Shown here: positions 1 through 64,000 of the stretch, in pieces
Layout of the letters: each line of letters begins with the position of its first letter
Numbering within the stretch: the first letter of the stretch is position 1
DNA from: Desulforapulum autotrophicum
Lineage (GTDB): Bacteria > Desulfobacterota > Desulfobacteria > Desulfobacterales > Desulfolunaceae
Assembly (NCBI GenBank): GCA_020723285.1
Contig: DYJE01000012.1
Coordinates: 1-64,000 of the forward strand
Direction of reading: 5' to 3'
Length of the DNA stretch: 64,000 bases
Program-made: the position numbers and the translations under genes
Notes under the pieces: generated by a model
What the model was told of the DNA's origin: nothing
Databases searched by the model: none
Seen by the model: the letters and a program-made list of their open reading frames with translations, nothing else

Positions 1-21
1 AATACATGTTGTTATGAAATT

Positions 22-57
22 CTACTTTTTACGAGTCCATCGATGTTGGACGTTCAT
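22..57. repeat. right end of an inverted-repeat (MITE-like) element followed by heptad repeats
   Basis: The sequence ACTTTTTACGAGTCCATC followed by GATGTTG and GACGTTC is repeated almost exactly at 6231-6280, where it forms the right end of a 150-bp hairpin element. Only the end of this copy is visible because the window starts here. It lies just downstream of the AAA+ gene stop. Confidence 0.55.
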
Positions 58-63
58 ATCTTC

Positions 64-1899
64 CTACCTGATCCCCTTCCTCTCCATCCCCGCAATTTCC
101 ATCAACCACAACTCCCTGTCCGGGTTTTCCCTGAACTCCTCGGGCAGAAGGCTGCGCCGTGTGCAGTTCACCAGGGCCTGGAGGGTCTGGTAGCGACGGG
201 CTTCTCCGATGGAGGGGGGGAGGATCTCGCGGATCACGGCGAGGATCTCGTCTTCGGAAAGCTTTGAGCCTTTGATGGAGACCCTGGCTTTGAGTTCCGA
301 CGCAAGGGATGAGAAGGTGGCGGCGGAACAGGGGCCCAAGGCCTTTTCGAGTTTTGCCGTCAGGTCTTCCGTGAGATCGGTTTCAAGGACGCTTTTGAAG
401 GTCCAGGCGATGAAGGCGTTGCAGTCCTCGCCTTCGGGGTCCAGGATGGGGATGATCAGGTCGCCCACGCGGCCCGGCCGCCTTATGTCCGGGGACAGGT
501 TCTGGATGCGGGCCGTCATGAGGAGCCAGAACACCCGGCCGCGAAGGGAGGTGTCGGACATCATGGACTGGATTTTTCCGGTTAACCGTCTTTCCGTGGA
601 ATGGCTTTCCTGGCCCACGCCGCCGAACTGGGTGTCGGCCTCGTCCACGAAGATCAGCACCCGGTTAAGGGCGTCAAGGACACGGCGAAGTCTCTCAAGG
701 ATCACGTCGGTCTGGCCGAACCACTGGCTGCGGAGGTTTTTGAGGACAAGGACGATCATGTCCAGTTCCGTGGCCACGGCCTCGAAGATGAACGTCTTGC
801 CCCCGCCCACGGGACCGCAGACCGCAGCTCCGGGAAGGGCTTCTGAGGGGCCCGCCTTGAAACGGGGGATCACGTCGTTTTCGAGGAAACGCTTGAGGCC
901 GGAAAAACCCACCACGTCGTTGAAGGTGTGGGTGGGTTTCTTGAATTCCACGATGTCGTCGCCGAGCTGGCTCTTGATGTAGTCCTCCACCTTTTCGATC
1001 ACGTCGGCCGAGGTGATGGGGGTGTCTTCGTGGACGGCCCCTTTGAGGAGCTGGTAAAGGGCGTGGAGGGAAAGGCCCGCCGTGTATCCGGCAAGGGCGG
1101 GGGTGCCGCCTTCGATTTTGAGTTTCCTATGTTCGGGCTGTTTTTTGTCGAACCATTCGATGAACGACAGCCGGGCGGCAAGGTCCGGAGAGTCGATGGA
1201 CACCTCGAGGACCTGGGGAAGCCGGGCGATGCGGTGATGGACCAGGCTCCGGGATTCGGCCACGAGGATCACCGTGTCGTCGCTTTCCATAAAGCCGGGA
1301 TCGGAAAACCAGTCCTGGCAGATGGAGACCCGGTGCCTGTCCGCGTCGGAAAGCCGGGTGATCTCCCCGTCCGGGACGATCATGTCCGCCGCTTCCACAA
1401 TGATGATGAGGTTCTCCGTCATGGGAGGGGCGACGCCGGTCATGGTCCGGGAGCACAGGCAGAGCTGCCGGAGAAGCTCCAGGGCCACCGTGGGGTTTCC
1501 CACGGCCTGGGTCATGACGTCGTCGAAGGACCGTTCAAGGGCGTCGATTTTCGCCCGTTCGGCACCCGATTTCAGCATCTTCCGGATGGCCAGGCTGTTT
1601 GCGTCGAAACCGCTCCGCCAGGCGAGCCAGGCGTTTTTCACGATCTCCCGGTGTTCAGGCCGGACGAACCGGATGGGGCCGTTCAGCTCGTAGATCAGGA
1701 GAATCCGTCCGCCGACCTGCCAGTTTTCGCAGAGAAAAGGGATGAGGGGCAGGTAGTCCGTGACGCCGTCTTTTCCTGTGGGGTAAAGGTCCTGGATGTT
1801 GCCGGTGAGGATCAGGGTCCGGGACTGGCCGGAGTTGACGATCCGTCCGGCTTTTTTCAAAAAGGCTCCGTATGTGGAGGAGGTTTCGTTTCCGCTCAT
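64..1899 (-). CDS. tandem AAA+ ATPase (Vps4/Ycf46-like active C-terminal AAA domain)
   Basis: A 611-residue predicted cytoplasmic ATPase. The C-terminal half is a classical AAA module: Walker A GPVGGGKT near residue 365, a pore-loop-like segment LRSQWFGQT, Walker B VLIFVDEAD near 422, and a second-region-of-homology arginine motif RRPGR near 475. The N-terminal half (about 25-290) looks like a degenerate AAA domain: it has a Walker-B-like strand LIIIVEAADMI and a VILVAES strand but no P-loop, as in Ycf46-type proteins. The chosen start makes an ATGA overlap with the upstream ABC ATPase stop; an ATG at 1914 is an alternative. It is the last gene of the envelope cluster that also encodes a PspA-like protein. 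Classical AAA ATPases such as Vps4 remodel ESCRT-III polymers, so a role in remodelling that protein is attractive but inferred. Confidence 0.85.
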   Translation of the reverse strand: MSGNETSSTYGAFLKKAGRIVNSGQSRTLILTGNIQDLYPTGKDGVTDYLPLIPFLCENWQVGGRILLIYELNGPIRFVRPEHREIVKNAWLAWRSGFDANSLAIRKMLKSGAERAKIDALERSFDDVMTQAVGNPTVALELLRQLCLCSRTMTGVAPPMTENLIIIVEAADMIVPDGEITRLSDADRHRVSICQDWFSDPGFMESDDTVILVAESRSLVHHRIARLPQVLEVSIDSPDLAARLSFIEWFDKKQPEHRKLKIEGGTPALAGYTAGLSLHALYQLLKGAVHEDTPITSADVIEKVEDYIKSQLGDDIVEFKKPTHTFNDVVGFSGLKRFLENDVIPRFKAGPSEALPGAAVCGPVGGGKTFIFEAVATELDMIVLVLKNLRSQWFGQTDVILERLRRVLDALNRVLIFVDEADTQFGGVGQESHSTERRLTGKIQSMMSDTSLRGRVFWLLMTARIQNLSPDIRRPGRVGDLIIPILDPEGEDCNAFIAWTFKSVLETDLTEDLTAKLEKALGPCSAATFSSLASELKARVSIKGSKLSEDEILAVIREILPPSIGEARRYQTLQALVNCTRRSLLPEEFRENPDRELWLMEIAGMERKGIR

Positions 1900-2876
1900 C
1901 GGTTTTTCGCCCATCCTTCCCCGGCACCCACTTCCTGCCAGAACGTCACGTGTTCGTTCCTGTCCGTAATGAACCGGCCTTCAAAGGCCACATTTCTAAG
2001 GACGTCCTTTTTTGTTTTGAAATCGCCGAAGTCCGGCGTCTGGTCCGGCAGGTACACCGGCATCATGCGGTCGTAAACCACCGTGGCACCGGGGTGGCGG
2101 GCAAGCCCCGTTCCGGCGTGGTCCCAGTGCTGGGAAAGGGCCACCACCCGGTCGCCCACGTAGATCGCCTCGTTCAGCTCGTGGGTGACGATGAGGATGG
2201 TGTAGGGCGGCGGCTGGTTGTTCTTCCGCGCCTCGGTGTTTTTCGCGTAGAGGGTGAGGAGCATTTTCTGGAGTTCCTCCCGGGTGGCCTCGTCCAGGGC
2301 ACCGAAGGGCTCGTCAAGGAGGAGGATCGCGGGTTTCATGACAAGGGCCTGGGCGATGCCCACCCGCTGGCGCATACCGCCGGACATCTCGTGGGGGTAT
2401 TGGTTGAGCGCGTTTCCGAGCTTCAGGCTTTCGAGGAGTTCGTCCGCCTCGGCCAGGTGTTTTTTCCGGAGCGCCCGCCAGGCCGGATAGCGGAACAGCC
2501 GGAAGGGAATGCTGGTCTGGTCCAGCATCAGCCCTACGGCCACGTTCTCCCTTGCCGTCAGGAAAGGGAAAAGGGTGTACTGCTGGTACACGATGCCCCT
2601 GTCCCGTCCGGGCCGCCGGACGGTGTGTTCCGGTCCCCCTTTGCTGTGCTTCACCACCACCTCTCCTTCGGTGGGAGGGTGGGTTCCCACGATGGCCCGG
2701 AGCAGGGTGGATTTCCCGCAGCCGCTGGCCCCCACCAGGGCCACGATCTCGCCCCGGATGATTTTGAGGTCGATGTTGTAAAGGACCTGTTTGTCCCCGA
2801 ACCTGTGGTTGATGTTCCGGCATTCGAGGACGATGTCTTCCGTGACCGGCACTGCCGTTTCCTTATCGTTTTTCAT
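1896..2876 (-). CDS. ABC transporter ATP-binding protein (nitrate/sulfonate/taurine family)
   Basis: A 326-residue cytoplasmic ABC ATPase of the NrtD/SsuB/TauB group. Walker A GASGCGKST lies at about 49-57, the signature is MSGGMRQR rather than LSGG, and Walker B is ILLLDEPFGALDE. An extension of roughly 80-100 residues follows the usual end of the nucleotide-binding domain. The start at 2876 has a good AGGTGG ribosome site; upstream in-frame codons lie inside the permease gene. It overlaps the permease end by 14 bases and the AAA+ gene by 4 (ATGA), so the three genes are translationally coupled. It probably energises the permease next door. The substrate cannot be told from sequence. Confidence 0.92.
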   Translation of the reverse strand: MKNDKETAVPVTEDIVLECRNINHRFGDKQVLYNIDLKIIRGEIVALVGASGCGKSTLLRAIVGTHPPTEGEVVVKHSKGGPEHTVRRPGRDRGIVYQQYTLFPFLTARENVAVGLMLDQTSIPFRLFRYPAWRALRKKHLAEADELLESLKLGNALNQYPHEMSGGMRQRVGIAQALVMKPAILLLDEPFGALDEATREELQKMLLTLYAKNTEARKNNQPPPYTILIVTHELNEAIYVGDRVVALSQHWDHAGTGLARHPGATVVYDRMMPVYLPDQTPDFGDFKTKKDVLRNVAFEGRFITDRNEHVTFWQEVGAGEGWAKNR

Positions 2877-3669
2877 GGACGTACCACCTGAAGAAAAACC
2901 GTTGAACCCGGCGGAGCATGTCGTCCATGGCGAAGCCGAAGGCCGCCAGGACCGCCAGGTAGGGATAAACCACACTCATGTTGAGGAGCCTGGACTGGAG
3001 CCTGATCCTGTACCCGAACCCCACGTCGCCCACCACCATTTCCGCGGCGATGAGGTAGACCATGGCCGGTCCGATCTGGAGCCTTACGGCATCGATGAGC
3101 TTGGGCAGGATCTGCCGGAAGATGATGTTCCATATCAGCTCGGTCTGGGACGCCCCCAGGGTGTAGGCCTTGTACAGGGTTTCGTCGGGAACCTCCCTCA
3201 CGGCCAGGTACACGGACTGGGCCAGGGTGGGCAGGACCCCGAAGGCGATCATAGCCACGTACATCCGCGTGTCCGTCCCGGCCAGCACGAAGAAAACCGC
3301 CAGGGCCGCCGTGGGCGGAACCTTGGCGAGGAGCGACAGAGGCGGCCCGAGAAACGATTCGAAGGGCGTGAAGCACCCCATGAGAAGTCCTAAAACCACG
3401 GCCCCCAGGACTCCGAAGAAAAGGCCGAGGAAAAGCCGCGAAAGGGTGGCTTCCCCGTCCTCCACAATCCATCTTTCCTCCGACCGTTCGTCCACGGATA
3501 CGATCTGTTTCACCCCGTCGGCCAGCTGGCTCCACGTGGGGATGGTGGTGTCGTCGGGGTTCGTCTTGTGCTGCCAGCCCGATACCAGGGTGTAAAATCC
3601 CAGCATGGTAAGGATGGAGAGAAGGCCCAGGACAAGGGCCGCCTTTTTCGAGATGGGATGTCGGATCAT
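2863..3669 (-). CDS. ABC transporter permease (SsuC/TauC family)
   Basis: A 268-residue inner-membrane protein with an N-terminal membrane segment and several further hydrophobic helices. It has the binding-protein-dependent permease core, with the EAA-type loop around YTLGASQTELIWNIIFRQILP, as in SsuC/TauC/NrtB proteins. It would form the channel with the ATPase encoded immediately downstream. The matching binding protein at 4639-5730 lies upstream but is separated by about 970 bases containing a toxin-antitoxin pair and repeats. The original operon may therefore have been split by insertion. The transported solute is unknown. Confidence 0.9.
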   Translation of the reverse strand: MIRHPISKKAALVLGLLSILTMLGFYTLVSGWQHKTNPDDTTIPTWSQLADGVKQIVSVDERSEERWIVEDGEATLSRLFLGLFFGVLGAVVLGLLMGCFTPFESFLGPPLSLLAKVPPTAALAVFFVLAGTDTRMYVAMIAFGVLPTLAQSVYLAVREVPDETLYKAYTLGASQTELIWNIIFRQILPKLIDAVRLQIGPAMVYLIAAEMVVGDVGFGYRIRLQSRLLNMSVVYPYLAVLAAFGFAMDDMLRRVQRFFFRWYVHEKR

Positions 3670-3805
3670 GGTGTTTCCTCCGGGTTTGACCCGCGTGTCC
3701 GCACCTATGAGACCCTTATGGGTGCGGACGGAAAAGAAGATTGTTTTTTATAGTGGTTAACATAAATCTGTTCCGATTCAAGCCTTCGGCGACCATGCCG
3801 GGGGC

Positions 3806-3845
3806 CAAACTTTTTGAAAAAGTTTGACAAAACAGGTCCTGTTTT
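3806..3845. terminator. two adjacent hairpins, possible terminator
   Basis: Perfect inverted repeat CAAACTTTTT/AAAAAGTTTG at 3806-3826, followed at once by AAAACAGG/CCTGTTTT at 3829-3845. The 3670-4030 gap around them (360 bases between permease and toxin gene) holds no convincing gene. The hairpins could end transcription of the toxin-antitoxin pair on the minus strand or be REP-like repeats. Confidence 0.45.
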
Positions 3846-3991
3846 ATCACCATCAGTGAAATGCCATTTTTTGTTCATGTGGGCCGAGCCAACGGCACGA
3901 AACCCGTCAAATACCCCGATCATCCAACTGTTTTATGGCCTTAAAAACAGCCTTCTCGATAGAACGGCTGTTTCCTGGTAAGTGAGACACA

Positions 3992-4016
3992 GGATTTGCT
4001 TCCTTAATCCGACTAC
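3992..4016. repeat. degenerate REP-like palindrome
   Basis: GGATT...AATCC followed by CGACTAC resembles the REP-like units at 5798, 5909, 55165, 55301 and 55471 (arms GTCGGNTT/AANCCGAC followed by CTACG). It is the weakest member of the family and sits just after the toxin gene. Confidence 0.35.
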
Positions 4017-4030
4017 CTGCGACACCTCTT

Positions 4031-4330
4031 TTACAAAGATGACCTGATTAACCAGTATCCGGGTACGCGTTTTGTATGGGCGACCGCGATGATCCGGATA
4101 TGGTCCGGTTCAATGGTGAAAATGATAGCGTACGGGAATTTATGCATCAGGTACCGGCGGAAAGGAGGCTTTACGACTCTGAACCGAAACGGCGATTCAA
4201 CGATGTGTTGAACCGCCGTTTCCACGGCATGACGGAATTTTCGCCCCAAACCTTTACGGCACTCTTCATAGTATTGAATCGAAAACAGGAATTCGGAACG
4301 GGCTTCAGGATCAAATAAAACAGAATTCAT
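4031..4330 (-). CDS. ParE/RelE-superfamily toxin
   Basis: A 99-residue protein with the typical ParE/RelE layout: an N-terminal helix with FLFSIQYYEE, a central R-rich strand FRVVKPPFRRYLMHKFPYAIIF, and the C-terminal HTKRVPGYW tail common in ParE-like toxins. ParE proteins poison gyrase, whereas RelE proteins cut ribosome-bound mRNA; sequence alone does not decide which this is. Its start overlaps the upstream antitoxin stop by ATGA, the normal antitoxin-toxin order. The pair sits inside what looks like a split ABC transporter operon, which suggests insertion. Confidence 0.88.
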   Translation of the reverse strand: MNSVLFDPEARSEFLFSIQYYEECRKGLGRKFRHAVETAVQHIVESPFRFRVVKPPFRRYLMHKFPYAIIFTIEPDHIRIIAVAHTKRVPGYWLIRSSL

Positions 4331-4557
4331 TTAAGAATCCGGTCCGCTTCAGCAAAGACTTCGGCTGCGAGGACACCTTTTCTTCCACCCGACAGGTATT
4401 CGCTGTATCGCTTTTCGGCTTCCTGGATCCAGATGGAATCCGTATCATCCATGTCCTTTTCATCGAGCGAACTCAGAAGCCTGTCTGCAAGAAAGGCCCG
4501 TTCCTGATGTGAAAGGCTGAGCGCTTCACGTTCAATTTTATTTAGTTGATCTGACAT
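4327..4557 (-). CDS. addiction-module antitoxin (PF09720/TIGR02574 type)
   Basis: A 76-residue acidic protein resembling the 'putative addiction module component' family that pairs with ParE/RelE toxins. Features are an N-terminal helix ending LSHQERAFLADRLLSSL, a central acidic stretch, and WIQEAEKRYSEYLSG followed by a short tail that would wrap the toxin. It precedes the toxin with an ATGA overlap, allowing coupled translation. Such antitoxins usually neutralise the toxin and, with it, repress their own promoter; no operator could be identified here. Confidence 0.87.
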   Translation of the reverse strand: MSDQLNKIEREALSLSHQERAFLADRLLSSLDEKDMDDTDSIWIQEAEKRYSEYLSGGRKGVLAAEVFAEADRILK

Positions 4558-4638
4558 GATGACCTCCGGGCCAATATTTTTTCATGAAATTCAGTATAAC
4601 GTCATGGCTGTGGGACGTCAAACCCTTGATCTGTTTTA

Positions 4639-5730
4639 TCATTTTATCGTTGCGTTCTTCGCCTTCACCTTCTCCACGTAAGCCGGGTTGAAGAGGAGCA
4701 TGGCGGGTTTCTTCGCGTCGCCTTTGCCGTAGTCCACAACGGGTTCTTTTGGAACGATGTCGTGGGTGACGCAGAAGGCGGTGACTTTCTTCATGATGTC
4801 CTTTGTTTCCTTGGAGGTGAGGACGTTCACGGCGTCTTCCGGGGTTTTGTAAAACTTCGTCTGTTTCACCACGTCCTTCATGCTGGCAAGTTTCAGGTTG
4901 GAGAACTTCTCGCCCAGGGCCACGAGGGTGGCGTCGGCTGTTTTCGGGTCTTCCATGCGCTTGACGATGGCGTAGAACGTGTCGATCACGGCGCAGGCGA
5001 AGGCTTCGCCGCCGGGTGAAGCGAGGGTTTTCTTGCCCACGGCCACCATGTCGATGATCTCACCGGGGATTTTCGTGGAATCGAAAAGAACCCGGGTATC
5101 CTTGCGTTTGGAAAGGGTTTCGAGGACAAAGGGGTTCCAGACCACGATGGCGTCGGTGCCTTTTTTCTTCTGCTGCATGGCCACGGCGGCCGCGGAGGGG
5201 TCCATGTTGGTGAAACGGTAGTCTTTCTCTTTCTCCCCTAAGATTTCGAGGTTCCGGACGAAGCAGTACTCGGACACGGTCTTGGCCAGGCCGTAGACGT
5301 TCTTGCCCTTGAGCTGTTTGATGTCGGTGATCCCTGCGGTAACGATCAGGGCGTCCGCTCCGAAGCTGGTGCTGGTGGGAAGGATGGCCACAGACGGCCG
5401 TGAAAGGCAGGGGTTCAGCACGTCCATGTTGGTGATGCACACGGCGTCGCACTGGGACGCACCGTACATCACCAGGCAGGAATCGTAGTCCGCTTCCTTG
5501 AGGACGATGTCCACGTTCCATTTCTTTTCCATGATCCCCATCTTGCCTTTCTTGCCGTCGATGAGCTTCAGCGATTCGGCCACGCCGAAGGTGCTCCAGG
5601 ACGGGTACTCGCTCCAGGCCAGGGAGAAAACCGGGGTTTTGGCGGCAGCCTGCACCGCAGGAGCGGAGAAGGAGACAAGGCACAGGGTGATGATGGTGAT
5701 GCATGATAGTATTCGGTTTATCCGGTTCAT
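4639..5730 (-). CDS. ABC transporter substrate-binding protein (NMT1/THI5-like)
   Basis: A 363-residue periplasmic binding protein with a signal peptide (hydrophobic core IITLCLVSFSAPAVQA, cleavage after AQA or AAA). The body fits the nitrate/sulfonate/taurine NMT1-like fold: an N-terminal lobe with WSEYPSW, then MYGASQCDAVCITNMDVL, a second lobe with LKGKNVYGLAKTVSEYCF, and DAIVVWNPFVLETL. A strong AGGAG ribosome site precedes the ATG. It probably serves the permease and ATPase at 1896-3669. It shares strings such as VVWNPFVLETL/VLWEPYVSKAL with the OmpA-fused protein at 7945-9522, so the binding domains in this cluster are paralogues. Confidence 0.9.
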   Translation of the reverse strand: MNRINRILSCITIITLCLVSFSAPAVQAAAKTPVFSLAWSEYPSWSTFGVAESLKLIDGKKGKMGIMEKKWNVDIVLKEADYDSCLVMYGASQCDAVCITNMDVLNPCLSRPSVAILPTSTSFGADALIVTAGITDIKQLKGKNVYGLAKTVSEYCFVRNLEILGEKEKDYRFTNMDPSAAAVAMQQKKKGTDAIVVWNPFVLETLSKRKDTRVLFDSTKIPGEIIDMVAVGKKTLASPGGEAFACAVIDTFYAIVKRMEDPKTADATLVALGEKFSNLKLASMKDVVKQTKFYKTPEDAVNVLTSKETKDIMKKVTAFCVTHDIVPKEPVVDYGKGDAKKPAMLLFNPAYVEKVKAKNATIK

Positions 5731-5794
5731 GGATGACTCCTTTTTTTATTGGTTGAATTCAATCTGACTTTGTAACGTTTTAGGTCAGCCTACG

Positions 5795-5937
5795 TAGGTC
5801 GGGTTCAAAAACCCGACAAATGACCCGATCCTTTAAATTCAACAACGTATGAACAACCTTTCAGGCTGATATGTTTACCATCCCCCGCCCTTGATTCTGA
5901 GGAGGCCCGTCGGATTTCGTTCCTCAATCCGACCTAC
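5795..5937. repeat. two REP-like palindromes in a 560-bp gene-free stretch
   Basis: GTCGGGTT/AACCCGAC at 5798-5817 and GTCGGATT/AATCCGAC at 5909-5933, the latter followed by CTAC and the former preceded by GTAG. The same family recurs at 55165-55495. The stretch 5731-6289 has no gene; besides these units it carries heptad repeats and the hairpin element described next. Confidence 0.6.
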
Positions 5938-5979
5938 ATCTTTTTAACGGGAATGATGAACCTGCCATTCATTCACCAT

Positions 5980-6010
5980 TCGATGTTCCGTGTTCGATGT
6001 TCGATGTTCA
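5980..6010. repeat. GATGTT-type heptad repeat tract
   Basis: Tandem 7-base units of the form CGATGTT, CGTGTTC, GATGTTC. The same degenerate heptad appears at 6082-6100, 6247-6282, 43-57 and 48680-48720, always intergenic. Function unknown. Confidence 0.55.
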
Positions 6011-6098
6011 AAAAACATTCGAATCCGAATCAATACCTGCACGGCCGGACCCTCCGACCAACAGACAGAGCAACTTCCGCCATTCGACGTTGGATGTT

Positions 6099-6248
6099 GA
6101 TGGCGTCGTAAAAAGTCCCATATGCGGCGTTATAGTGTTTGGCCAGACACTCGACATACTACATGTATGCCTTCGCGCCTGGCCAAACACTATGCCTTGC
6201 CTCTGGGCCTTTTTCCATAGCCATCGGGCGACTTTTTACGAGTCCATC
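6099..6248. repeat. 150-bp inverted-repeat element, MITE-like
   Basis: Terminal arms GATGGCGTCGTAAAAAGTC (6099-6117) and its near-perfect reverse complement (6230-6248, 17 of 19 matching) enclose a perfect inner inverted repeat ATAGTGTTTGGCCAG (6132-6146) / CTGGCCAAACACTAT (6179-6193), with a smaller CATAC/GTATG stem at the tip. It is flanked on both sides by heptad repeats. It encodes no protein. The right end recurs at the start of the window. It is compatible with a non-autonomous mobile element or a folded RNA or cruciform. Confidence 0.65.
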
Positions 6249-6282
6249 GATGTTGAAAGTTGAGCGTTGGACGTTCATTCGT
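6247..6282. repeat. GATGTT-type heptad repeat tract abutting the PspA-like gene stop
   Basis: Successive units CGATGTTG, AAAGTTG, AGCGTTG, GACGTTC directly follow the hairpin element and end 8 bases before the stop of the PspA-like gene. Confidence 0.5.
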
Positions 6283-6289
6283 TATCCGC

Positions 6290-7117
6290 CTATTCAGGCA
6301 ACGACGATTTCTCTCCCGCCTCTTTCTTCTCCTTGGCCCCGCTGTCCGTCTGGGCGGCGAGTCCCACCAGGGCGTCGAATTCGGTGTTGGCCGAGGTGCT
6401 TCTGGCGTATTCCAGGAATTCGGCTTCCTGGGCGCGGGTGTCGGTTCCGGCCATTTCCCGGGAGATGCGGGCTTCGGCTTTCACTTCCTGGCGGAGTTCG
6501 CGCATGCGCTGGAGCTCTTTTTCCGTGCCGTCGTCGGCGATTCCTGAAAAGGCGTCGGCGATGTCTTTTTCCTGTTTGGCGGTGATGATCTCGGCCACGG
6601 CGTCGGCGGCTTCGGCTTTGAGGGTTTCAATTTCCCGGACCAGGTGCTGGAGCTTAATCTTGTGGTCTTTGATCTTGTCACCGTAGGATTTCACGTCGGC
6701 TTCAAGCTCGTCGATGCGGGCCTGTTTTTCCGTGAGGGTGGAGTTGAAATCGTTGTAGGCCGCCAGGCATTTCAGGTAGTCCTCGTCGGCTTTGACCTCC
6801 GCCTCGGTCTTCCCTTGGGCCTTAAGCTGTTCCACCTTCTGTTTGGCCTTAGCCAGGGCTCCGGCTTTCAGGTCTTCGAGCTTCCGGGTTTCGTCGGTGA
6901 GAGTCTTAACCTTGGCGATCTTGTTTTCCTGCTGGGCGATGAGACCGGCCACGGCCTGTTTGTACTGGTGGATGCGGTCCGTCTTGTCACGGATCACTTC
7001 GTCGTACTTGGCCCGCATCACGTGGGGGTTCATGTCCAGGGTCCTCCTTGCCGAGTCGAGCTGGCCGGTAAGCAGGTAGCCTACAGCTTTCATCCATCTG
7101 AAAAGTGCTGATACCAT
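6290..7117 (-). CDS. PspA/IM30-like (ESCRT-III superfamily) coiled-coil protein
   Basis: A 275-residue protein that is almost entirely charged alpha-helix. It begins with an amphipathic stretch ALFRWMKAVGYLLTG and continues through long heptad-rich helices (IHQYKQAVAGLIAQQENKI, ELEADVKSYGDKIKDHKIKLQ). PspA and Vipp1/IM30 are bacterial ESCRT-III homologues that polymerise on the inner face of the membrane and stabilise or repair it. The C-terminal 40 residues are non-helical and hydrophilic. It is encoded 40 bases after a two-helix membrane protein gene, on the same strand as OmpA-fused binding proteins and a VWA protein, with a classical AAA+ ATPase further along. Assignment to the PspA group rests on its overall pattern, not on a diagnostic motif. 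Confidence 0.75.
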   Translation of the reverse strand: MVSALFRWMKAVGYLLTGQLDSARRTLDMNPHVMRAKYDEVIRDKTDRIHQYKQAVAGLIAQQENKIAKVKTLTDETRKLEDLKAGALAKAKQKVEQLKAQGKTEAEVKADEDYLKCLAAYNDFNSTLTEKQARIDELEADVKSYGDKIKDHKIKLQHLVREIETLKAEAADAVAEIITAKQEKDIADAFSGIADDGTEKELQRMRELRQEVKAEARISREMAGTDTRAQEAEFLEYARSTSANTEFDALVGLAAQTDSGAKEKKEAGEKSSLPE

Positions 7118-7157
7118 TATGTTATTCTCCTTTTTTAGTTTTCTGTATAAATATCAT

Positions 7158-7943
7158 CTACGCTTGAATCTGCCGGTCCAGGGCTTCCATGCGTTCGTTC
7201 ACTTTCTGCGCCACCAGGAGGCTCTGGTCCAGTTCATCCCGGATGCTCACCAGTTCCGATTCCCTGGTGCCCACGGCGGACCGTTCAAGGGCCTTGATGG
7301 AGGAAAGGATCTTTCCCAGGTGGCTGACACCTGCGGCCACGTCTTTGATGATCAGCTCCCGCTCTTTAAGGAGGGGCTTTTTCAGGGCGTCGTGGGTCAT
7401 GAGGGACACGGCGTTCTGGAGGTCCCACGTTTTTTCAAGATGGCGGACGCATTCCTTGAACATCCGGTCCACGCCGGTCAAGATGTCCATGGTGGCGGTG
7501 GTTTTCAGGGCACCGGTCCAGGCTTGGTCCTGCTCGAACATCCGGGCCAGAACCCGCAGGTCCCGGAGCAGGGTTTCGGGCCGGGGGTCGTCGTCCTGGC
7601 AGAGCCGACGGTCCAGGTCGTCCAGGGCTTTTTCCCGGGCCCTCACGGCGTCGACCTGGAGGGACGAGACAGCGCTTTCCGAGGCTTTGTCGTCGCCGGT
7701 GACAATGCGCGTCAGGAACACGCCAAGCCCCCCCAAAATACCCGCGAGACCCGCGAAGACCGCGGCACCGGAGTCGATGCCGAAGGTCCAGAGGGCAAGG
7801 AGGTCCGTGATGCCGAAAAGCATGGGAAGAAGGCAGGACGGGCTTGCCAGGATCTTCAGGATGTATCTTTGCCTGAACGATTCGTCCCCGATAGACGTTT
7901 CCGGGAAAATGCCCACGGGATTTTTGTCGGGCGTTTCAGCCAT
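7158..7943 (-). CDS. membrane protein with two transmembrane helices and a coiled-coil C-terminus
   Basis: A 261-residue protein of unrecognised family. Residues about 32-80 hold two hydrophobic helices (LASPSCLLPMLFGITDLLAL and AVFAGLAGILGGLGVFLTRIV) separated by a short loop. The rest is charged helix, rich in leucine heptads and aspartate/arginine pairs, predicted cytoplasmic. Its ATG lies one base after the stop of the OmpA-fused binding protein, and the PspA-like gene follows, so the three are probably co-translated. A role as the membrane anchor or partner of the PspA-like protein, comparable in position to PspB/PspC, is inferred from context only. Confidence 0.7.
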   Translation of the reverse strand: MAETPDKNPVGIFPETSIGDESFRQRYILKILASPSCLLPMLFGITDLLALWTFGIDSGAAVFAGLAGILGGLGVFLTRIVTGDDKASESAVSSLQVDAVRAREKALDDLDRRLCQDDDPRPETLLRDLRVLARMFEQDQAWTGALKTTATMDILTGVDRMFKECVRHLEKTWDLQNAVSLMTHDALKKPLLKERELIIKDVAAGVSHLGKILSSIKALERSAVGTRESELVSIRDELDQSLLVAQKVNERMEALDRQIQA

Positions 7944-7944
7944 G

Positions 7945-9522
7945 TCAGTACGCCGCCTCTCCCACCATGAAACTCACAGATTGATTGTCCGCGTCGGTCC
8001 CCGACGGGGGTGCGGCCATGGCCTTGATCCGCGATGCGTCGATTCCCGCTGAAACCAGGCGGTCCATGGCGGCTCCGGCCCTTTCGGCTGCAAGCTTCAT
8101 GTTGGCCGCGGGGTCTCCTTCGGGCCGGGTGTGGCCGATGACCTTGAGGTAGTAGCCGGGGAAACTCTGGAGACTTCTGGCCAGCTGGGCCAGGTCCCGT
8201 TCGCTCTGGATGTTGAGCCGTGCCGTACCCCGTGCGAACATGATGGGTTCGACCTTTAAGGAACCCACAGGGACCAGGGACGCCCAGGCCTTATCGTCAA
8301 GACGGCCAAGCTTCGGAGCCTGGTGCGCCGCGTCGAGATCCGTGGCGTCGGGGGCCAGCCCCTCAATCACGTCCATCTTTTTTCCGGGATGGAAGTCCGA
8401 CGCCTTGAGATCTGCCAGTATCCCGGCATGGAAAAGAGTGTGTTCCTGTCCGGCGATGGGATCGGATGTGAGGGCACCGGTTTTCACGAGGATGTCCCTG
8501 ATGTTGCCGATCATCTCTTCCATGCTCATGACGTTCCGGGAACCGTCCTGCTCAAGTCCGAAGTGGATGTAATTATCCCTTGTGTTCTTCCATTCAATGG
8601 TGTCCGCCATTTTTTCCGCCGTGTCCGGGCTCAGGGTTTCTGAACCGGTTGCGACAGCGTCATCCGTCACCAGCTTGACCAGGTCGCTCCGGGACTGGGA
8701 ATAGGCGCTGGCCGATTTCAGGTAAGCCTGGACAACCGCCTTGACCAGGTCGTGATTGTCTTTCAGGAAGTTTCGCTCCGCCACCAGCACGTCCACAATG
8801 CAGCCCTTGAGTTTGGAACTGTCCAGAATCACATGGGCCGAACCCTCGGCCAGGGCCTTGCTCACGTAAGGTTCCCAGAGGACGAAAGCTTTTCTGGACT
8901 TCCTGTCCGTTTTGATGAACTCCTTGAACACGTCCTTCGCACCCTCGGCAGGCGTGAGCCATTTTTCAGGCAACAAAGGAAGGTTGAAATGGGCGATGAC
9001 CGTCCGGGCGAGGAACTCGCTGGGTGAATGGGGCGTAAGCACAATGGACGCGGAAGAGCTGTTCAGATCCTCGACCCTTGAAACCCCGTCTTTCCAGGCC
9101 ACCATGGCATCGGCACCCTTGGACTCGTCGATGACAAGGACAATGGCGGCCGGGAAATCCCCGAGTTTGGCACCTGCCTGGATGAACGAGTCGATGGTGA
9201 ACACGGCCATCTGAACATCTTTTTTTGACAGGGCTTTCATTCTTCCGTCGTAATCCGCACCGTCGTCCCTGATGTCGAGTTTGATACCCTGGGTCTTCAG
9301 CTCTTTTTTCATCACCGGTGACCGAAGCATGGCGTAACCGGAAAACGAGTCGGCGGCAAGGGACAGGGTGTGTTTGTATGCGCTTTCGGAACCGGTGTCG
9401 TCCAGCAGGTCTTTCCTGAAATAGGGAAGGATCAGGTACTTGGCCGCCACGGCGAGGATGCCGATGATCAGCACCCACATGACGGCGGCCACAAGGATTC
9501 CTTTGGTTTTCTGGTCATTCAT
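7945..9522 (-). CDS. membrane-anchored NMT1-like substrate-binding domain fused to OmpA domain
   Basis: A 525-residue protein with one N-terminal transmembrane anchor (residues about 9-30, GILVAAVMWVLIIGILAVAA). A periplasmic binding-protein domain of the NMT1/THI5 type covers about 45-350 (markers AVFTIDSFIQAG, VLWEPYVSKALAEG), then a linker, and an OmpA-like peptidoglycan-binding domain about 420-515 (MFARGTARLN, LKVIGHTRPEGDP, AAERAGAAMDRL). OmpA domains bind the meso-diaminopimelate of peptidoglycan. The domain order suggests an inner-membrane sensor that reads a small solute and touches the cell wall. It starts 26 bases after the VWA gene stop. It is not a plain transporter component, because the anchor and wall-binding domain would restrict its movement. 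Confidence 0.85.
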   Translation of the reverse strand: MNDQKTKGILVAAVMWVLIIGILAVAAKYLILPYFRKDLLDDTGSESAYKHTLSLAADSFSGYAMLRSPVMKKELKTQGIKLDIRDDGADYDGRMKALSKKDVQMAVFTIDSFIQAGAKLGDFPAAIVLVIDESKGADAMVAWKDGVSRVEDLNSSSASIVLTPHSPSEFLARTVIAHFNLPLLPEKWLTPAEGAKDVFKEFIKTDRKSRKAFVLWEPYVSKALAEGSAHVILDSSKLKGCIVDVLVAERNFLKDNHDLVKAVVQAYLKSASAYSQSRSDLVKLVTDDAVATGSETLSPDTAEKMADTIEWKNTRDNYIHFGLEQDGSRNVMSMEEMIGNIRDILVKTGALTSDPIAGQEHTLFHAGILADLKASDFHPGKKMDVIEGLAPDATDLDAAHQAPKLGRLDDKAWASLVPVGSLKVEPIMFARGTARLNIQSERDLAQLARSLQSFPGYYLKVIGHTRPEGDPAANMKLAAERAGAAMDRLVSAGIDASRIKAMAAPPSGTDADNQSVSFMVGEAAY

Positions 9523-9548
9523 ATGTTTTTATCCGTTGCTGAAATCAT

Positions 9549-10511
9549 TCAGGCCCTTTTGTTTCTCCTCTTTCCGGTCTTTGGCTGAAGCTTGATCCGA
9601 AGCACGATGACCAGAACGATAAATCCGATGATGCCCGATCCCAGGAGCAGGTTTTCAAAGGTGTTTTCCTCTTCGGGCAGAGGAACGGGCTCGGCGGGAC
9701 GGGATGGGCCCGAGGTGTTTGCGGCCTGATCCACCAGGGGGCTGTCCAAACCGCTGTCCGAAGTCTCACCCACGGGCTGGTTGCCGCTTGCGGAAAGGGC
9801 CTTGATCAGGGATTCGGCCATACCGTCGGGGATGGCCGCGATTTCTCTGAACATATCCCCATCGGCCACGTCCTTCCCTTTGCCTCCCACTTCGGCGAAC
9901 ACCTCCTTGATGGCGTCGGCCAGGGCTTCGGGGTCATCGGCCCTTCGGTAGGAATGGACCCGGGTGGCCAGGGTGTGGTCCGACTTCATGGCCACACCGA
10001 TCACGTCGATGGTGATGCCCCGTGAGATCACATCGGGGGTGTATGTGTCAACCAGATCCTGATCCTGGGCCTCGCCGTCGGTAACCACCAGAAGTTTATA
10101 CGTGCCGTAGCCGAACCGCTTCTTCCGTTCTTCGAGAAGTCTGTCCGCACCGATTTTGATGAATTTTCCCAAAGGGGTGTTGCCACCGGGTCTGATGGAA
10201 CCTATGGCCGACGTCAGGCGTTCCGGTTCAAGGCTCCCAAGAGGGTAAACCCAGGGTTCTGCTTCCGCAGACGAGCTGAACACAAGCAATCCCACCTGGG
10301 TCCCGGCATCGAGGGTTTTCAGTACCCGGAGCAGGGATTCCCTGGCCGCTTCCATCTTTTTAACCGGAGTCGGGCTCATCATCTCGTCCATAGAACCGGA
10401 CCCGTCGAGAACGATCACCACATGGTTCATGGCTTCGTCTTCGGCGGAAAAAACGTTTCCGGCCATGATAACCCAAAGAGCCAGACAGAAAATCCGGATC
10501 CTGATGTTCAT
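9549..10511 (-). CDS. VWA-domain protein, C-terminal membrane anchor
   Basis: A 320-residue protein with an N-terminal signal peptide (IRIFCLALWVIMAGNVFS). A von Willebrand factor A domain at about 28-210 carries a complete MIDAS site (DGSGSM at 36-41, the threonine in GGNTPLG, the aspartate in VVTDGEAQ). A proline-rich linker is followed by one C-terminal transmembrane helix (GSGIIGFIVLVIVLRI) and a basic tail. VWA domains bind protein partners through a bound divalent metal. It lies between two binding-protein/OmpA genes on the same strand and is probably an assembly or sensing subunit of the same envelope complex. The partner is not known. Confidence 0.88.
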   Translation of the reverse strand: MNIRIRIFCLALWVIMAGNVFSAEDEAMNHVVIVLDGSGSMDEMMSPTPVKKMEAARESLLRVLKTLDAGTQVGLLVFSSSAEAEPWVYPLGSLEPERLTSAIGSIRPGGNTPLGKFIKIGADRLLEERKKRFGYGTYKLLVVTDGEAQDQDLVDTYTPDVISRGITIDVIGVAMKSDHTLATRVHSYRRADDPEALADAIKEVFAEVGGKGKDVADGDMFREIAAIPDGMAESLIKALSASGNQPVGETSDSGLDSPLVDQAANTSGPSRPAEPVPLPEEENTFENLLLGSGIIGFIVLVIVLRIKLQPKTGKRRNKRA

Positions 10512-10535
10512 GGGCTTCCCCCTGCTTCAAATCGG

Positions 10536-12386
10536 TTAAAAATCGAAATCGGATTTCTTCACGGCTTCCGCGTTCACCTTGAGCAGGCGGAATTCCACCC
10601 GCATGTTTTTCTTGGCCTCATCCATGGACGACGGTTTGGCGATGAACGGTTCGCTGATTCCAACTCCGGCGGACTGGATCTGGCTCACGTCGAAAGGAAG
10701 TTTTTTTGATTTGGCGTAGGCCAGAATGGATTTCCGGACCGCGTCCGCCCTCTTTTTGGAAAGGTTCAGGGCCGCCTGCATGGTTTCTCTGGGATTGTTT
10801 TCCGCCACGCCGTCAAAACCGCCGGACTCGATGAGTTTCACCAGTTTCGCCGTGTCCGAAAGGTCAAGGGCCTTGCCTTTGAATGAGTAGCTGTAGCTGC
10901 CGCTCGAACCGGACCTCTGGAGGGTGCCTTTTTCCACGCCTGCCCGGACCAGGTCAAGGAGTGTCTTGCTGGGGTCGGAATGCCCTCTGATCGCCACCAC
11001 GGCGTTGCCGTACTTGTCGGCCATCTGGATGACACGGTCGTATTCGGCTTTGTATTTCTTCACATTGAAATCCATCTGGTTGGGCTCGAAGTTGATGGTG
11101 AAGGACACAATGGTCCGGTCGTCAAGACCGGTGTCCGAGCCCAGAAGTTCGATTTCCTTTTTCACGGCTTCGCCACGGAAACGTTCCTGTTTCACCGCCT
11201 TGGTTTTTTTCAGATAGCCGGTGAACGCATCTGCGGACGAAAAATTCACACCGGATTTCAGAAAGAGCTGCCTTGATTTCGCGTAACCCAGCTGTACCGC
11301 CAGATCCAGGGTGTTTTTCTGAAAGGCGTCGAAACCGTGGAGGTTGTTCGGCTGGGTGAAAAAAGCCACGTTTCCCGGATAGCCCACGAAGGTGCAGTCC
11401 GAGAGAAGCCCGTGGGCGTCTTCCTCCAGAGTGGGGATCACGTCCTTGCCGTAGATATCCTGGGTGAGTTTGAGGAGTTTCATGTAATCGGCGGAGCCCT
11501 TGGCTTCGTAGGCTTTCTTGAGATCGAGGACTTCCTCGCAGGCCTTGAGGTAACCGGACACGAATTTCGTCACGATGTCCGGGTGGGCGTCGAAGTAATC
11601 CTTGCGGCACACATAAACGTCGGCGATGGATCTGGAAAGATCCGCCGTGGAAACGAGAACCCGTGCTCCCTTCACCGTTCCTTCAGCCCCGGAGCCTGTG
11701 TCGGTGAGGCCGCCGGTCAAACCGATCATGTCCGGGCTGATCACGAAACAGGCGTCCACCTGAGGGTTTTTCCTGAAAATCGCAGCCGGTGAGTTGGCAC
11801 CCCCGGTGAGATCACCGGCCCAGATCACCTTTATGTCCTTCCAGTCCAGCTTCGCCGTTTTGAGGATGTCGTCCAGCATGCCCACATGCGGACCGCCGCG
11901 CTGGAGAACGATGGTTTTGCCCTTGAGGTCCTGGGTGGTGCGGATGCCCGAACGGGACACCATGTGGTCGCCTGCGGACCAGGTCATCTGGAGAACCACC
12001 ATGCCCTGGGTCCGTTTATCGGCGTTGATCAGCTCCGATGCCAGCCCGATCATGTGAAACGTTCCTCGAAGAAACGGACTTTTTCCCGACATGTAATCCC
12101 TGACCTGCTGGACGAAGTTATCCCCCGGCGACAGCTGGACATTGAGCCCTTTCTGGTCAAAGATGCTGCCCTTGCGCGTACCGGTGCCGCCGTTGGCGTA
12201 AAATGTGGCCATGTCGCCGCCCCAGGTGATGTAAGGCACATTCAGGGCACCTTTGTCCGCAACTGCCCCGATCTTCACCGCGCCCACCAGATCCCTGTAG
12301 TTCTGTTCAGCACCGGCACCGGCCGTTAAAAGGGTTATAAGGAGAGTCACGCAGGCGAGCCCTATGGTTCCGAATCTTCTTGCCAT
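10536..12386 (-). CDS. secreted substrate-binding domain fused to OmpA domain
   Basis: A 616-residue protein with a cleavable signal peptide (IGLACVTLLITLLTAGAGA). A binding-protein domain of the NMT1/THI5 or phosphate-binding type spans about 25-380 (markers TTQDLKGKTIVLQRGGPHVGM as a family-like stretch, DACFVISPDMIGL), followed by an OmpA-like domain at about 420-605. The OmpA domain carries an extra roughly 60-residue insertion between AIRGHSDPS and the NLSKKRADAVRK helix. It is the first gene of the envelope cluster, 90 bases downstream of a good sigma-70 promoter. ATG at 12386 is chosen because GGAAGG stands 7-8 bases before it; an in-frame TTG at 12392 is too close to that site. Unlike the second OmpA fusion, it has no membrane anchor and should be free in the periplasm. 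Confidence 0.85.
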   Translation of the reverse strand: MARRFGTIGLACVTLLITLLTAGAGAEQNYRDLVGAVKIGAVADKGALNVPYITWGGDMATFYANGGTGTRKGSIFDQKGLNVQLSPGDNFVQQVRDYMSGKSPFLRGTFHMIGLASELINADKRTQGMVVLQMTWSAGDHMVSRSGIRTTQDLKGKTIVLQRGGPHVGMLDDILKTAKLDWKDIKVIWAGDLTGGANSPAAIFRKNPQVDACFVISPDMIGLTGGLTDTGSGAEGTVKGARVLVSTADLSRSIADVYVCRKDYFDAHPDIVTKFVSGYLKACEEVLDLKKAYEAKGSADYMKLLKLTQDIYGKDVIPTLEEDAHGLLSDCTFVGYPGNVAFFTQPNNLHGFDAFQKNTLDLAVQLGYAKSRQLFLKSGVNFSSADAFTGYLKKTKAVKQERFRGEAVKKEIELLGSDTGLDDRTIVSFTINFEPNQMDFNVKKYKAEYDRVIQMADKYGNAVVAIRGHSDPSKTLLDLVRAGVEKGTLQRSGSSGSYSYSFKGKALDLSDTAKLVKLIESGGFDGVAENNPRETMQAALNLSKKRADAVRKSILAYAKSKKLPFDVSQIQSAGVGISEPFIAKPSSMDEAKKNMRVEFRLLKVNAEAVKKSDFDF

Positions 12387-12481
12387 GTTCAATTCCTTCC
12401 GTGGGATGAAACATGTTGAATTCTAAACATGCGTTTGTTTTTTTGGTTAGTATGAAACCGGGACTTTCAGACAGTTCTAAA

Positions 12482-12510
12482 TTTATATATGAAAAAAAGG
12501 GTCGTTTCAA
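12482..12510 (-). promoter_or_regulatory. sigma-70 promoter of the envelope cluster
   Basis: On the minus strand, -35 TTGAAA (12510-12505) and -10 TATAAA (12487-12482) are separated by exactly 17 bases. The predicted start of transcription, near 12475, gives a leader of about 90 bases before the OmpA-fusion gene. No sigma-54 element, as found before Enterobacterial pspA, was seen. Confidence 0.6.
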
Positions 12511-12612
12511 CCTTGGAAGCCGGTAAAAATGCTTTCCCGGGAAGATACTGGGGGGACGGAAAGGCTGACGGCGAAATTTCCTGAATTGATCGTCTTATTT
12601 TCTAAAAAAGCT

Positions 12613-14259
12613 CTAAGCCTGAGGAATCCTTTTGAGAACCGTGTCTTTCAGCCAGTGGGTGTCGTCTCTATGGGGGTATTCGATGGTGTAGTGAAGGCCC
12701 CTGCTTTCCTTGCGGCGCATGGCGCAGGTAATGATCAACTCCGACACCGTGGCGATGTTCCGGAGTTCGATCAGGTCGGAAGTCACTTTGAAATCCCAGT
12801 AGTACTGGCGGATTTCCTCCTGGATGTTGGTGATCCGCCGCATGGCTCTCTCAAGCCGCTTGTTGGAACGCACCACCCCAACATAATCCCACATGAACCT
12901 TCGGATTTCGTCCCAGTTGTGTGAAACCAGACTCACTTCGTCGCTGTCCGTGGTGCCTGTGTCGTCCCACTCGGGAATCTCGTAGGACAGCGCCGCTCTG
13001 TCCCTGACGCTTTTCAGTTCGGCCAGGGCGTGCTTCGCGGCCCTGTCCGCATAAACCAGGGCTTCGAGAAGGGAATTGCTGGCCAGGCGGTTGGCACCGT
13101 GAAGGCCGGTACAGGCTGTTTCGCCGATGGCGTAGAGGTTGTTGATGTCCGTTTTCCCGTTCAGGTCCGTGGCCACCCCGCCGCACATGTAATGGGCGGC
13201 CGGAACAACGGGAATGGGGTCTTTGGTCATGTCGTAACCGTAGCTCAGACATTTGCTGTACAAATTGGGGAAACGTTTTTTGACGAACGCGGGATCTTTG
13301 TGGGAAATATCCAGAAAAACCGATTCATCGCCGTTTTTCTTCAGCTCCGAATCAATGGACCGGGACACCACGTCACGGCAGGCCAGATCTTTCTGGGGAT
13401 CGTATTTGTCCATAAACGGCGCGCCGGATTTGTCGATAAGAATACCGCCTTCGCCCCGTACCGCTTCGGATATCAGGAAATTTTTCGCCTCGGGGTGATA
13501 CAGACAGGTGGGATGAAACTGAACGAATTCCAGGTTGGCCACCGAAGCCCCGGCTCGGTAGCCCATGGCGATACCGTCACCTGTGGCCACGTCTGGATTG
13601 CTGGTGTAGAGATAAACCTTTCCGGCCCCGCCGGACGCCAGAACCGTGAACCTCGACGAAAAAATTTTCACCTTTTTTTCGTTGATATCCAGCATGTAGG
13701 CTCCGCAGCAGTGGGCTTCGTGCTGTTTGATGATCACGCCGCTTCTCATGCGTGTGGAATAGGTGATGAGATCAAGGGCGATATGATGTTCAAAAATCGT
13801 GATGTTCCGGTGGCTTCTGGCGTGTTCCACCAGAACCTGTTCCATGGCTCTTCCGGTCATGTCATCGGCGTGGATCACCCGGTTTTCTGAGTGACCACCT
13901 TCACGGCCCAGATCGTATTCCGTGCCCGGCGACTGGTGTTCCCCTTCGCTGCGGCTGAATTTCACGCCCATGGCGATGAGTTCCCGGATCAGCTCCGGCC
14001 CGTTTTTCACCACCATTTCAACCACGTCCCGGTTGCAGAGGTCATCACCGGAAGACAGGGTGTCCTTGATATGAAGGTCAAAGGAATCCACGGAACTCAG
14101 GACCGCAGCGATGCCGCCCTGGGCGTAGGCCGTGTTGCTTTCCATGACATCACGCTTGGTGACCAGGGCCACAGTCCCGTATTCCGCCACTTTGAGGGCA
14201 AAGGAAAGCCCCGCCACCCCGCTCCCGATTACCAGAAAATCCGCATGATATCCCGTCAT
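12613..14259 (-). CDS. nadB: L-aspartate oxidase
   Basis: A 548-residue flavoprotein that oxidises L-aspartate to iminoaspartate, the first step of NAD synthesis before quinolinate synthase NadA. An N-terminal FAD-binding motif GSGVAGLS lies at 12-19, followed by the NadB signatures SNTAYAQGGIAAVL, GREGGHSENRVIHADDMTGR, EFVQFHPTCLYHP and GLHGANRLASNSLLEALV, and then the C-terminal helical domain with R-rich RAMRRI. Length fits the family (about 530-550). AAGGAC precedes the ATG. Under anaerobic conditions fumarate can replace oxygen as acceptor. No nadA or nadC lies beside it. Confidence 0.96.
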   Translation of the reverse strand: MTGYHADFLVIGSGVAGLSFALKVAEYGTVALVTKRDVMESNTAYAQGGIAAVLSSVDSFDLHIKDTLSSGDDLCNRDVVEMVVKNGPELIRELIAMGVKFSRSEGEHQSPGTEYDLGREGGHSENRVIHADDMTGRAMEQVLVEHARSHRNITIFEHHIALDLITYSTRMRSGVIIKQHEAHCCGAYMLDINEKKVKIFSSRFTVLASGGAGKVYLYTSNPDVATGDGIAMGYRAGASVANLEFVQFHPTCLYHPEAKNFLISEAVRGEGGILIDKSGAPFMDKYDPQKDLACRDVVSRSIDSELKKNGDESVFLDISHKDPAFVKKRFPNLYSKCLSYGYDMTKDPIPVVPAAHYMCGGVATDLNGKTDINNLYAIGETACTGLHGANRLASNSLLEALVYADRAAKHALAELKSVRDRAALSYEIPEWDDTGTTDSDEVSLVSHNWDEIRRFMWDYVGVVRSNKRLERAMRRITNIQEEIRQYYWDFKVTSDLIELRNIATVSELIITCAMRRKESRGLHYTIEYPHRDDTHWLKDTVLKRIPQA

Positions 14260-14307
14260 GTCCTTGTCAGCCTTTCATCAACGGTTCATCGCTAAACCGG
14301 AACGTGT

Positions 14308-14949
14308 TCAATCCAGAAACGAATGCCGTCTCTTCTTTTTCATGGAATAACCGAGGAAAATCCCGAAAAGAAGAACCCCGGCCCCGCTGAGAAACCAGGT
14401 GATGTGCTTCTGGGTCACCACCTCGTTCAATCGCTCCGTTTCCTGGGTTTTTACGTCGAGATCCTCTTTCATCCGCTCGTATTCATCTTTGATCTGGAGA
14501 TACCGGTCCGAATTTTCTTTCATCACCTTGTATTCCTTGTCGAGCTCGGGGCCTGTCCGGCCTGAGGCGGCCAGTGAGCCTTTAAGAGACTTGTTCGACT
14601 GTTCCGCAGCTTCGAATTCCAGTTTCAAAGCCTCGTGTCTTTCCGAAAGCATATCGAACTTTTTCTGAAGAGATGCAAGCTGAGAATCCTTGGGCATCTC
14701 CTCGGTCAGGGCCTGATTCATCATAAAGCCTTCGGTTCCGTCGGCAAGACGCACCTTTGACCATTCCTGCTTGACTTCGACCACATTGACCTTCTCACCG
14801 GCCCGGACCATGCGGATGATCTTGCTGTTGTATCCGGGGCTGACCCGCAAGGACGTTTTCAGGCTGTCGGTCACATAGATGTCCTTTGCAAGGGCGGGGC
14901 ATGACAACAGCAGAAGAAGACAGAGGCCTGTCAGAGAAATTCGTTTCAT
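14308..14949 (-). CDS. SH3-domain protein, TIGR04211/YgiM-like
   Basis: A 213-residue envelope protein. A signal peptide (ISLTGLCLLLLLSCPALA) is followed by a bacterial SH3 domain at about 23-90 (YVTDSLKTSLRVSPGYNSKI, VRLADGTEGFM), a long coiled coil at about 95-180, and a C-terminal transmembrane helix WFLSGAGVLLFGIFLGYSM with a basic tail. This order is that of the TIGR04211 SH3 family, of which E. coli YgiM is the best-known member; its biochemical role is unknown. ATG at 14949 is preferred because AAGGAG lies 6 bases before it; the in-frame ATG at 14967 is less well placed. It is 49 bases upstream of nadB on the same strand, so the two may be co-transcribed. Confidence 0.88.
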   Translation of the reverse strand: MKRISLTGLCLLLLLSCPALAKDIYVTDSLKTSLRVSPGYNSKIIRMVRAGEKVNVVEVKQEWSKVRLADGTEGFMMNQALTEEMPKDSQLASLQKKFDMLSERHEALKLEFEAAEQSNKSLKGSLAASGRTGPELDKEYKVMKENSDRYLQIKDEYERMKEDLDVKTQETERLNEVVTQKHITWFLSGAGVLLFGIFLGYSMKKKRRHSFLD

Positions 14950-15177
14950 AAGCCGCTCCTTAAACATGGAAGCGATGGGAGTCCATCGTCAGATGTCAAT
15001 CGCGCAACATCCAAATAATAATCGATATATTTCATAGTTGCGCTATACCTTATACATGAGAGGGTCGCAATAGAAAAACAAAAAATGAAAATGACGTTTC
15101 ATTATTCCCCTGGGTTTTTTTTTATGATAGGGAAAAACCTTTAATGAACAGCGTGGTTTTAACCGGGAGACATTTTC

Positions 15178-15600
15178 ATGATTGCGTTTGATTTGCAGTG
15201 CTCTAAAGGGCATACGTTCGAAGGTTGGTTTGACGACAAAGAGGCGTTCGAAGACCAGAAAAAAAACGGATTTGTCACCTGCCCGATCTGCGATGACAAG
15301 GGGGTTTTCATCATTCTCAGCACCTTCGCCATCCCCAAAGCCCAGTTTCCCGTGAAAAAAGAAACCCACCGGCACCTCGCCGTGGGAGACATAGGACGAA
15401 AGATCACTGAATTTCTTGAAAAGAATTTCGACGACGTGGGCACGGAGTTCACGAAAGAGGCCCTCAAAATTCATTACGGCGTCTCTGAACCCCGCAACAT
15501 CCGGGGCATCAGCTCGCCGGAAGAGGAAAAACTGCTTGAAAAGGAAGGCGTTCCCCTTCTTAAAATTCCACTGCCCGATAAAATCGAGAACAGCAACTGA
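15178..15600 (+). CDS. DUF1178-family protein
   Basis: A 140-residue cytoplasmic protein of the DUF1178 family. It opens with IAFDLQCSKGHTFEGWF, typical of the family, and has a possible zinc site made of Cys8, His12 and the CPIC pair near residue 40. The family is widespread in Proteobacteria and its function is not established. It is divergent from the SH3-protein gene, with a 228-base AT-rich spacer that should hold both promoters. It stands alone: the next gene starts 380 bases away. Confidence 0.9.
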   Translation: MIAFDLQCSKGHTFEGWFDDKEAFEDQKKNGFVTCPICDDKGVFIILSTFAIPKAQFPVKKETHRHLAVGDIGRKITEFLEKNFDDVGTEFTKEALKIHYGVSEPRNIRGISSPEEEKLLEKEGVPLLKIPLPDKIENSN

Positions 15601-15739
15601 CACCCGTTCAATTTTCAGACTTCCAGAAGGTATGGCTGGTGAATTCTTAATCTGCTGACGGTTACTTTCTCGCTTCTCACACTGCCTGTATATTTCTGTT
15701 TTAAAAAAGATGGAATATCACTTCATAGTATAAGATCTT

Positions 15740-15759
15740 TTACACAATTAATTGTGTAA
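15740..15759. promoter_or_regulatory. perfect 20-bp palindrome in AT-rich spacer
   Basis: Half-site TTACACAATT is followed immediately by its exact reverse complement. It lies in the 15601-15982 gap, which has no gene and is much more AT-rich than the surroundings. It sits 224 bases before the large lipoprotein gene and could be an operator for it. The bound protein is unknown. Confidence 0.45.
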
Positions 15760-15982
15760 TGTACTTAATATTTTAGTAAAAAGCCACGGTATTTGCTGCT
15801 GACTATTAAGGCACAATTATTGCTTCTTAAAACCAAGATCAATTATTCAATTCCATACATTTTCGCAATAAACCCAGAAGAAAGTTGATCTGGGATTGAG
15901 AATTACTATGGTTGAGATGGACTTGAGTGGCAAAATACATACCGTAAACAGCCTGTTTTGAATCGCCGATAAGGAGGATATC

Positions 15983-18900
15983 TTGAAATTGTTATTTATG
16001 GGATTGCTGTTCATATTAATAACAGCCCTGATTGGTTGTGGTAGCAGTGGATCTCCTTCCATTGACACAACACCTGACACATTTACATTCGCGGCTCAAA
16101 CAGGGGTTGCTAAAAACACGGTAGTCACCTCAAACACAATTACTGTAAGCGGCATTAATTCAGCTGCGGATATATCCATATCCGGCTTCGATGCGACTTA
16201 TTCAATCAATAAAGGGACTTATACACATTCATCTGGAACCGTAAGCAACGGTGATACCATCAGCATCCAGATTACGTCTTCTTCCAGTGCCCTGACCGCC
16301 GTGTCAGCATCTCTGACTATTAGCGGTGTATCCGGTTCTTTCAATGTGACGACTCAGCCGGATGGATCTCCCGTTGACACGATGCCTGACGCACTGACGT
16401 TTGACACACAATCCGGTGTGGCTTTAAGTACAGCCATCACATCAAATCAGATCACCATCAGCGGTATCAACGTGGCGTCTCCCATTTCCATATCCGGAGC
16501 GGATGGAATGTATTCGATCAATGGCGGAGCCTATACAAATGCCATTGGAAACGTCAATAATGGGGATAAAATCACGGTTCGTGTCACTTCGTCATCAAGC
16601 TTCAGTACGGCCATGTCCACATCCTTGACCATTGGCGGTGTGATTGGCACATTTAATGTCTCGACAGGTGCTGCTTCTGTAATGGATACCATTCCTGAAG
16701 CGTTCACCTTTGCCACACAAACCGGGATTGCTATCAGTACCGTTTCCACTTCAAGTCCGATCACTGTGAACGGAATCAATACTTCCTCACCGATTTCCAT
16801 TACCGGAGCAGGCGGCACTTATTCAATCAATGGCAGAGACTATACAAATGCTGACGGAACCGTGAACAATGGAGATACTATCACGGTTAGATTAACCTCC
16901 TCATCCAGTTATTCGACAGCTTCAGCTGTCAAACTAATCATTGGCGGTATCACCAGTTCATTTAATGTGATCACTCAAGCATATGTTCCACCTGTGAACA
17001 CCGCTCCCGATGCGTTTACATTCACCGCCCAGTCAGGTGTAACCAGAAGCACGGTAGTAACATCAAATCAGATCACAGTTACCGGGATCAATGCGGCTTC
17101 ACCTATTTTAATATCCGGAGCTGATGCGACTTATTCAATCAATGGAGGTGCATATACCAATGTCGCCGGTATGGTGAACAATAATGATCATGTCATTATC
17201 AAGGTCACCTCTTCGTCAAGTTTCAATACAGCCATATCTGCCACGCTCGCAGTGGGGGGTGTCACAGGATCTTTTAATGTGACATCTGAATTGGGGGACA
17301 CGACCCCGAATTCATTTACTTTCACAGCTCAGACTGAAGTGGCTGTAAGTACAGTAATAACATCAAACCCGATTACAGTCAGCGGAATCAATGCGGCCTC
17401 TCCCATTTCCATATCCGGAGCCGATGGGTCCTATTCGATCAATGGTGGAGCCTATACATATTCTGCCAGTACGGTGAATAATGGGGATACTGTCACTGTT
17501 CAAGTCACCTCATCATCCAATTGCAATACTGCCTTGTTAGTGACTCTGAGTATTGGTGGTGTTTCTGAAACTTTTAATGTTACTACAAAAGTAGTTGGAT
17601 GGAAAAGCATAGGGCCATATGGTGGTTTTGTAAATTCTCTTGCGATAGACCCGACCAATAGTCAGACTATTTACGCTGGGACAGATGGCTATGGAGTGTT
17701 TAAGTCTGATAACGGTGGCAGTACCTGGAGTGCCGCCAACACCGGCTTCCCTGTCATTAATGGCCTTACTGGTATCCCAATCCGTTCTTTTGCGATTGAC
17801 CCGACCAATAATCAGACTGTTTATGCCGGAAGTTATGGTTTTGGTTTGTTCAAGTCTGTTGACGGTGGCAGTAACTGGAGTTTGGCTAATACTGGTTTAG
17901 CCAGCTTCAATATCATTTCTCTTAAGATGGATCCGACCAATAGCCAGATTATTTACGCTGGGACAGGTGGCGATGGCGTGTTTAAGTCTGATAACGGTGG
18001 CAGTACCTGGAATACGGCCAATGAGGGTTTATCTGCCTATACTATCTATTCTCTTGAGATAGACCCGACCAATAGCCAGACTGTTTATGCCGGGTCAGCC
18101 AGCGGATCGTTCAAGTCTGTTGATGGGGGCAAAACCTGGAATGCGGCCAGTACTGGTTTACCTGCTAATTATACTATCTATTCTCTATCGTTAGACCCGG
18201 CCAATAGCCAGATTATTTACGCTGGGACAAGTGGCTATGGCGTATTTAAGTCTAATAACGGTGGCAGCACCTGGAATGCAGCAAGTACGGGTTTAACCAA
18301 CAATACGATCTATTCTCTTGCGATAGACCCGACCAATAGCCAGACTATCTATGCCGGGACAGAAAGAGGTGTATTCAAATCTGTTAACGGTGGCAATACC
18401 TGGAGTGCCGCCAACACCGGCTTCCCTGTCATTCATGGCATTATTGGTATCCCAATCCGTTCTTTTGCGATTGACCCGACCAATAGCCAGACTGTTTATA
18501 CCGGGACAGATGGTAGCGGAGTGTTCAAATCTGTTGATGGGAGCAGCACCTGGAATGCATCCAGTACTGGTTTACCTGGTCATTATACTATTTTTTCTCT
18601 ATTGATAGACCCGACCAATAGCCAGACTATTTATACTGTGACGGATAAAGGCGTGTTCAAATCTGTTGATGGGGGCAGTACCTGGAGTTCAGCTAACGCT
18701 GATATAAATTGTTATACATATTCGCTTGCAATTGACCCGACCAATAGCCAGACTGTTTATGCCGCGACAGATAAAGGTGTATTCAAGACTGTTAACGGTG
18801 GCAGCACCTGGAATACCGCCAGCACGGGTTTAACCATTTCTCTTGAAATAGACCCAACCAACAGCCAGATTATTTACGCTGTAGGGCACAGCGTGTTTAA

Positions 18901-19459
18901 GTCTGATAACGGTGGCAGCACCTGGAATACCGCCAGCACGGGTTTAACCAACAATGTGATCAATTCTCTTGAGATAGACCCGACCAATAGCCAGATTGTT
19001 TATGCCGGGACAGATAAAGGTTTATTCAAGTCTGTTAACGGTGGCAGTACCTGGAATTCTGATAGTACGGATTTAGCCGCATATCAGATCTATTATCTTG
19101 CGATAGACCCGACTAATAGCCGGATTATTTATACCATAAGCCACAGTTATGATTTGGGATATGGTTTATTCAAGTCTGTTGACGGTGGCAGTACCTGGAG
19201 TTCTGCTAACGCTGGCTTCCCCAAGCCCTATGATATGAATTGTTTAGCGATTGACCCGGCCAATAGCCAGACTATCTATGCCGGGACAGAAAGAGGTGTA
19301 TTCAAATCTGTTAACGGTGGCAGTACCTGGAATTCTGCCAACGTTGGTATAAATAATTATCCTACATATTCTCTTGCGATCGACCCGACCAATTGCCAGA
19401 CTGTTTATGCTGGGACAAATGGTAGAGGTGTTTTTAAGTCTGTTGATGGGGGTCAGTGA
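15983..19459 (+). CDS. large lipoprotein with five Ig-like repeats and fourteen beta-propeller repeats
   Basis: A 1158-residue predicted surface lipoprotein. It starts at TTG 4-5 bases after AAGGAGG; the signal LLFMGLLFILITALIGC ends in a lipobox with Cys19. Residues about 28-520 are five repeats of 95-100 residues, each with (D)xFTFxxQxGVA, ITVSGIN and SYSINGGAYT, an Ig-like or choice-of-anchor type fold. Residues about 530-1158 are fourteen BNR/Ycf48-like units of about 43-45 residues with the core IDPTNSQTIYAGT...GVFKSVDGGSTW, enough for two seven-bladed propellers. The DNA units are nearly identical (about 130 bases) and AT-rich compared with neighbouring genes, a sign of recent expansion or transfer. 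A role in adhesion or binding is likely; an enzymatic role is not supported. Confidence 0.85.
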   Translation: MKLLFMGLLFILITALIGCGSSGSPSIDTTPDTFTFAAQTGVAKNTVVTSNTITVSGINSAADISISGFDATYSINKGTYTHSSGTVSNGDTISIQITSSSSALTAVSASLTISGVSGSFNVTTQPDGSPVDTMPDALTFDTQSGVALSTAITSNQITISGINVASPISISGADGMYSINGGAYTNAIGNVNNGDKITVRVTSSSSFSTAMSTSLTIGGVIGTFNVSTGAASVMDTIPEAFTFATQTGIAISTVSTSSPITVNGINTSSPISITGAGGTYSINGRDYTNADGTVNNGDTITVRLTSSSSYSTASAVKLIIGGITSSFNVITQAYVPPVNTAPDAFTFTAQSGVTRSTVVTSNQITVTGINAASPILISGADATYSINGGAYTNVAGMVNNNDHVIIKVTSSSSFNTAISATLAVGGVTGSFNVTSELGDTTPNSFTFTAQTEVAVSTVITSNPITVSGINAASPISISGADGSYSINGGAYTYSASTVNNGDTVTVQVTSSSNCNTALLVTLSIGGVSETFNVTTKVVGWKSIGPYGGFVNSLAIDPTNSQTIYAGTDGYGVFKSDNGGSTWSAANTGFPVINGLTGIPIRSFAIDPTNNQTVYAGSYGFGLFKSVDGGSNWSLANTGLASFNIISLKMDPTNSQIIYAGTGGDGVFKSDNGGSTWNTANEGLSAYTIYSLEIDPTNSQTVYAGSASGSFKSVDGGKTWNAASTGLPANYTIYSLSLDPANSQIIYAGTSGYGVFKSNNGGSTWNAASTGLTNNTIYSLAIDPTNSQTIYAGTERGVFKSVNGGNTWSAANTGFPVIHGIIGIPIRSFAIDPTNSQTVYTGTDGSGVFKSVDGSSTWNASSTGLPGHYTIFSLLIDPTNSQTIYTVTDKGVFKSVDGGSTWSSANADINCYTYSLAIDPTNSQTVYAATDKGVFKTVNGGSTWNTASTGLTISLEIDPTNSQIIYAVGHSVFKSDNGGSTWNTASTGLTNNVINSLEIDPTNSQIVYAGTDKGLFKSVNGGSTWNSDSTDLAAYQIYYLAIDPTNSRIIYTISHSYDLGYGLFKSVDGGSTWSSANAGFPKPYDMNCLAIDPANSQTIYAGTERGVFKSVNGGSTWNSANVGINNYPTYSLAIDPTNCQTVYAGTNGRGVFKSVDGGQ

Positions 19460-19586
19460 GCAGTTTGGCATGAAGTCATCCATGTCGCAAAAGGATAATT
19501 GCTATAATATCGCACCGATAGAGTTTTTGGGGAAGTCTGAAAAATGAACCGGTCCATCATTGCATGTACGCGTCATTCTTTTTGAT

Positions 19587-20378
19587 TCACACCACCACCA
19601 GCTTGGTGTCCGCAGCTGAAAACGCGCTTTGGTACATGTCGTGTGGTTCGGAATCCGTGAAAACGATATCGATTTCGGAAAGCGAACCAAGCCGCACCAT
19701 GGCGTTCCGGCCGAATTTGCTGTTGTCGGTCACGAGGAAGACTTTTCTCGAATTGCGGATGATTTCCCGTGTCACCCAGACTTCGTTGTAATCAAAGTCG
19801 AGAAGTGTGCCGTCCACGTCGATGCCGCTGACCCCGATGATCCCGAAATCCACCTTGAACTGGCGGATAAAACCGATGGTGGCCTCTCCGGTGAGCCCCA
19901 TGTCCTTTCCACGCAGAACCCCGCCCGCCACGATCACCTCGAAATCCTCCTTGTCCCTTAAAATGGAGGCGACATTCAGGTTGTTCGTGATGATCCGAAG
20001 GCCGCTTTTCGTCTTTTTCAGGGAACGGGCCACTTCTTCGGTGGATGTTCCGATGTTCAGAAAAAGGGAGGCGTTGTCCGGGATAAATTCCGACAGCTTG
20101 TCGGCAATGCGGATCTTTTCTTCCGAATACAGGGTTTTCCGGGTCTGATAGGCGATATTTTTGACACTGGAAGCTGAACAGACACCTCCATGAAGTTTCT
20201 GGAGCAGCCCCATATCTCCAAGGGCCTTGATATCCCTTCGGATCGTCTGGGGAGTCACGGAAAACTGTCTGGCAAGGGCCTCCACCGACACCACACCCTG
20301 ACTTGATACGGTTTCGATCATTCTCTTGTGCCGTGCAGGCATCAGATTCTCATCGTTATGAACAGTTTCATCCACCAT
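19587..20378 (-). CDS. glpR: DeoR/GlpR-family transcriptional regulator
   Basis: A 263-residue repressor. The N-terminal DeoR helix-turn-helix (MIETVSSQGVVSVEALARQF, then SVTPQTIRRDIKAL) is followed by the sugar-phosphate-sensing domain (NIGTSTEEVARSL, IITNNLNVASIL, VIVAGGVLRGKDMGLTGEA). It is divergent from glpA-glpB, so it probably represses glycerol-3-phosphate oxidation genes and is released by glycerol-3-phosphate, as known for GlpR. The start is uncertain: ATG 20378 has AGGAGA 12 bases upstream, while ATG 20342, nearer the usual family start, has only a weak site. Upstream in-frame codons to 20438 lie in a palindrome-rich region and are unlikely to be used. Confidence 0.88.
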   Translation of the reverse strand: MVDETVHNDENLMPARHKRMIETVSSQGVVSVEALARQFSVTPQTIRRDIKALGDMGLLQKLHGGVCSASSVKNIAYQTRKTLYSEEKIRIADKLSEFIPDNASLFLNIGTSTEEVARSLKKTKSGLRIITNNLNVASILRDKEDFEVIVAGGVLRGKDMGLTGEATIGFIRQFKVDFGIIGVSGIDVDGTLLDFDYNEVWVTREIIRNSRKVFLVTDNSKFGRNAMVRLGSLSEIDIVFTDSEPHDMYQSAFSAADTKLVVV

Positions 20379-20413
20379 ATGCGAACATGTTCTCCTGAAG
20401 CCGGACGCCCTTT

Positions 20414-20475
20414 GCGAAACGAATACCCATGGAACCATTCCATGTCATGCCAGGAGTTTCGTTGATTCGTTTCGC
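20414..20475. promoter_or_regulatory. nested inverted repeats upstream of glpR
   Basis: Outer arms GCGAAACGAAT (20414-20424) and ATTCGTTTCGC (20465-20475) enclose a second perfect inverted repeat CATGGAA/TTCCATG (20428-20444). It stands within 100 bases of either glpR start, so it may fold in the glpR leader or bind a regulator. Confidence 0.45.
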
Positions 20476-20587
20476 AGGACCCCGGAATTCATGTTCTTTA
20501 ACATCAGGCCGTGTTTCTTTCAAGGCCGGATTGGCCGGTAACCGGCCAGTGCAGACCGGCAAGCGCCGCATGAGGGCAGCTGTTTTC

Positions 20588-20618
20588 GAATATTTATGAT
20601 CGCATATGAATATTTATG
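20588..20618. promoter_or_regulatory. candidate GlpR operator (20-bp-spaced direct repeats)
   Basis: GAATATTTATG occurs at 20588-20598 and again at 20608-20618, exactly 20 bases (two helical turns) apart, immediately before the glpA -35 element. The flank TTTTCGAATATTTATG has the TCGA-type half-site look of GlpR operators. Position and spacing support an operator; identity with GlpR is inferred from the adjacent divergent glpR gene. Confidence 0.5.
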
Positions 20619-20647
20619 TTGTTTTAAAATCATTATTCATCTATAAA
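20619..20647 (+). promoter_or_regulatory. glpA promoter
   Basis: -35 TTGTTT (20619-20624), a 17-base spacer and -10 TATAAA (20642-20647). The predicted start near 20654 gives a 30-base leader to the glpA ATG. The direct-repeat operator candidate abuts the -35. Confidence 0.6.
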
Positions 20648-20683
20648 ATCGTGCATGCTCGAAAACAAAACAACCGGGGTTTC

Positions 20684-22240
20684 ATGAATAAAAGAATCAG
20701 AACACAAGTGCTTGTCGTGGGCGGAGGCGCTACGGGTGCCTCGGTTTTATGGGATTTGTCCCTCAGGGGAATAAAAGCTGTCCTTGTTGAACGAAAAGAC
20801 ATGAATTCAGGGGCTTCCGGCGCAAACCACGGCCTTCTCCACAGCGGGGCCCGGTATGTGGCGGGCGACGCCCACGCCGCTGCCGAATGCCGGGAGGAAT
20901 CGGAAATTTTAAAACGGACGGCGGCGCGTTACGTGGAATACACAGGCGGTCTTTTTGTGGCGGTCAAAGGCGACGACGAACGATACATTTCCGATTTCAA
21001 ACATTTTTGTTCCAAGGTGAACATTTCGGCGGACGAGCTGACGCCAGCTCAGGCCAGAGAACTTGAACCCTCGTTGTCCGGGGACATCATCGCTGCATAC
21101 CGTGTTCCCGACGCATCCATCGATCCTTTCGGCCTTTCCCTTTCCATGATGACCCAGTCCGCCAGCACCGGAGCCGAAATCTTTTTCCAATCCCGCATCC
21201 GCTCGTTCGTTGTTAAAAACGGTCGGATCGTTTCGACCACCGTGGAAAACAGTGCAACAGGAGAAACTCTGGACATCGAGGCCGACGTGGTGGTCAACGC
21301 ATCGGGCGCGTGGGCGGCAGAGGTTGCAGGCCTTGCGGGCGTCTCCCTCCCCATGACCTATTCCAAGGGAACCCTGCTCGTGACCGCTGAGCGGGTGGCC
21401 CGTCATGTGGTCAACCGCCTCCGTCCGCCCTCTGACGCAGACATCATCGTACCCGGCGGCACCGTGTCCATTGTCGGAACGACATCCGTAAGAATCGACC
21501 ACCCCGACGAAACCATGCCCACCGTTCACGAAACCGACCGCATCATCGAGGAAAGCCGGGTTCTCATGCCCCGGCTTCAGACCGAACGGTACATCCGGGC
21601 CTATTCCGGAGTTCGGCCCCTTGCGGGGGTATCGGGCAACCAGGGCGACCGATGCATTTCGCGGGGCTTCGCCCTTCTGGACCACGGCTGCGACGGTGTT
21701 TCCAACCTGGTCACCATCACCGGCGGCAAACTGACCACCTGCCGCCTGATGGCGGAAAAAACAACGGATCTGGTCTGCGGCCACCTGGGCATTTCCGCCG
21801 AATGCCGGACCCGGACCACGCCCCTTGCCGATCTTTCCCAGTGCGGATGGACCACACCCGGAGCTTCGGCCTCGAACTGGCTGAGAAAAAAAGCACCGAA
21901 AGACCTGATCCTCTGCGAATGCGAAATGATATCCACGGACATTGTGGACGAACTCTCACAGTCTCTCGAAGAAAATGACGGCCAGGTCAGCCTGGTTTCT
22001 CTGGGACAGCGAAGCCGCCTCGGAAAAGGCCCCTGCCAGGGCGCATTCTGTGTTTTCCGGGTCACCGGCCATCTTTACAGAAACAGGTTCCTTAAAGGCA
22101 AAAACGGTCTCACACAGATGAAGGCCTTTGCCGAGAGCAGGTTCAAGGGAATCCGGACCGTTCTCATGGGACCGTCGCTTGCACAGGCCGAACTTCAGGA
22201 AGCTTTTCAATGCGGCCTTTTCAATCTGGAACAGCAATGA
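20684..22240 (+). CDS. glpA: anaerobic glycerol-3-phosphate dehydrogenase, subunit A
   Basis: A 518-residue FAD enzyme that oxidises sn-glycerol-3-phosphate to dihydroxyacetone phosphate. The Rossmann motif GGGATGAS lies at 13-20, followed by the DAO-family stretch SGANHGLLHSGARYV and the FAD-contact segment TITGGKLTTCRLMAEK. The C-terminus carries the BFD-like [2Fe-2S] module of GlpA: a CEC pair after DLIL and, later, GPCQGAFC. ATG 20684 is used because the family begins just before the Rossmann strand; an in-frame ATG at 20606 precedes the promoter. glpB follows after 25 bases. No glpC, the iron-sulfur membrane subunit of the E. coli complex, is present in the window. Confidence 0.94.
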   Translation: MNKRIRTQVLVVGGGATGASVLWDLSLRGIKAVLVERKDMNSGASGANHGLLHSGARYVAGDAHAAAECREESEILKRTAARYVEYTGGLFVAVKGDDERYISDFKHFCSKVNISADELTPAQARELEPSLSGDIIAAYRVPDASIDPFGLSLSMMTQSASTGAEIFFQSRIRSFVVKNGRIVSTTVENSATGETLDIEADVVVNASGAWAAEVAGLAGVSLPMTYSKGTLLVTAERVARHVVNRLRPPSDADIIVPGGTVSIVGTTSVRIDHPDETMPTVHETDRIIEESRVLMPRLQTERYIRAYSGVRPLAGVSGNQGDRCISRGFALLDHGCDGVSNLVTITGGKLTTCRLMAEKTTDLVCGHLGISAECRTRTTPLADLSQCGWTTPGASASNWLRKKAPKDLILCECEMISTDIVDELSQSLEENDGQVSLVSLGQRSRLGKGPCQGAFCVFRVTGHLYRNRFLKGKNGLTQMKAFAESRFKGIRTVLMGPSLAQAELQEAFQCGLFNLEQQ

Positions 22241-22265
22241 GGCCAAGCCTCAAGGGAGAAAAAAA

Positions 22266-23594
22266 ATGAGCGTTCAACCGGATCTGTCGTGCGATCTGTT
22301 CGTCATTGGTAATGGACTTGCCGGGATGTCGACGGCGGTTTTTGCCGCGAACCGGGGACTCAAGGTCTGCCAGATCGGAGCTGGCCAGCCCCTGGTTTTC
22401 CACAGCGGGCTTTTTGATTTCATCACCACCTGGCCCGTTCAAGAAAAAACCAACTGGGACGATCCATGGAAAGCGCTGAACAAAGTCAAACTGTCGAACC
22501 GGAAGCATCCCTATTCCCATCATAACCCGGAGGATATCGGAAACGCTTTTGATGAAATCGCGGCGTTCCTGTCATCGGAAGGACTTCCCCACGGCATCCG
22601 GTCAGGAAAAAACTCCCGGCTGGTCACGTCCATCGGCACTGTCAAGTCATCCTACATGATCCCCTTTTCCATGCTTTCGGCAATCCCGGCCCTTGAACAG
22701 AAGTGGCCGACCCTTATCGTGGACATCAAGGGACTGCGTGAATTCAGCGCGGAACAGATCCGGGAAACACTGAAAACAACCTGGCCGACCCTTTCCACAG
22801 CCACCGTGGATCCGGCGTTCAGCAGCCAGAAGGGTGAAAAAACCGCCGAACACCTGGCAAGAGCCCTTGATCTCGAACAGAACCGGAGACATCTGGCCGA
22901 CGCCATCCGGCCCCACCTGAAAGGTCATAAGGCGGTGGGCCTCCCGCCCATTCTGGGGATTCAATTCCCTTCCGCCTCCGTCTCGGACCTTGAAAGCAAA
23001 CTCGGTGTCGCCGTCTTTGAAATTCCCTGTCTCCCTCCGGCTGCTCCGGGCGTGCGCCTGAAAGAAGCCTTTGAACGGGGACTCGATAAAAAAGGGGTCG
23101 TCCGCCCTGGCAACGTCAGGATGAACAGGATCACCCCGGAACACGATGGCGCTTTTTCCATAGATCTGTCATCGGATTTCATGATAAGGACGATCAAAGC
23201 CAAAGGCATTGTCCTTGCCACCGGACGGTTTATGGGCAACGGGCTTGTTGCCGACGGAAAAAAAATCCGGGAATCCGTTTTCGGCATTCCGGTTATCCAG
23301 CCAGAGTCGCGATCCGCCTGGTACAACAGACACTTTTTCGACCGGCGGGGCCACGCCATCAACCGTGCGGGCATCGAAACCGATCCGTTCCAGCGTCCCG
23401 TTGACGAATACGGATATTCACTTTACAGTCGGCTGTTCGCAGCAGGGTCCATTCTTGCCCACCAGGACTGGACAAGGGAAAAATCGGGCTCCGGCATTGC
23501 ACTTGCTTCAGCATACCATGCGGTTCTGTCGTACATGGAGCTTGAAACCGGAATCAGCCGGAGGTACGACATTCACGCGGCGTGCACGGCCTGA
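22266..23594 (+). CDS. glpB: anaerobic glycerol-3-phosphate dehydrogenase, subunit B
   Basis: A 442-residue flavoprotein of the GlpB family. The N-terminal nucleotide-binding motif is FVIGNGLAGMSTAVFAANRG, and the C-terminus has GIALASAYHAVL. GlpB carries FMN and passes electrons from GlpA towards GlpC and the quinone pool. GGGAG lies 8 bases before the ATG. It is 25 bases after glpA and 49 before the amidohydrolase. In the absence of a neighbouring glpC, electrons may leave through another iron-sulfur membrane protein, for example one of the heterodisulfide-reductase-like proteins common in sulfate reducers (inference). Confidence 0.92.
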   Translation: MSVQPDLSCDLFVIGNGLAGMSTAVFAANRGLKVCQIGAGQPLVFHSGLFDFITTWPVQEKTNWDDPWKALNKVKLSNRKHPYSHHNPEDIGNAFDEIAAFLSSEGLPHGIRSGKNSRLVTSIGTVKSSYMIPFSMLSAIPALEQKWPTLIVDIKGLREFSAEQIRETLKTTWPTLSTATVDPAFSSQKGEKTAEHLARALDLEQNRRHLADAIRPHLKGHKAVGLPPILGIQFPSASVSDLESKLGVAVFEIPCLPPAAPGVRLKEAFERGLDKKGVVRPGNVRMNRITPEHDGAFSIDLSSDFMIRTIKAKGIVLATGRFMGNGLVADGKKIRESVFGIPVIQPESRSAWYNRHFFDRRGHAINRAGIETDPFQRPVDEYGYSLYSRLFAAGSILAHQDWTREKSGSGIALASAYHAVLSYMELETGISRRYDIHAACTA

Positions 23595-23643
23595 CCGTTC
23601 AAACACATTCAAGACACGCTGCATAAACCATTGGGGGGACATC

Positions 23644-25224
23644 ATGCAGATTTATCAGGGTAAAATCATCACGATGGATGCAGGCGGCACCGTCTGCCGA
23701 TACCTGGTCGAAGATCAGGGGCGCATCGTTTTCACAGGGGATTCGTTGCCGGGCATGTATGTGGGGCTTCCAGTGAACGAACTGGGCGACCGGGTCCTTT
23801 TGCCGTCTTTCGGAGACGGGCACATGCATTTTTCGAACTGGGCGCTGATCGCGGTATCCTACTTCGATGTGAGAGAGGCCGAAGACATCCCCGGCATTCA
23901 GGCGATCATCCGGTCGAACATTGAAGGCCAGCCGAAGAAGAAAGCGGTGATCGCCTTCGGTGTCTCCCGCCACAGCGTGAAGGAACAGCGCCTGATCCGC
24001 CGTGACGAGCTGGACGCGGCCTGCCCGGATATCCCTCTCATCCTGGTGTGTTACGACGGTCATTCCGCAGTCTTCAACTCACGGATGATGGAAAAATTCC
24101 CGAATCATGTCAAAAAATTAAGGGGATTTGACGAGGCGAACGGCCATCTGTTTTTCGAAGCCTACCTCGCGGGAACCGATTGCGCGGCGGCCCTGGTTCC
24201 ACCATTGGACCTTGTTTCCAGCATCATGAAAAGTTACGATCTTCTGGCTGAAAAAGGCATCGGCCTGATCCACGCCACCGAAGGCATCGGATTCCCGAAA
24301 GATCTGGATGTCAGCATGGTGAGCCTCATCGCACGGGCCGCAGCCCGAAAAAACCGGATTCAGACCCGGCTGTTTTTTCAGACCATGGACGTCACAAAAG
24401 CGGTGAAACGGGGTCTTCCCCGGATCGGAGGCTGTTTCGAAACGGCCCTTGACGGCTGTTTCGGAGCCTGTGACGCGGCCCTCCATCAGCCCTACAGTCA
24501 CGATCCTGCGAACTCCGGCATCTTGTTCCAGGATGAGGAAAAGGTGGTGGAGTTCGCGAAACAGGCGAACCGGCAGGGGCTTCAGATCGCCATGCACGCC
24601 ATCGGCGACGCCGCCGTCTCCCGGGGCGTCCGGGCCATCGAAGCCGCCCTTGCGGATTTCCCCAGAAACGACCACCGCCACACTCTGATCCACGCTTGCC
24701 TGATAACCGATGAAGACATGGACAAAATCGCAAACTTAGGGATCGGCATCACCCTCCAGCCCGCGTTTTTGATCAGCCCTCTGGAACCTGTGTCGTATCT
24801 CGAATCCATACTGGGGGACCGGGTCAAACGAAGCTCACCCCTTAAAACCATGATCGAAAGGGGCATCCACGTCAGCGGCGGGTCGGACGCGCCGGTGACA
24901 GCCCCCGATCCCATCCACGGCATTTACGCGGCCTGCAACCATCCCTTCGACAGCGCCGAGTCCGTCTCCATCCTGGACGCCCTCCGGATGTTCACCTCTG
25001 AAGTGGCCCGGACCACCTTTGACGACACCGAGCGCGGAACTCTCGAAACCGGCAAGCGGGCCGACATGGTGATCCTGAACCGGGACCCTCTTTCCATGAA
25101 GCCTGAAAATTTACTCGAATTAAAGGTCGAATCCCTGCTGCTGGCCGGACAGCCTTACAAATCCGGCATGAATTTAACGGGCATGTTGTGGAACGGGTTG
25201 AAAGGACGGAAGGACAGGATCTGA
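23644..25224 (+). CDS. amidohydrolase, YtcJ-like (Amidohydro_3)
   Basis: A 526-residue metal-dependent hydrolase. The HxH metal motif GDGHMHF lies at about 58-64, and the later metal and active-site elements HAIGDAAVSRG, HACLITDEDM and SGGSDAPVTAPDP are all present, in the order seen in the YtcJ group of cyclic amidohydrolases. A GGGGGGAC ribosome site precedes ATG 23644; longer in-frame starts lie inside glpB. The natural substrate of this group is generally unknown. It is placed last in the glp operon, but a link with glycerol metabolism is not obvious. Confidence 0.9.
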   Translation: MQIYQGKIITMDAGGTVCRYLVEDQGRIVFTGDSLPGMYVGLPVNELGDRVLLPSFGDGHMHFSNWALIAVSYFDVREAEDIPGIQAIIRSNIEGQPKKKAVIAFGVSRHSVKEQRLIRRDELDAACPDIPLILVCYDGHSAVFNSRMMEKFPNHVKKLRGFDEANGHLFFEAYLAGTDCAAALVPPLDLVSSIMKSYDLLAEKGIGLIHATEGIGFPKDLDVSMVSLIARAAARKNRIQTRLFFQTMDVTKAVKRGLPRIGGCFETALDGCFGACDAALHQPYSHDPANSGILFQDEEKVVEFAKQANRQGLQIAMHAIGDAAVSRGVRAIEAALADFPRNDHRHTLIHACLITDEDMDKIANLGIGITLQPAFLISPLEPVSYLESILGDRVKRSSPLKTMIERGIHVSGGSDAPVTAPDPIHGIYAACNHPFDSAESVSILDALRMFTSEVARTTFDDTERGTLETGKRADMVILNRDPLSMKPENLLELKVESLLLAGQPYKSGMNLTGMLWNGLKGRKDRI

Positions 25225-25291
25225 TGGATGATGGAGTTGGCCATTCCTTTGTAAGAGGCAAAGAAACTTTCAAAAAGTGATTTTCCTCAGG

Positions 25292-25513
25292 TCAACCATT
25301 GTGGAGAAGATCACCGATGCCGCCATTGTCACGAACATAGTCTTCAAGAGTTCCTTCGATCAACGATTGAAGCATCCGGAAAAAGGAAATCAGATTGCTT
25401 TTCCCCGCACCATTGGCCCCGACAAAAATATTCAGGTTTTTCAATTCAAAATCAATCAATTCCCTGATGGACTTAAAGCCGCACATTGTCAGTTTATCCA
25501 AAAAATCAGTCAC
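25292..25513 (-). pseudogene. truncated AAA/SMC-like ATPase, N-terminal remnant
   Basis: Seventy-three residues matching the start of AAA_21-type overcoming-nuclease-like ATPases: the strand MCGFKSIRELIDFELKNLNI, an intact Walker A GANGAGKSN, SFFRMLQ, and the segment ending GGIGDLLHNG, where a stop codon appears. Full members run on for about 300 more residues to the signature and Walker B. No continuation is seen in the 70 bases before the amidohydrolase stop. It is read as a relic at the left edge of the defence island. The 135 bases between it and the next feature hold nothing recognisable. Confidence 0.7.
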
Positions 25514-25648
25514 TTATAATTCTCCCATACTCCACATGCCCTTCATATTTCTTCGCCGATAAGAGACGATCAGACTTCAAATCAAGCGGATAGCTGTTTC
25601 CGTTGACAAGACTTTATTCATGAATCAATCAGAATTGAGCTGATTTGA

Positions 25649-26032
25649 CAAGCTTTAACAAAAGCCGAGGAATCCCTACGCCACGCCAAGGGCCGGAAAA
25701 AGTTCGGCATGCCGATTTTCAATTTCCAGGCCATCCAGTTCAAGCTGGCCGACATGGCCATGGCCATCGAACTGGCCCGGAACCAGTACCTCAAAGCCGC
25801 CTGGCTGAAAGACCAAGGCCGCCCCCACACGTTCGAGGCCACCGTGGCCAAGCTCTTCGCCTCGGAAATGCTGGAAAAAGTCGCCAGCGAAGCCGTCCAG
25901 ATCCACGGCGGTTACGGCTACATGGACGAGTACCCCGTGTCCCGGATCTACAAAGGAGCCAAGATCCTCCAGATCGTCGAAGGCACGTCGGAGATTCTCA
26001 GGCTGATTCTGGGACGGATGCTCGGCAGATAA
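25649..26032 (+). pseudogene. acyl-CoA dehydrogenase C-terminal fragment
   Basis: An open frame from 25649 encodes about 127 residues of the C-terminal helical domain of an acyl-CoA dehydrogenase: ALTKAEESLRHAKGRKKFG, FQAIQFKLADMA, then VQIHGGYGYMDEYPVSRIYK and EGTSEILRLILGRML. The N-terminal FAD and substrate domains, about 250 residues, are missing, and a stop lies directly upstream. It stands on the opposite strand to the defence operon and marks its left border. A decayed, homologous fragment in the same direction marks the right border (35701-35931). Confidence 0.85.
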
Positions 26033-26076
26033 TCCGTAACATAAACATGGCAGAAAGGATTCGAAGATCGGTTAAG

Positions 26077-27660
26077 TCAGAGCTTGTTTTCCTTGAAAAT
26101 CATAGACAAAAGGGCACGGGCCCGACTCATGGCCACATAATGGTAATGGTGAAGGGCCGTGTCAGATCCGGGTGCAGGGAGGTCAATGACGATGACAGCT
26201 TCACTTTCAAGCCCTTTGAAACCATGAATTTGGGCAAAGCTGATGGTTTTCGGCGGAAATGACCGCATTGAAAACTCGTCCAATACCTTGATATTCTGTT
26301 GAATGTGGACTGGAAGACAGGATGCAGAAGATTGTTCAAACGGAAACGGTGATAAAATAACAATCTGTCCCAGAGACAGCCCCCCTTTTTCCGTGAGCTC
26401 ATGGATTTCAGCAGAAAGGATCTGGGCAGCCTCGTCGGTAGACGAGACTCGTTGCTCACGGATTCTCGGTCCGTTTCCAGCTCCCTTGACGCCCATGTCG
26501 GCCTTGAGTCTTGTTTGAACCTCTTCCAGAATCAGGCGGGAATTCCGGCAATTGGTCGTCAGCGGAATTCGTGCTGGATTTGCATGTTCAAGAACACGCA
26601 GGGCCTTGGGCTCGGTTTCATCAAAAAACCCGGACTGGTTGTTGATGTCATAGAAAAAACACCATCTGCCGTCATTGAGTCCGCCTTTTAGAATCCTGTT
26701 CAAAGGCTCAAGACTTTCCATGTTCAGCATGTCCTGACCTTCATCGATGATAAGGGCGTCAAAAGCGTCAACACCTGCTCTCCGTGCTGAAATCGCCGAT
26801 GCTTCCGGCTGACAGACCACAAGACCAGGAACAAGAAAACGGCTTTCCAGAAATTTCAGAAGCCAGGGAGATCGACAGGCCAACAGAATGCTTAGGTCCT
26901 CCCCGGCCCACCGCCTGGCCGTTTCCATGGCAAGCAGGGTTTTCCCTGTCCCTGCACCGCCACTGACCATGACCCGTTTATTTGCATGGATCATATCAAC
27001 GGCTGTCATTTGATCTTCCGTTAACCGTGCGATCTGCTCTTCGGTCCGGGCCACGTCCACATGCAAGGGAACCACCGCCTCGAACTCAGGCCGAAGAGCG
27101 TGGTTCAAAACTCTAAGCGCGTCACCATCCAGCGTAAAGCCTTTTCCTCTCTTGGTATTCCAATATCTAAAGAGGGTACGAAGCCATGCTTCGAAATCGT
27201 TGAAACGCCTTGAATCAAGAAGTGTTTCAGAGTCCCACTCCACACTTCGACTCTTCCAGTCGCAATCCGGGAAAACAACACCGTAACCCATGGTAAGTCG
27301 GGGATGAATATGTTCAGGAAGAAGGGTTGAAAGTTTTCTTTTCAAGGCGTGAAGGGCTGATTGCGCTTGTCTGAAAGGGCCTTCCACCGAGTTTGTAATT
27401 ATACCGTAACGGTTGGTGTAATACCAAACGCCTTCTTCGCACCGGACACCGCCTCCTTTTACTTCGAGAAGCACAAGACCAAAAGGGGCGGTGATCACAA
27501 AATCGATTTCGCTGAACCGTTTGTATTCGTGGCAAGGCAGATTCAGAGAATGGTAGGCGGTAAAAGAGCAGTCACCAGGAAAAGCCAGGCGCAATCGATC
27601 GAAGACCCGTTTTTCCGCCTGACTTCCGGTGCTGTGGGGATATGAGGGAATCATCCTCAT
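26077..27660 (-). CDS. NERD-domain nuclease fused to superfamily-1 helicase
   Basis: A 527-residue protein. The N-terminus, about 10-130, matches the NERD (nuclease-related) fold: SQAEKRVFDRL, EIDFVITAPFGLVLLEVKGGG, giving an E-D-ExK pattern. From about 215 it is a UvrD/Rep-type helicase core: Walker A SGGAGTGKT, IDEGQDM in motif II, TTNCRNS, QIHGFKGLESEAVIV and a final VAMSRARALL motif VI. It is the last gene of the five-gene operon, starting in an ATGA overlap with the unknown-protein gene. A role in cutting and unwinding foreign DNA is inferred from domain content and company. Confidence 0.86.
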   Translation of the reverse strand: MRMIPSYPHSTGSQAEKRVFDRLRLAFPGDCSFTAYHSLNLPCHEYKRFSEIDFVITAPFGLVLLEVKGGGVRCEEGVWYYTNRYGIITNSVEGPFRQAQSALHALKRKLSTLLPEHIHPRLTMGYGVVFPDCDWKSRSVEWDSETLLDSRRFNDFEAWLRTLFRYWNTKRGKGFTLDGDALRVLNHALRPEFEAVVPLHVDVARTEEQIARLTEDQMTAVDMIHANKRVMVSGGAGTGKTLLAMETARRWAGEDLSILLACRSPWLLKFLESRFLVPGLVVCQPEASAISARRAGVDAFDALIIDEGQDMLNMESLEPLNRILKGGLNDGRWCFFYDINNQSGFFDETEPKALRVLEHANPARIPLTTNCRNSRLILEEVQTRLKADMGVKGAGNGPRIREQRVSSTDEAAQILSAEIHELTEKGGLSLGQIVILSPFPFEQSSASCLPVHIQQNIKVLDEFSMRSFPPKTISFAQIHGFKGLESEAVIVIDLPAPGSDTALHHYHYVAMSRARALLSMIFKENKL

Positions 27661-29240
27661 GGTCGTTGGGCTTTCGTATGCATTTTGATTCTGTTTTCAA
27701 CATCATACGGCACATCGGTTTCCGCCAGTCTTGCCATGAACATGTTCCAGTCCACGTCGGTTGTCACGGCCTTTACCTCCCCCGGAACAAGAATATGGGC
27801 AGACGTTCCATCAACCACCAGCCGGTAATCTCCTTTTCCAAGGATTATTTTTGTATGGATGCACGGCCACTTGCTTTCTCTTGCCAGCTTGACGGCGGCC
27901 TCTCTCTGTGCCGTGGCCCAACCCCTTGGCCCTCTGACAAAAAACTCCCGCAAAGGAACAGGGCGCGTTGGAGGTGAGCCCAGGCCCAACCCTGTGTTTG
28001 AAAAATGGTGGCCCAAGGCCGCCATACGCTGGGTGACCGAAACTTCCATTCCACTGAATCGTCTGAATTCCATGGGGAGGTTGACCCAGCCCTCACGGGC
28101 GGCAAACAGAATGGATGCGGCAATGATATCCTGTTCGTTCATTTCCGGCCTGAGAGAATCCACCAGTTCGTTGCAGGTGTCTTTTAAAAAGAAAAAGATA
28201 AGGGATCGGGAGAGATAGCCTTGATGGGTTTTGAACAGATCGCTTGCCATTTTGTCTGAAAGACCGGAAAGAGACGTAAGATCATCGATCAGTCTTGAGA
28301 GATGCTCTTTCCTGGTGGCGTCAATGGTTTGGCGTTCCTTTTTGAGCAAGTTCAAGACACTGTCCTTGATATTCCCAACCCTGGATGCCTTGTGTTCGAT
28401 AACCTGATTGACGTTTTTCCAATACAGCCGCCCGGTCATGTCACCTTCAAACGGTTCTTTGCCTGTTCGAAGCCAGACTGAAAAAGATTGCATGAACGTG
28501 TCGTTGTTGGAGGACACCGTGTCGCCCAAACCGCCCTCAAAGGCAAGGCGGCAGGCCGTGACAACGGAATCGCCTTTTCGTGAAAGCCTGTACAGCATCG
28601 CCATCATGCCACCTGCGGCAAGCACCCTTGCGGAAATTGACCGATTATCCTTCGGTTCCGGGAAATCACCCTGTTTTTCTGGCGGCCAATCCATATTCCG
28701 CTGTGTTATCTGAAATTTCTCCGGTTTTTCAACACATACAAAGTCATCCATGGAAACATTGGCGGAATTTTTCGCCACCTTACACTTCTCCCTGTCGTCT
28801 TTTGTTTTAAATAGGATCCGGTCTATCCACGATACGGGCAAGGGCGCCGGAACAAGAACACCTGTGACCGTTCCGTCCAGTTCTTCAGGAAACGATAACC
28901 TTCGCCATGAACCACTCCTTGAAAAGGCAACGACCTCTCCTTTCAATGAGGAAAGATCAATTTCAAGGATGCAGGGCGAAAGGAACGACCCTTCGCTGGT
29001 TGACCTTTCGACCGCTTTCGCTGGAACCACATCGAAAAAAAGAGGGAGATGGCCGGGGAAATCATCGAGGGAATCCTTGTAATACGCATTGGCGTATCCT
29101 TCGGGTTTCATGATCAGCCCGGCGGCCAGCATATTCAGAAGGTTGACATGGTTTGTCGCGAGACACCATGCCTTTTCCGTTGTTTTTCCTTGTTTCCCGG
29201 CTCTCTTTTTTACCTGGGACTGGGGTTTAGTCTCGTTCAT
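27657..29240 (-). CDS. unrecognised protein of the DrmAB-type operon
   Basis: A 527-residue protein of no family that I recognise. After a lysine-rich head it has WCLATNHVNLLNMLAAGLI followed by GYANAYYKD, loosely like the start of DarT-type ADP-ribosyltransferases (H..NL..IL..GL), but the rest does not follow that fold clearly. A central charged helical part (about 290-350) and a C-terminal part with WVNLPMEFRRFSGMEVSV are soluble, with no membrane segments. It overlaps the upstream helicase gene by 14 bases and the downstream NERD-helicase by ATGA, so it is a fixed member of the operon. It may be the specificity or effector subunit; function is unknown. Confidence 0.8.
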   Translation of the reverse strand: MNETKPQSQVKKRAGKQGKTTEKAWCLATNHVNLLNMLAAGLIMKPEGYANAYYKDSLDDFPGHLPLFFDVVPAKAVERSTSEGSFLSPCILEIDLSSLKGEVVAFSRSGSWRRLSFPEELDGTVTGVLVPAPLPVSWIDRILFKTKDDREKCKVAKNSANVSMDDFVCVEKPEKFQITQRNMDWPPEKQGDFPEPKDNRSISARVLAAGGMMAMLYRLSRKGDSVVTACRLAFEGGLGDTVSSNNDTFMQSFSVWLRTGKEPFEGDMTGRLYWKNVNQVIEHKASRVGNIKDSVLNLLKKERQTIDATRKEHLSRLIDDLTSLSGLSDKMASDLFKTHQGYLSRSLIFFFLKDTCNELVDSLRPEMNEQDIIAASILFAAREGWVNLPMEFRRFSGMEVSVTQRMAALGHHFSNTGLGLGSPPTRPVPLREFFVRGPRGWATAQREAAVKLARESKWPCIHTKIILGKGDYRLVVDGTSAHILVPGEVKAVTTDVDWNMFMARLAETDVPYDVENRIKMHTKAQRP

Positions 29241-30459
29241 GCTTTATCCTTTCCTTGTCACGGGGCCAGCGCGTCAAAACCGAAGGGTCGTCGGGCAGCA
29301 TGGCGTCGATTTCACAGGATCCTTTTTGTTTCAGAAAAAATACTTTTTCCCTTGCCCGGGCCACCATGACGTAAAACAGTTTTTTTTGTGTTTCCTCAAT
29401 GGCCGGATAATACCGGTATTCATGGATGTCGGCAATAAAGACAGTATCGAATTCAAGCCCTTTGCAGGACATGGCTGTCAGCACGAAAATTCCGCCCTGA
29501 TCGAAAGAATGCTCCTCCCTGCTGCCGCCATCCGTATCGTAGATTTTGATGAACGGGGGATGGGCGAGCTTGCTTTTCATGTGATCAGCCATGTCCAAAA
29601 GGCACTGGTAATAGCGCTGACGTGTGATTTTGGATCGTGTGATCACCGCAATCAGTTTGTTGGGCCAGTTGTCGGACATGATGAGGAGCCTTTTGATGAG
29701 CATCTGAAAACAGAATCCAGGTTCATGTCCACTTTCGACGTATTCCACGAGCATGGGTGTGTCCACGCTTTCGCCTGAAACGGGCGGAAGTTCCGGAGGA
29801 GGGCTTGCCGGGTCTCCCGTATAAAATTCACGGGCCAGCCGGGCCACCGGATAGGGGTTCCGAAAGTTGTACGTCAGTTCGATCACCTGGTCCGTATCAA
29901 TGACAAGAGCGTCTTCCAGATCTTTCCGGGAACTGTTGTCTTCCCCGATCTGCTGGTTCTGGTCCGCCACCACGTAAAAATTTTCCAGACCCATATTCGC
30001 GAGGGTACCGTAAAAAACAGGCGGCATGTCCTGCCCTTCGTCGATCACAAGGTAACGGACGGGGGGATTCAGCGTCTCCTGACCCAGTCCCGCCAGCCAG
30101 GCTTCCACGTCCTTCCAGTCGATGGCCCAACCTTTTCCGTCCACCAGATTCACGGGGCGACCTGCCATGGCGCGGAACATCTCCTTGTACCAGGAAATCC
30201 AGGTGGACCCGGACACCCGGTTGCCCGCCAACTGACGGCTTGCGGCAAGGAGAAGCCGATTGTAAACGAGAAAACGGTAATCGCTGCTGTTTGTGTCGTG
30301 GTGCTCCAGGACACGGAGGAGGGCCACCACGGATTTTCCCGTTCCAGGTCCTCCGATGATAAGGTGCCTTTCGTCTCTGGGCAGGTGAATGGCCCTCAGC
30401 TGATCTTTGCTCAGCATGTTGAATAGCGGCAGCTGAAATTTTCGGCGTCTATGTTCCAT
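29227..30459 (-). CDS. superfamily-1 (UvrD-like) helicase/ATPase, compact
   Basis: A 410-residue protein built only of the helicase core. Walker A GGPGTGKS is near residue 37, followed by VYNRLLLAASR, motif II VIDEGQDM, motif III VVADQNQQI, motif IV LTYNFRNPYPVARLA, motif V TAMSCKGLEFDTVFI and motif VI FYVMVARAREK. It lacks the large 1B/2B insertions of full UvrD/Rep (about 700 residues), so it resembles the short DNA helicases carried in defence and toxin-linked operons. It overlaps the DrmB-like gene by 11 bases and the next gene by 14. Confidence 0.87.
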   Translation of the reverse strand: MEHRRRKFQLPLFNMLSKDQLRAIHLPRDERHLIIGGPGTGKSVVALLRVLEHHDTNSSDYRFLVYNRLLLAASRQLAGNRVSGSTWISWYKEMFRAMAGRPVNLVDGKGWAIDWKDVEAWLAGLGQETLNPPVRYLVIDEGQDMPPVFYGTLANMGLENFYVVADQNQQIGEDNSSRKDLEDALVIDTDQVIELTYNFRNPYPVARLAREFYTGDPASPPPELPPVSGESVDTPMLVEYVESGHEPGFCFQMLIKRLLIMSDNWPNKLIAVITRSKITRQRYYQCLLDMADHMKSKLAHPPFIKIYDTDGGSREEHSFDQGGIFVLTAMSCKGLEFDTVFIADIHEYRYYPAIEETQKKLFYVMVARAREKVFFLKQKGSCEIDAMLPDDPSVLTRWPRDKERIKHERD

Positions 30460-32326
30460 GGTCCATTTCCGTCAGGTTTTGAGATTCCAGAAATCCTGGA
30501 ATGTTATCCTTGATGCTGCCTTTGATGAAGGTCCGGTCAAGAAGGGTGTTGGCATAGGCGCAGCATGGCTCGGGAATCAGGGCGCAGGCATGGCAGGCCG
30601 CCCTGTTCAGGATATTCGGCCCCTGGCCGTCATGTTCGGCGCACACGGGATCGCGGGAGCACCAGAGGGCGTGATCAAAAACACTGGACAAAAGGGCCAG
30701 CATCCGCTGGGGCTCTGCCTGTTCCACAAGGCCGCCAAGGGAACCCACGATATCGGGGACTGCCACATATATCAGAATGCCGGCCATGGGGTCCGGCCCG
30801 GTTTTGCAATAGATGCGTTCCGTGAGAGACGCCGCCGGATAACCGGCATCCGATTCAAGCTGCCTGATCAGAAGGTGGGAAAGGGTATGAAGAAGGATCA
30901 ACCGAGGGCTTACCACAATTTCAGGCTCAAATCGCATGCCTGACTTTTCAAATCGCGCCCTGAAAATGGCCGCACGGTTTTGCACCGAAGGGATTTTCTC
31001 CCAGGATGAAAGGAGCGTTTCATCGAGAGTCAGAAAGATCCCCTCCCCGAAAAGTTCAATCGCAGGCAGGCGTTTTGTCGAACCGTCGATATCAGGCGGC
31101 GTTATGATGGTTTCGTCACCAAACAACCGTGTGAACCCTTTAAAAATTCTGATTTCTTTCAATCGGTTTACCGCCACAAGCCGGTTGAAACAACTCACGA
31201 CCTGATGGTTTTTCGAATCCCGGGAAAGCGTTTTGGTCCGCTCTTTCCATTCTGTCGTTTTGTGGTGTGTGACAAAATCCTCATCATCCTGAAGGTCCGG
31301 GATCTCGTTCACAAGAGCCTTGTATTCTTCTTCCATCAACTGGCCGGGGGTCATGTTCCCGACATCCGGCGGATAACTTTTATTTTCAATGGCTTCCCAG
31401 GCAGCCTCGACCTCTTCCGGTAAACACCGGAATTTTGTGGCAAGCGTGCGAAACACCTGCTTCCGACGCAAAGCATTCCGTGCGTTTTCTATTCGTTGCC
31501 TGTTTTCCGAACTGCTGTAGACGGAATCGATCACCGTGCCTTTCCTGATACGGGATTCGGGTGGAATGATCAGCGCTGTTTTCAATTGGGGGAGATGAAC
31601 ACCCATGTCCGTGATGGATAGAATGTCTGCCTTTGCGTCACTCTCGATCTGCTCGTCGGTTCCGGTCTTCAGCCAGGGTTGGACCGGTGCTTTTCCGTAA
31701 GGGATTTTCAGATAACCTTCACGGACAGTCCTTGAAACCCCGCATCGTCCACAGCGCAGATCCCATGATGAAAAAGTTACGGTTGATTCTTTTAATTTCA
31801 AATACGGAAACGAAAAATCGCCTTTGCAATTCTTTTGTTCTGGATTTTTGGCGTCTAAATGAACAAGAAAGTGCCACGGCACATCGGCCATAAACCCATG
31901 GGGATGCACCATGACGCTGGTGACCTGAATCAAGTGGTATGTCCGCTGATGTTTATTGCGGCATGCCGTGCAGAAGGGCTTTATCGTATCATCCCCATTC
32001 CTCCATGGCTTGTAATACAGAAGGCCGCAATCGGGGCACCTCATCCAGGACGGAAACCTTATGGCCGGGATACAGACGCCATCGACCAGACCTTTGGCTT
32101 TGTCCCGCTCGTGGGCAACGGGCGGTTCCCAAAGCTCCTCGGCAATACCCAAGGCCTTCCGGACCCTTTCCACATAGAGGATTTGCCGCCCTGAGACGTT
32201 TCCGTCCTTATCCGTCCATGCCCTCGTATCTTTGGCGGTCATGAGATAATGGGGTCCGGCAAACACAGCCCCCACCGAACAGTGGGTCAAAAGATGGGAG
32301 AGGCGAATGGGAATCAATTCTTTCAT
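30449..32326 (-). CDS. drmB: DrmB-like DUF1998 protein
   Basis: A 625-residue protein with the DrmB layout. The N-terminal segment IRLSHLLTHCSVGAVFAGPHYLM is followed by zinc-finger pairs (CPDCG, CTAC and later CGRCG). The C-terminal DUF1998 domain, about 470-600, has LLHTLSHLLIRQLE, SLTERIYC, GILIYVAVPDIVGSLGGLVEQ and a cysteine-rich block (CSRDPVC, CHACALIPEPCC). DrmB is a core DISARM component that binds DrmA and loads it on phage DNA. It overlaps the DrmA-like gene by ATGA. The gene symbol reflects family similarity; no DISARM methyltransferase is present. Confidence 0.88.
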   Translation of the reverse strand: MKELIPIRLSHLLTHCSVGAVFAGPHYLMTAKDTRAWTDKDGNVSGRQILYVERVRKALGIAEELWEPPVAHERDKAKGLVDGVCIPAIRFPSWMRCPDCGLLYYKPWRNGDDTIKPFCTACRNKHQRTYHLIQVTSVMVHPHGFMADVPWHFLVHLDAKNPEQKNCKGDFSFPYLKLKESTVTFSSWDLRCGRCGVSRTVREGYLKIPYGKAPVQPWLKTGTDEQIESDAKADILSITDMGVHLPQLKTALIIPPESRIRKGTVIDSVYSSSENRQRIENARNALRRKQVFRTLATKFRCLPEEVEAAWEAIENKSYPPDVGNMTPGQLMEEEYKALVNEIPDLQDDEDFVTHHKTTEWKERTKTLSRDSKNHQVVSCFNRLVAVNRLKEIRIFKGFTRLFGDETIITPPDIDGSTKRLPAIELFGEGIFLTLDETLLSSWEKIPSVQNRAAIFRARFEKSGMRFEPEIVVSPRLILLHTLSHLLIRQLESDAGYPAASLTERIYCKTGPDPMAGILIYVAVPDIVGSLGGLVEQAEPQRMLALLSSVFDHALWCSRDPVCAEHDGQGPNILNRAACHACALIPEPCCAYANTLLDRTFIKGSIKDNIPGFLESQNLTEMDHGT

Positions 32327-35300
32327 AGAAGCTCCATCAGAGCGGAGTTTTCAACATTTCTCATGGACTGGAGGGTGGGCCACAGGCCCTTGATGCGGTC
32401 TTGGTGGTTATACAAAAGCCTTCCCTTAACCCGATCCGTGTCTTTAACAGAATAAAACATCTCCTTTTTATCCGCCTTGCATCGATCTGCCTCATGTTTC
32501 CAGTCAGATGCCAGTCGTTTGATATGGTCTTTCGTCTGTTTGGCCCGCTCAGCATCGGCCATGGCGCACCGCTGACCCAATCTTTGGAGAACCGTTGCCA
32601 CAGCCAAATCTGACGGGTCGAAATGTATGGCGGATGTGTTGTCAAGAAACCGTTTGCCGCTATGACGGACGACGATGACCATCGCCGCATGAAGAGCCCT
32701 CATGCGGGCCTGATATGTGTACGGCGTGATGCTTGTGGGCTCCACAAAACGGTAGAACGATTCGTGGTATGACCTGAAATCTTCGTAATGGGAAAGGCTT
32801 CGAGCCTGATCCCTGTAAAAGTTCACAAACACAAGACCGGGAACGTCGCTTCGTCCCACACGGCTGCTGGCCTGGATGTATTCCGCCGTGGTCAGGGGCT
32901 GGCCGTTGATGATCATCAGGGACAATCGCGACACATCGAGACCCACGGAAACCATGTTGGTGGCCAGCACCGCGTCAAGGTGGCCCGCTTCGTCGTAACG
33001 TTTTTCAAGCCGGTCGAATGTCCGCCTGTTTTCTTCAGGCTTTGAAACACTGGTCAATGTAGAAACTTCCGGGGCACGGCGATTGTTCTCATCCTTACGA
33101 TTTCGATCGTCCTCATGAACATCCGCACCCATCCCATCGCGTCTGAATAAACTGTAGTTCTTTGGAACATCATCCCGAAAAGCGTTCTGGCTGTTGCCCA
33201 CGCCTTTCAGGCTGCCGTGATAGACCACCATGGTCCACCAGGCGTCGAAAAGAAGATCCTTGTCCGCCTGTTCGCCGAAAACCATTTCCGGTCCGGCCAG
33301 AAGAGCTCCGGCCAAAGGGGCCATACAGTGCTGCCTGTTCTTCAACGGGGCGAGATAGCCTGCGTAGAGTCGCCCCGGCCGTTCTTCCAGGGGAACCGTC
33401 CGGGCAAAATAGGAATCATCGCACGAAAGCCCCGGAGGGGGAAACACGGCAAGATCCCTCGCGTAAAGCCTCCTGACCTGTTGCTCCGCCATTTTGATGG
33501 TGGCGGTGGAGGCGATATACTTGGGTCTCACTCCTTTCGAAATCAGCACCGTGTCAAGGGCCGCTTCGTAAAGACCCGCAACAGAACCCAAAGCCCCGGA
33601 TATCAAATGGAGTTCGTCCTGGATGATCATTTCCGGGGGACGGTTTCCATGAAGACCGAAGAAGGCCTTGGTCCGTTCCTCCCATGCGAGGCGGGCGAAT
33701 TTGTCAATCGTTGAAATCACAAGGGTTGGCGGGTTTTCGTACAGGGCCTCGTCAACCACCTGACAGGGAAGAAAACCTTCTCTGTCTTTTCCGAAATCGC
33801 ATTCAGGATTCACACATCTGAATCGGAAGGACCGCTCGTTTGAAATATAACTGCTTTTCACGTTGAAGATACGGCCGCAGCGGGGACAGGAGGAAAGAAT
33901 CAAGGATCGTGGTGGTTCGCCCGATCCTGTGACAGAGCCTCTTACCTCGTCCATGGCTTCCCTGAACGTATTGGGGCTGCTGGCCTGACCCACCCACATT
34001 CCAGCCGTAATAGGCTCTTTCCCGAGAAGGTCTTTAGAATTCCTCCTGATCACTTCCAAAGAGCAAATCAAACGGCAGGCCCGTTCGAACTGCTGTGCCG
34101 TCAAAAGTCTCAAGGTGTATCGCATGAGAACCGTCGTCCCTCCAGATGACGAAGGGAATGCAAGCCGCCTGTAGGTGATGAGAAAGGCGATAAGGGCGAG
34201 ATACGCTTCTGTTTTCCCGCCTCCGGTTGGAAACCAGATCAGGTCTACGAGATCCCGAAACTCACTGTCTTCATGGACCACGGATTCCAGAGAGACCAGA
34301 AGAAAGGCCAGCTGAAAGGGACGCCAGCGGTAGGTGTGAGGTGTTTTCCCAAGAACCTTGTCGTATGCGGCCATCTGGTCGTTCATGGCCTGGTTGGCGA
34401 TGGCAAAAGCCATGGCCGCCAAGCGGTTTTTTTCAAGGACGTCAAGACCGCGACGCATTCGGTCAAGAGCCGTATCCATTCTTTGGATGATTCGGAAAGC
34501 GGCTTCTTTTTCATGGCGGTTGTAATTATCATCCCTGTTTTTCTGACCAAGAATCCAGCTTTCGTATTCAGACACAAACCGGACAAGAAGGGCATGAATG
34601 GCTGTGTCTCCAAAGGTGTACCCGGACAGAACGGCGATATCGAGGGCATCCGAACCCACCTTGTCCACATCGGCCGTCACCTGGGGGACTTCCACGGCAG
34701 GCAGAAAATCGGACCGGATTTCCCTAATCCGATCATCTTCCATTTCCCAGTTCGCCGCCGCCCCGTGCCCCACGGCATACGTGCGCCTGTCCCTGTACTG
34801 GAGCTCCAGCTCCATTTCTTCATCAGTGAGCAGTTCCGGATCGACCCTGGGGTAAACGCCCACGTCGCCTTGGTCCACCACGCATTTCAGCCTTACCTCG
34901 AAAAATGAGAGGGCGCACCGGCTCTGAGCAAATTCTTTTGGTTTTTCAGAGTCGGCCAGCACCTGTTTATTGATCAGCGAAACGGTGGCCATCCAGCCAT
35001 CGGCGAAAGGACGCCACAGGATATGAAGTTCACCTTTGTCCTCAAACACGGGCTTTCGATGCTCCGTTGTTACCCGGCTCTTCGGACATTCAACAGTGAA
35101 AGATTCACGCGAGAAATCACCAAGGGAAAACCGGGTCCACACATCCTTGCGGACATCTTTTATGAGAGCATACCCCACACCTTCGGGAATGAGCTGAAGA
35201 CGGGCGGTCCCCTTGATGAAAAAGGAAAAGCCCACGGAAGAAGGCGGAGTATAGCGCTGCTTCCTGTTTAATGGTTCTGCTTGAGGCTCGGAATTGTCAT

Positions 35301-35532
35301 CTGTGAGGTCTTGATACTCATCCTGATCTTCAGAAGCAGGATCTATACCCGATTCGCCAGGTACTACTGGAAAAAGGATCGCCGTATGGTAACGATCAAG
35401 AGGATTGATTCCATACAGTATATTCTCCTTCGGTTCATCAATATTTAATCCGAAACCCGGTCCGATGAGCGCATGCCCGACCCAGGTCAAAAGGTCATGA
35501 CGAAAACAGGATATTTTTTTCTTTTCGTCCAT
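32323..35532 (-). CDS. drmA: DrmA-like superfamily-2 helicase
   Basis: A 1069-residue helicase of the DrmA/YprA-related group. Long N-terminal domain (1-410) with no known motif, then motif I WFPTGGGKTEAYLAL, motif Ib region VLMRYTLRLLTAQQFERA, a zinc-binding insertion (CPRCG, CVNPEC), motif II as DELH in MIIQDELHLISG, motif III STATI, and the C-terminal RecA domain with LATNMVSVGLDVSRL and motif VI QASSRVGR. DISARM DrmA translocates on DNA and, with DrmB, blocks incoming phage DNA. It is the first gene of the operon. ATG 35532 is chosen over ATG 35538 because of AGG spacing. Confidence 0.9.
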   Translation of the reverse strand: MDEKKKISCFRHDLLTWVGHALIGPGFGLNIDEPKENILYGINPLDRYHTAILFPVVPGESGIDPASEDQDEYQDLTDDNSEPQAEPLNRKQRYTPPSSVGFSFFIKGTARLQLIPEGVGYALIKDVRKDVWTRFSLGDFSRESFTVECPKSRVTTEHRKPVFEDKGELHILWRPFADGWMATVSLINKQVLADSEKPKEFAQSRCALSFFEVRLKCVVDQGDVGVYPRVDPELLTDEEMELELQYRDRRTYAVGHGAAANWEMEDDRIREIRSDFLPAVEVPQVTADVDKVGSDALDIAVLSGYTFGDTAIHALLVRFVSEYESWILGQKNRDDNYNRHEKEAAFRIIQRMDTALDRMRRGLDVLEKNRLAAMAFAIANQAMNDQMAAYDKVLGKTPHTYRWRPFQLAFLLVSLESVVHEDSEFRDLVDLIWFPTGGGKTEAYLALIAFLITYRRLAFPSSSGGTTVLMRYTLRLLTAQQFERACRLICSLEVIRRNSKDLLGKEPITAGMWVGQASSPNTFREAMDEVRGSVTGSGEPPRSLILSSCPRCGRIFNVKSSYISNERSFRFRCVNPECDFGKDREGFLPCQVVDEALYENPPTLVISTIDKFARLAWEERTKAFFGLHGNRPPEMIIQDELHLISGALGSVAGLYEAALDTVLISKGVRPKYIASTATIKMAEQQVRRLYARDLAVFPPPGLSCDDSYFARTVPLEERPGRLYAGYLAPLKNRQHCMAPLAGALLAGPEMVFGEQADKDLLFDAWWTMVVYHGSLKGVGNSQNAFRDDVPKNYSLFRRDGMGADVHEDDRNRKDENNRRAPEVSTLTSVSKPEENRRTFDRLEKRYDEAGHLDAVLATNMVSVGLDVSRLSLMIINGQPLTTAEYIQASSRVGRSDVPGLVFVNFYRDQARSLSHYEDFRSYHESFYRFVEPTSITPYTYQARMRALHAAMVIVVRHSGKRFLDNTSAIHFDPSDLAVATVLQRLGQRCAMADAERAKQTKDHIKRLASDWKHEADRCKADKKEMFYSVKDTDRVKGRLLYNHQDRIKGLWPTLQSMRNVENSALMELL

Positions 35533-35618
35533 GGGCATCCTACTGTCACAAGCAATCCAGAAGAGAATTAAAAAACTGATACCCTAAGATTATATTTCTA
35601 GCAAGATATTTTGAGTAA

Positions 35619-35648
35619 TATATAGAAAATGGTAAGTCGTTTTATCAA
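35619..35648 (-). promoter_or_regulatory. candidate promoter of the defence operon
   Basis: On the minus strand, -35 TTGATA (35648-35643), an 18-base spacer and -10 TATATA (35624-35619), about 87 bases before the drmA-like start. The 35533-35700 spacer is strongly AT-rich, unlike the operon itself, so other weak matches also occur. Confidence 0.4.
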
Positions 35649-35700
35649 TTGACTTCTCAGTCACCTACGTAATTTTCGAATGTCGGAATCCGAAAAGAAT

Positions 35701-35931
35701 CTCAAGGCCCCCTGGTTGAAAGACCAGGGCCGCTCCCACACCTTCGAAGCCACCGTGGCCAATCTCTTCGCTTCGGAAATGCTGGAAAAAATCCCCAGCG
35801 ACGCCGTTCAGATCCACGGCGGCTAAGGTTACATGGATGAGTACCCCGTGTCCCGGATCTACAAAGGCGCGAAAATTCTCCAGATCTTCGAGTGCATGTC
35901 TGAAATTCTGCGGCTGATTCTGGGTCAGTAA
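35701..35931 (+). pseudogene. decayed acyl-CoA dehydrogenase fragment with internal stop
   Basis: Seventy-six codons homologous to the fragment at 25790-26032 (LKAPWLKDQGRSHTFEATVA, VQIHGG, then stop TAA at 35824-35826, then GYMDEYPVSRIYKGAKILQ). Nucleotide identity is high but clearly below that of a recent duplicate, roughly four in five bases by eye. It points in the same direction as the left copy, so the two bracket the five-gene defence operon as direct repeats. Its stop lies 7 bases from the QueG-like gene stop. Confidence 0.82.
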
Positions 35932-35938
35932 AAACAGT

Positions 35939-36784
35939 TCAGACCGTTCCCCCGGATTTCTGCTGCGGCAGGATTCCGGGCCGGATGGTTTTCCATCGTT
36001 CGCCCACCGGGCAGACCCTCATGCACTCGATGCAGTTGTCCACGTCGGTGATGCAGGTCTGGCCGGTTTCCACCACTGTGTCCCTGTGTTTCATATGATG
36101 GAGGAGCATCCGGACAAAGCCGGGCCATTCCCTGAGATTTGACGGGGGCAGGCGTTTGAAGCCGTAAGTCCAGTACATGAAACACGGGTCCACGTTGTAA
36201 CCCGAGGCCGTGAGGGCCCCGGAGGGACAGGACGTGACGCAGCGTCGGCAGTTTTTGCAAAGGTCAAGATCTTTCGGGGGATCGGGCTCAAGGGGGGCTT
36301 CCGTCACCACGGCGCAAAGACGCTGGTGCGGGCCGAATTCCGGGGTAAGAAGCAGGTTGTTTGCGCCGATCTGCCCCAGTCCGCAGCTCACGGCCGCGTG
36401 TTTCAGGGAGATAAAGCCCAGGGTCCGCGTCTGGCGGAATTTTTTCCCCGTTTCCGGGTCTCGTTTGAATATCTCCACGGGTTTGTCCGCGGAAATGGGA
36501 AGGGAAAGGAACCCTTCCCGTTCGAGACGCCTTCCGAGTTTTTCCGCCGTTTCATCGAGAAGCCGCGAGGTCTGCATCTTGTTCCGGGTCCAGAGCATGA
36601 TATCCGGAGAATAAACGGCCCCCAGGGACTGGGCCACCGCCATCACGACCACGCTTTTCGCCGTCGGCATGAGGGCCTCGGCCGGACGGGGTGGATAAGC
36701 CATAATCATGTCTTCCGCACGGACAATCCCCACCAGATCGACACCCGATTCCATGATCCAGCTTTTGACGGCTGCTGCATCCAT
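35939..36784 (-). CDS. ferredoxin-type 4Fe-4S protein related to epoxyqueuosine reductase
   Basis: A 281-residue cytoplasmic iron-sulfur protein. It has the QueG-like arrangement: an N-terminal domain (VDLVGIVRAEDM, SVVVMAVAQSL, GFISLKHAAVSCGLGQIGANNLLLTPEFG) and two C-terminal [4Fe-4S] sites, CKNCRRCVTSCP and CITDVDNCIECMRVCP. QueG itself reduces epoxyqueuosine using cobalamin, but it is longer and ends in HEAT-like repeats that are absent here. Such short relatives are frequent in anaerobes, often next to reductive dehalogenase or methyltransferase genes; none is present. Function is therefore left open: an electron-transfer or corrinoid-activating role is possible. Confidence 0.8.
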   Translation of the reverse strand: MDAAAVKSWIMESGVDLVGIVRAEDMIMAYPPRPAEALMPTAKSVVVMAVAQSLGAVYSPDIMLWTRNKMQTSRLLDETAEKLGRRLEREGFLSLPISADKPVEIFKRDPETGKKFRQTRTLGFISLKHAAVSCGLGQIGANNLLLTPEFGPHQRLCAVVTEAPLEPDPPKDLDLCKNCRRCVTSCPSGALTASGYNVDPCFMYWTYGFKRLPPSNLREWPGFVRMLLHHMKHRDTVVETGQTCITDVDNCIECMRVCPVGERWKTIRPGILPQQKSGGTV

Positions 36785-36930
36785 GTTGTGCCTCCTTGAG
36801 TTTTAGATTCCATCACAGCCTTTCGGACTTTTTTACGAGGCCGTCAGGCTTAAGCGATTTCAGAAATTAGGGTATAATCGTTGGCTCAAAAAAGCGTCCT
36901 GATGCTTTTCAATGCGGTGATGCCATCTGG

Positions 36931-38289
36931 TTAAAAACAGTAAAACAGTGCGGCGCTGTATGTCCAGCCGCCGAGGTCCACGTCGTTTCGGCCGAAACGG
37001 TCCATGGACGTGTAACAGGCTTCGAGCAGAATGCCTCCCCGTGCATAAAATGTCGAATCGCCGGTGAGAAGTTTGGCCCCGACTTTGGCATGCCAGCCGC
37101 TCACGTCGATGTCTTTTTCGCCGTACTGTGTTTTTTCTTTGAACATCCAGTAATCACCGCCCAAACCGGCGAAAAGCGTGATCAGCGGGTCCAGGTCCCA
37201 GTTGGCGTTGAGGGAGCCTGAGAGGGGAATCATTTCCAGTTCCGTTTCAACGCCGGTGACGGCGGCGGAATCGGTGACGGCAAATCCGTCAGTGCGGGAA
37301 TAGCCGGCGGACACATCGGCGGAAAGCCAGGGCCAGAAGTTCAGACGACGTTCGTAGAACAGACTCACAGGCACGATGGTGTCGTACACCTCGGCCTGAA
37401 GATCTTCAGAAGGCTCAAAAGTTCCGACCTTGATCCCCAGAATGTTTTCCGAGACAGTGAACGTTTCGGCAGCCTGAGCCATGGAGGTAAACACAAGCAC
37501 GGTCATGAGACCCACGATCACACGTTTATACGGAAAGCTGAACATGCTCACGGTGAGGAGAAACAGCACAAAGGGAACAACAGGAGCCGTTTTCGGCTCA
37601 CTGTGCACGGAACTGCCGATAAAACACCCGTCGTCGATATCCTCCCGACTGAACAGCGTTCCGAAATCCTCCACATTGAACGTCACTTCACTGGATGTGG
37701 ACAGGTCATCACCGCTGCTGTCCTTCATGTTGACCAGAATATAGTATGTACCGTTGGCGAGACCGCTCTGAACGGCGGCCCCTTCCTTGTCGATGTCGGT
37801 GAGAGCATACTCGTAAACCCCGGACGCGCTGCCGATGTATACGTCGAAGGTTTCCACACCCGAAGGGATTTCACTCAGGGACACCGACACGGTCCCTGTG
37901 TCCACCATCTTGATATCCAGGGCCACCGCTGTCGTGGTGATGGAGTCGGAGGTCGTCGCCGACTCGTCGGTGTCTCCGTCATAGGCCGAAAGGCTCACCT
38001 TGTACTCCGTGTTGCTGTCAAGGCCTCGGATCAGATAACTGTATGACGTCACTGTTGTGCTTGTGGGTTTGGGGATACGGACTTTCGTCCAGGCGTCGCT
38101 GCTTCCCTCCACCCAGTATTTGACGTAGTAGCCGTCGGTATCCGTATCGGTGTTAAGCTCGAACAGAACGGTGATGGAGGTGCTGGTTGCCGTCAGCCGA
38201 ATGATTTCAGGGGTCGGAGGAATTACGGCAAACGCCAGAGAGTGGAAAAACAAACCTGCCAGCAGGGAAAGCCAAATGATCTTTTTCAT
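36931..38289 (-). CDS. FN3-domain protein joined to an outer-membrane beta-barrel-like domain
   Basis: A 452-residue envelope protein. The signal peptide is IIWLSLLAGLFFHSLAFA. Residues about 24-115 form a fibronectin type III domain (TPEIIRLTATSTSITVLFE, LDSNTEYKVSLSAYDGD), then a second Ig-like part to about 220. A hydrophobic region (VVPFVLFLLTVSMFSF) and a second signal-peptide-like sequence (VIVGLMTVLVFTSMAQAAE) lie near 235-275. The last 180 residues look like alternating beta strands and end in phenylalanine (ALFYCF), as in OmpW/OmpA-type barrels. It could be two ancestral genes fused in frame. Start 38289 is chosen because the signal peptide begins there. Promoter region 36785-36930 and downstream spacer hold nothing else. 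Confidence 0.7.
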   Translation of the reverse strand: MKKIIWLSLLAGLFFHSLAFAVIPPTPEIIRLTATSTSITVLFELNTDTDTDGYYVKYWVEGSSDAWTKVRIPKPTSTTVTSYSYLIRGLDSNTEYKVSLSAYDGDTDESATTSDSITTTAVALDIKMVDTGTVSVSLSEIPSGVETFDVYIGSASGVYEYALTDIDKEGAAVQSGLANGTYYILVNMKDSSGDDLSTSSEVTFNVEDFGTLFSREDIDDGCFIGSSVHSEPKTAPVVPFVLFLLTVSMFSFPYKRVIVGLMTVLVFTSMAQAAETFTVSENILGIKVGTFEPSEDLQAEVYDTIVPVSLFYERRLNFWPWLSADVSAGYSRTDGFAVTDSAAVTGVETELEMIPLSGSLNANWDLDPLITLFAGLGGDYWMFKEKTQYGEKDIDVSGWHAKVGAKLLTGDSTFYARGGILLEACYTSMDRFGRNDVDLGGWTYSAALFYCF

Positions 38290-38394
38290 AGTGTTCCGTC
38301 GTCTTCGTGTTGATGTGAGTGCTGCGGTATCCATGAACCTTTTTAAAGAATGGATACAGATATAAACGAATCAAGGTAAAAGTCAACGATAACC

Positions 38395-40578
38395 TCAGAG
38401 CGGAAAACGTTCCAGCCGGTCTTTGAGGCCCGAAAGCCGCTGACGGGGGCGGTCGTTTTCAAGGGCGATGTCCAGAGCCTTTTTCGTTCCGATAAGGATC
38501 ACGAGTTTTTTGCCCCGGGTCATGGCGGTGTAGAGAAGGTTTCTCTGAAGCAGGGGGACATGCAAGGTGGTAAGCGGCACCACCACCGCCGGGTATTCGG
38601 AGCCCTGGGATTTGTGTACTGTAATGGCATAAGCCAGGGTCAGCTCGTGGAGATCCTCGGCATCGTATTCCACGGAACGGCCGTCATAACACACCGTCAT
38701 CACTTTGTTGTCTCCGTCCACATCCTCCACCACGCCGATATCCCCGTTGAACACTTCTTTTTCATAGTTGTTTTTCAGGTGCATCACCTTGTCACCGGTT
38801 CTGAATGCCCCGCCGAACCCCGTTCCAGATGCCGTTCCGGGGTTCAGCGCGGCCTGAAGAACCGCGTTCAAACTCACCGTCCCCACCTCCCCCCTGTGCA
38901 TGGGGGTGAGAACCTGGATGTCGGAGACGGGATGAAACCCGTATCTTGACGGAATCCGTTTTGAGCAGAGTTCCACCACCCGTTCCATCACCGTGACGGG
39001 CCGGGCGGTTTCAATAAAATAGAATTCGGACAACGGTTCTTCTTCCGTGGTTTCGGGCTGGCGCGGAGCCTTGCCATAGCGGACGCGGTGAGCGTTCAGA
39101 ACAATGGGGCTTTCCTGAGCCTGCCTGAAGATCTTCGTCAGTTCAAAGGTTTTAAAACAGCGGCTGTGAATCATGTCAGCCAGTACCATGCCCGGCCCCA
39201 CGGAGGGCAGCTGGAAAATATCCCCCACAACAATGAGGGCAGACTGAAAAGATACCGCGTCCAAAAGGTGATGCATGAGGGTCATATCCACCATGGACGC
39301 CTCGTCGATGATCACGGCATCGGCGTCAAGAGGATCGTTCCTGTTCTTGTCGAAACCGCCGGTCCCGATATTGTACTGCAACATTTTATGAATGGTGGAC
39401 GCTTCCTCACCGGTGACTTCGGACAGCCTTCGGGCAGCCCGGCCCGTGGGCGCTGCGAGAAGCATGGTTTTCCCCAGACGTTTGAATATGGCTGTGACCG
39501 AACGGATCAGTGTGGTTTTCCCCGTTCCAGGACCGCCAGTGATGAGGACCACCCGGTGGGACAGCATGTTTTCAAGGACGTCCAGCTGTTCCTCGGACAG
39601 TTTGATGGCGAGATTCTTCAACACTTCCTCAATGATGTCGTCTTTCTCAAGGTGGGGAGCCGAAAGGGGAAGAGCATTGAGGGCGTGCAGCTTGATCGTG
39701 GCGGCTGTCTCGGCCCGGTGAAGCTCACGGGTGTAAACGGCGGATTCATCCGTGATTTCCCGCGCCGGTTCAACCACGATGCGCCGATCTTTTTCCAGTT
39801 CCTCAAAGCCGGCCCCCAGGGAATCCCGCTCGATGCCGAATCTCACACCGCACTGATGGGCAAGATGACTTTTCAGGGCGAACACATGGCCGTTACCCGC
39901 CTCTCCCTCAAGCAGATGAAGAAGGCAGGCCGCCACACGGCGGGGATCGTTCCTCTCCACCCCCATGGCCCGTGCGGCGCTGTCCACAGCACTGAAAGGC
40001 ATGTCCGGAAAATCAAAGGAAAGGACATAGGGTGAGCGGTTGATGGTGTCCACGGCGTCGGCTCCGTAACGCCGGTATATCCGTGACGAAAAAGCCGCGG
40101 GAATGGCGTTGGCCTGGAGAAACCCCAGAAGCTTCCGGACATCGTTCCTCCGGTCCCAGGCCTTCACGATGCGATCCCCCAGAATCTTCCCGATGCCTTT
40201 GACGTTCACAAGGGCTAAGGGATCGTTTTCGATGACCGACAGAGTGTCTTCCCTGAACGTCTTGACCAGGGCCACAATTTTTTTCGGGCTCAGCCCTTTG
40301 ACGTCCATGGCCTTGAGAAAATGACGGATGCCTTCGATGGTGGTGGGGAGCAGCGGTTCAAAGGATCTGACAGTGAACTGCTGGCCGTATTTCGCGTGTT
40401 TTTCCCAGACACCCCGGACCGTCACCGTGTCCCCTTCCCGGACACCCATGAGATAACCCACCAGGGTGATGGTGTTTCGGGTTTCAAGGGGCTCGCAGTC
40501 GGCCACGGTGTACTGGTTCTCTTCGTTCCTGAACCTTATACGGACCAGACGTGCGGTGATGTCGAGGGCTTCATTCAT
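38395..40578 (-). CDS. recD2: RecD-like ATP-dependent DNA helicase
   Basis: A 727-residue superfamily-1B 5'-3' helicase. The N-terminal OB-like domain (TVRGVWEKHAKYGQQFTV) is followed by helix-hairpin-helix segments (GIRHFLKAMDVKGLSPKKI, VKGIGKILGDRI), Walker A GGPGTGKTT near 350, VIIDEASMVDM, VVGDIFQLPSVGPG, a UvrD-like C-terminal part with YAITVHKSQGSEYPAVVVPL, and YTAMTRGK. Length and order match RecD2, which works outside RecBCD in bacteria lacking RecB and RecC. Its ATG overlaps the gmhB stop as ATGAATGA. Confidence 0.95.
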   Translation of the reverse strand: MNEALDITARLVRIRFRNEENQYTVADCEPLETRNTITLVGYLMGVREGDTVTVRGVWEKHAKYGQQFTVRSFEPLLPTTIEGIRHFLKAMDVKGLSPKKIVALVKTFREDTLSVIENDPLALVNVKGIGKILGDRIVKAWDRRNDVRKLLGFLQANAIPAAFSSRIYRRYGADAVDTINRSPYVLSFDFPDMPFSAVDSAARAMGVERNDPRRVAACLLHLLEGEAGNGHVFALKSHLAHQCGVRFGIERDSLGAGFEELEKDRRIVVEPAREITDESAVYTRELHRAETAATIKLHALNALPLSAPHLEKDDIIEEVLKNLAIKLSEEQLDVLENMLSHRVVLITGGPGTGKTTLIRSVTAIFKRLGKTMLLAAPTGRAARRLSEVTGEEASTIHKMLQYNIGTGGFDKNRNDPLDADAVIIDEASMVDMTLMHHLLDAVSFQSALIVVGDIFQLPSVGPGMVLADMIHSRCFKTFELTKIFRQAQESPIVLNAHRVRYGKAPRQPETTEEEPLSEFYFIETARPVTVMERVVELCSKRIPSRYGFHPVSDIQVLTPMHRGEVGTVSLNAVLQAALNPGTASGTGFGGAFRTGDKVMHLKNNYEKEVFNGDIGVVEDVDGDNKVMTVCYDGRSVEYDAEDLHELTLAYAITVHKSQGSEYPAVVVPLTTLHVPLLQRNLLYTAMTRGKKLVILIGTKKALDIALENDRPRQRLSGLKDRLERFPL

Positions 40579-41173
40579 GGAGGTCGCCGTCAGAAATGAT
40601 CCATTTCACGGCGGCGAGGAGGTCTTCGGCCACATGGTCGATATGTGTTCCCCGTTCGTCCAGTTCGGCACGGGCCTTGAGGCCGTTGCCGGTTTTCACG
40701 AGAATTTTCAGGGGGACCCCGGCGTTTTCCGCGCAGAGCATGTCTTTGGCGCTGTCACCGATCATGACGCTCCGTTTCAGATCCACACCATGCCTGTCCC
40801 TGGCCGTAAAAATCATGCCCGGTTCGGGTTTGCGGCAGCGGCATTGATCCGACGGGAGATGAGGACAGAATACGATGTCCGTGATTGCTCCTCCGGCCTT
40901 TTCAACGTCCGTGGTCATGGTTTCAAAAATGAGCTTCAGCTCATCAGGTGTGGTGAGTTTGCGTCCGATCACCGACTGGTTCGTGATGACAATGGCGGAG
41001 AGTCCGTGCTCATGAAGCCGCCTGAAGGCTTCGAGGGTGCCCGGCAGGAAATGGAATTCGTCCCTGCTTTTGATGTAGTCCGGAGAATCCCTGTTGATCA
41101 CGCCGTCCCGGTCGATAAAGACTGTCGTCACCTTCGCTTTTATATCAGCTGCCTGTGTATCGTGATCATTCAT
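40571..41173 (-). CDS. gmhB: D-glycero-D-manno-heptose-1,7-bisphosphate 7-phosphatase (HAD-IIIA)
   Basis: A 200-residue HAD phosphatase. Catalytic aspartates lie in FIDRDGVIN, followed by VITNQS, the zinc loop CPHLPSDQCRCRKPEPGM and the C-terminal MIGDSAKDMLCAENAG. GmhB removes the 7-phosphate during ADP-heptose synthesis for lipopolysaccharide; the same fold is in the HisB N-terminal domain, but the zinc loop and stand-alone form fit GmhB. ATG 41173 makes an 8-base ATGAATGA overlap with rlpA; an ATG 33 bases upstream is inside rlpA. Translation is probably coupled to rlpA and recD2. Confidence 0.9.
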   Translation of the reverse strand: MNDHDTQAADIKAKVTTVFIDRDGVINRDSPDYIKSRDEFHFLPGTLEAFRRLHEHGLSAIVITNQSVIGRKLTTPDELKLIFETMTTDVEKAGGAITDIVFCPHLPSDQCRCRKPEPGMIFTARDRHGVDLKRSVMIGDSAKDMLCAENAGVPLKILVKTGNGLKARAELDERGTHIDHVAEDLLAAVKWIISDGDLHE

Positions 41174-41930
41174 CGGAACGCGACGAGATGGTTTTTTTAT
41201 CCGCAAGGGCGACGGTTTCCGGTGTCTTTCTCACCGTAAAAACCTGATACCCTTTACGTTCAAGGTCTTCTTTCATTTCGCGGGCAAGATGGGGATCGTC
41301 GAAAGATCCCACACGGACCTTAAACAGCCCTTTTTCCTCCACGAGGCTCACAGCCTCGTATTCCTTTCCGAGTTTGATCAAGAGGCATTCGGCGTTTTCC
41401 CTGGCCTTGAAAGACCCGGCCTGGAGTGAAAAAGACGAAGGATCGTCATCGACAAAAGCCAACGTAGATCCGTCAAGGCGTTCCACCCTCACGTCTCCCG
41501 TCCCCCTCATTCCGATTTTTTTGGCGGCGGCGTAGGACAGGTCGATAACCCATCGCCGTGACCGTGGGCCACGGTCGTTCACTTTCACCATAACGCTTTT
41601 CCCGTTGGCCAGGTTGGTCACGAGAACACGGGTTCCAAAAGGCAGGGTCCGGTGGGCCGCAGTGTAGCCGTACATGTTGAAACGTTCTCCGCTGGTGGTC
41701 CGCCGGCGGTGAAATTCTTTACCGTACCAGGTGGCTTTACCTGTCACGGCATAGGATGAGCCGGAGTTTGAAACCGGGGTCATGTTTTTCCAGGGGCAAT
41801 CGAGGGTGTAGGTGGTTGAGCCTTCAGAAATGGGAACCGGTTTGATGTGGGTGCAGGCGCTGTTCCAGAAGAGGATGGCCGAGAGAACCGCAAGCCAGCG
41901 GATATAATGTGTAATTTTAAGATGTTCCAT
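41166..41930 (-). CDS. rlpA: RlpA-family lipoprotein with SPOR domain
   Basis: A 254-residue outer-membrane lipoprotein. The signal ends in the lipobox NSAC (Cys26). The double-psi beta-barrel, about 63-155, is complete (GKATWYGKEFHRRRTTSGE, VKVNDRGP, IDLSYAAAKKIG), and a C-terminal SPOR domain, about 163-235, has FSLQAGSFKARENAE and VRVGSFDD. RlpA cleaves or binds peptidoglycan strands lacking stem peptides, and SPOR directs it to septal walls. It is the first gene of an overlapping group with gmhB and recD2. An unusual linker of about 35 residues lies between lipobox and barrel. Confidence 0.93.
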   Translation of the reverse strand: MEHLKITHYIRWLAVLSAILFWNSACTHIKPVPISEGSTTYTLDCPWKNMTPVSNSGSSYAVTGKATWYGKEFHRRRTTSGERFNMYGYTAAHRTLPFGTRVLVTNLANGKSVMVKVNDRGPRSRRWVIDLSYAAAKKIGMRGTGDVRVERLDGSTLAFVDDDPSSFSLQAGSFKARENAECLLIKLGKEYEAVSLVEEKGLFKVRVGSFDDPHLAREMKEDLERKGYQVFTVRKTPETVALADKKTISSRSDE

Positions 41931-42134
41931 ATCTTTTCACCATGTCATGGTTACCTTTCATTTTTAATTTTAACGATGTAATCCCGCGATTATTCCATTA
42001 TTCCCCGGATTAATCAAGTCACAAGTGCTCATTTTTAAACCATAAAATACAAAACATACATGATATCGGCACATTACAAACAAAAAACAGCCGGTCGATT
42101 CCACCAATGACCCTGAGGGTTTTCATCCTCCCCC

Positions 42135-42162
42135 TTGCGATCCGACAAATCGACGTTATATT
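42135..42162 (+). promoter_or_regulatory. htpX promoter
   Basis: -35 TTGCGA (42135-42140), a 16-base spacer and -10 TATATT (42157-42162), 37 bases before the htpX ATG, which has AAGGAG as ribosome site. A heat-shock sigma-32 site was looked for and not clearly seen. The rest of the 41931-42134 gap holds no gene. Confidence 0.5.
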
Positions 42163-42198
42163 TTCTGTCAACCTAACCACATAACAAGGAGTTCAGTC

Positions 42199-43131
42199 AT
42201 GGCAAACCAGTTGAAAACAATGATGCTTCTCACCCTGATGACCTTTTTCATCATGATGGTGGGACGGGTGCTCGGAGGCCAGCAGGGAATGATCATCGCC
42301 CTCGTCTTTGCAGGAGCCATGAATTTTTTCTCTTACTGGTTCTCGGATAAAATGGTTCTTAGGATGTACAACGCCGAGGAAGTGAGCCCTGCCCAGGCTT
42401 CGGACCTATATACCATGGTGGAGGACCTGACGGCACGGGCCGGACTTCCCATGCCCAGGGTTTACATGATTCCCCAGGATTCCCCCAACGCCTTCGCCAC
42501 GGGTCGAAATCCTGAAAACGCCGTGGTGGCAGTGACCCGCGGATTACTGAATCTCATGAACCGCGATGAACTCAGAGGCGTTCTGGCCCATGAACTGGGT
42601 CATATCAAGAACAGGGACATCCTCATCGGAACCATTGCCGCCACCATGGCCGGCGCGGTGATGATGCTGGCCAACATGGCCAAATGGTCTGCCATGTTCA
42701 GCGGCTTCCGCGGAAGCGACGAGGACGGTGAAGGCGCAGGCGGTTTCATCGGAGTCATTGTCATGGCCATCATCGCCCCCATCGCCGCCATGCTGATCCA
42801 GATGGCCATTTCCCGGTCCAGAGAATACCTGGCCGACGCCACGGCCGCCGATATGACCGGAAACCCCGAAGGACTTGCCGGTGCCCTTGAAAAACTGGGT
42901 GTCTATTCGGGGCGGATTCCCATGCACGCCGAACCGGCCACGGCCCATATGTTCATTGCAAACCCCCTGTCAGGGCAAAGCCTGATGAGCCTGTTCTCTA
43001 CCCATCCGCCCATCGGGGAGCGTGTGGCCCGGCTCAGGAACACTAGGCCCTTCTCGACCCCGTCACAGCGGGGAGAAAACCGAAGCGCCCATCAGAGCGG
43101 AAATGATTTCTGGAATTCACTCCGCCGATGA
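42199..43131 (+). CDS. htpX: membrane-bound zinc metalloprotease
   Basis: A 310-residue M48-family protease. Two N-terminal transmembrane helices, the zinc motif HELGH at 131-135, the third ligand glutamate in [13 protein letters not shown], two hydrophobic helices between them, and a C-terminal [14 protein letters not shown] match HtpX. HtpX degrades misfolded membrane proteins alongside FtsH. It stands alone with its own promoter and a terminator directly behind it. Confidence 0.95.
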
Positions 43132-43151
43132 CAAAATCTGCCATTTCTACT

Positions 43152-43181
43152 AAAAAAAAGGGCCTTCGGGTCCTTTTTTTT
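43152..43181. terminator. bidirectional rho-independent terminator
   Basis: A-tract, stem AAAGGGCC/GGTCCTTT with a TTCG tetraloop, and T-tract, starting 20 bases after the htpX stop. It separates htpX from the DnaJ gene. Confidence 0.85.
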
Positions 43182-43275
43182 GATATGGTCTTTTTTTTTG
43201 TTAACGAAGACCCGGGATTGTTCCGGAAAACGGCATTCAACACATCAACACAGGGAAGGCGAGGAACAGAGCACC

Positions 43276-44121
43276 ATGAACCCGATGGATTATTACAGCA
43301 TTCTCGGCGTCTCCAAAGACGCCGGAAAAAACGACATCCGCATCGCATACAGAAAACTGGCGTTCCAGTATCATCCGGACCGGAACGCGGACAACCCTGA
43401 AGCTGCCGAAAAAATGAAGCAGCTCAACGAAGCCTACGCCGTTCTTTCCGACGAAACCAAAAAGAAACAGTACGACGCCATGAAAGAGCAGTACGGCGAT
43501 ACAGCCTACACCCATTTCAGAAACAGCTATTCGGAAAACGACATCTTCAGTGGATCGGATATCAATCGGATTTTCGAGGAGCTGGCCCGTGATTTCGGCT
43601 TCCGGAGTTTCGACGAACTGTTCCGCGAGTTTTACGGTGCCGGCTACAAAGCCTTCAATTTCCGGAAACACGGATTTTCGTTCAAGGGTTTCGTTTTCAA
43701 GGGATCGGGGATTTTCGGACAACCCCGAGCGAACGTCAGTGAAAAGGGTGCAGGTCTGTTCCCGGCTCCGGGGGACATGCTCCGTTCCATGTTCAACAAA
43801 ATCGCCCTGTTCAACACACCACGGTCGGGAAAGGACCAGTACGATAAAATCGTTCTCACCGAAGAGCATGCCCGTGACGGAGGCCCCTTCGCCTATCTTG
43901 TCAGGGAAACGGGATCGAAGCTCATCGTTAAAATCCCTCAGGGCGTGAAAGAAGGACAGAAAATAAGACTCGCCGGGCAGGGCCGCAAAGGGAAAAGCGG
44001 GGGAGAAGCCGGCGACCTCTACCTGACCGTCCACATCAAACGATCACTTTTCAAATCCGTGCTTCACTTTGCCGGACGTCTGACATCGGGCATCAAATCA
44101 TCACCTTTCGGGGAAAGATAG
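43276..44121 (+). CDS. DnaJ-domain co-chaperone
   Basis: A 281-residue J-protein. The N-terminal J domain, about 4-70, has [20 protein letters not shown] and the essential HPD in FQYHPDRN. There is no cysteine-rich zinc domain. The middle, about 90-195, is glycine/phenylalanine-rich with [13 protein letters not shown], and the end has one DnaJ C-terminal client-binding domain ([22 protein letters not shown]). It is shorter than CbpA (about 306). It would stimulate DnaK on particular clients. ATG 43276 is chosen for its spacing from GAGGA; the ATG nine bases later is possible. Confidence 0.9.
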
Positions 44122-44163
44122 ATCTGACTCCCCGTGGTTTGCGTGATCAGCCTCTTTCGACAA

Positions 44164-44203
44164 GGGAACGCTTCTTTTTTAAAAAAGAGTGTTCCCTTTT
44201 TTT
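44164..44203 (+). terminator. rho-independent terminator after the DnaJ gene
   Basis: Imperfect stem GGGAACGCTTCTTTTTT / AAAAAAGAGTGTTCCC followed by seven T residues, 43 bases after the stop. Confidence 0.82.
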
Positions 44204-44253
44204 ATTGATTATGTTACTGACCAAAAAAACATTTCAGCGCCTTGAACAAAGTT

Positions 44254-44277
44254 TTCAAAATAATCACCTATTTTGAA
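44254..44277. promoter_or_regulatory. 9-bp inverted repeat before the 13-repeat protein gene
   Basis: TTCAAAATA and TATTTTGAA with a 6-base spacer, 47 bases before the start codon, in an AT-rich spacer. Possible operator. Confidence 0.35.
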
Positions 44278-44324
44278 TTCCCGCTTCATTCAGGCCCGAC
44301 GCAATAATTTTAAATATATATCAG

Positions 44325-47300
44325 ATGGTTATTAAATTAACCCGGTTGAAGGCCATGACAAAACATCCCGCACCGTTCACCACGGAATCCCATTCAGCCT
44401 CTTTTTCCGCCAAGCTGATCACACTGTTTCTCATCATCTTTTCAATATGCCTGTTCGTTCATTCTTCAACATGCCTGGCCGCAGATCCCACCCTCACCTG
44501 GGACGCCAACGAAGACGCGGAATATTATCAGGTTTTCATGCGGGGGGAAAGCGATCAGAACTACACTGCGGTCAGCTCGCAGATTCCGGCCGGGACCACC
44601 TCGTTCAGACTCATGCCGTCACCGGACGGCCGTTATTACTATTTTTCGGTGAAAGCCTTCAACGCCTGCGGAAATTCAAGCGACTTCTCCGAACCCGTGT
44701 ATTCCCAGCACGTCCCCTATGATTCGTCATATGTCAATCCGGATGACCAGACGTCGCCTCCCTCCGATCTTGAGCCTTCCCTTCCGGTGTATCAGCCCCT
44801 AAGCCTTGAAATCATCCTGCCCGAAGACGGCACCATCACGTTCGCGGGAACCCTGGTGGAACTGTCGGCCAACATTTTCAGAGGCGACGTGCTTCAATCG
44901 TCGTATATTGTGTCCTGGTCCTCATCCATCGACGGCTGTCTGGGCGTGGGTCTTGACGTGGCCGCGTCCCTTTCTCCGGGAATTCACATCATCACCGCAT
45001 CAAGCACCGATGAAACAGGCACAACCGTATCGAAAACCATCGTGCTCTATATCCAGGAAATCAACACGGAACCCACCGTGGCCATCACCGATTTCGTCGG
45101 CGGTGTCAGCGGAACCTTAGGCCAGGCTTTCACATTCAAAGCCACGGCAAAGGACAATCAGGAAGGCGACATTTCCGACCGGATCGTCTGGGCCTCAAGT
45201 CTTGACGGAGACCTGGGGACCGGTGCATCGCTTTCGGTGACATTGAGCCCCGGCGATCATACCATGACGGCCCGGATATCGGACAGCAAAGGCCTGACCA
45301 GTACCGCGTCGGTCAACGTCACCGCCGTCGCCTACAACGCGGCCCCTGTCATGACACTTCTTGAGATCGTAAAAGGAGAAGCCACGGAACAGGGCCTGCC
45401 CGTTGACATTTACGGAAACGCCTCGGATCTCGAAAATGGGGACATATCGGACAAAATCACATGGACCTCGAACATGACCGGCCTTCTGGGCAAGGGCAAC
45501 CACATCAGGGCCACCTTGTCTCCAGGGACGCACACCATCACCGGCACCGCAACGGACAACAGTGGAAAACAAGGCAGCGACACAGCCACCATCGTGGTGC
45601 CCGCCTACAATTATCCGCCATCGCTGACCCTTTCGGCAGACCTTTCCGGGACACTTTCAGCATCAGGCCAGACGTGCATCCTGACCGGCACAGCCACAGA
45701 TAAAGAAGACGGTGACATCAGCCAGGACCTTGTGTGGTCTTCAAGCATTTCCGGGCCCTTAGGTTCCGGCAACCGACTGATCGTCAATCTCGTATCCGGC
45801 GTCCATGCCATCACCGCCACAGTCAAAGACAGCCAGGGCAAATCTTTCACCGATGAAACCCTGGTCAATGTCGGGGTTTTCAACGCGCCCCCTGAAATCA
45901 CCCTCGGTTCCTCCGTGGCAGGTGATCTCACCGAATCCGGCCAGGACTACACCTTCAACGCCACGGCAAAAGACCCCGAAGACGGATCGATCAACGCATT
46001 CATCACCTGGGAATCCAGCCTGGACGGCCATCTGGGAACAGGCCCCGGTATTTCCACCTGCCTTTCGTCGGGTGATCATGTGATCACCGTGAGCGCCTGT
46101 GACAGCAAAAGCCTTCTGACAAGCAAAACCTTCGAAGTCAGCGTCGGTGTTTTCAACAGCGCCCCGGAACTTTCCCTGGGCAGCGCCATAGCAGACACCT
46201 TGGGAGCGTCAGGCCAGCCCTACCGTTTCACCGCCACAGCCTATGATCGTGAAGACGGGACCATTTCATCGTTCATCGTTTGGAATTCCAGTCTTAACGG
46301 CTACCTTGGGACCGGCCCCGACATCACGGCCACCCTGAGTCCCGGTGTCCACACCGTGACAGCCTCCGTCAATGACCGCCAGGGAGTACCCGTATCAAAA
46401 ACCCTTGAAATCACCGTCGCATCGTACAACTCACCGCCCACGGTGACCATCACCCGGTCAGTGCTCGGAACCCTGGATGAAAGTGGACAAGGATACAGGC
46501 TGACCGCCGTGGCCACAGACTCCGAAGACGGAGACATTTCATCCCGACTGACCTGGACATCCAGCAAAGACGGAAGTCTCGGTGTGGGTGAAGATATCCG
46601 GACCACACTGTCATCCGGTCTCCATACTGTCACGGCTCAGGTCACCGACAGCAAAGGCCTTGCCGCAAGCGCAGTGATCACCGTCACGGTGGCGGCGTAC
46701 AACTCGCCGCCCTCCATCTCCTTCACCTCCACCGTCGCCGGGACTCTGGATCAGGATGGGCAGGATTATACGTTTTCGGCCAAAGCTTCAGACAAGGAAA
46801 ACGGAGACCTGAGCCCGTCCATTATCTGGGAATCAAACATCGACGGGTATCTTGGAAAAGGCCAGGCCCTTACGGCAACACTTTCCACCGGAAGCCACAC
46901 CCTCATGGCCCATGTCACGGACAGTCAGGGCAAGGCAGCCTCCGCATCCCAGTCGGTGACGGTCAACGTCTACAACCATCCCCCGGAAATCGCAATCACA
47001 ACGGTCGACAAGGCCGCTGTCGGAGCGGCCGGCCAGTCGTTCACATTCACAGGCACAGCCTCTGACAAGGAGGACGGCAATCTCGGTGCGTCCATGGTCT
47101 GGACGTCATCCATCAAAGGATACCTGGGTACCGGCGGTTCCATCAGCACCCTTCTTTCTCCGGGTACCCACACCATCACAGCCCGGATCACGGACAGCCA
47201 GGGTAAAATTTCGACCGTATCCCGGACCGTCACCGCCGACGCATACAACAACCCGCCTGTCGTCACCATTCAATCCATCACACAGGGAACCCGGTCCGTG

Positions 47301-48626
47301 GCCGGTCAGTCCTGCCGTTTGTCAGGAACAGCCAGTGACAAGGAAGATGGCACATTGAGCGGCGCCATTGTCTGGTCATCCAGTGTCAGCGGCAACCTCG
47401 GATCAGGTTCCTCGCTCACGAAAACCCTTGCTCCCGGCACCCATGTCATCAAGGCCTCCGTCGCCGACAGCAAAGGATTGAAATCCGAAGTCTCGAAAAC
47501 CATCACCGTTGAATCCTACAACATGCCTCCCACAGTTTCGGCCATCGCATCCCTGAAAGGGGTTTCAACGCTGAAAGGCCAGACCTACACATTCTCAAGC
47601 AGCGCCATGGATAACGAAGACGGTGATCTCAGCACGGCCATCACCTGGACGTCCAGCCTTTCGGGGTCTCTGGGTGTCGGCTCATCCATTCAGGCCATAC
47701 TTCCGTCCGGAAGCCATGTCATCACCGCAAGGGTCACCGACAGCAAAGGCAACCAAGGCCAAGCCGTAAAAACCATTCCGGTCGCCTGGGTGAATGTCGC
47801 TCCCTCGATCCAGATTCTCGACGTCAAACCCGGCGCTGCCGGAACCGACGGTCAGGTGCATGAACTTTCAGCCACGGCCATCGATGAAGAAGAAGGCAAC
47901 CTGTCTGGAAGCATCACTTGGTCATCCAGCCGCGACGGAAACCTGGGTGTGGGTGCCCGTATTCTTTCAACCCTCAGCACGGGAAGCCATACCATCACAG
48001 CATCCATACGTGACAGCAAGGGTTCTCAGACCAACGCCACCCGAACCCTCACCGTGGATATTTTCAACCATCCCCCCGTTTTGACCATCACTTCGGCCAT
48101 CGGCGGAAAACAGGACAGTACGGGCCAGATGTTTGAAATCTCCGGCAAAGCCACGGACCATGAGGATGGAACCCTTTCAAGCCGCATCCGATGGACAACC
48201 GCCGCAGGCACCAGCCTGGGTGAAGGTGCCGTGATCAGGCCTCATCTTTCCGAAGGCACTCACACCGTCACGGCCACCATTACGGATTTCAAAGGCAAAA
48301 CAGACACACAGACCGTGACCGTCACCTCCGTCAAGGAAACAAAACTGGTTATCACCGTCACCACCCAGAATCTGTTCAGGCTGAAACTGACGAAAATCAC
48401 ATGGAAAGGCGGAAGCGAAGGGGTTGAAATTTACAGGAATTCCGTGAAAATCGGCTCAGGGCCATCTGAAGGCACCCGATATTACTGGTATGTCGCTGGT
48501 GACACCTACAAAGTCTGTGACGGAACCGGGCTGAAATGTTCCGAAACCAAAACCGGCGTAGCCGCCCCTCTTGTCAGAAAGAAAAGAGGGGCGTCCTCAC
48601 TGTTTTCGTGGTTAAAGTGGAAATGA
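44325..48626 (+). CDS. secreted protein with FN3-like head and thirteen tandem repeats of about 87 residues
   Basis: A 1433-residue predicted exported protein. The signal sequence is LITLFLIIFSICLFVHSSTCLA. An FN3-like domain at about 53-128 (DPTLTWDANEDAEYYQVFM, YYYFSVKAFNACG) is followed by thirteen repeats, each with YxFTxTAxDxEDGDIS, WxSSxDGxLGTG, LSxGxHTITAxVTDSKG and YNxPP, a cadherin- or PKD-like beta-sandwich probably binding calcium through the acidic loop. The tail is beta-rich with two cysteines in KVCDGTGLKC and a basic end. No lipobox, sortase or autotransporter signal was seen. An ATG at 44355 is an alternative start. A role in adhesion or as a surface fibre is likely. Confidence 0.82.
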   Translation: MVIKLTRLKAMTKHPAPFTTESHSASFSAKLITLFLIIFSICLFVHSSTCLAADPTLTWDANEDAEYYQVFMRGESDQNYTAVSSQIPAGTTSFRLMPSPDGRYYYFSVKAFNACGNSSDFSEPVYSQHVPYDSSYVNPDDQTSPPSDLEPSLPVYQPLSLEIILPEDGTITFAGTLVELSANIFRGDVLQSSYIVSWSSSIDGCLGVGLDVAASLSPGIHIITASSTDETGTTVSKTIVLYIQEINTEPTVAITDFVGGVSGTLGQAFTFKATAKDNQEGDISDRIVWASSLDGDLGTGASLSVTLSPGDHTMTARISDSKGLTSTASVNVTAVAYNAAPVMTLLEIVKGEATEQGLPVDIYGNASDLENGDISDKITWTSNMTGLLGKGNHIRATLSPGTHTITGTATDNSGKQGSDTATIVVPAYNYPPSLTLSADLSGTLSASGQTCILTGTATDKEDGDISQDLVWSSSISGPLGSGNRLIVNLVSGVHAITATVKDSQGKSFTDETLVNVGVFNAPPEITLGSSVAGDLTESGQDYTFNATAKDPEDGSINAFITWESSLDGHLGTGPGISTCLSSGDHVITVSACDSKSLLTSKTFEVSVGVFNSAPELSLGSAIADTLGASGQPYRFTATAYDREDGTISSFIVWNSSLNGYLGTGPDITATLSPGVHTVTASVNDRQGVPVSKTLEITVASYNSPPTVTITRSVLGTLDESGQGYRLTAVATDSEDGDISSRLTWTSSKDGSLGVGEDIRTTLSSGLHTVTAQVTDSKGLAASAVITVTVAAYNSPPSISFTSTVAGTLDQDGQDYTFSAKASDKENGDLSPSIIWESNIDGYLGKGQALTATLSTGSHTLMAHVTDSQGKAASASQSVTVNVYNHPPEIAITTVDKAAVGAAGQSFTFTGTASDKEDGNLGASMVWTSSIKGYLGTGGSISTLLSPGTHTITARITDSQGKISTVSRTVTADAYNNPPVVTIQSITQGTRSVAGQSCRLSGTASDKEDGTLSGAIVWSSSVSGNLGSGSSLTKTLAPGTHVIKASVADSKGLKSEVSKTITVESYNMPPTVSAIASLKGVSTLKGQTYTFSSSAMDNEDGDLSTAITWTSSLSGSLGVGSSIQAILPSGSHVITARVTDSKGNQGQAVKTIPVAWVNVAPSIQILDVKPGAAGTDGQVHELSATAIDEEEGNLSGSITWSSSRDGNLGVGARILSTLSTGSHTITASIRDSKGSQTNATRTLTVDIFNHPPVLTITSAIGGKQDSTGQMFEISGKATDHEDGTLSSRIRWTTAAGTSLGEGAVIRPHLSEGTHTVTATITDFKGKTDTQTVTVTSVKETKLVITVTTQNLFRLKLTKITWKGGSEGVEIYRNSVKIGSGPSEGTRYYWYVAGDTYKVCDGTGLKCSETKTGVAAPLVRKKRGASSLFSWLKWK

Positions 48627-48679
48627 GGCTTTTATAGAGGTTGTCAGATAAAAATTCCGAAATGGAACTATCCTTTATT

Positions 48680-48720
48680 CGATGTTGGACGTTGGGCGTT
48701 AGATGTTCGATGTTCATTCA
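48680..48720. repeat. GATGTT-type heptad repeat tract
   Basis: CGATGTTG, GACGTTG, GGCGTTA, GATGTTC, GATGTTC, the same degenerate heptad as at 43-57 and 5980-6282, lying between two convergent genes. Confidence 0.55.
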
Positions 48721-48771
48721 TTTGCGCAATCGGAACAGATTTATGGCTACCACTCCATATAGTGCATTTGC

Positions 48772-49779
48772 CTACCGGCCCCGAATCCATTCGATGAGTT
48801 TGGCCCAGCCCATGGCGTCCAGTTTCGCTTTCATGATCCTGTAGCCTTCACCGTAAACGACGTCGCTGTCCTGTTCAAGCTGGTTCTGAAGGACACGAGC
48901 GAAATCGGACCGTTCACGGCTGTTGACAAGAAAAATGCCCAGGTTACAGAACCCTTCCGTTTCCCTGGGTGACATTTTCACCCTGTTTTCGTTCAGCCAG
49001 ACGTGCATCATTTCATGGGCCAGAACACCTTTGAATTCGGTTTTGGGCAACCCGTGCAGAATGAAAATCCCGTGGCTGAAAGACGTGACCTCCCCGTTTT
49101 CCGTGCGCACCACGGTTCGTGTGAACCCCCGTGTGTTTTCCTTGTCGTTGCCCCGGCTTTCCCGGATCAGGGTCTTTCTGTCCACCAGTGTCACCGGAAT
49201 TTTCATGGGTGTCCTGATTCCCACGCTCCCGAGGAGATTCGAAAGCTCCCTGACCATACCGGGGATTCCAGCCTCACTGTTCACTGCTGTTTTATTGCAA
49301 ATTCCGCAGATCACACGCCCGTCTTTGTATCTGAATCCGTTTTCCGATGAGGCACAGACGATTCTTCCGCAGGAATCGCACAGCATCACTTTCCTTCCCT
49401 GGTGCTCGTGATGGGCGCTCTGCCCCCAGGCGTCCACCAGATGATCCCCTTCAATGGGCTGATTGCAGACCATGCACCGTTCAAGACGGGTATTCTTGAA
49501 ACAGGATTCGTGATACACGCCCTGGCTGTCTCTGGCATACACGCCGTGAATGGGTTTTCCGCAGACCTTGCAGCGAAGCTCGACACTGGTTTTGAAACAG
49601 GCGGGATGATACGGCTTGCCGTCGGCCATGACCCAGGAGTCTCCCACAGGTTTAGCGCACACGCCGCACATGCGTTGAGTGTCCTTTTTTTCAACCGATC
49701 CGGCAAGACAGGCGCTGAAAAAAAGAAGAATGAAAACGGCGGCTGAGACCGCCGTCAGTTTTGAAATACGACAGATCAT
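48772..49779 (-). CDS. LIM-like zinc-finger lipoprotein with DA1-type metallopeptidase domain
   Basis: A 335-residue predicted lipoprotein: signal VSAAVFILLFFSAC with lipobox Cys24. Residues about 38-165 carry four zinc knuckles of the LIM pattern (CGVCAKPVGDSWVMADGKPY then HPACF; CKVCGKPI then HESCF; CMVCNQPI; CDSCG then CGIC). Residues about 170-330 have the DA1-like domain with the HExxH motif HEMMH near 252, followed by WLNE and a downstream EGFCNLG. Plant DA1 is a LIM-containing peptidase that cuts growth regulators; bacterial members are known but uncharacterised. It stands alone. The substrate is unknown. Confidence 0.82.
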   Translation of the reverse strand: MICRISKLTAVSAAVFILLFFSACLAGSVEKKDTQRMCGVCAKPVGDSWVMADGKPYHPACFKTSVELRCKVCGKPIHGVYARDSQGVYHESCFKNTRLERCMVCNQPIEGDHLVDAWGQSAHHEHQGRKVMLCDSCGRIVCASSENGFRYKDGRVICGICNKTAVNSEAGIPGMVRELSNLLGSVGIRTPMKIPVTLVDRKTLIRESRGNDKENTRGFTRTVVRTENGEVTSFSHGIFILHGLPKTEFKGVLAHEMMHVWLNENRVKMSPRETEGFCNLGIFLVNSRERSDFARVLQNQLEQDSDVVYGEGYRIMKAKLDAMGWAKLIEWIRGR

Positions 49780-49809
49780 AGGTCAGCGCTCATGAAGCGT
49801 CAAACTCCC

Positions 49810-50316
49810 TTAAACCTCCTTGAACAGTTCATGGTAGGACACGGTGCCCTGAACCCCTTTGAGACCACTTTTTTTCAGTTCCTTGATCATGAAAATTTCG
49901 TCCGGAACGTCGTAGGATGAAACGATGCCGTATGCCACCGACGGAACGAAACCGAATCGGGCGTAATAATCCGCTTCGCCCAGAACCACCACAGCGTCGT
50001 ACCCCGCTTTCTGGCACTGTTTACATCCCTCTTCCACCAGAAGCTTGCCCACACCTTTTTTCCGGTAATCCGGAAGAACCGCCATGGGTCCCAGGCCTGC
50101 CAGACGTTTGCCGGGATTGTCACCCCGGATGGTCACCGGGGAAAACAGGATATGGCCGCAGAGTCCGTCATCGTCTTCCGCAACCAGAGAAATGAGGGAA
50201 ACGCCCTTGTCTCTCAGCACGTCCACCAGCCTCGCTTCACCGTCGGAGCTGAACGATGCGGTATTGATGGCGTTGATTTTCGGAATGTCCTGGGTTTTTT
50301 CAGCCCTGATTTTCAT
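49810..50316 (-). CDS. GNAT-family N-acetyltransferase (YhbS-like)
   Basis: A 168-residue acetyltransferase. The coenzyme A-binding segment is GPMAVLPDYRKKGVGKLLVEEG (given here as family features: the V-x-P-xYR-x-x-G-x-G core), followed by VVLGEADYYARFGFVP, characteristic of YhbS-like enzymes. ATG 50316 is preferred because AGGAG lies 9 bases before it; the in-frame ATG at 50325 abuts that site. The gene is 30 bases from the LIM/DA1 gene on the same strand, so co-transcription is possible. The acetylated substrate is unknown. Confidence 0.87.
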   Translation of the reverse strand: MKIRAEKTQDIPKINAINTASFSSDGEARLVDVLRDKGVSLISLVAEDDDGLCGHILFSPVTIRGDNPGKRLAGLGPMAVLPDYRKKGVGKLLVEEGCKQCQKAGYDAVVVLGEADYYARFGFVPSVAYGIVSSYDVPDEIFMIKELKKSGLKGVQGTVSYHELFKEV

Positions 50317-50375
50317 GATTCTCATCTCCTGTTCATTGCCTTAAGAACTCTGTTGTCGATAAATGCCACGATACA

Positions 50376-51206
50376 TTAGTTATCCCCTTGTGTTTTCCGA
50401 ATGTGGACGTCCTGCTGGGGGAATGGTATGCTGATCCCTTTTTCGTCAAAGGTGTTTTTGATTTTTTCGTTCAGATCAAAAAAAACAGCGGCGTAATCCC
50501 CTGTTTTTACCCAGGGCCGGACGGCGAGCTTCACACAGCTGTCCGCCAGATCGGCCACGCCGATGACAGGAGCCGGGTCTTTGAGAATCCGCTCATCCGC
50601 CTCAATAATCGCCAGAAGGGTTTCCTTGGCGAACGAGATGGAATCCTGGTATCCGATTCCCACCAGAAGATCCACCCGCCGTGTGGCGTTGGCTGTCACG
50701 TTGGTAATGACGGCGCTGGTGATGTTGTTGTTGGGTACGATGACCCTCTGATTGTCCACAGTGTTCAAAATGGTGTTGAAGATATTGATGCTTTCCACCT
50801 TGCCCGTCACCCCTCCGGCGCTTACCGTGTCATTCACCTTGAAGGGCCGGAACAGAATCAGCATGACTCCCGAGGCAAAGTTGGACAGGGAGTCTTTGAG
50901 AGCCAGACCCACAGCAAGACCGGCGGCACCCACGATGGTCAGAAAAGACGTGGTGTTGATGCCCAGCTGACCGGCTGCGGCGATGACCACCATAACCATC
51001 AGAGCGTAGTAAATGATGTTCGAGAGAAATCCCACGAGGGTGATATCGATCTTGTTCTTTTCAAGCAGGGTTTTAAGCAGGTTTGAAATCCTGTGGGACA
51101 GCCAGTTCCCGATCACCAGAACCAGAATGGCCGCCACAAGTTTGATGGAATAGTTGCTGACCCAGTTGACAATGACCGTAACATATTCGTTGACATACTT
51201 TTCCAT
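50376..51206 (-). CDS. small-conductance mechanosensitive channel, MscS family
   Basis: A 276-residue inner-membrane channel. Three transmembrane helices span about 12-32, 55-78 and 85-110, the last with the pore-lining pattern GAAGLAVGLALKDSLSNFASGVMLI, then the beta domain (GGVTGKVESINIFNTIL, VDNQRVIVPN) and a C-terminal part ending VHIRKTQ. It opens on hypo-osmotic shock to release solutes. ATG 51206 has a strong GGAGG site; the upstream in-frame extension to 51350 is treated separately. Length fits E. coli MscS (286). Confidence 0.93.
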   Translation of the reverse strand: MEKYVNEYVTVIVNWVSNYSIKLVAAILVLVIGNWLSHRISNLLKTLLEKNKIDITLVGFLSNIIYYALMVMVVIAAAGQLGINTTSFLTIVGAAGLAVGLALKDSLSNFASGVMLILFRPFKVNDTVSAGGVTGKVESINIFNTILNTVDNQRVIVPNNNITSAVITNVTANATRRVDLLVGIGYQDSISFAKETLLAIIEADERILKDPAPVIGVADLADSCVKLAVRPWVKTGDYAAVFFDLNEKIKNTFDEKGISIPFPQQDVHIRKTQGDN

Positions 51207-51350
51207 GGTGCATCCGCCTCCTCGATTCATGCAATTAAAATCACAGCTTTCAAATCCAAGTTTCAACAACTTACATAATTTTTCCCTAAATCTCAATATC
51301 AAACCTCCGGTTCCACAACACGGATCAAACGTGGGCCCATGATCATCCAA
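51207..51350 (-). other. short in-frame extension with a methyltransferase-like motif, unexplained
   Basis: The reading frame of mscS continues upstream to 51350 and beyond to a stop near 51385. It encodes GPTFDPCCGTGGLILRF, which looks like motif I of N6-adenine DNA methyltransferases (DPCCGTGG). No other methyltransferase motif follows; the frame then runs into the mscS ribosome site. It is either a relic or chance. Confidence 0.3.
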
Positions 51351-51367
51351 GGCAAACCTTAAAAAAT

Positions 51368-51406
51368 CAAATTTGTCATTTTAAACGATGAAATATGACA
51401 AATTTG
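51368..51406. promoter_or_regulatory. 12-bp inverted repeat between divergent mscS and glnD
   Basis: CAAATTTGTCAT (51368-51379) and ATGACAAATTTG (51395-51406) with a 15-base spacer, in the 440-base divergent spacer 51207-51645. It could be an operator or fold as a hairpin. The rest of the spacer is AT-rich without a gene. Confidence 0.45.
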
Positions 51407-51645
51407 AATCCACACATTCCCTCACTTTTGGCGAAACCCCTATATAAATTTTGTATCTATCCAATTTATCGAGATTTTATCAAAAAAAACCGTCTCCGGA
51501 AAACGACGCAAAACCGGCACAAGGTTTGCTCTTGTTTATCCAGCGGGTGGGTATTTGAAATACACAGGGAGCTTCGCCAGAAATCCCCGGCCAAACGATC
51601 AAGGTCTTCGGATTTTAAACATTTTACATTCCATGGGGTCAAATC

Positions 51646-54261
51646 ATGACGGTTGAAGCCGCACAGAGCCTGAAAAAAAAGAGAGACGAACTCATCTCCC
51701 GTTTCATGAGTGGAAAGGAAAAGGATTTTACTGCGCGCCTCTCATATCTCATTGATGAATACCTTGTCAGCCGGTTTGAAACCAGCGACACAGGTCTTAA
51801 ACTGGGGATGCTGAACCACCCGTTCACCCTCATCGCCCTGGGATCTTACGGACGAAAGGAGCCCGCCATCTGCTCGGACCTGGCCCTGATGTTTCTTTTT
51901 GAAAACGCCCTTCCCCAGGAAACAGGAGATCTTGTCAAAGAGTTTATTTACCCGCTCTGGGACACCGGCCTTGAAGTCACACACGTCACCCGCACCGTGG
52001 ATGAATGCGTGACGGCCGCAGAAAAAAACACCGACGTGCTTGTCTCGCTTCTGGACGCCCGGTTTATCTGCGGCATGTCCAGACTGTTTATCACCGTGGG
52101 GGAAACCCTTCGGTCACGAATCGTCAAGGCCCGTCGCAGCTCCATACTCAAGGAACTCTCCGACAGAAACAAAGTCCGCCACCATCGGTTTGGCGACGCA
52201 TCCTATCTTGTCGAGCCCAATCTGAAAGAAGGACAGGGCGGCATCGGGGATTATGACGCCCTTCTTTCAGTGGCACGGGTCAAAGACGACGCTCTCACGC
52301 CTGCCGACCTCAAACTCTGCGGCATCGTTTCGGAAAAGGAATGGAGCGATCTCGTCACCGCTCACCGGTTCGTCCTCAGAGTTCGAAGCATTCTCCACCA
52401 GGTCACGGGCCGTAAATGCGACCAGCTGTTTCTCGAATACCAGCCCCGCATCGCGGAACTTCTCGGTTACAAAAAGACCGCCGGTCAGGAAGCCGTGGAA
52501 TGTTTTATGGGCGATTTGCACGGTCATCTGGAAACCATCAAGCAGCAGTACGGCATGGTCATCACCGAACTCGGCTTTGGAGGCCACGGAAAAAAAACAA
52601 GAACGGCTGTCCCTAAAAAAACCAGGGTCCGGGGGCTTGAGCTGAATGAAAAAAACATGCTGACCTTCAGCTCAGCCAAAGACATTCTGGGCTCCCCGGA
52701 ACTCCTGATGAAAATATTCGGCGAAAGTGCTTCCCTGGGCATCGCCCTCAGCGTCGACGCCATCCGGCTGATCAGAGACCTGGTCCCCCGGCTCGTCAAT
52801 GCCGATTTCAGGAGAAGCCGGTCCGTTTTGCGAGCCTTTGAAAAAGTGCTGGCCGCCGGAACAGAATCCAACACCGCCCTTGATGACATGCTGAGAACCG
52901 GTTTCATGACCTTGTTCATCCCTGAATTCAAAGGCATACTCAACCGGATGCAGTATAACGAGTATCATCTTTTCCCCGTGGACAAGCATTCCATCATGAC
53001 GGTTAAAAAAGCGGCCATGTTCGAGGTCGAGCAGGAATCCCCCCCTTTGTGCTCGAACCTTTTCATAAACCTTGTCGACAAGCGCCCTCTTCTCTGGGCC
53101 TGCCTTCTCCACGATATCGGGAAAAGCGTCCACAGCGACGACCACCCGGAAAAAGGTGCGAACATGGCGCAGGCCATTCTCAGGCGCATGGGATACGATG
53201 AAGCGTTCAGCGAAACCGTGGCTTTCCTTGTGAAAGAGCACCTTTTTCTCGTCAAGACAGCCACGCGGCGGGATATCCACGATGAAGAAACCGCCATGAT
53301 CTGCGCACGGCGCATCAAGGACGACACCCGTCTTGTCATGCTTTTTCTTCTGACCGTGGCCGACTCCATGTCCACCGGTCCCAAAGCCTGGAATTCATGG
53401 ACCGGTTCCCTTTTGGCCTCACTGTTCCAAAAAACAAGGGATCTCATGGGTCGCCGTGAGTTCTCCGACGAGCATGTCCTTGAACTTATCGAAAGCAAGA
53501 AAACCGCCATCGGCATCGCCCTCAAGGAAAAAGGCTACGACGAACGGACTGCAGAGAAAATCACAGGCCTTCTGTCCCTAAGATACCTTGAGCATGTGGA
53601 TGTCCATACCATGGAACGGCACATCAACCTTTACAGGCGCCTCGGGTCTTCACCGTTTGTCTGGGACATCGAAGGCGTGGGCGGTTCGGATCCCAGGACC
53701 GTCACCATCGCCGCCGCGAACCGTCCCGGTCTTTTCTCCAGATTGGCGGGCCTGATGACCCTCTACGGATTCAACATCCTGGACGCCCAGATTTTCACCC
53801 TCAAAAACAACATCGCCATCGACGTATTCCACCTGTCACCGCCCTCCGACCTGCTTTACGAAGAAGACAAATGGAAGCGGGCCACAGAGGAACTGGGCAA
53901 TATTCTCACACACGACATCAACCTGCCGGTGAGACTCAAGGACATGATCCGAAGGACCGCACCCAACCGTCTGTATACAGTCAAGCAGCCCACACGCATT
54001 GTGGTGGACAACGAAACATCCGGTTTTTTTACCATCATCGAAGTTCACACTTACGATTTCACCGGTCTTCTCTACACCATCACCACCACCCTCTTCCGCC
54101 TGGGCCTTGACGTTTACGTGGCCAAAATCGCCACGAACCGGGATCAGGTGGTGGACATCTTTTACGTCCGGAACACCTACGGCCAAAAAGTCCTGTCCGA
54201 CGAACAAATCGCAAGAATCCAAAATGAAATCAAAGAGGTCATCGACAATCCGGCCTTCTGA
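51646..54261 (+). CDS. glnD: GlnD-family PII uridylyltransferase/uridylyl-removing enzyme with altered transferase site
   Basis: An 871-residue protein in the GlnD order: nucleotidyltransferase domain (about 50-200), central linker with the GlnD signature VEPNLKEGQGGIGD, HD domain with LLHDIGK (His489, Asp490), and two ACT domains (VTIAAANRPGLFSRLAGLM, EVHTYDFTGLLYTI). GlnD adds and removes UMP on the nitrogen sensor PII in response to glutamine. Usual GlnD carries G-G-x-G-R-x-E then S-D-x-D; here it is GSYGRKEPAICSDLAL, so the second aspartate is Ala80 (codon GCC). The HD part is intact, so uridylyl removal may remain while transfer may be lost. GGGG precedes the ATG. Confidence 0.9.
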   Translation: MTVEAAQSLKKKRDELISRFMSGKEKDFTARLSYLIDEYLVSRFETSDTGLKLGMLNHPFTLIALGSYGRKEPAICSDLALMFLFENALPQETGDLVKEFIYPLWDTGLEVTHVTRTVDECVTAAEKNTDVLVSLLDARFICGMSRLFITVGETLRSRIVKARRSSILKELSDRNKVRHHRFGDASYLVEPNLKEGQGGIGDYDALLSVARVKDDALTPADLKLCGIVSEKEWSDLVTAHRFVLRVRSILHQVTGRKCDQLFLEYQPRIAELLGYKKTAGQEAVECFMGDLHGHLETIKQQYGMVITELGFGGHGKKTRTAVPKKTRVRGLELNEKNMLTFSSAKDILGSPELLMKIFGESASLGIALSVDAIRLIRDLVPRLVNADFRRSRSVLRAFEKVLAAGTESNTALDDMLRTGFMTLFIPEFKGILNRMQYNEYHLFPVDKHSIMTVKKAAMFEVEQESPPLCSNLFINLVDKRPLLWACLLHDIGKSVHSDDHPEKGANMAQAILRRMGYDEAFSETVAFLVKEHLFLVKTATRRDIHDEETAMICARRIKDDTRLVMLFLLTVADSMSTGPKAWNSWTGSLLASLFQKTRDLMGRREFSDEHVLELIESKKTAIGIALKEKGYDERTAEKITGLLSLRYLEHVDVHTMERHINLYRRLGSSPFVWDIEGVGGSDPRTVTIAAANRPGLFSRLAGLMTLYGFNILDAQIFTLKNNIAIDVFHLSPPSDLLYEEDKWKRATEELGNILTHDINLPVRLKDMIRRTAPNRLYTVKQPTRIVVDNETSGFFTIIEVHTYDFTGLLYTITTTLFRLGLDVYVAKIATNRDQVVDIFYVRNTYGQKVLSDEQIARIQNEIKEVIDNPAF

Positions 54262-54312
54262 CAGCCCATGGAAACCGCATGACCTGTCACCGGCGGACCA
54301 AAAAACCAGGCC

Positions 54313-54465
54313 CATGAAAGCGGCCCGGGTTTTATTCCCGGCAGGAGGTTTTTCAGAAACGCGATTTTAACGATATGGATACGTTGAAATGTGGGACTTT
54401 AGGCTTAGTCTTGAGATTCCGAAACACACAGGAAGCCGGGAATAAAACTCGGACCGCTTTTCATG
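54313..54465. repeat. 150-bp imperfect inverted-repeat structure
   Basis: CATGAAAGCGGCCCGGGTTT plus ATTCCCGGC at 54313-54342 is matched in reverse complement at 54435-54465 with a few mismatches; the 92-base middle also has partial complementarity. It lies just after glnD and could be a terminator-like RNA or a small non-autonomous element. Confidence 0.5.
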
Positions 54466-55164
54466 GATGTCAACCTGGAATGTTCTATGGAAAAACGACA
54501 GGCATCCCCAAAGCGTAAAACCGCTTTTCGGGTGCTGCAATATGGCCGGGAAAGAATGTCGGCACAGTCGCTCATCATTTTCCACTCCGAGAAAACACGA
54601 TTCCCGCAAGGGCGTCACGCCCATGCGATTCATTAACCTTTGATACGCCGCTTTCCCAATGAAACCGGCGGACAAACAAAAACATCCCCGGCTTATATGC
54701 CGGTTTAGAATCCATTTGTTGAAAGGCCAACACCTTGTCTATGTCGTTTTTATCTTCTCGTTTTGAAAAAGGACGAACACGTCAAAGCCTTTGTCGGACC
54801 ATCCCCCGCGTGCCTATGGTCCGGCTTCATCGTGCCGTTTGTTTTCGTGCATATAGTCACACTTTTTAAAAAATTCCAACCTGAAAAAATGATCCCCCCA
54901 AGCCCCTCCACCCCAATGTTACCCATCCTGTGATCATCAGAACCGTTAATACCCTGATAATAATGGATGCCGCACCGAGAAAAAAAATTACCGGTAGGAA
55001 AAAGGGAAGAACATACCGGGCTTCCGGCTGATTTCAGTCAGCCCCGCCTGACAGTTCATGGAATGCAGGGCTTAGAAGTGCCCCGCTTCGAGGGGATTGA
55101 GACTTGCGGTCAAGATTGCATTCACATCCATCGCCATTCGCCATCCAATCGGAAACCATCGTAA

Positions 55165-55499
55165 GTCGGCTTCTCGGCACGAAAGCCGACAAATTGCCCC
55201 CATCCTTATCATGCGACTCCCCATGCGACGTGCCAATCTCCCATAAAAACAAACACCTCCGCACATCAACCCTCGCTTCATTTGTGGATCGGGCCATTTT
55301 GTCGGGTTTGAAGAACCCGACCTGCGATGGGGCGTCAACAGGTCATTCATTATTCTTCAGCTCCAGGCCTTAGCCTGGGTGGAATCGACAAATGGTAGGT
55401 CCACGCACGAAATATTAACGGTCATCCGGACAGAATATAAGGTCTAATCGTTCGATGGATCGGGCCAGTTGTCGGCTTTCGTGCCTCAAGCCGACCTAC
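55165..55499. repeat. three REP-like palindromes in a 1.4-kb gene-free region
   Basis: GTCGGCTT/AAGCCGAC at 55165-55190, GTCGGGTT/AACCCGAC at 55301-55321 and GTCGGCTT/AAGCCGAC followed by CTACG at 55471-55499. They belong to the same family as at 5798 and 5909. The surrounding 54262-55692 holds no convincing gene: small reading frames exist, but none has a recognisable family or good start. Confidence 0.6.
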
Positions 55500-55692
55500 G
55501 GCAGACCGGCGATCATCGGTCGTCATCGTGTTTTTCAGGCCAACGTTCATGGTTGGGGTCATTCATGAATGTAGGGGCAGACGATGATCTGCCGGGGAGT
55601 CGGGATCTTAACGCGGCTGATGGTGAATGCCATTGGGAATACGGATGTGGGGGGCGGACATTTGGAGTCCGCCCCTTATGTGGAACGCGGGG

Positions 55693-56598
55693 TTATTTTC
55701 CTGAAACGAAGTTTGGCTGAATGTATTCGGGGTTCGGGTAGGAGTAGAAACCTTCGCCGGATTTGAGGCCGAGCTTGCCCTGTTCCACGAATTTTTTAAG
55801 GAACGCGGCGTTGGCCCTGGCTTTGGGGCTGTCCAGTTTCTGCGCCCAGTAGTCTGTAATTTTGTAGACCGTATCAAGACCCACGCTGTCCATCAGGCCA
55901 AAGGGGCCGATGAACGTGTGCATGACCCCCATCCAGCTTCGGTCGATTTCCTGAATGGACGTGACGTTTTTAGAGGCAAGACCCAGCGCGGAATCCAGAA
56001 GGGCCATGAACATGTTGTTGAACACATAGCCGTTGTGCTCTTTGGTGAGTACGATGGCCACCTGATCCAGTTTTTCCGCAAAAGCCTTGACCAGGGCCAC
56101 GGTTTCAGCCGACGTGCCGGGATGGGGCATCACATCCACCACGTTGGTCATGCTGGTGTCGTGGAAATGAAGGGCGCAGAGCCGGTCGGGACGTCCGGAG
56201 TCCCCGGCGAACTGTGACGGAAGAAGGGAGGATGTGTTGGTGGTGAACACGGTGTCCTTGCGGCACAGCGCGTCGAACTGGGCGAAGATCCTGCCTTTCA
56301 GTTTCGGGTCTTCAGGAACGGATTCGCTGATGATGTCCACGTCTTTCGCGGCGATTTCAGGATCGGTGGTGGTGCTGATCCGGGCGATGGCCTGATCCGC
56401 CTGTTCCTGGGTGTACTGGTTCATCTTCACCATTTTTCCGGCTTTCCGGCCCATGCGTTCCAAGGCTTTTACGAGAATGTCCTGGTTCAGGTCATAAAGA
56501 ACCACATCAAACCCTTTCAGCGCGCAAAGCAGTCCGATCTGCTGTCCCATGGTTCCGGAGCCGAGAATCAGCACCCGGCGGATATCTTCGATCTTCAT
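55693..56598 (-). CDS. 3-hydroxyacyl-CoA dehydrogenase
   Basis: A 301-residue NAD-dependent dehydrogenase of the 3-hydroxybutyryl-/3-hydroxyacyl-CoA group, acting in beta-oxidation or butyrate-type metabolism. The NAD-binding motif is ILGSGTMGQQIG near 12-23; SESVPEDPKLKGRIFAQFD, TNTSSLLPSQ, the catalytic-histidine region LCALHFHDTSM and the C-terminal FIGPFGLMDSVGLD are present. ATG 56598 is chosen because GGGGGAAG lies 5 bases before it. A TetR-type operator lies 135 bases upstream. No thiolase or crotonase is adjacent. Confidence 0.93.
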   Translation of the reverse strand: MKIEDIRRVLILGSGTMGQQIGLLCALKGFDVVLYDLNQDILVKALERMGRKAGKMVKMNQYTQEQADQAIARISTTTDPEIAAKDVDIISESVPEDPKLKGRIFAQFDALCRKDTVFTTNTSSLLPSQFAGDSGRPDRLCALHFHDTSMTNVVDVMPHPGTSAETVALVKAFAEKLDQVAIVLTKEHNGYVFNNMFMALLDSALGLASKNVTSIQEIDRSWMGVMHTFIGPFGLMDSVGLDTVYKITDYWAQKLDSPKARANAAFLKKFVEQGKLGLKSGEGFYSYPNPEYIQPNFVSGK

Positions 56599-56733
56599 TC
56601 TTACTTCCCCCGTTCTCATGTCGTTAAAAAATTGGTTTTGACGGCGGGTTTTTTGAGATCATTCCATGGTTGCGCCGTCACGTTTATTAATGATGGATCT
56701 TAGGATTTCAAAATGGGTTTGTCAATAAAAATA

Positions 56734-56745
56734 GAACGAGCGTTC
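56734..56745. promoter_or_regulatory. candidate TetR-family operator
   Basis: GAACGAGCGTTC, a near-perfect 12-base palindrome in an A/T-rich context, 135 bases before the hydroxyacyl-CoA dehydrogenase start. ACGAACGTTCGT-like sites are typical of TetR-type repressors of fatty-acid genes. No regulator gene is in the window. Confidence 0.4.
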
Positions 56746-56992
56746 GTATTTTTTAGCATATCGGACACCAGGCGGAGGATGGCGGTAACGGTTGCGGCCG
56801 TGATTCTTCAGCATGATCCGGTAACGCGGCAATTATTTCCCCGGCATGCAGCCCGTGGCGTCATGATTTTGACACGACACAGCGGCACCCGAAGAACCTT
56901 TCCATGACAACGGGCGGGACAATTGCAATAACCCTCTGTTTTATTGATACATTTAAAATACATCTCGCTGCACTGTTTCACGCCATGCCCCT

Positions 56993-57008
56993 TGGCATTC
57001 ATGTTGCA
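56993..57008 (+). promoter_or_regulatory. sigma-54 promoter of the flg operon
   Basis: TGGCATTCATGTTGCA, with GG and GC dinucleotides 10 bases apart (the -24/-12 pattern), 77 bases before the flgF start. Sigma-54 control of rod and ring genes is common in flagellated Proteobacteria. The rest of 56746-57085 holds no gene. Confidence 0.65.
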
Positions 57009-57085
57009 ATTTTCTTGGACAAACCCGGTTCCATGCATTCTTTTCCGTGCATGACATAACCCAACCCTGTTGAAAGGCTTTATGT

Positions 57086-57763
57086 ATGCTTCTTGAAATG
57101 ACACGGGCAGCCCAGGCAGGACTCCGGCAGGAACGCCAGTTCGAGGTGATCTCCAACCACCTGGCCAACACCTCCACCGCAGGGTTCAAAAAGGACGTGC
57201 TCTCGTTCGACCAGGTGATGAAAGCCACGATTTCAACGGATTTTTCCGTGGGCGATCCCCAGATCAGCGGAAACAAACTCGATGTGGCTCTGGGTGAAAA
57301 AGGGTTTTTCAAGGTGGAAACCCCCCAGGGCGTCCGCTACACCCGGAACGGCAATTTCTCGCTGAACACGGACCGGCAGATCGTCAACGGCATGGGTCAG
57401 CTGATTCTGGGTGACGCGGGCCCCGTGACTGTTCCTGGAAATGATATTTTCATCAATGAAAACGGGGAAATCTTTTCGGATGGCACTCAGGTGGGACGGC
57501 TGGCCGTGGCGGATTTCCCGTCCTATACCCAGCTGCTCAAGGAAGGCGACAACAACTACCGGTATGACGGCAATCCCCAGGACGAAACCCAGGCCCGTCC
57601 GGTGAAGGTGATTCAAGGGGCCATAGAAGGCTCCAACATATCCGTGGTGACGGAAATGACCAAAATGATCGAAAGCCACAGAATGTATGAAAGCATCAGC
57701 AAGATGATGCGAACCATTGACGAACTGGACGGCGAAGCCACCACCATGGCGTCCGCCGACTGA
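57086..57763 (+). CDS. flgF: flagellar basal-body rod protein FlgF
   Basis: A 225-residue rod protein. The N-terminal rod signature is QFEVISNHLANTSTAGFKKD, the central part has GEKGFFKVETPQGVRYTRNG, and the C-terminal signature is GAIEGSNISVVTEMTKMIES. It is the proximal rod component between FlgB/FlgC and FlgG. An in-frame ATG four codons later is possible. It is the first gene of an ordered flgF-G-A-H-I-J operon. Confidence 0.93.
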   Translation: MLLEMTRAAQAGLRQERQFEVISNHLANTSTAGFKKDVLSFDQVMKATISTDFSVGDPQISGNKLDVALGEKGFFKVETPQGVRYTRNGNFSLNTDRQIVNGMGQLILGDAGPVTVPGNDIFINENGEIFSDGTQVGRLAVADFPSYTQLLKEGDNNYRYDGNPQDETQARPVKVIQGAIEGSNISVVTEMTKMIESHRMYESISKMMRTIDELDGEATTMASAD

Positions 57764-57791
57764 TAAGGAAGTATAAAAACAGGAGGAAGGT

Positions 57792-58574
57792 ATGATCAGA
57801 GGAATTTGGACAGCGGCCACAGGCATGTCAGCCCAGCAACTCGCCGTCGACACGGTGGCGAACAACCTCGCAAACGCGAGCACGGCAGGTTTCAAGAAAA
57901 GCCGATCCAATTTCGAAGACCTGATGTACCAGACCCAGCTCATCGCCGGGGCCATCACACCGGGCGGGGGCCAGATCCCTGCGGGCATCCAGGTGGGCAT
58001 GGGTGTCAGGCCCACCAGTGTCCAGAAAATCTTCACCCAGGGTGATTACGTCCAGACCGGCAACGACCTGGACATGGCCATCCAGGGCGACGGTTTTTTC
58101 AGGGTGATTCACGGGGACGAGGAACTTTACACCCGTGCGGGAAATTTCACCCTGGACAGTGAAGGGTTCATCACCAACTCCCAGGGCGACCGTCTTCAGC
58201 CTGAAACCGCCATTCCCGAAGGCACCATCCTCGTGACGGTCCAGGCCAACGGACGACTCACGGCCCACGGGCAGAACGACTCGGTGCTCCTTGAAACGGA
58301 CATTCCGCTCTACACGTTCATCAACCCGTCGGGGCTTTTCGCAGCTGGCCAGAATCTCCTGAGACCCACGGAAGGTTCCGGTGAAGCCATCGAAGGAACT
58401 CCGGGTTCCAACGGCGTGGGAACCCTGACCAACCAGACACTGGAAATGTCAAACGTGGATATCGTTGAAGAAATGGTGGCCATGATCGTAGGCCAGAGGG
58501 CTTATGAAGCCAATTCCAAAGCCCTGACCACCGGGGACAGAATGCTTGAAACAGCCACGGGGCTGAAACGTTAA
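57792..58574 (+). CDS. flgG: flagellar distal rod protein FlgG
   Basis: A 260-residue protein, the usual FlgG length. It starts IRGIWTAATGMSAQQLAVDTVANNLAN and has GDGFFRV, the D1 segment YTRAGNFTLDSEGFI and the C-terminal QTLEMSNVDIVEEMVAMIVGQRAYE pattern. It forms the distal rod that spans the periplasm. A perfect AGGAGGAAGG ribosome site precedes the ATG, 28 bases after flgF. Confidence 0.97.
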   Translation: MIRGIWTAATGMSAQQLAVDTVANNLANASTAGFKKSRSNFEDLMYQTQLIAGAITPGGGQIPAGIQVGMGVRPTSVQKIFTQGDYVQTGNDLDMAIQGDGFFRVIHGDEELYTRAGNFTLDSEGFITNSQGDRLQPETAIPEGTILVTVQANGRLTAHGQNDSVLLETDIPLYTFINPSGLFAAGQNLLRPTEGSGEAIEGTPGSNGVGTLTNQTLEMSNVDIVEEMVAMIVGQRAYEANSKALTTGDRMLETATGLKR

Positions 58575-58590
58575 TCCGGGGTGATGTAAC

Positions 58591-59655
58591 ATGAACACCA
58601 TGAAAACCGGGCATCCTGACAGATTCTTAAGACATGGAGAAACGTTCAGGCGTTTCCTGACCCTGACCGACGAAGACAGACACGTCATTCCCGCCCTCCT
58701 TGCCGCTGTTGTTCTGATCGTCCTCTGTTTTCTTCCTTCCCGGAGTTCAGGAGCAACCGACTCGGAATGCACCGTCACGGTCCGTCCGTTCAGCCTTGTC
58801 CCGAACCGGAATATCATTCTGGGGGATGTGGCGGACATTAAGGCTCCGGCCGATGTCCGGGACAGGCTGTCCGGCATCCGGCTTGGCGCATCCCCGAAAC
58901 CCGGAAAGCAGAAGAGGATTCCCGGCTCCATGGTGGAGTCGAAAATCCGATCTTTATCACCCACAATAAGCAGGGAAACACGTATGACTGTACCCAAAAT
59001 TTTTGTGGTCGAAAGACCCGGCCAGGAACTCACCGAGCCTGAACTGAAGGCGCTGTTCTATTCACACATTGAAAAAAAGGTCGAAGGCCGCCCCTTCAGG
59101 CTGAAAGACGTGAAAATCCGTGGAAACCGGTACATCCCTTTGGGCTCCAAAATTCTGAAGGTGGACGACACGTCAGGAACCCTCCCCAAAGGCCGGGTCA
59201 CTCTGGCCATCCGCGCTGAAGTGGACGGCGATATTTCAGCCCCCATCTATATTTCAGGGTGGGTTGACCTGTTCGAGGATGTGGTCAGGGCCGGGCGTGA
59301 CATTCCCAAAGGGGACACCATCCGGCGCGAAGACCTTCGCCTGTTCGAGGCCAACATGTCCAAAAGCCCGCCGGGACTCATGACCTCGGCGGATCGTGTG
59401 GAAGGGTCGGTGGCCCGGTCGCGCATCGGAAAAGGAACCGCCATCCGGGACTCCATGATCGCCGAAGCCCCGGTGATCCGCAAAGGCGATGTGGTTAAAA
59501 TCATGGTCAATTCCGGCCCCCTCACCGTGGTGGCCCAGGGCGTCTCACGGGAAGAAGGGCGGATGGGGCAGCAGATCATGGTCCAGAACATCCGCTCCAA
59601 CAAGAACATCCCGGCCAGGGTGGTGGGACCCGGTGCCGTGGAGGTCCTGTTCTGA
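58591..59655 (+). CDS. flgA: P-ring assembly chaperone FlgA
   Basis: A 354-residue periplasmic chaperone for FlgI P-ring assembly. It has an unusually long basic N-terminal region of about 45 residues before the hydrophobic export segment VIPALLAAVVLIVLCFL. A SAF-type C-terminal domain has RAGRDIPKGDTIRREDL, GSVARSRIGKGTAI and VIRKGDVVKIMVNSGPLTV. E. coli FlgA is about 220 residues; the extra middle domain is typical of Desulfobacterota members. Confidence 0.9.
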   Translation: MNTMKTGHPDRFLRHGETFRRFLTLTDEDRHVIPALLAAVVLIVLCFLPSRSSGATDSECTVTVRPFSLVPNRNIILGDVADIKAPADVRDRLSGIRLGASPKPGKQKRIPGSMVESKIRSLSPTISRETRMTVPKIFVVERPGQELTEPELKALFYSHIEKKVEGRPFRLKDVKIRGNRYIPLGSKILKVDDTSGTLPKGRVTLAIRAEVDGDISAPIYISGWVDLFEDVVRAGRDIPKGDTIRREDLRLFEANMSKSPPGLMTSADRVEGSVARSRIGKGTAIRDSMIAEAPVIRKGDVVKIMVNSGPLTVVAQGVSREEGRMGQQIMVQNIRSNKNIPARVVGPGAVEVLF

Positions 59656-59695
59656 TGCAAGATGCACTGTCGTCAGAGGACCTGTGGAGGTTAAT

Positions 59696-60406
59696 ATGAA
59701 ACAGATAAGGCTTTTAACGGCCATCGTTCCCGGAATCTTCATTCTTTCCTCATGCGCCGGTTTCTCTCCGGCGGTTTCCGTAACGCCCTCTCCGGCTTTC
59801 CAGACCGAACCGGCTGTCGCGCCGTTTGTCAAGCCGCCTCTGCCTTCGGAGGGTTCTCTCTGGACCGAAGCGTCCCCCACCCTTTTTTCCGATATCAAGG
59901 CCCGGCAGGTGGGTGACACGGTCATCGTGGACATCGTGGAAAACACCTCGTCCAGCCTGGACGCCACCACGGAAACCGGCAAGGACACCAGCATGGACGC
60001 CGGAGTATCAGAATTTTTCGGAGCCATGACCAAGCTGCTCCGGCATCATCCGGACCTCGATTCCACCGGCAAACTCATCGGAGCCTCGGTGGCCAACAGT
60101 TTCAAGGGTGACGGAAAAAGCAACCGAAAAGGTCAGGTCACCGCCACCATCGCGGCGCGGGTTCTTGAAGTGTTCCCCAACAGAAACATCGCCATCTGGG
60201 GCCGCAGGGAAATGAAGGTCAACAACGAAACCCAGTATATCACCGTTTCAGGCATCATCCGCCAGGGAGACATCGACTCCATGAACCATGTGGCGTCCAC
60301 GTATCTGGCCGACGCCCGGATCGAGTACTCCGGAAAAGGCGTCATTGCCGACAAGCAGAAGGTGGGCTGGCTGACCCGGATTTTCGACCATGTCTGGCCG
60401 TTCTGA
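59696..60406 (+). CDS. flgH: flagellar L-ring lipoprotein FlgH
   Basis: A 236-residue lipoprotein forming the outer-membrane L ring. Signal LLTAIVPGIFILSSC with lipobox Cys20, then the FlgH core: SLWTEASPTLFSDIKARQVGDTV, NRKGQVTATIAARVLEVFPN, INNETQYI-like KVNNETQYITVSGIIR and the C-terminal VGWLTRIFD. GTGGAGG lies before ATG 59696. Confidence 0.95.
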   Translation: MKQIRLLTAIVPGIFILSSCAGFSPAVSVTPSPAFQTEPAVAPFVKPPLPSEGSLWTEASPTLFSDIKARQVGDTVIVDIVENTSSSLDATTETGKDTSMDAGVSEFFGAMTKLLRHHPDLDSTGKLIGASVANSFKGDGKSNRKGQVTATIAARVLEVFPNRNIAIWGRREMKVNNETQYITVSGIIRQGDIDSMNHVASTYLADARIEYSGKGVIADKQKVGWLTRIFDHVWPF

Positions 60407-60428
60407 CCCAACGATTGAGGGGTGCGAT

Positions 60429-61535
60429 ATGAAACACAGCGGCATAATGAAACCACCGGCCATGACGATGCTTGTCATCGCCATTCTTTTTCTTTGCTCG
60501 ATACCGTCAGAGGCCGTCCGCATCAAGGACATCGCCGCCATCAAAGGTGTGCGTTCAAACCAGCTTCTGGGTTATGGCCTGGTGGTGGGGCTCAACGGAA
60601 CCGGCGACAAATCGGGCACCGCGTTCACCATGCAGTCCCTGGGCAACATGATCGAGCACATGGGGGTCCACGTAAACCCCTCGAACCTGAAACCGAAAAA
60701 CGTGGCAGCGGTGATGATCACCGCTGAAATGCCTGCGTTTTCACGCATCGGCAGCAAAATGGACATCATGGTGTCATCCATGGGCGACGCCAAAAGTCTG
60801 GTGGGCGGCACCCTTCTCCTGACACCGTTAAGGGGCGTCGACGGCAATGTCTACGCTCTGGCCCAGGGGGCTGTGGCCATCGGCGGAGCCGGAGGAAACG
60901 GAACCACCAAAAACCATCTGCTGGTGGGGCGGATCGCCGGAGGGGCCACCGTTGAAAAAGAGCTTGCAAGCACTTTCAACGACAAGGAAGAACTTGTGAT
61001 GTCCCTTTACAACCCGGATTTCACCACAGTGAACCGCATCGCGAATTCCATCAACCGGCAATCGAAAAAGAAAGTGGCCCAGGCCGTGGATTCAGGGGCT
61101 TTAAGGATCACTGTCCCCGATGCCATGAAAGGACGTGTCACGGAATTCATCGCCGGAATCGAAGGGATTTCCATCACCCCGGACAGCATCGCCAAAGTGG
61201 TGGTCAATGAAAAAACCGGCACCATCATCATCGGTGAAAACGTCAGTATTTCGACGGTGGCGGTGTCCCACGGCAACCTCACCATCACCATCCGCGACAC
61301 CAAGGAGGTTTCCCAGCCAGCCCCCCTGTCCGGCGGTGAAACCAAAGTGACCAGCAGCAAGGCAACGTCCATGGAAGAAGAAAAAGCACGGGTGATGGTC
61401 CTTGCCAAAGGAGCCACCATCAAGGATCTGGTCAAGGCCCTCAACGCCATCGGCGTCACGCCCAGGGACCTGATCAGCATTTTTCAGACCATCCGGGCCG
61501 CCGGAGCCCTTCAGGCCGAACTGGAGATCATCTGA
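60429..61535 (+). CDS. flgI: flagellar P-ring protein FlgI
   Basis: A 368-residue periplasmic ring protein. The signal peptide is MLVIAILFLCSIPSEA, then the family start VRIKDIAAIKGVRSNQLLGYGLVVGLNGTGD (split here: RIKDIA, LLGYGLVVGL), VNPSNLKPKNVAAVMITAEMP, and the C-terminal LVKALNAIGVTPRDLISIFQ. Start 60429 has GAGGGG before it; an in-frame ATG at 60390 lies inside flgH. It ends in a TGATG overlap with flgJ. Confidence 0.96.
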   Translation: MKHSGIMKPPAMTMLVIAILFLCSIPSEAVRIKDIAAIKGVRSNQLLGYGLVVGLNGTGDKSGTAFTMQSLGNMIEHMGVHVNPSNLKPKNVAAVMITAEMPAFSRIGSKMDIMVSSMGDAKSLVGGTLLLTPLRGVDGNVYALAQGAVAIGGAGGNGTTKNHLLVGRIAGGATVEKELASTFNDKEELVMSLYNPDFTTVNRIANSINRQSKKKVAQAVDSGALRITVPDAMKGRVTEFIAGIEGISITPDSIAKVVVNEKTGTIIIGENVSISTVAVSHGNLTITIRDTKEVSQPAPLSGGETKVTSSKATSMEEEKARVMVLAKGATIKDLVKALNAIGVTPRDLISIFQTIRAAGALQAELEII

Positions 61536-61876
61536 TGGATAAAATCCGAACCGAAACGACGCCCATCCTTTTGAACCGTCTCAACGCTGAAAACGGCAAA
61601 GACGCCAAGCTGAAAAAAGCCTGCCAGGATTTCGAGGCGATCTTCACCTCGTTCATGCTGAAAACCATGCGAAACACCATTCCCAAAGACAGCGAAGGGG
61701 CCAGCGGAAACCAGCGCGAAATCTTTGAATCCATGTTCGACCAGGCCCTCACCACCCAGATCAGCCGTTCCGACAAAGCCATGGGCATCGGTGAAGCCCT
61801 TTACCGGGATCTTACAAAAAAAATGCAGCCCGTGAAAAACAACGGCGACCCCCAGCATATCCCGAAGCTCAAATAG
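61535..61876 (+). CDS. flgJ: rod-binding protein, FlgJ N-terminal domain only
   Basis: A 113-residue protein with the FlgJ rod-binding domain (KKACQDFEAIFTSFMLKTMR, ESMFDQALTTQISRSDKAMGIGEALYR). The C-terminal muramidase domain of enteric FlgJ (about 150 residues) is absent, as usual in many Deltaproteobacteria, so another peptidoglycan hydrolase must open the wall for the rod. It starts in the flgI stop (TGATG) and ends one base from the convergent binding-protein gene. No flgM, flgN or flgK follows. Confidence 0.93.
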   Translation: MDKIRTETTPILLNRLNAENGKDAKLKKACQDFEAIFTSFMLKTMRNTIPKDSEGASGNQREIFESMFDQALTTQISRSDKAMGIGEALYRDLTKKMQPVKNNGDPQHIPKLK

Positions 61877-61877
61877 C

Positions 61878-62681
61878 TCAACGTGCCGAACCGGTTTTTT
61901 TATGACCGTCACGGCCTTCCCATTTCATGATGATTTTCTTGAATTCCCCTTTTTTGTCCAGATCGGCGTAAGCCTTTTTCAGTTTTTCAAGGGTGGCGGG
62001 GTTTGTCAGCCTGCTGACACCGAAATAAACCGGGTCTGCCTTGAAAAATGGCAGGCTGATCATGGTGATGTCTTTGTAAAAGCTGTCCGTCCTTACCCGG
62101 TATCCCCCCAGAACACTGTCGCCGATACATCCGGTCAACCCTCCGGCCTTGACGCTTTTAAGATTGGTGTCGATCCGTGAAACAGCGATGAAATGCCGCT
62201 TGAATTCCGGGTCCTTTTTCAAGCGCCCGTTGAATTCAGCTGTGTAGAAATAATTCTGATGGACACCGAACAGGTAGCCCTCCTTCGTAAAATCATCCAG
62301 CGATTTGATGGTTATTCCTGAATTTTCTCTGCGGACAAACAGAGCGTATCGCTGATACGTCGAAACCCCCAGAAAATAGGTAAACGCTTCGCGTTCCCGG
62401 GTTTTCGACAGGGTCATCAGAATATCCAGCTTGCCATGTTTCAGCATTTCAAGCGCCCTGTTCCAGGGATAAAGGGTGAATTCTGCCCGAAATCCCGCCT
62501 TTGTCACCAGGGCATTGGCCAGATCGATTTCAAGGCCGGTCAAATGACCTTTGCCGTCATCGATGGTGAATGGAACCGCCGGATAAGTACAGACCGTCAA
62601 ACAACCGGGTTCTGAAAAAGAAACGGACGAAAACGCAAACACGGACAATAAAAACGGAACAAAAACTTTTAAAAATCTCAT
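61878..62681 (-). CDS. extracellular solute-binding protein family 3
   Basis: A 267-residue periplasmic protein. Signal LKVFVPFLLSVFAFSSVSF, then the SBP_bac_3 pattern: VCTYPAVPFTIDDGKGHLTGLEIDLANAL, EFTLYPWNRALEMLKHGKLDILMT, and a final KLKKAYADLDKKGEFKKIIMKW. It resembles polar amino-acid binding proteins, or the stand-alone sensor-type members without transporter genes; no permease is next to it. It is convergent with flgJ. Confidence 0.88.
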   Translation of the reverse strand: MRFLKVFVPFLLSVFAFSSVSFSEPGCLTVCTYPAVPFTIDDGKGHLTGLEIDLANALVTKAGFRAEFTLYPWNRALEMLKHGKLDILMTLSKTREREAFTYFLGVSTYQRYALFVRRENSGITIKSLDDFTKEGYLFGVHQNYFYTAEFNGRLKKDPEFKRHFIAVSRIDTNLKSVKAGGLTGCIGDSVLGGYRVRTDSFYKDITMISLPFFKADPVYFGVSRLTNPATLEKLKKAYADLDKKGEFKKIIMKWEGRDGHKKTGSAR

Positions 62682-63388
62682 AATTCCAATACGTCAGACC
62701 CAGCTGAAAAACTGTTTTCAATAGAGTGATTGAAAATATCCATGACGGATGTGCGATCATTCTCAACCATGGGCACCAGCACCTGTGTTCATCCGACGGC
62801 CTCCTTATTTCAGGAATCCAAATCATGTGTGATGAGCGTCAACGGAATTCCCGGTTCTCCTGATTTCTGGATTGTACATGGTCTTTTCATTTCAAAGTGT
62901 CAAGCATAATGATAGGGCCAAATATCCTCGCCCCCACCCAGCTCCTTTAGAAACCGGAAAATTCAGTCCACATCCTTTTTTTCCCCGGAAGCATCTCAGG
63001 ACGGGAATTCCTATAAAAACAGTCGGAAAACAACCGCGATAAGGCATTGAGCAAGATAAAAATTTTTACTGGACAAGCAATTATCAATCCGTTATGGATC
63101 ATCTACTTAAAATGATTAATGGTGGTGCGCGCGGACTCAGTCTATGGGGGGCCAAGCCCGGTTCATTAATCGCGACAATTTCGAATCCTTCGGACAGGAA
63201 TCTTCTGTGCATTCCACTATCTGACCTGTCTTTTCTGGCTCCCTTTGCAATTATGAAAAAGAGGATTTATGGTAGGGCTTTCAGTGATCCGATCAGACTT
63301 CTCACAAGGTCCATCTTGCCATTTCAATACCCTGAGTTACTTAAATGAATATCAAAATAAATGATTATTGGATTACTGAGAGGAACCA
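62682..63388. other. 700-bp region with no recognisable gene
   Basis: AT-rich and without a convincing reading frame. A frame of 84 codons at 63094-63348 on the plus strand has no known family and a poor ribosome site, and is not called. The region marks a change in composition before the partial defence gene at the right edge. Confidence 0.5.
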
Positions 63389-64000
63389 GTGACAACTATC
63401 GACTTCACGCGAATTCGTAGTACGCCAAAAAGCCGCAATGACAGTTTCGAGTCGCTCGCGGTTCATCTTTTTCGTAGTACCTGTAAGGCACCTACGGGGT
63501 CAACCTTCGTCAGTCTGAAAGGAGATGGAGGCGATGGTGGTGTCGAAGCCTACTTTCGCACGTCAAACGGCAATATTATTGGTGTTCAAGCTAAGTACCT
63601 CTTTCAACTCGGTTCGGCCGAGCTTGGCCAAATTGATGGCTCGCTTCAAACTGCGCTCAGCAATCACCCGACTCTATCTGAGTACTGGGTGTACATCCCC
63701 TTCGACCTCACTGGCAAAGTAGCATCTGGGAAACGAGGCAAGAGCCAAGCAGAACGTTTCGAAGAATGGAAGAAAAAAACTGAGGATGGGGCAGCTGCAA
63801 GAGGCTTCCAACTCACAATTACACTGTGCACGGCTACAGTTATTCGAAATCAGCTGCTCGCCCTCGATTCCCATGGAGGGATGCGCAGATATTGGTTTGA
63901 CGATTCTTTACTAACGGACACGCAGATACAACGGTGCTTGGATTCGGCAAAAGCGTTCGCTGGTCCAAGGTATACAGCAGCGCTTGATATTTCAACAAAC
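63389..64000 (+). CDS. partial gene: N-terminal PD-(D/E)XK-like nuclease domain of an Avs/STAND-type defence protein
   Basis: An open frame of 204 codons beginning GTG, 5 bases after AGAGG, and running off the window. The nuclease core is visible: Glu21 in DSFESLAVHLFRS, then GDGGDGGVEAYF (Asp49, Glu53) and GVQAKY (Gln67, Lys69), a Mrr-like D/E...QxK arrangement with the glycine-rich turn seen in Cap4/Avs N-terminal nucleases. Further on are SEYWVYIPFDLTGK, GRKR-type basic GKRGKSQAERFEEWKKK and a closing AGPRYTAALDIS, which in STAND NTPases with this head precedes the NTPase. The downstream NTPase and sensor parts lie outside the window. Base composition is lower in GC than the flagellar genes. 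Confidence 0.75.
   Translation, partial: MTTIDFTRIRSTPKSRNDSFESLAVHLFRSTCKAPTGSTFVSLKGDGGDGGVEAYFRTSNGNIIGVQAKYLFQLGSAELGQIDGSLQTALSNHPTLSEYWVYIPFDLTGKVASGKRGKSQAERFEEWKKKTEDGAAARGFQLTITLCTATVIRNQLLALDSHGGMRRYWFDDSLLTDTQIQRCLDSAKAFAGPRYTAALDISTN

Follow-up and report, generated by a model that had tools for sequence, protein, structure and literature searches.

A diverged Avs2-like gene with a predicted Avs4/Mrr-like nuclease domain in Desulforapulum autotrophicum

The right edge of the 64,000-nucleotide stretch of Desulforapulum autotrophicum DNA analysed here (the window) cuts through a reading frame whose visible part had been taken for the N-terminal nuclease domain of a defence STAND protein. 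What does the complete gene encode, and which phage protein might its product sense? Because the contig is 119 kb long and the window covers just its first 64 kb, with the same numbering for both, the gene could be read past the window edge. The GTG-started open frame of 204 codons was present as claimed. With its continuation it forms a gene of 1402 aa (63389-67597, plus strand) that is stop-free throughout. A STAND NTPase was found in the rightward extension and the frame was unbroken, so that neither a lack of this module nor a frameshift was encountered. The prediction of an Avs-type STAND protein in which a nuclease domain precedes an NTPase is thus confirmed on the contig. We suggest that the gene (hereafter avs2-like) very probably encodes a single-protein anti-phage receptor of the Avs2 family (AVAST type 2), most likely triggered by the phage large terminase. 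The coordinates of the features are listed in Table 1.

Table 1. Features at and around the avs2-like gene, in contig numbering
Feature	Position	Strand	Remarks
DrmA-like and DrmB-like genes	30452-35538	-	
Interspersed repeat, apparently non-coding	63008..63335	.	Upstream of the avs2-like gene, ending 54 bp ahead of its GTG
Translation start of the avs2-like gene (AGAGGA-like ribosome site, then GTG)	63381..63391	+	Sequence and starts of relatives
Visible part of the avs2-like gene, 204 aa	63389..64000	+	Avs2 in sequence searches of PADLOC, NCBIfam and PDB
Putative N-terminal effector nuclease of the PD-(D/E)XK / Mrr-like type, up to about residue 191	63389..63961	+	Conserved E21, D49, E53, Q67-x-K69
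GPRYT boundary, residues 192-196	63962..63976	+	Start of homology to the NCBI Avs2 model
ProA-type gene, 1994 aa (DUF4011/helicase/MTES_1575-nuclease)	67683-73667	+	Directly downstream of the avs2-like gene, outside the window

The AGAGGA motif lies about 8 nt upstream of the GTG codon. Homologues of the protein begin at the equivalent residue (M-x-x-IDF or similar), and the GTG start is supported because the relatives share this position. The repeat upstream of the gene, about 270-345 bp long, has five diverged copies in this genome, with 71-75% identity to the copy at this locus, and the copies all terminate at nearly the same base. It was absent from 20 related genomes. The folding of the repeat was unremarkable (z +1.6), it lacked inverted repeats of at least 12 bases, and Rfam detected no RNA in contig positions 60001-76000. 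The promoter of the avs2-like gene may lie within this repeat or be interrupted by it. A chimeric assembly at the locus is unlikely, since the repeat recurs elsewhere in the same genome and its copies would be too diverged to mislead assembly. An 84-aa ORF (63094-63348), examined as a possible partner gene, was dismissed: it had no family match, it sits in the repeat, other copies of which differ by small indels, and the gene tables inspected for the E. coli and B. glumae relatives list no such ORF next to the gene.

All six strong PADLOC matches of the 1402-aa protein were to Avs2 (E 1.3e-186 to 6.9e-77), one of the profiles spanning residues 3-1355. The NCBIfam Avs2 model (NF041813) matched with E 1.1e-112, and the sole significant PDB sequence match was Avs2 9o4e (E 9.7e-56), the C-terminal stretch included. 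The NF041813 score of 378 bits is under the equivalog naming cut-off of 1000 bits, and the protein is therefore filed as an Avs2-related subgroup and not as an equivalog. Its Enterobacter orthologue scored 407 bits, and proteins from Moraxella and Haloplanus scored near 900. The protein was also compared domain by domain, using hhalign, with a set of four proteins that included the NCBI-labelled Avs2 of Rhodothermus marinus. Probabilities were 99.9% for the nuclease, 100% for the NTPase, 99.9% for the middle and 98.7% for the C-terminus, against less than 1% in shuffled controls (0.1% for the C-terminus). The linker (residues 200-335) did not align to this set, and Pfam returned no domain above cut-off anywhere in the protein. 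The STAND NTPase, middle and C-terminal half are thus homologous to and co-linear with Avs2 (NF041813, the PADLOC Avs2 profiles and 9o4e), and the nuclease-type N-terminus resembles that of the labelled Rhodothermus Avs2. Unlike Avs2, however, the protein has a diverged score, an N-terminus with no detectable likeness to that of 9o4e and a linker that is not alignable. Judged by these matches, the avs2-like gene is a further member, in a diverged subgroup, of the known Avs2 type. The original assignment to Avs proteins was therefore right in kind, and can be refined to a specifically Avs2-like one over the whole length.

The motifs named in the original prediction (E21, G47-GDGGV-E53, Q67-A-K69 and G192-PRYT) were all found in the translation. 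Nine full-length homologues, namely this protein and eight relatives at 43-72% identity to it, were aligned, and E21, D49, E53, Q67 and K69 were invariant, as was G192-P193-R194. The E, D, E and Q-x-K residues were also kept in four distant homologues of about 25% identity: the labelled Rhodothermus Avs2 and proteins from Moraxella, the archaeon Haloplanus and Acetobacter. To judge from these alignments, the agreement is far beyond chance. The proposed Mrr-like nuclease motifs are thus putative catalytic residues, invariant in the homologues and kept in distant Avs2 proteins. In the structural model of the N-terminus, of modest confidence (mean pLDDT 65), helices were predicted at residues 20-31 and 76-92, and strands at 39-45, 51-57, 63-70 and 98-102. 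This order of helix, three strands, helix and strand fits a PD-(D/E)XK core. EndoMS, Avs4 and Cap4 chains were near the top of the Foldseek matches of this model (pLDDT 65), none of them significant (E of at least 0.05). VIA-align matches of the same model were helical bundles that matched the linker, and were uninformative on the nuclease.

The nuclease appears related to that of Avs4 (NF041815; PDB 8dgf), weakly by direct match and more strongly by way of the Rhodothermus Avs2. The Avs4 profile matched the 1402-aa protein at residues 16-117 only (13.6 bits, E 0.007), and the N-terminus of the Rhodothermus Avs2 matched the Avs4 nuclease with E 1.2e-8. Together with the presence of Avs4 among the Foldseek matches, this similarity could be read as a sign of an Avs4-like, portal-sensing protein. 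Such an identity is very improbable: the Avs4 match is limited to the N-terminal ~100-145 residues, the NTPase and C-terminus match Avs2 only, and the Avs4 profile matched neither the NTPase nor the sensor, a full-length Avs4 match being absent. The nuclease also belongs to the same broad PD-(D/E)XK class as the Cap4 / DUF4297 nuclease, but neither a SAVED sensor nor a DUF4297 match was found in the protein using Pfam.

The first ~175 residues of 9o4e had no detectable similarity to the N-terminus of the 1402-aa protein, and the Rhodothermus Avs2 aligns to 9o4e from residue 165 onward only. In the Rhodothermus Avs2 the match to the NCBI Avs2 model starts at residue 176, and in our protein and its relatives at residues 188-191, so the GPRYT motif marks the point where family-wide Avs2 homology begins. 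The proposed boundary ahead of the NTPase coincides with this onset. Because the Avs2 model starts after the nuclease domain and the N-terminus of 9o4e is dissimilar, the N-terminus behaves as a swappable effector. The predicted protein is, on this evidence, an Avs2 body carrying an Avs4/Mrr-like PD-(D/E)XK nuclease with conserved putative catalytic residues.

Walker A (GPAGIGKTH, residues 367-375) and Walker B (FVIYIDALNE, residues 438-447) were identified in the NTPase, and their core residues were invariant across the nine aligned proteins. The predicted structure continues with a long, mostly helical region that has strands near its end. A second stretch of NF041813 (positions 937-1305) aligned to residues 1008-1361. 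The last 270 residues matched the Avs2 set (hhalign 96.8%, E 2.4e-10) less well than the NTPase did. The model of the NTPase and C-terminal half was of low confidence (mean pLDDT 64, pTM 0.38), and its best fold match was the terminase-bound Avs3 (8dgc; E 1.7e-4). The alignment of 8dgc to this low-confidence model covered 466 residues with Z 12.4 and an rmsd of 19, so the fold match is only suggestive. Avs3 profiles gave no sequence match to the protein in PADLOC or NCBIfam. The Avs3 effector is of the Cap4 type.

In published work on the family, Avs1-3 bind to the large terminase of the phage and Avs4 to its portal (PMC12931631, PMC12724215). The ATPase domains assemble with ATP, and the infected cell is killed because the nuclease effectors of Avs1-4 cleave its own DNA as well as that of the phage (PMC12931631, PMC12724215). 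Since the C-terminal half is Avs2-like and the best fold match is the terminase-bound Avs3, the large terminase is, by analogy, the most likely trigger of the avs2-like protein. The full protein had been expected to show which phage protein is sensed; it allows a family-based suggestion of terminase only. Recognition of a different phage protein (the portal, a Ksap1-like protein or another) is possible but unlikely. It would agree with the poorer match of the last 270 residues, with a score below the NCBI Avs2 cut-off, and with the apparent binding of a second protein, Ksap1, by a Klebsiella Avs2-family protein (PMC12724215, PMC12931631). However, likeness to Avs2 remains detectable in the C-terminal half, and the fold that the model matches best is that of an Avs3 bound to terminase. 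If the avs2-like protein acts as its Avs2 relatives do, its C-terminal half would bind a protein of the phage, with the large terminase subunit as the likeliest candidate, and ATP-dependent assembly of the NTPase would bring the N-terminal nucleases together. The assembled nucleases would then cut phage and host DNA, and the cell would die before phage release.

Full-length orthologues with 60-72% identity were found in Burkholderia, Pokkaliibacter, Pectobacterium, Enterobacter and Kosakonia, and in MAGs of Pseudacidovorax, Rhodocyclales and Silicimonas. One full-length relative, in a gammaproteobacterial MAG, had 43% identity. Plasmids of Burkholderia glumae carry copies with 70% identity, and one of these plasmids was typed as conjugative. 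Of 5426 complete E. coli genomes, 77 contained DNA resembling the Enterobacter gene, and in 50 of these the similarity extended over at least 80% of the query. The RefSeq name of the E. coli orthologue, WP_001017806.1, is only “ATP-binding protein”. Among the 58 genomes searched (its own genome included), 55 had no match to the avs2-like protein, and two related genomes had matches with 25-33% identity only. The GC3 of the avs2-like gene is 47%, versus 71% for both the neighbouring flagellar gene flgI and the downstream ProA gene. Composition and distribution together give a clear reading of the gene as foreign in its host and horizontally acquired. A profile of nine sequences found no relative in viral contigs, and a phage collection yielded one weak NTPase match only; the avs2-like gene is thus not seen as phage cargo. 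We also considered, tentatively, a distinct Avs2-related lineage, including members from E. coli, Enterobacter, Burkholderia and this host, that would combine the Avs4-type nuclease with a sensor diverged enough for a non-terminase trigger. This seems improbable, though conceivable.

The 1994-aa protein encoded next to the avs2-like gene scored 2042 bits with the NCBI “anti-phage protein ProA” model, above its cut-off of 1500 bits, and was matched by PADLOC as PDC-S37. The host-like GC3 of its gene suggests a separate arrival. Within the window, the stretch 26077-35538 (minus strand) comprises the DrmA/DrmB-like genes followed by those for a UvrD-type helicase, a 527-aa protein that matched nothing in PADLOC or Pfam, and a NERD-helicase. 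It forms a DISARM-like or related operon. The original count of two defence loci thus stands for the drmAB-like and avs2-like genes but is an underestimate, as there are more than two nearby and the ProA-type gene directly adjoins. In E. coli UMNK88, the orthologue lies near GajA/GajB and PDC-S50 and PDC-M01 candidates, in an island (region L025, 9025-23982). Almost the same island was observed on a plasmid of E. coli Ec1115 (L048), the chromosome of which also carries a copy of the gene.

A foreign gene that is absent from the close relatives of its host could also encode a STAND regulator, or be a mere remnant, with no role in defence. We consider this highly unlikely, as the gene is full length and stop-free with every motif intact, and as 60-72% identity is maintained across genera. 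The position of the E. coli orthologue in a defence island and the ProA-type neighbour in D. autotrophicum also argue against it.

The probable Avs2-family receptor described here identifies a lineage that NCBI annotation leaves as “ATP-binding protein”. As this lineage includes E. coli orthologues, both its trigger and its nuclease are directly testable in that species. With a predicted Avs4-type nuclease on an Avs2 body, it clearly exemplifies how Avs types share effectors, and the avs2-like gene appears to add a case of transfer between distant bacteria.
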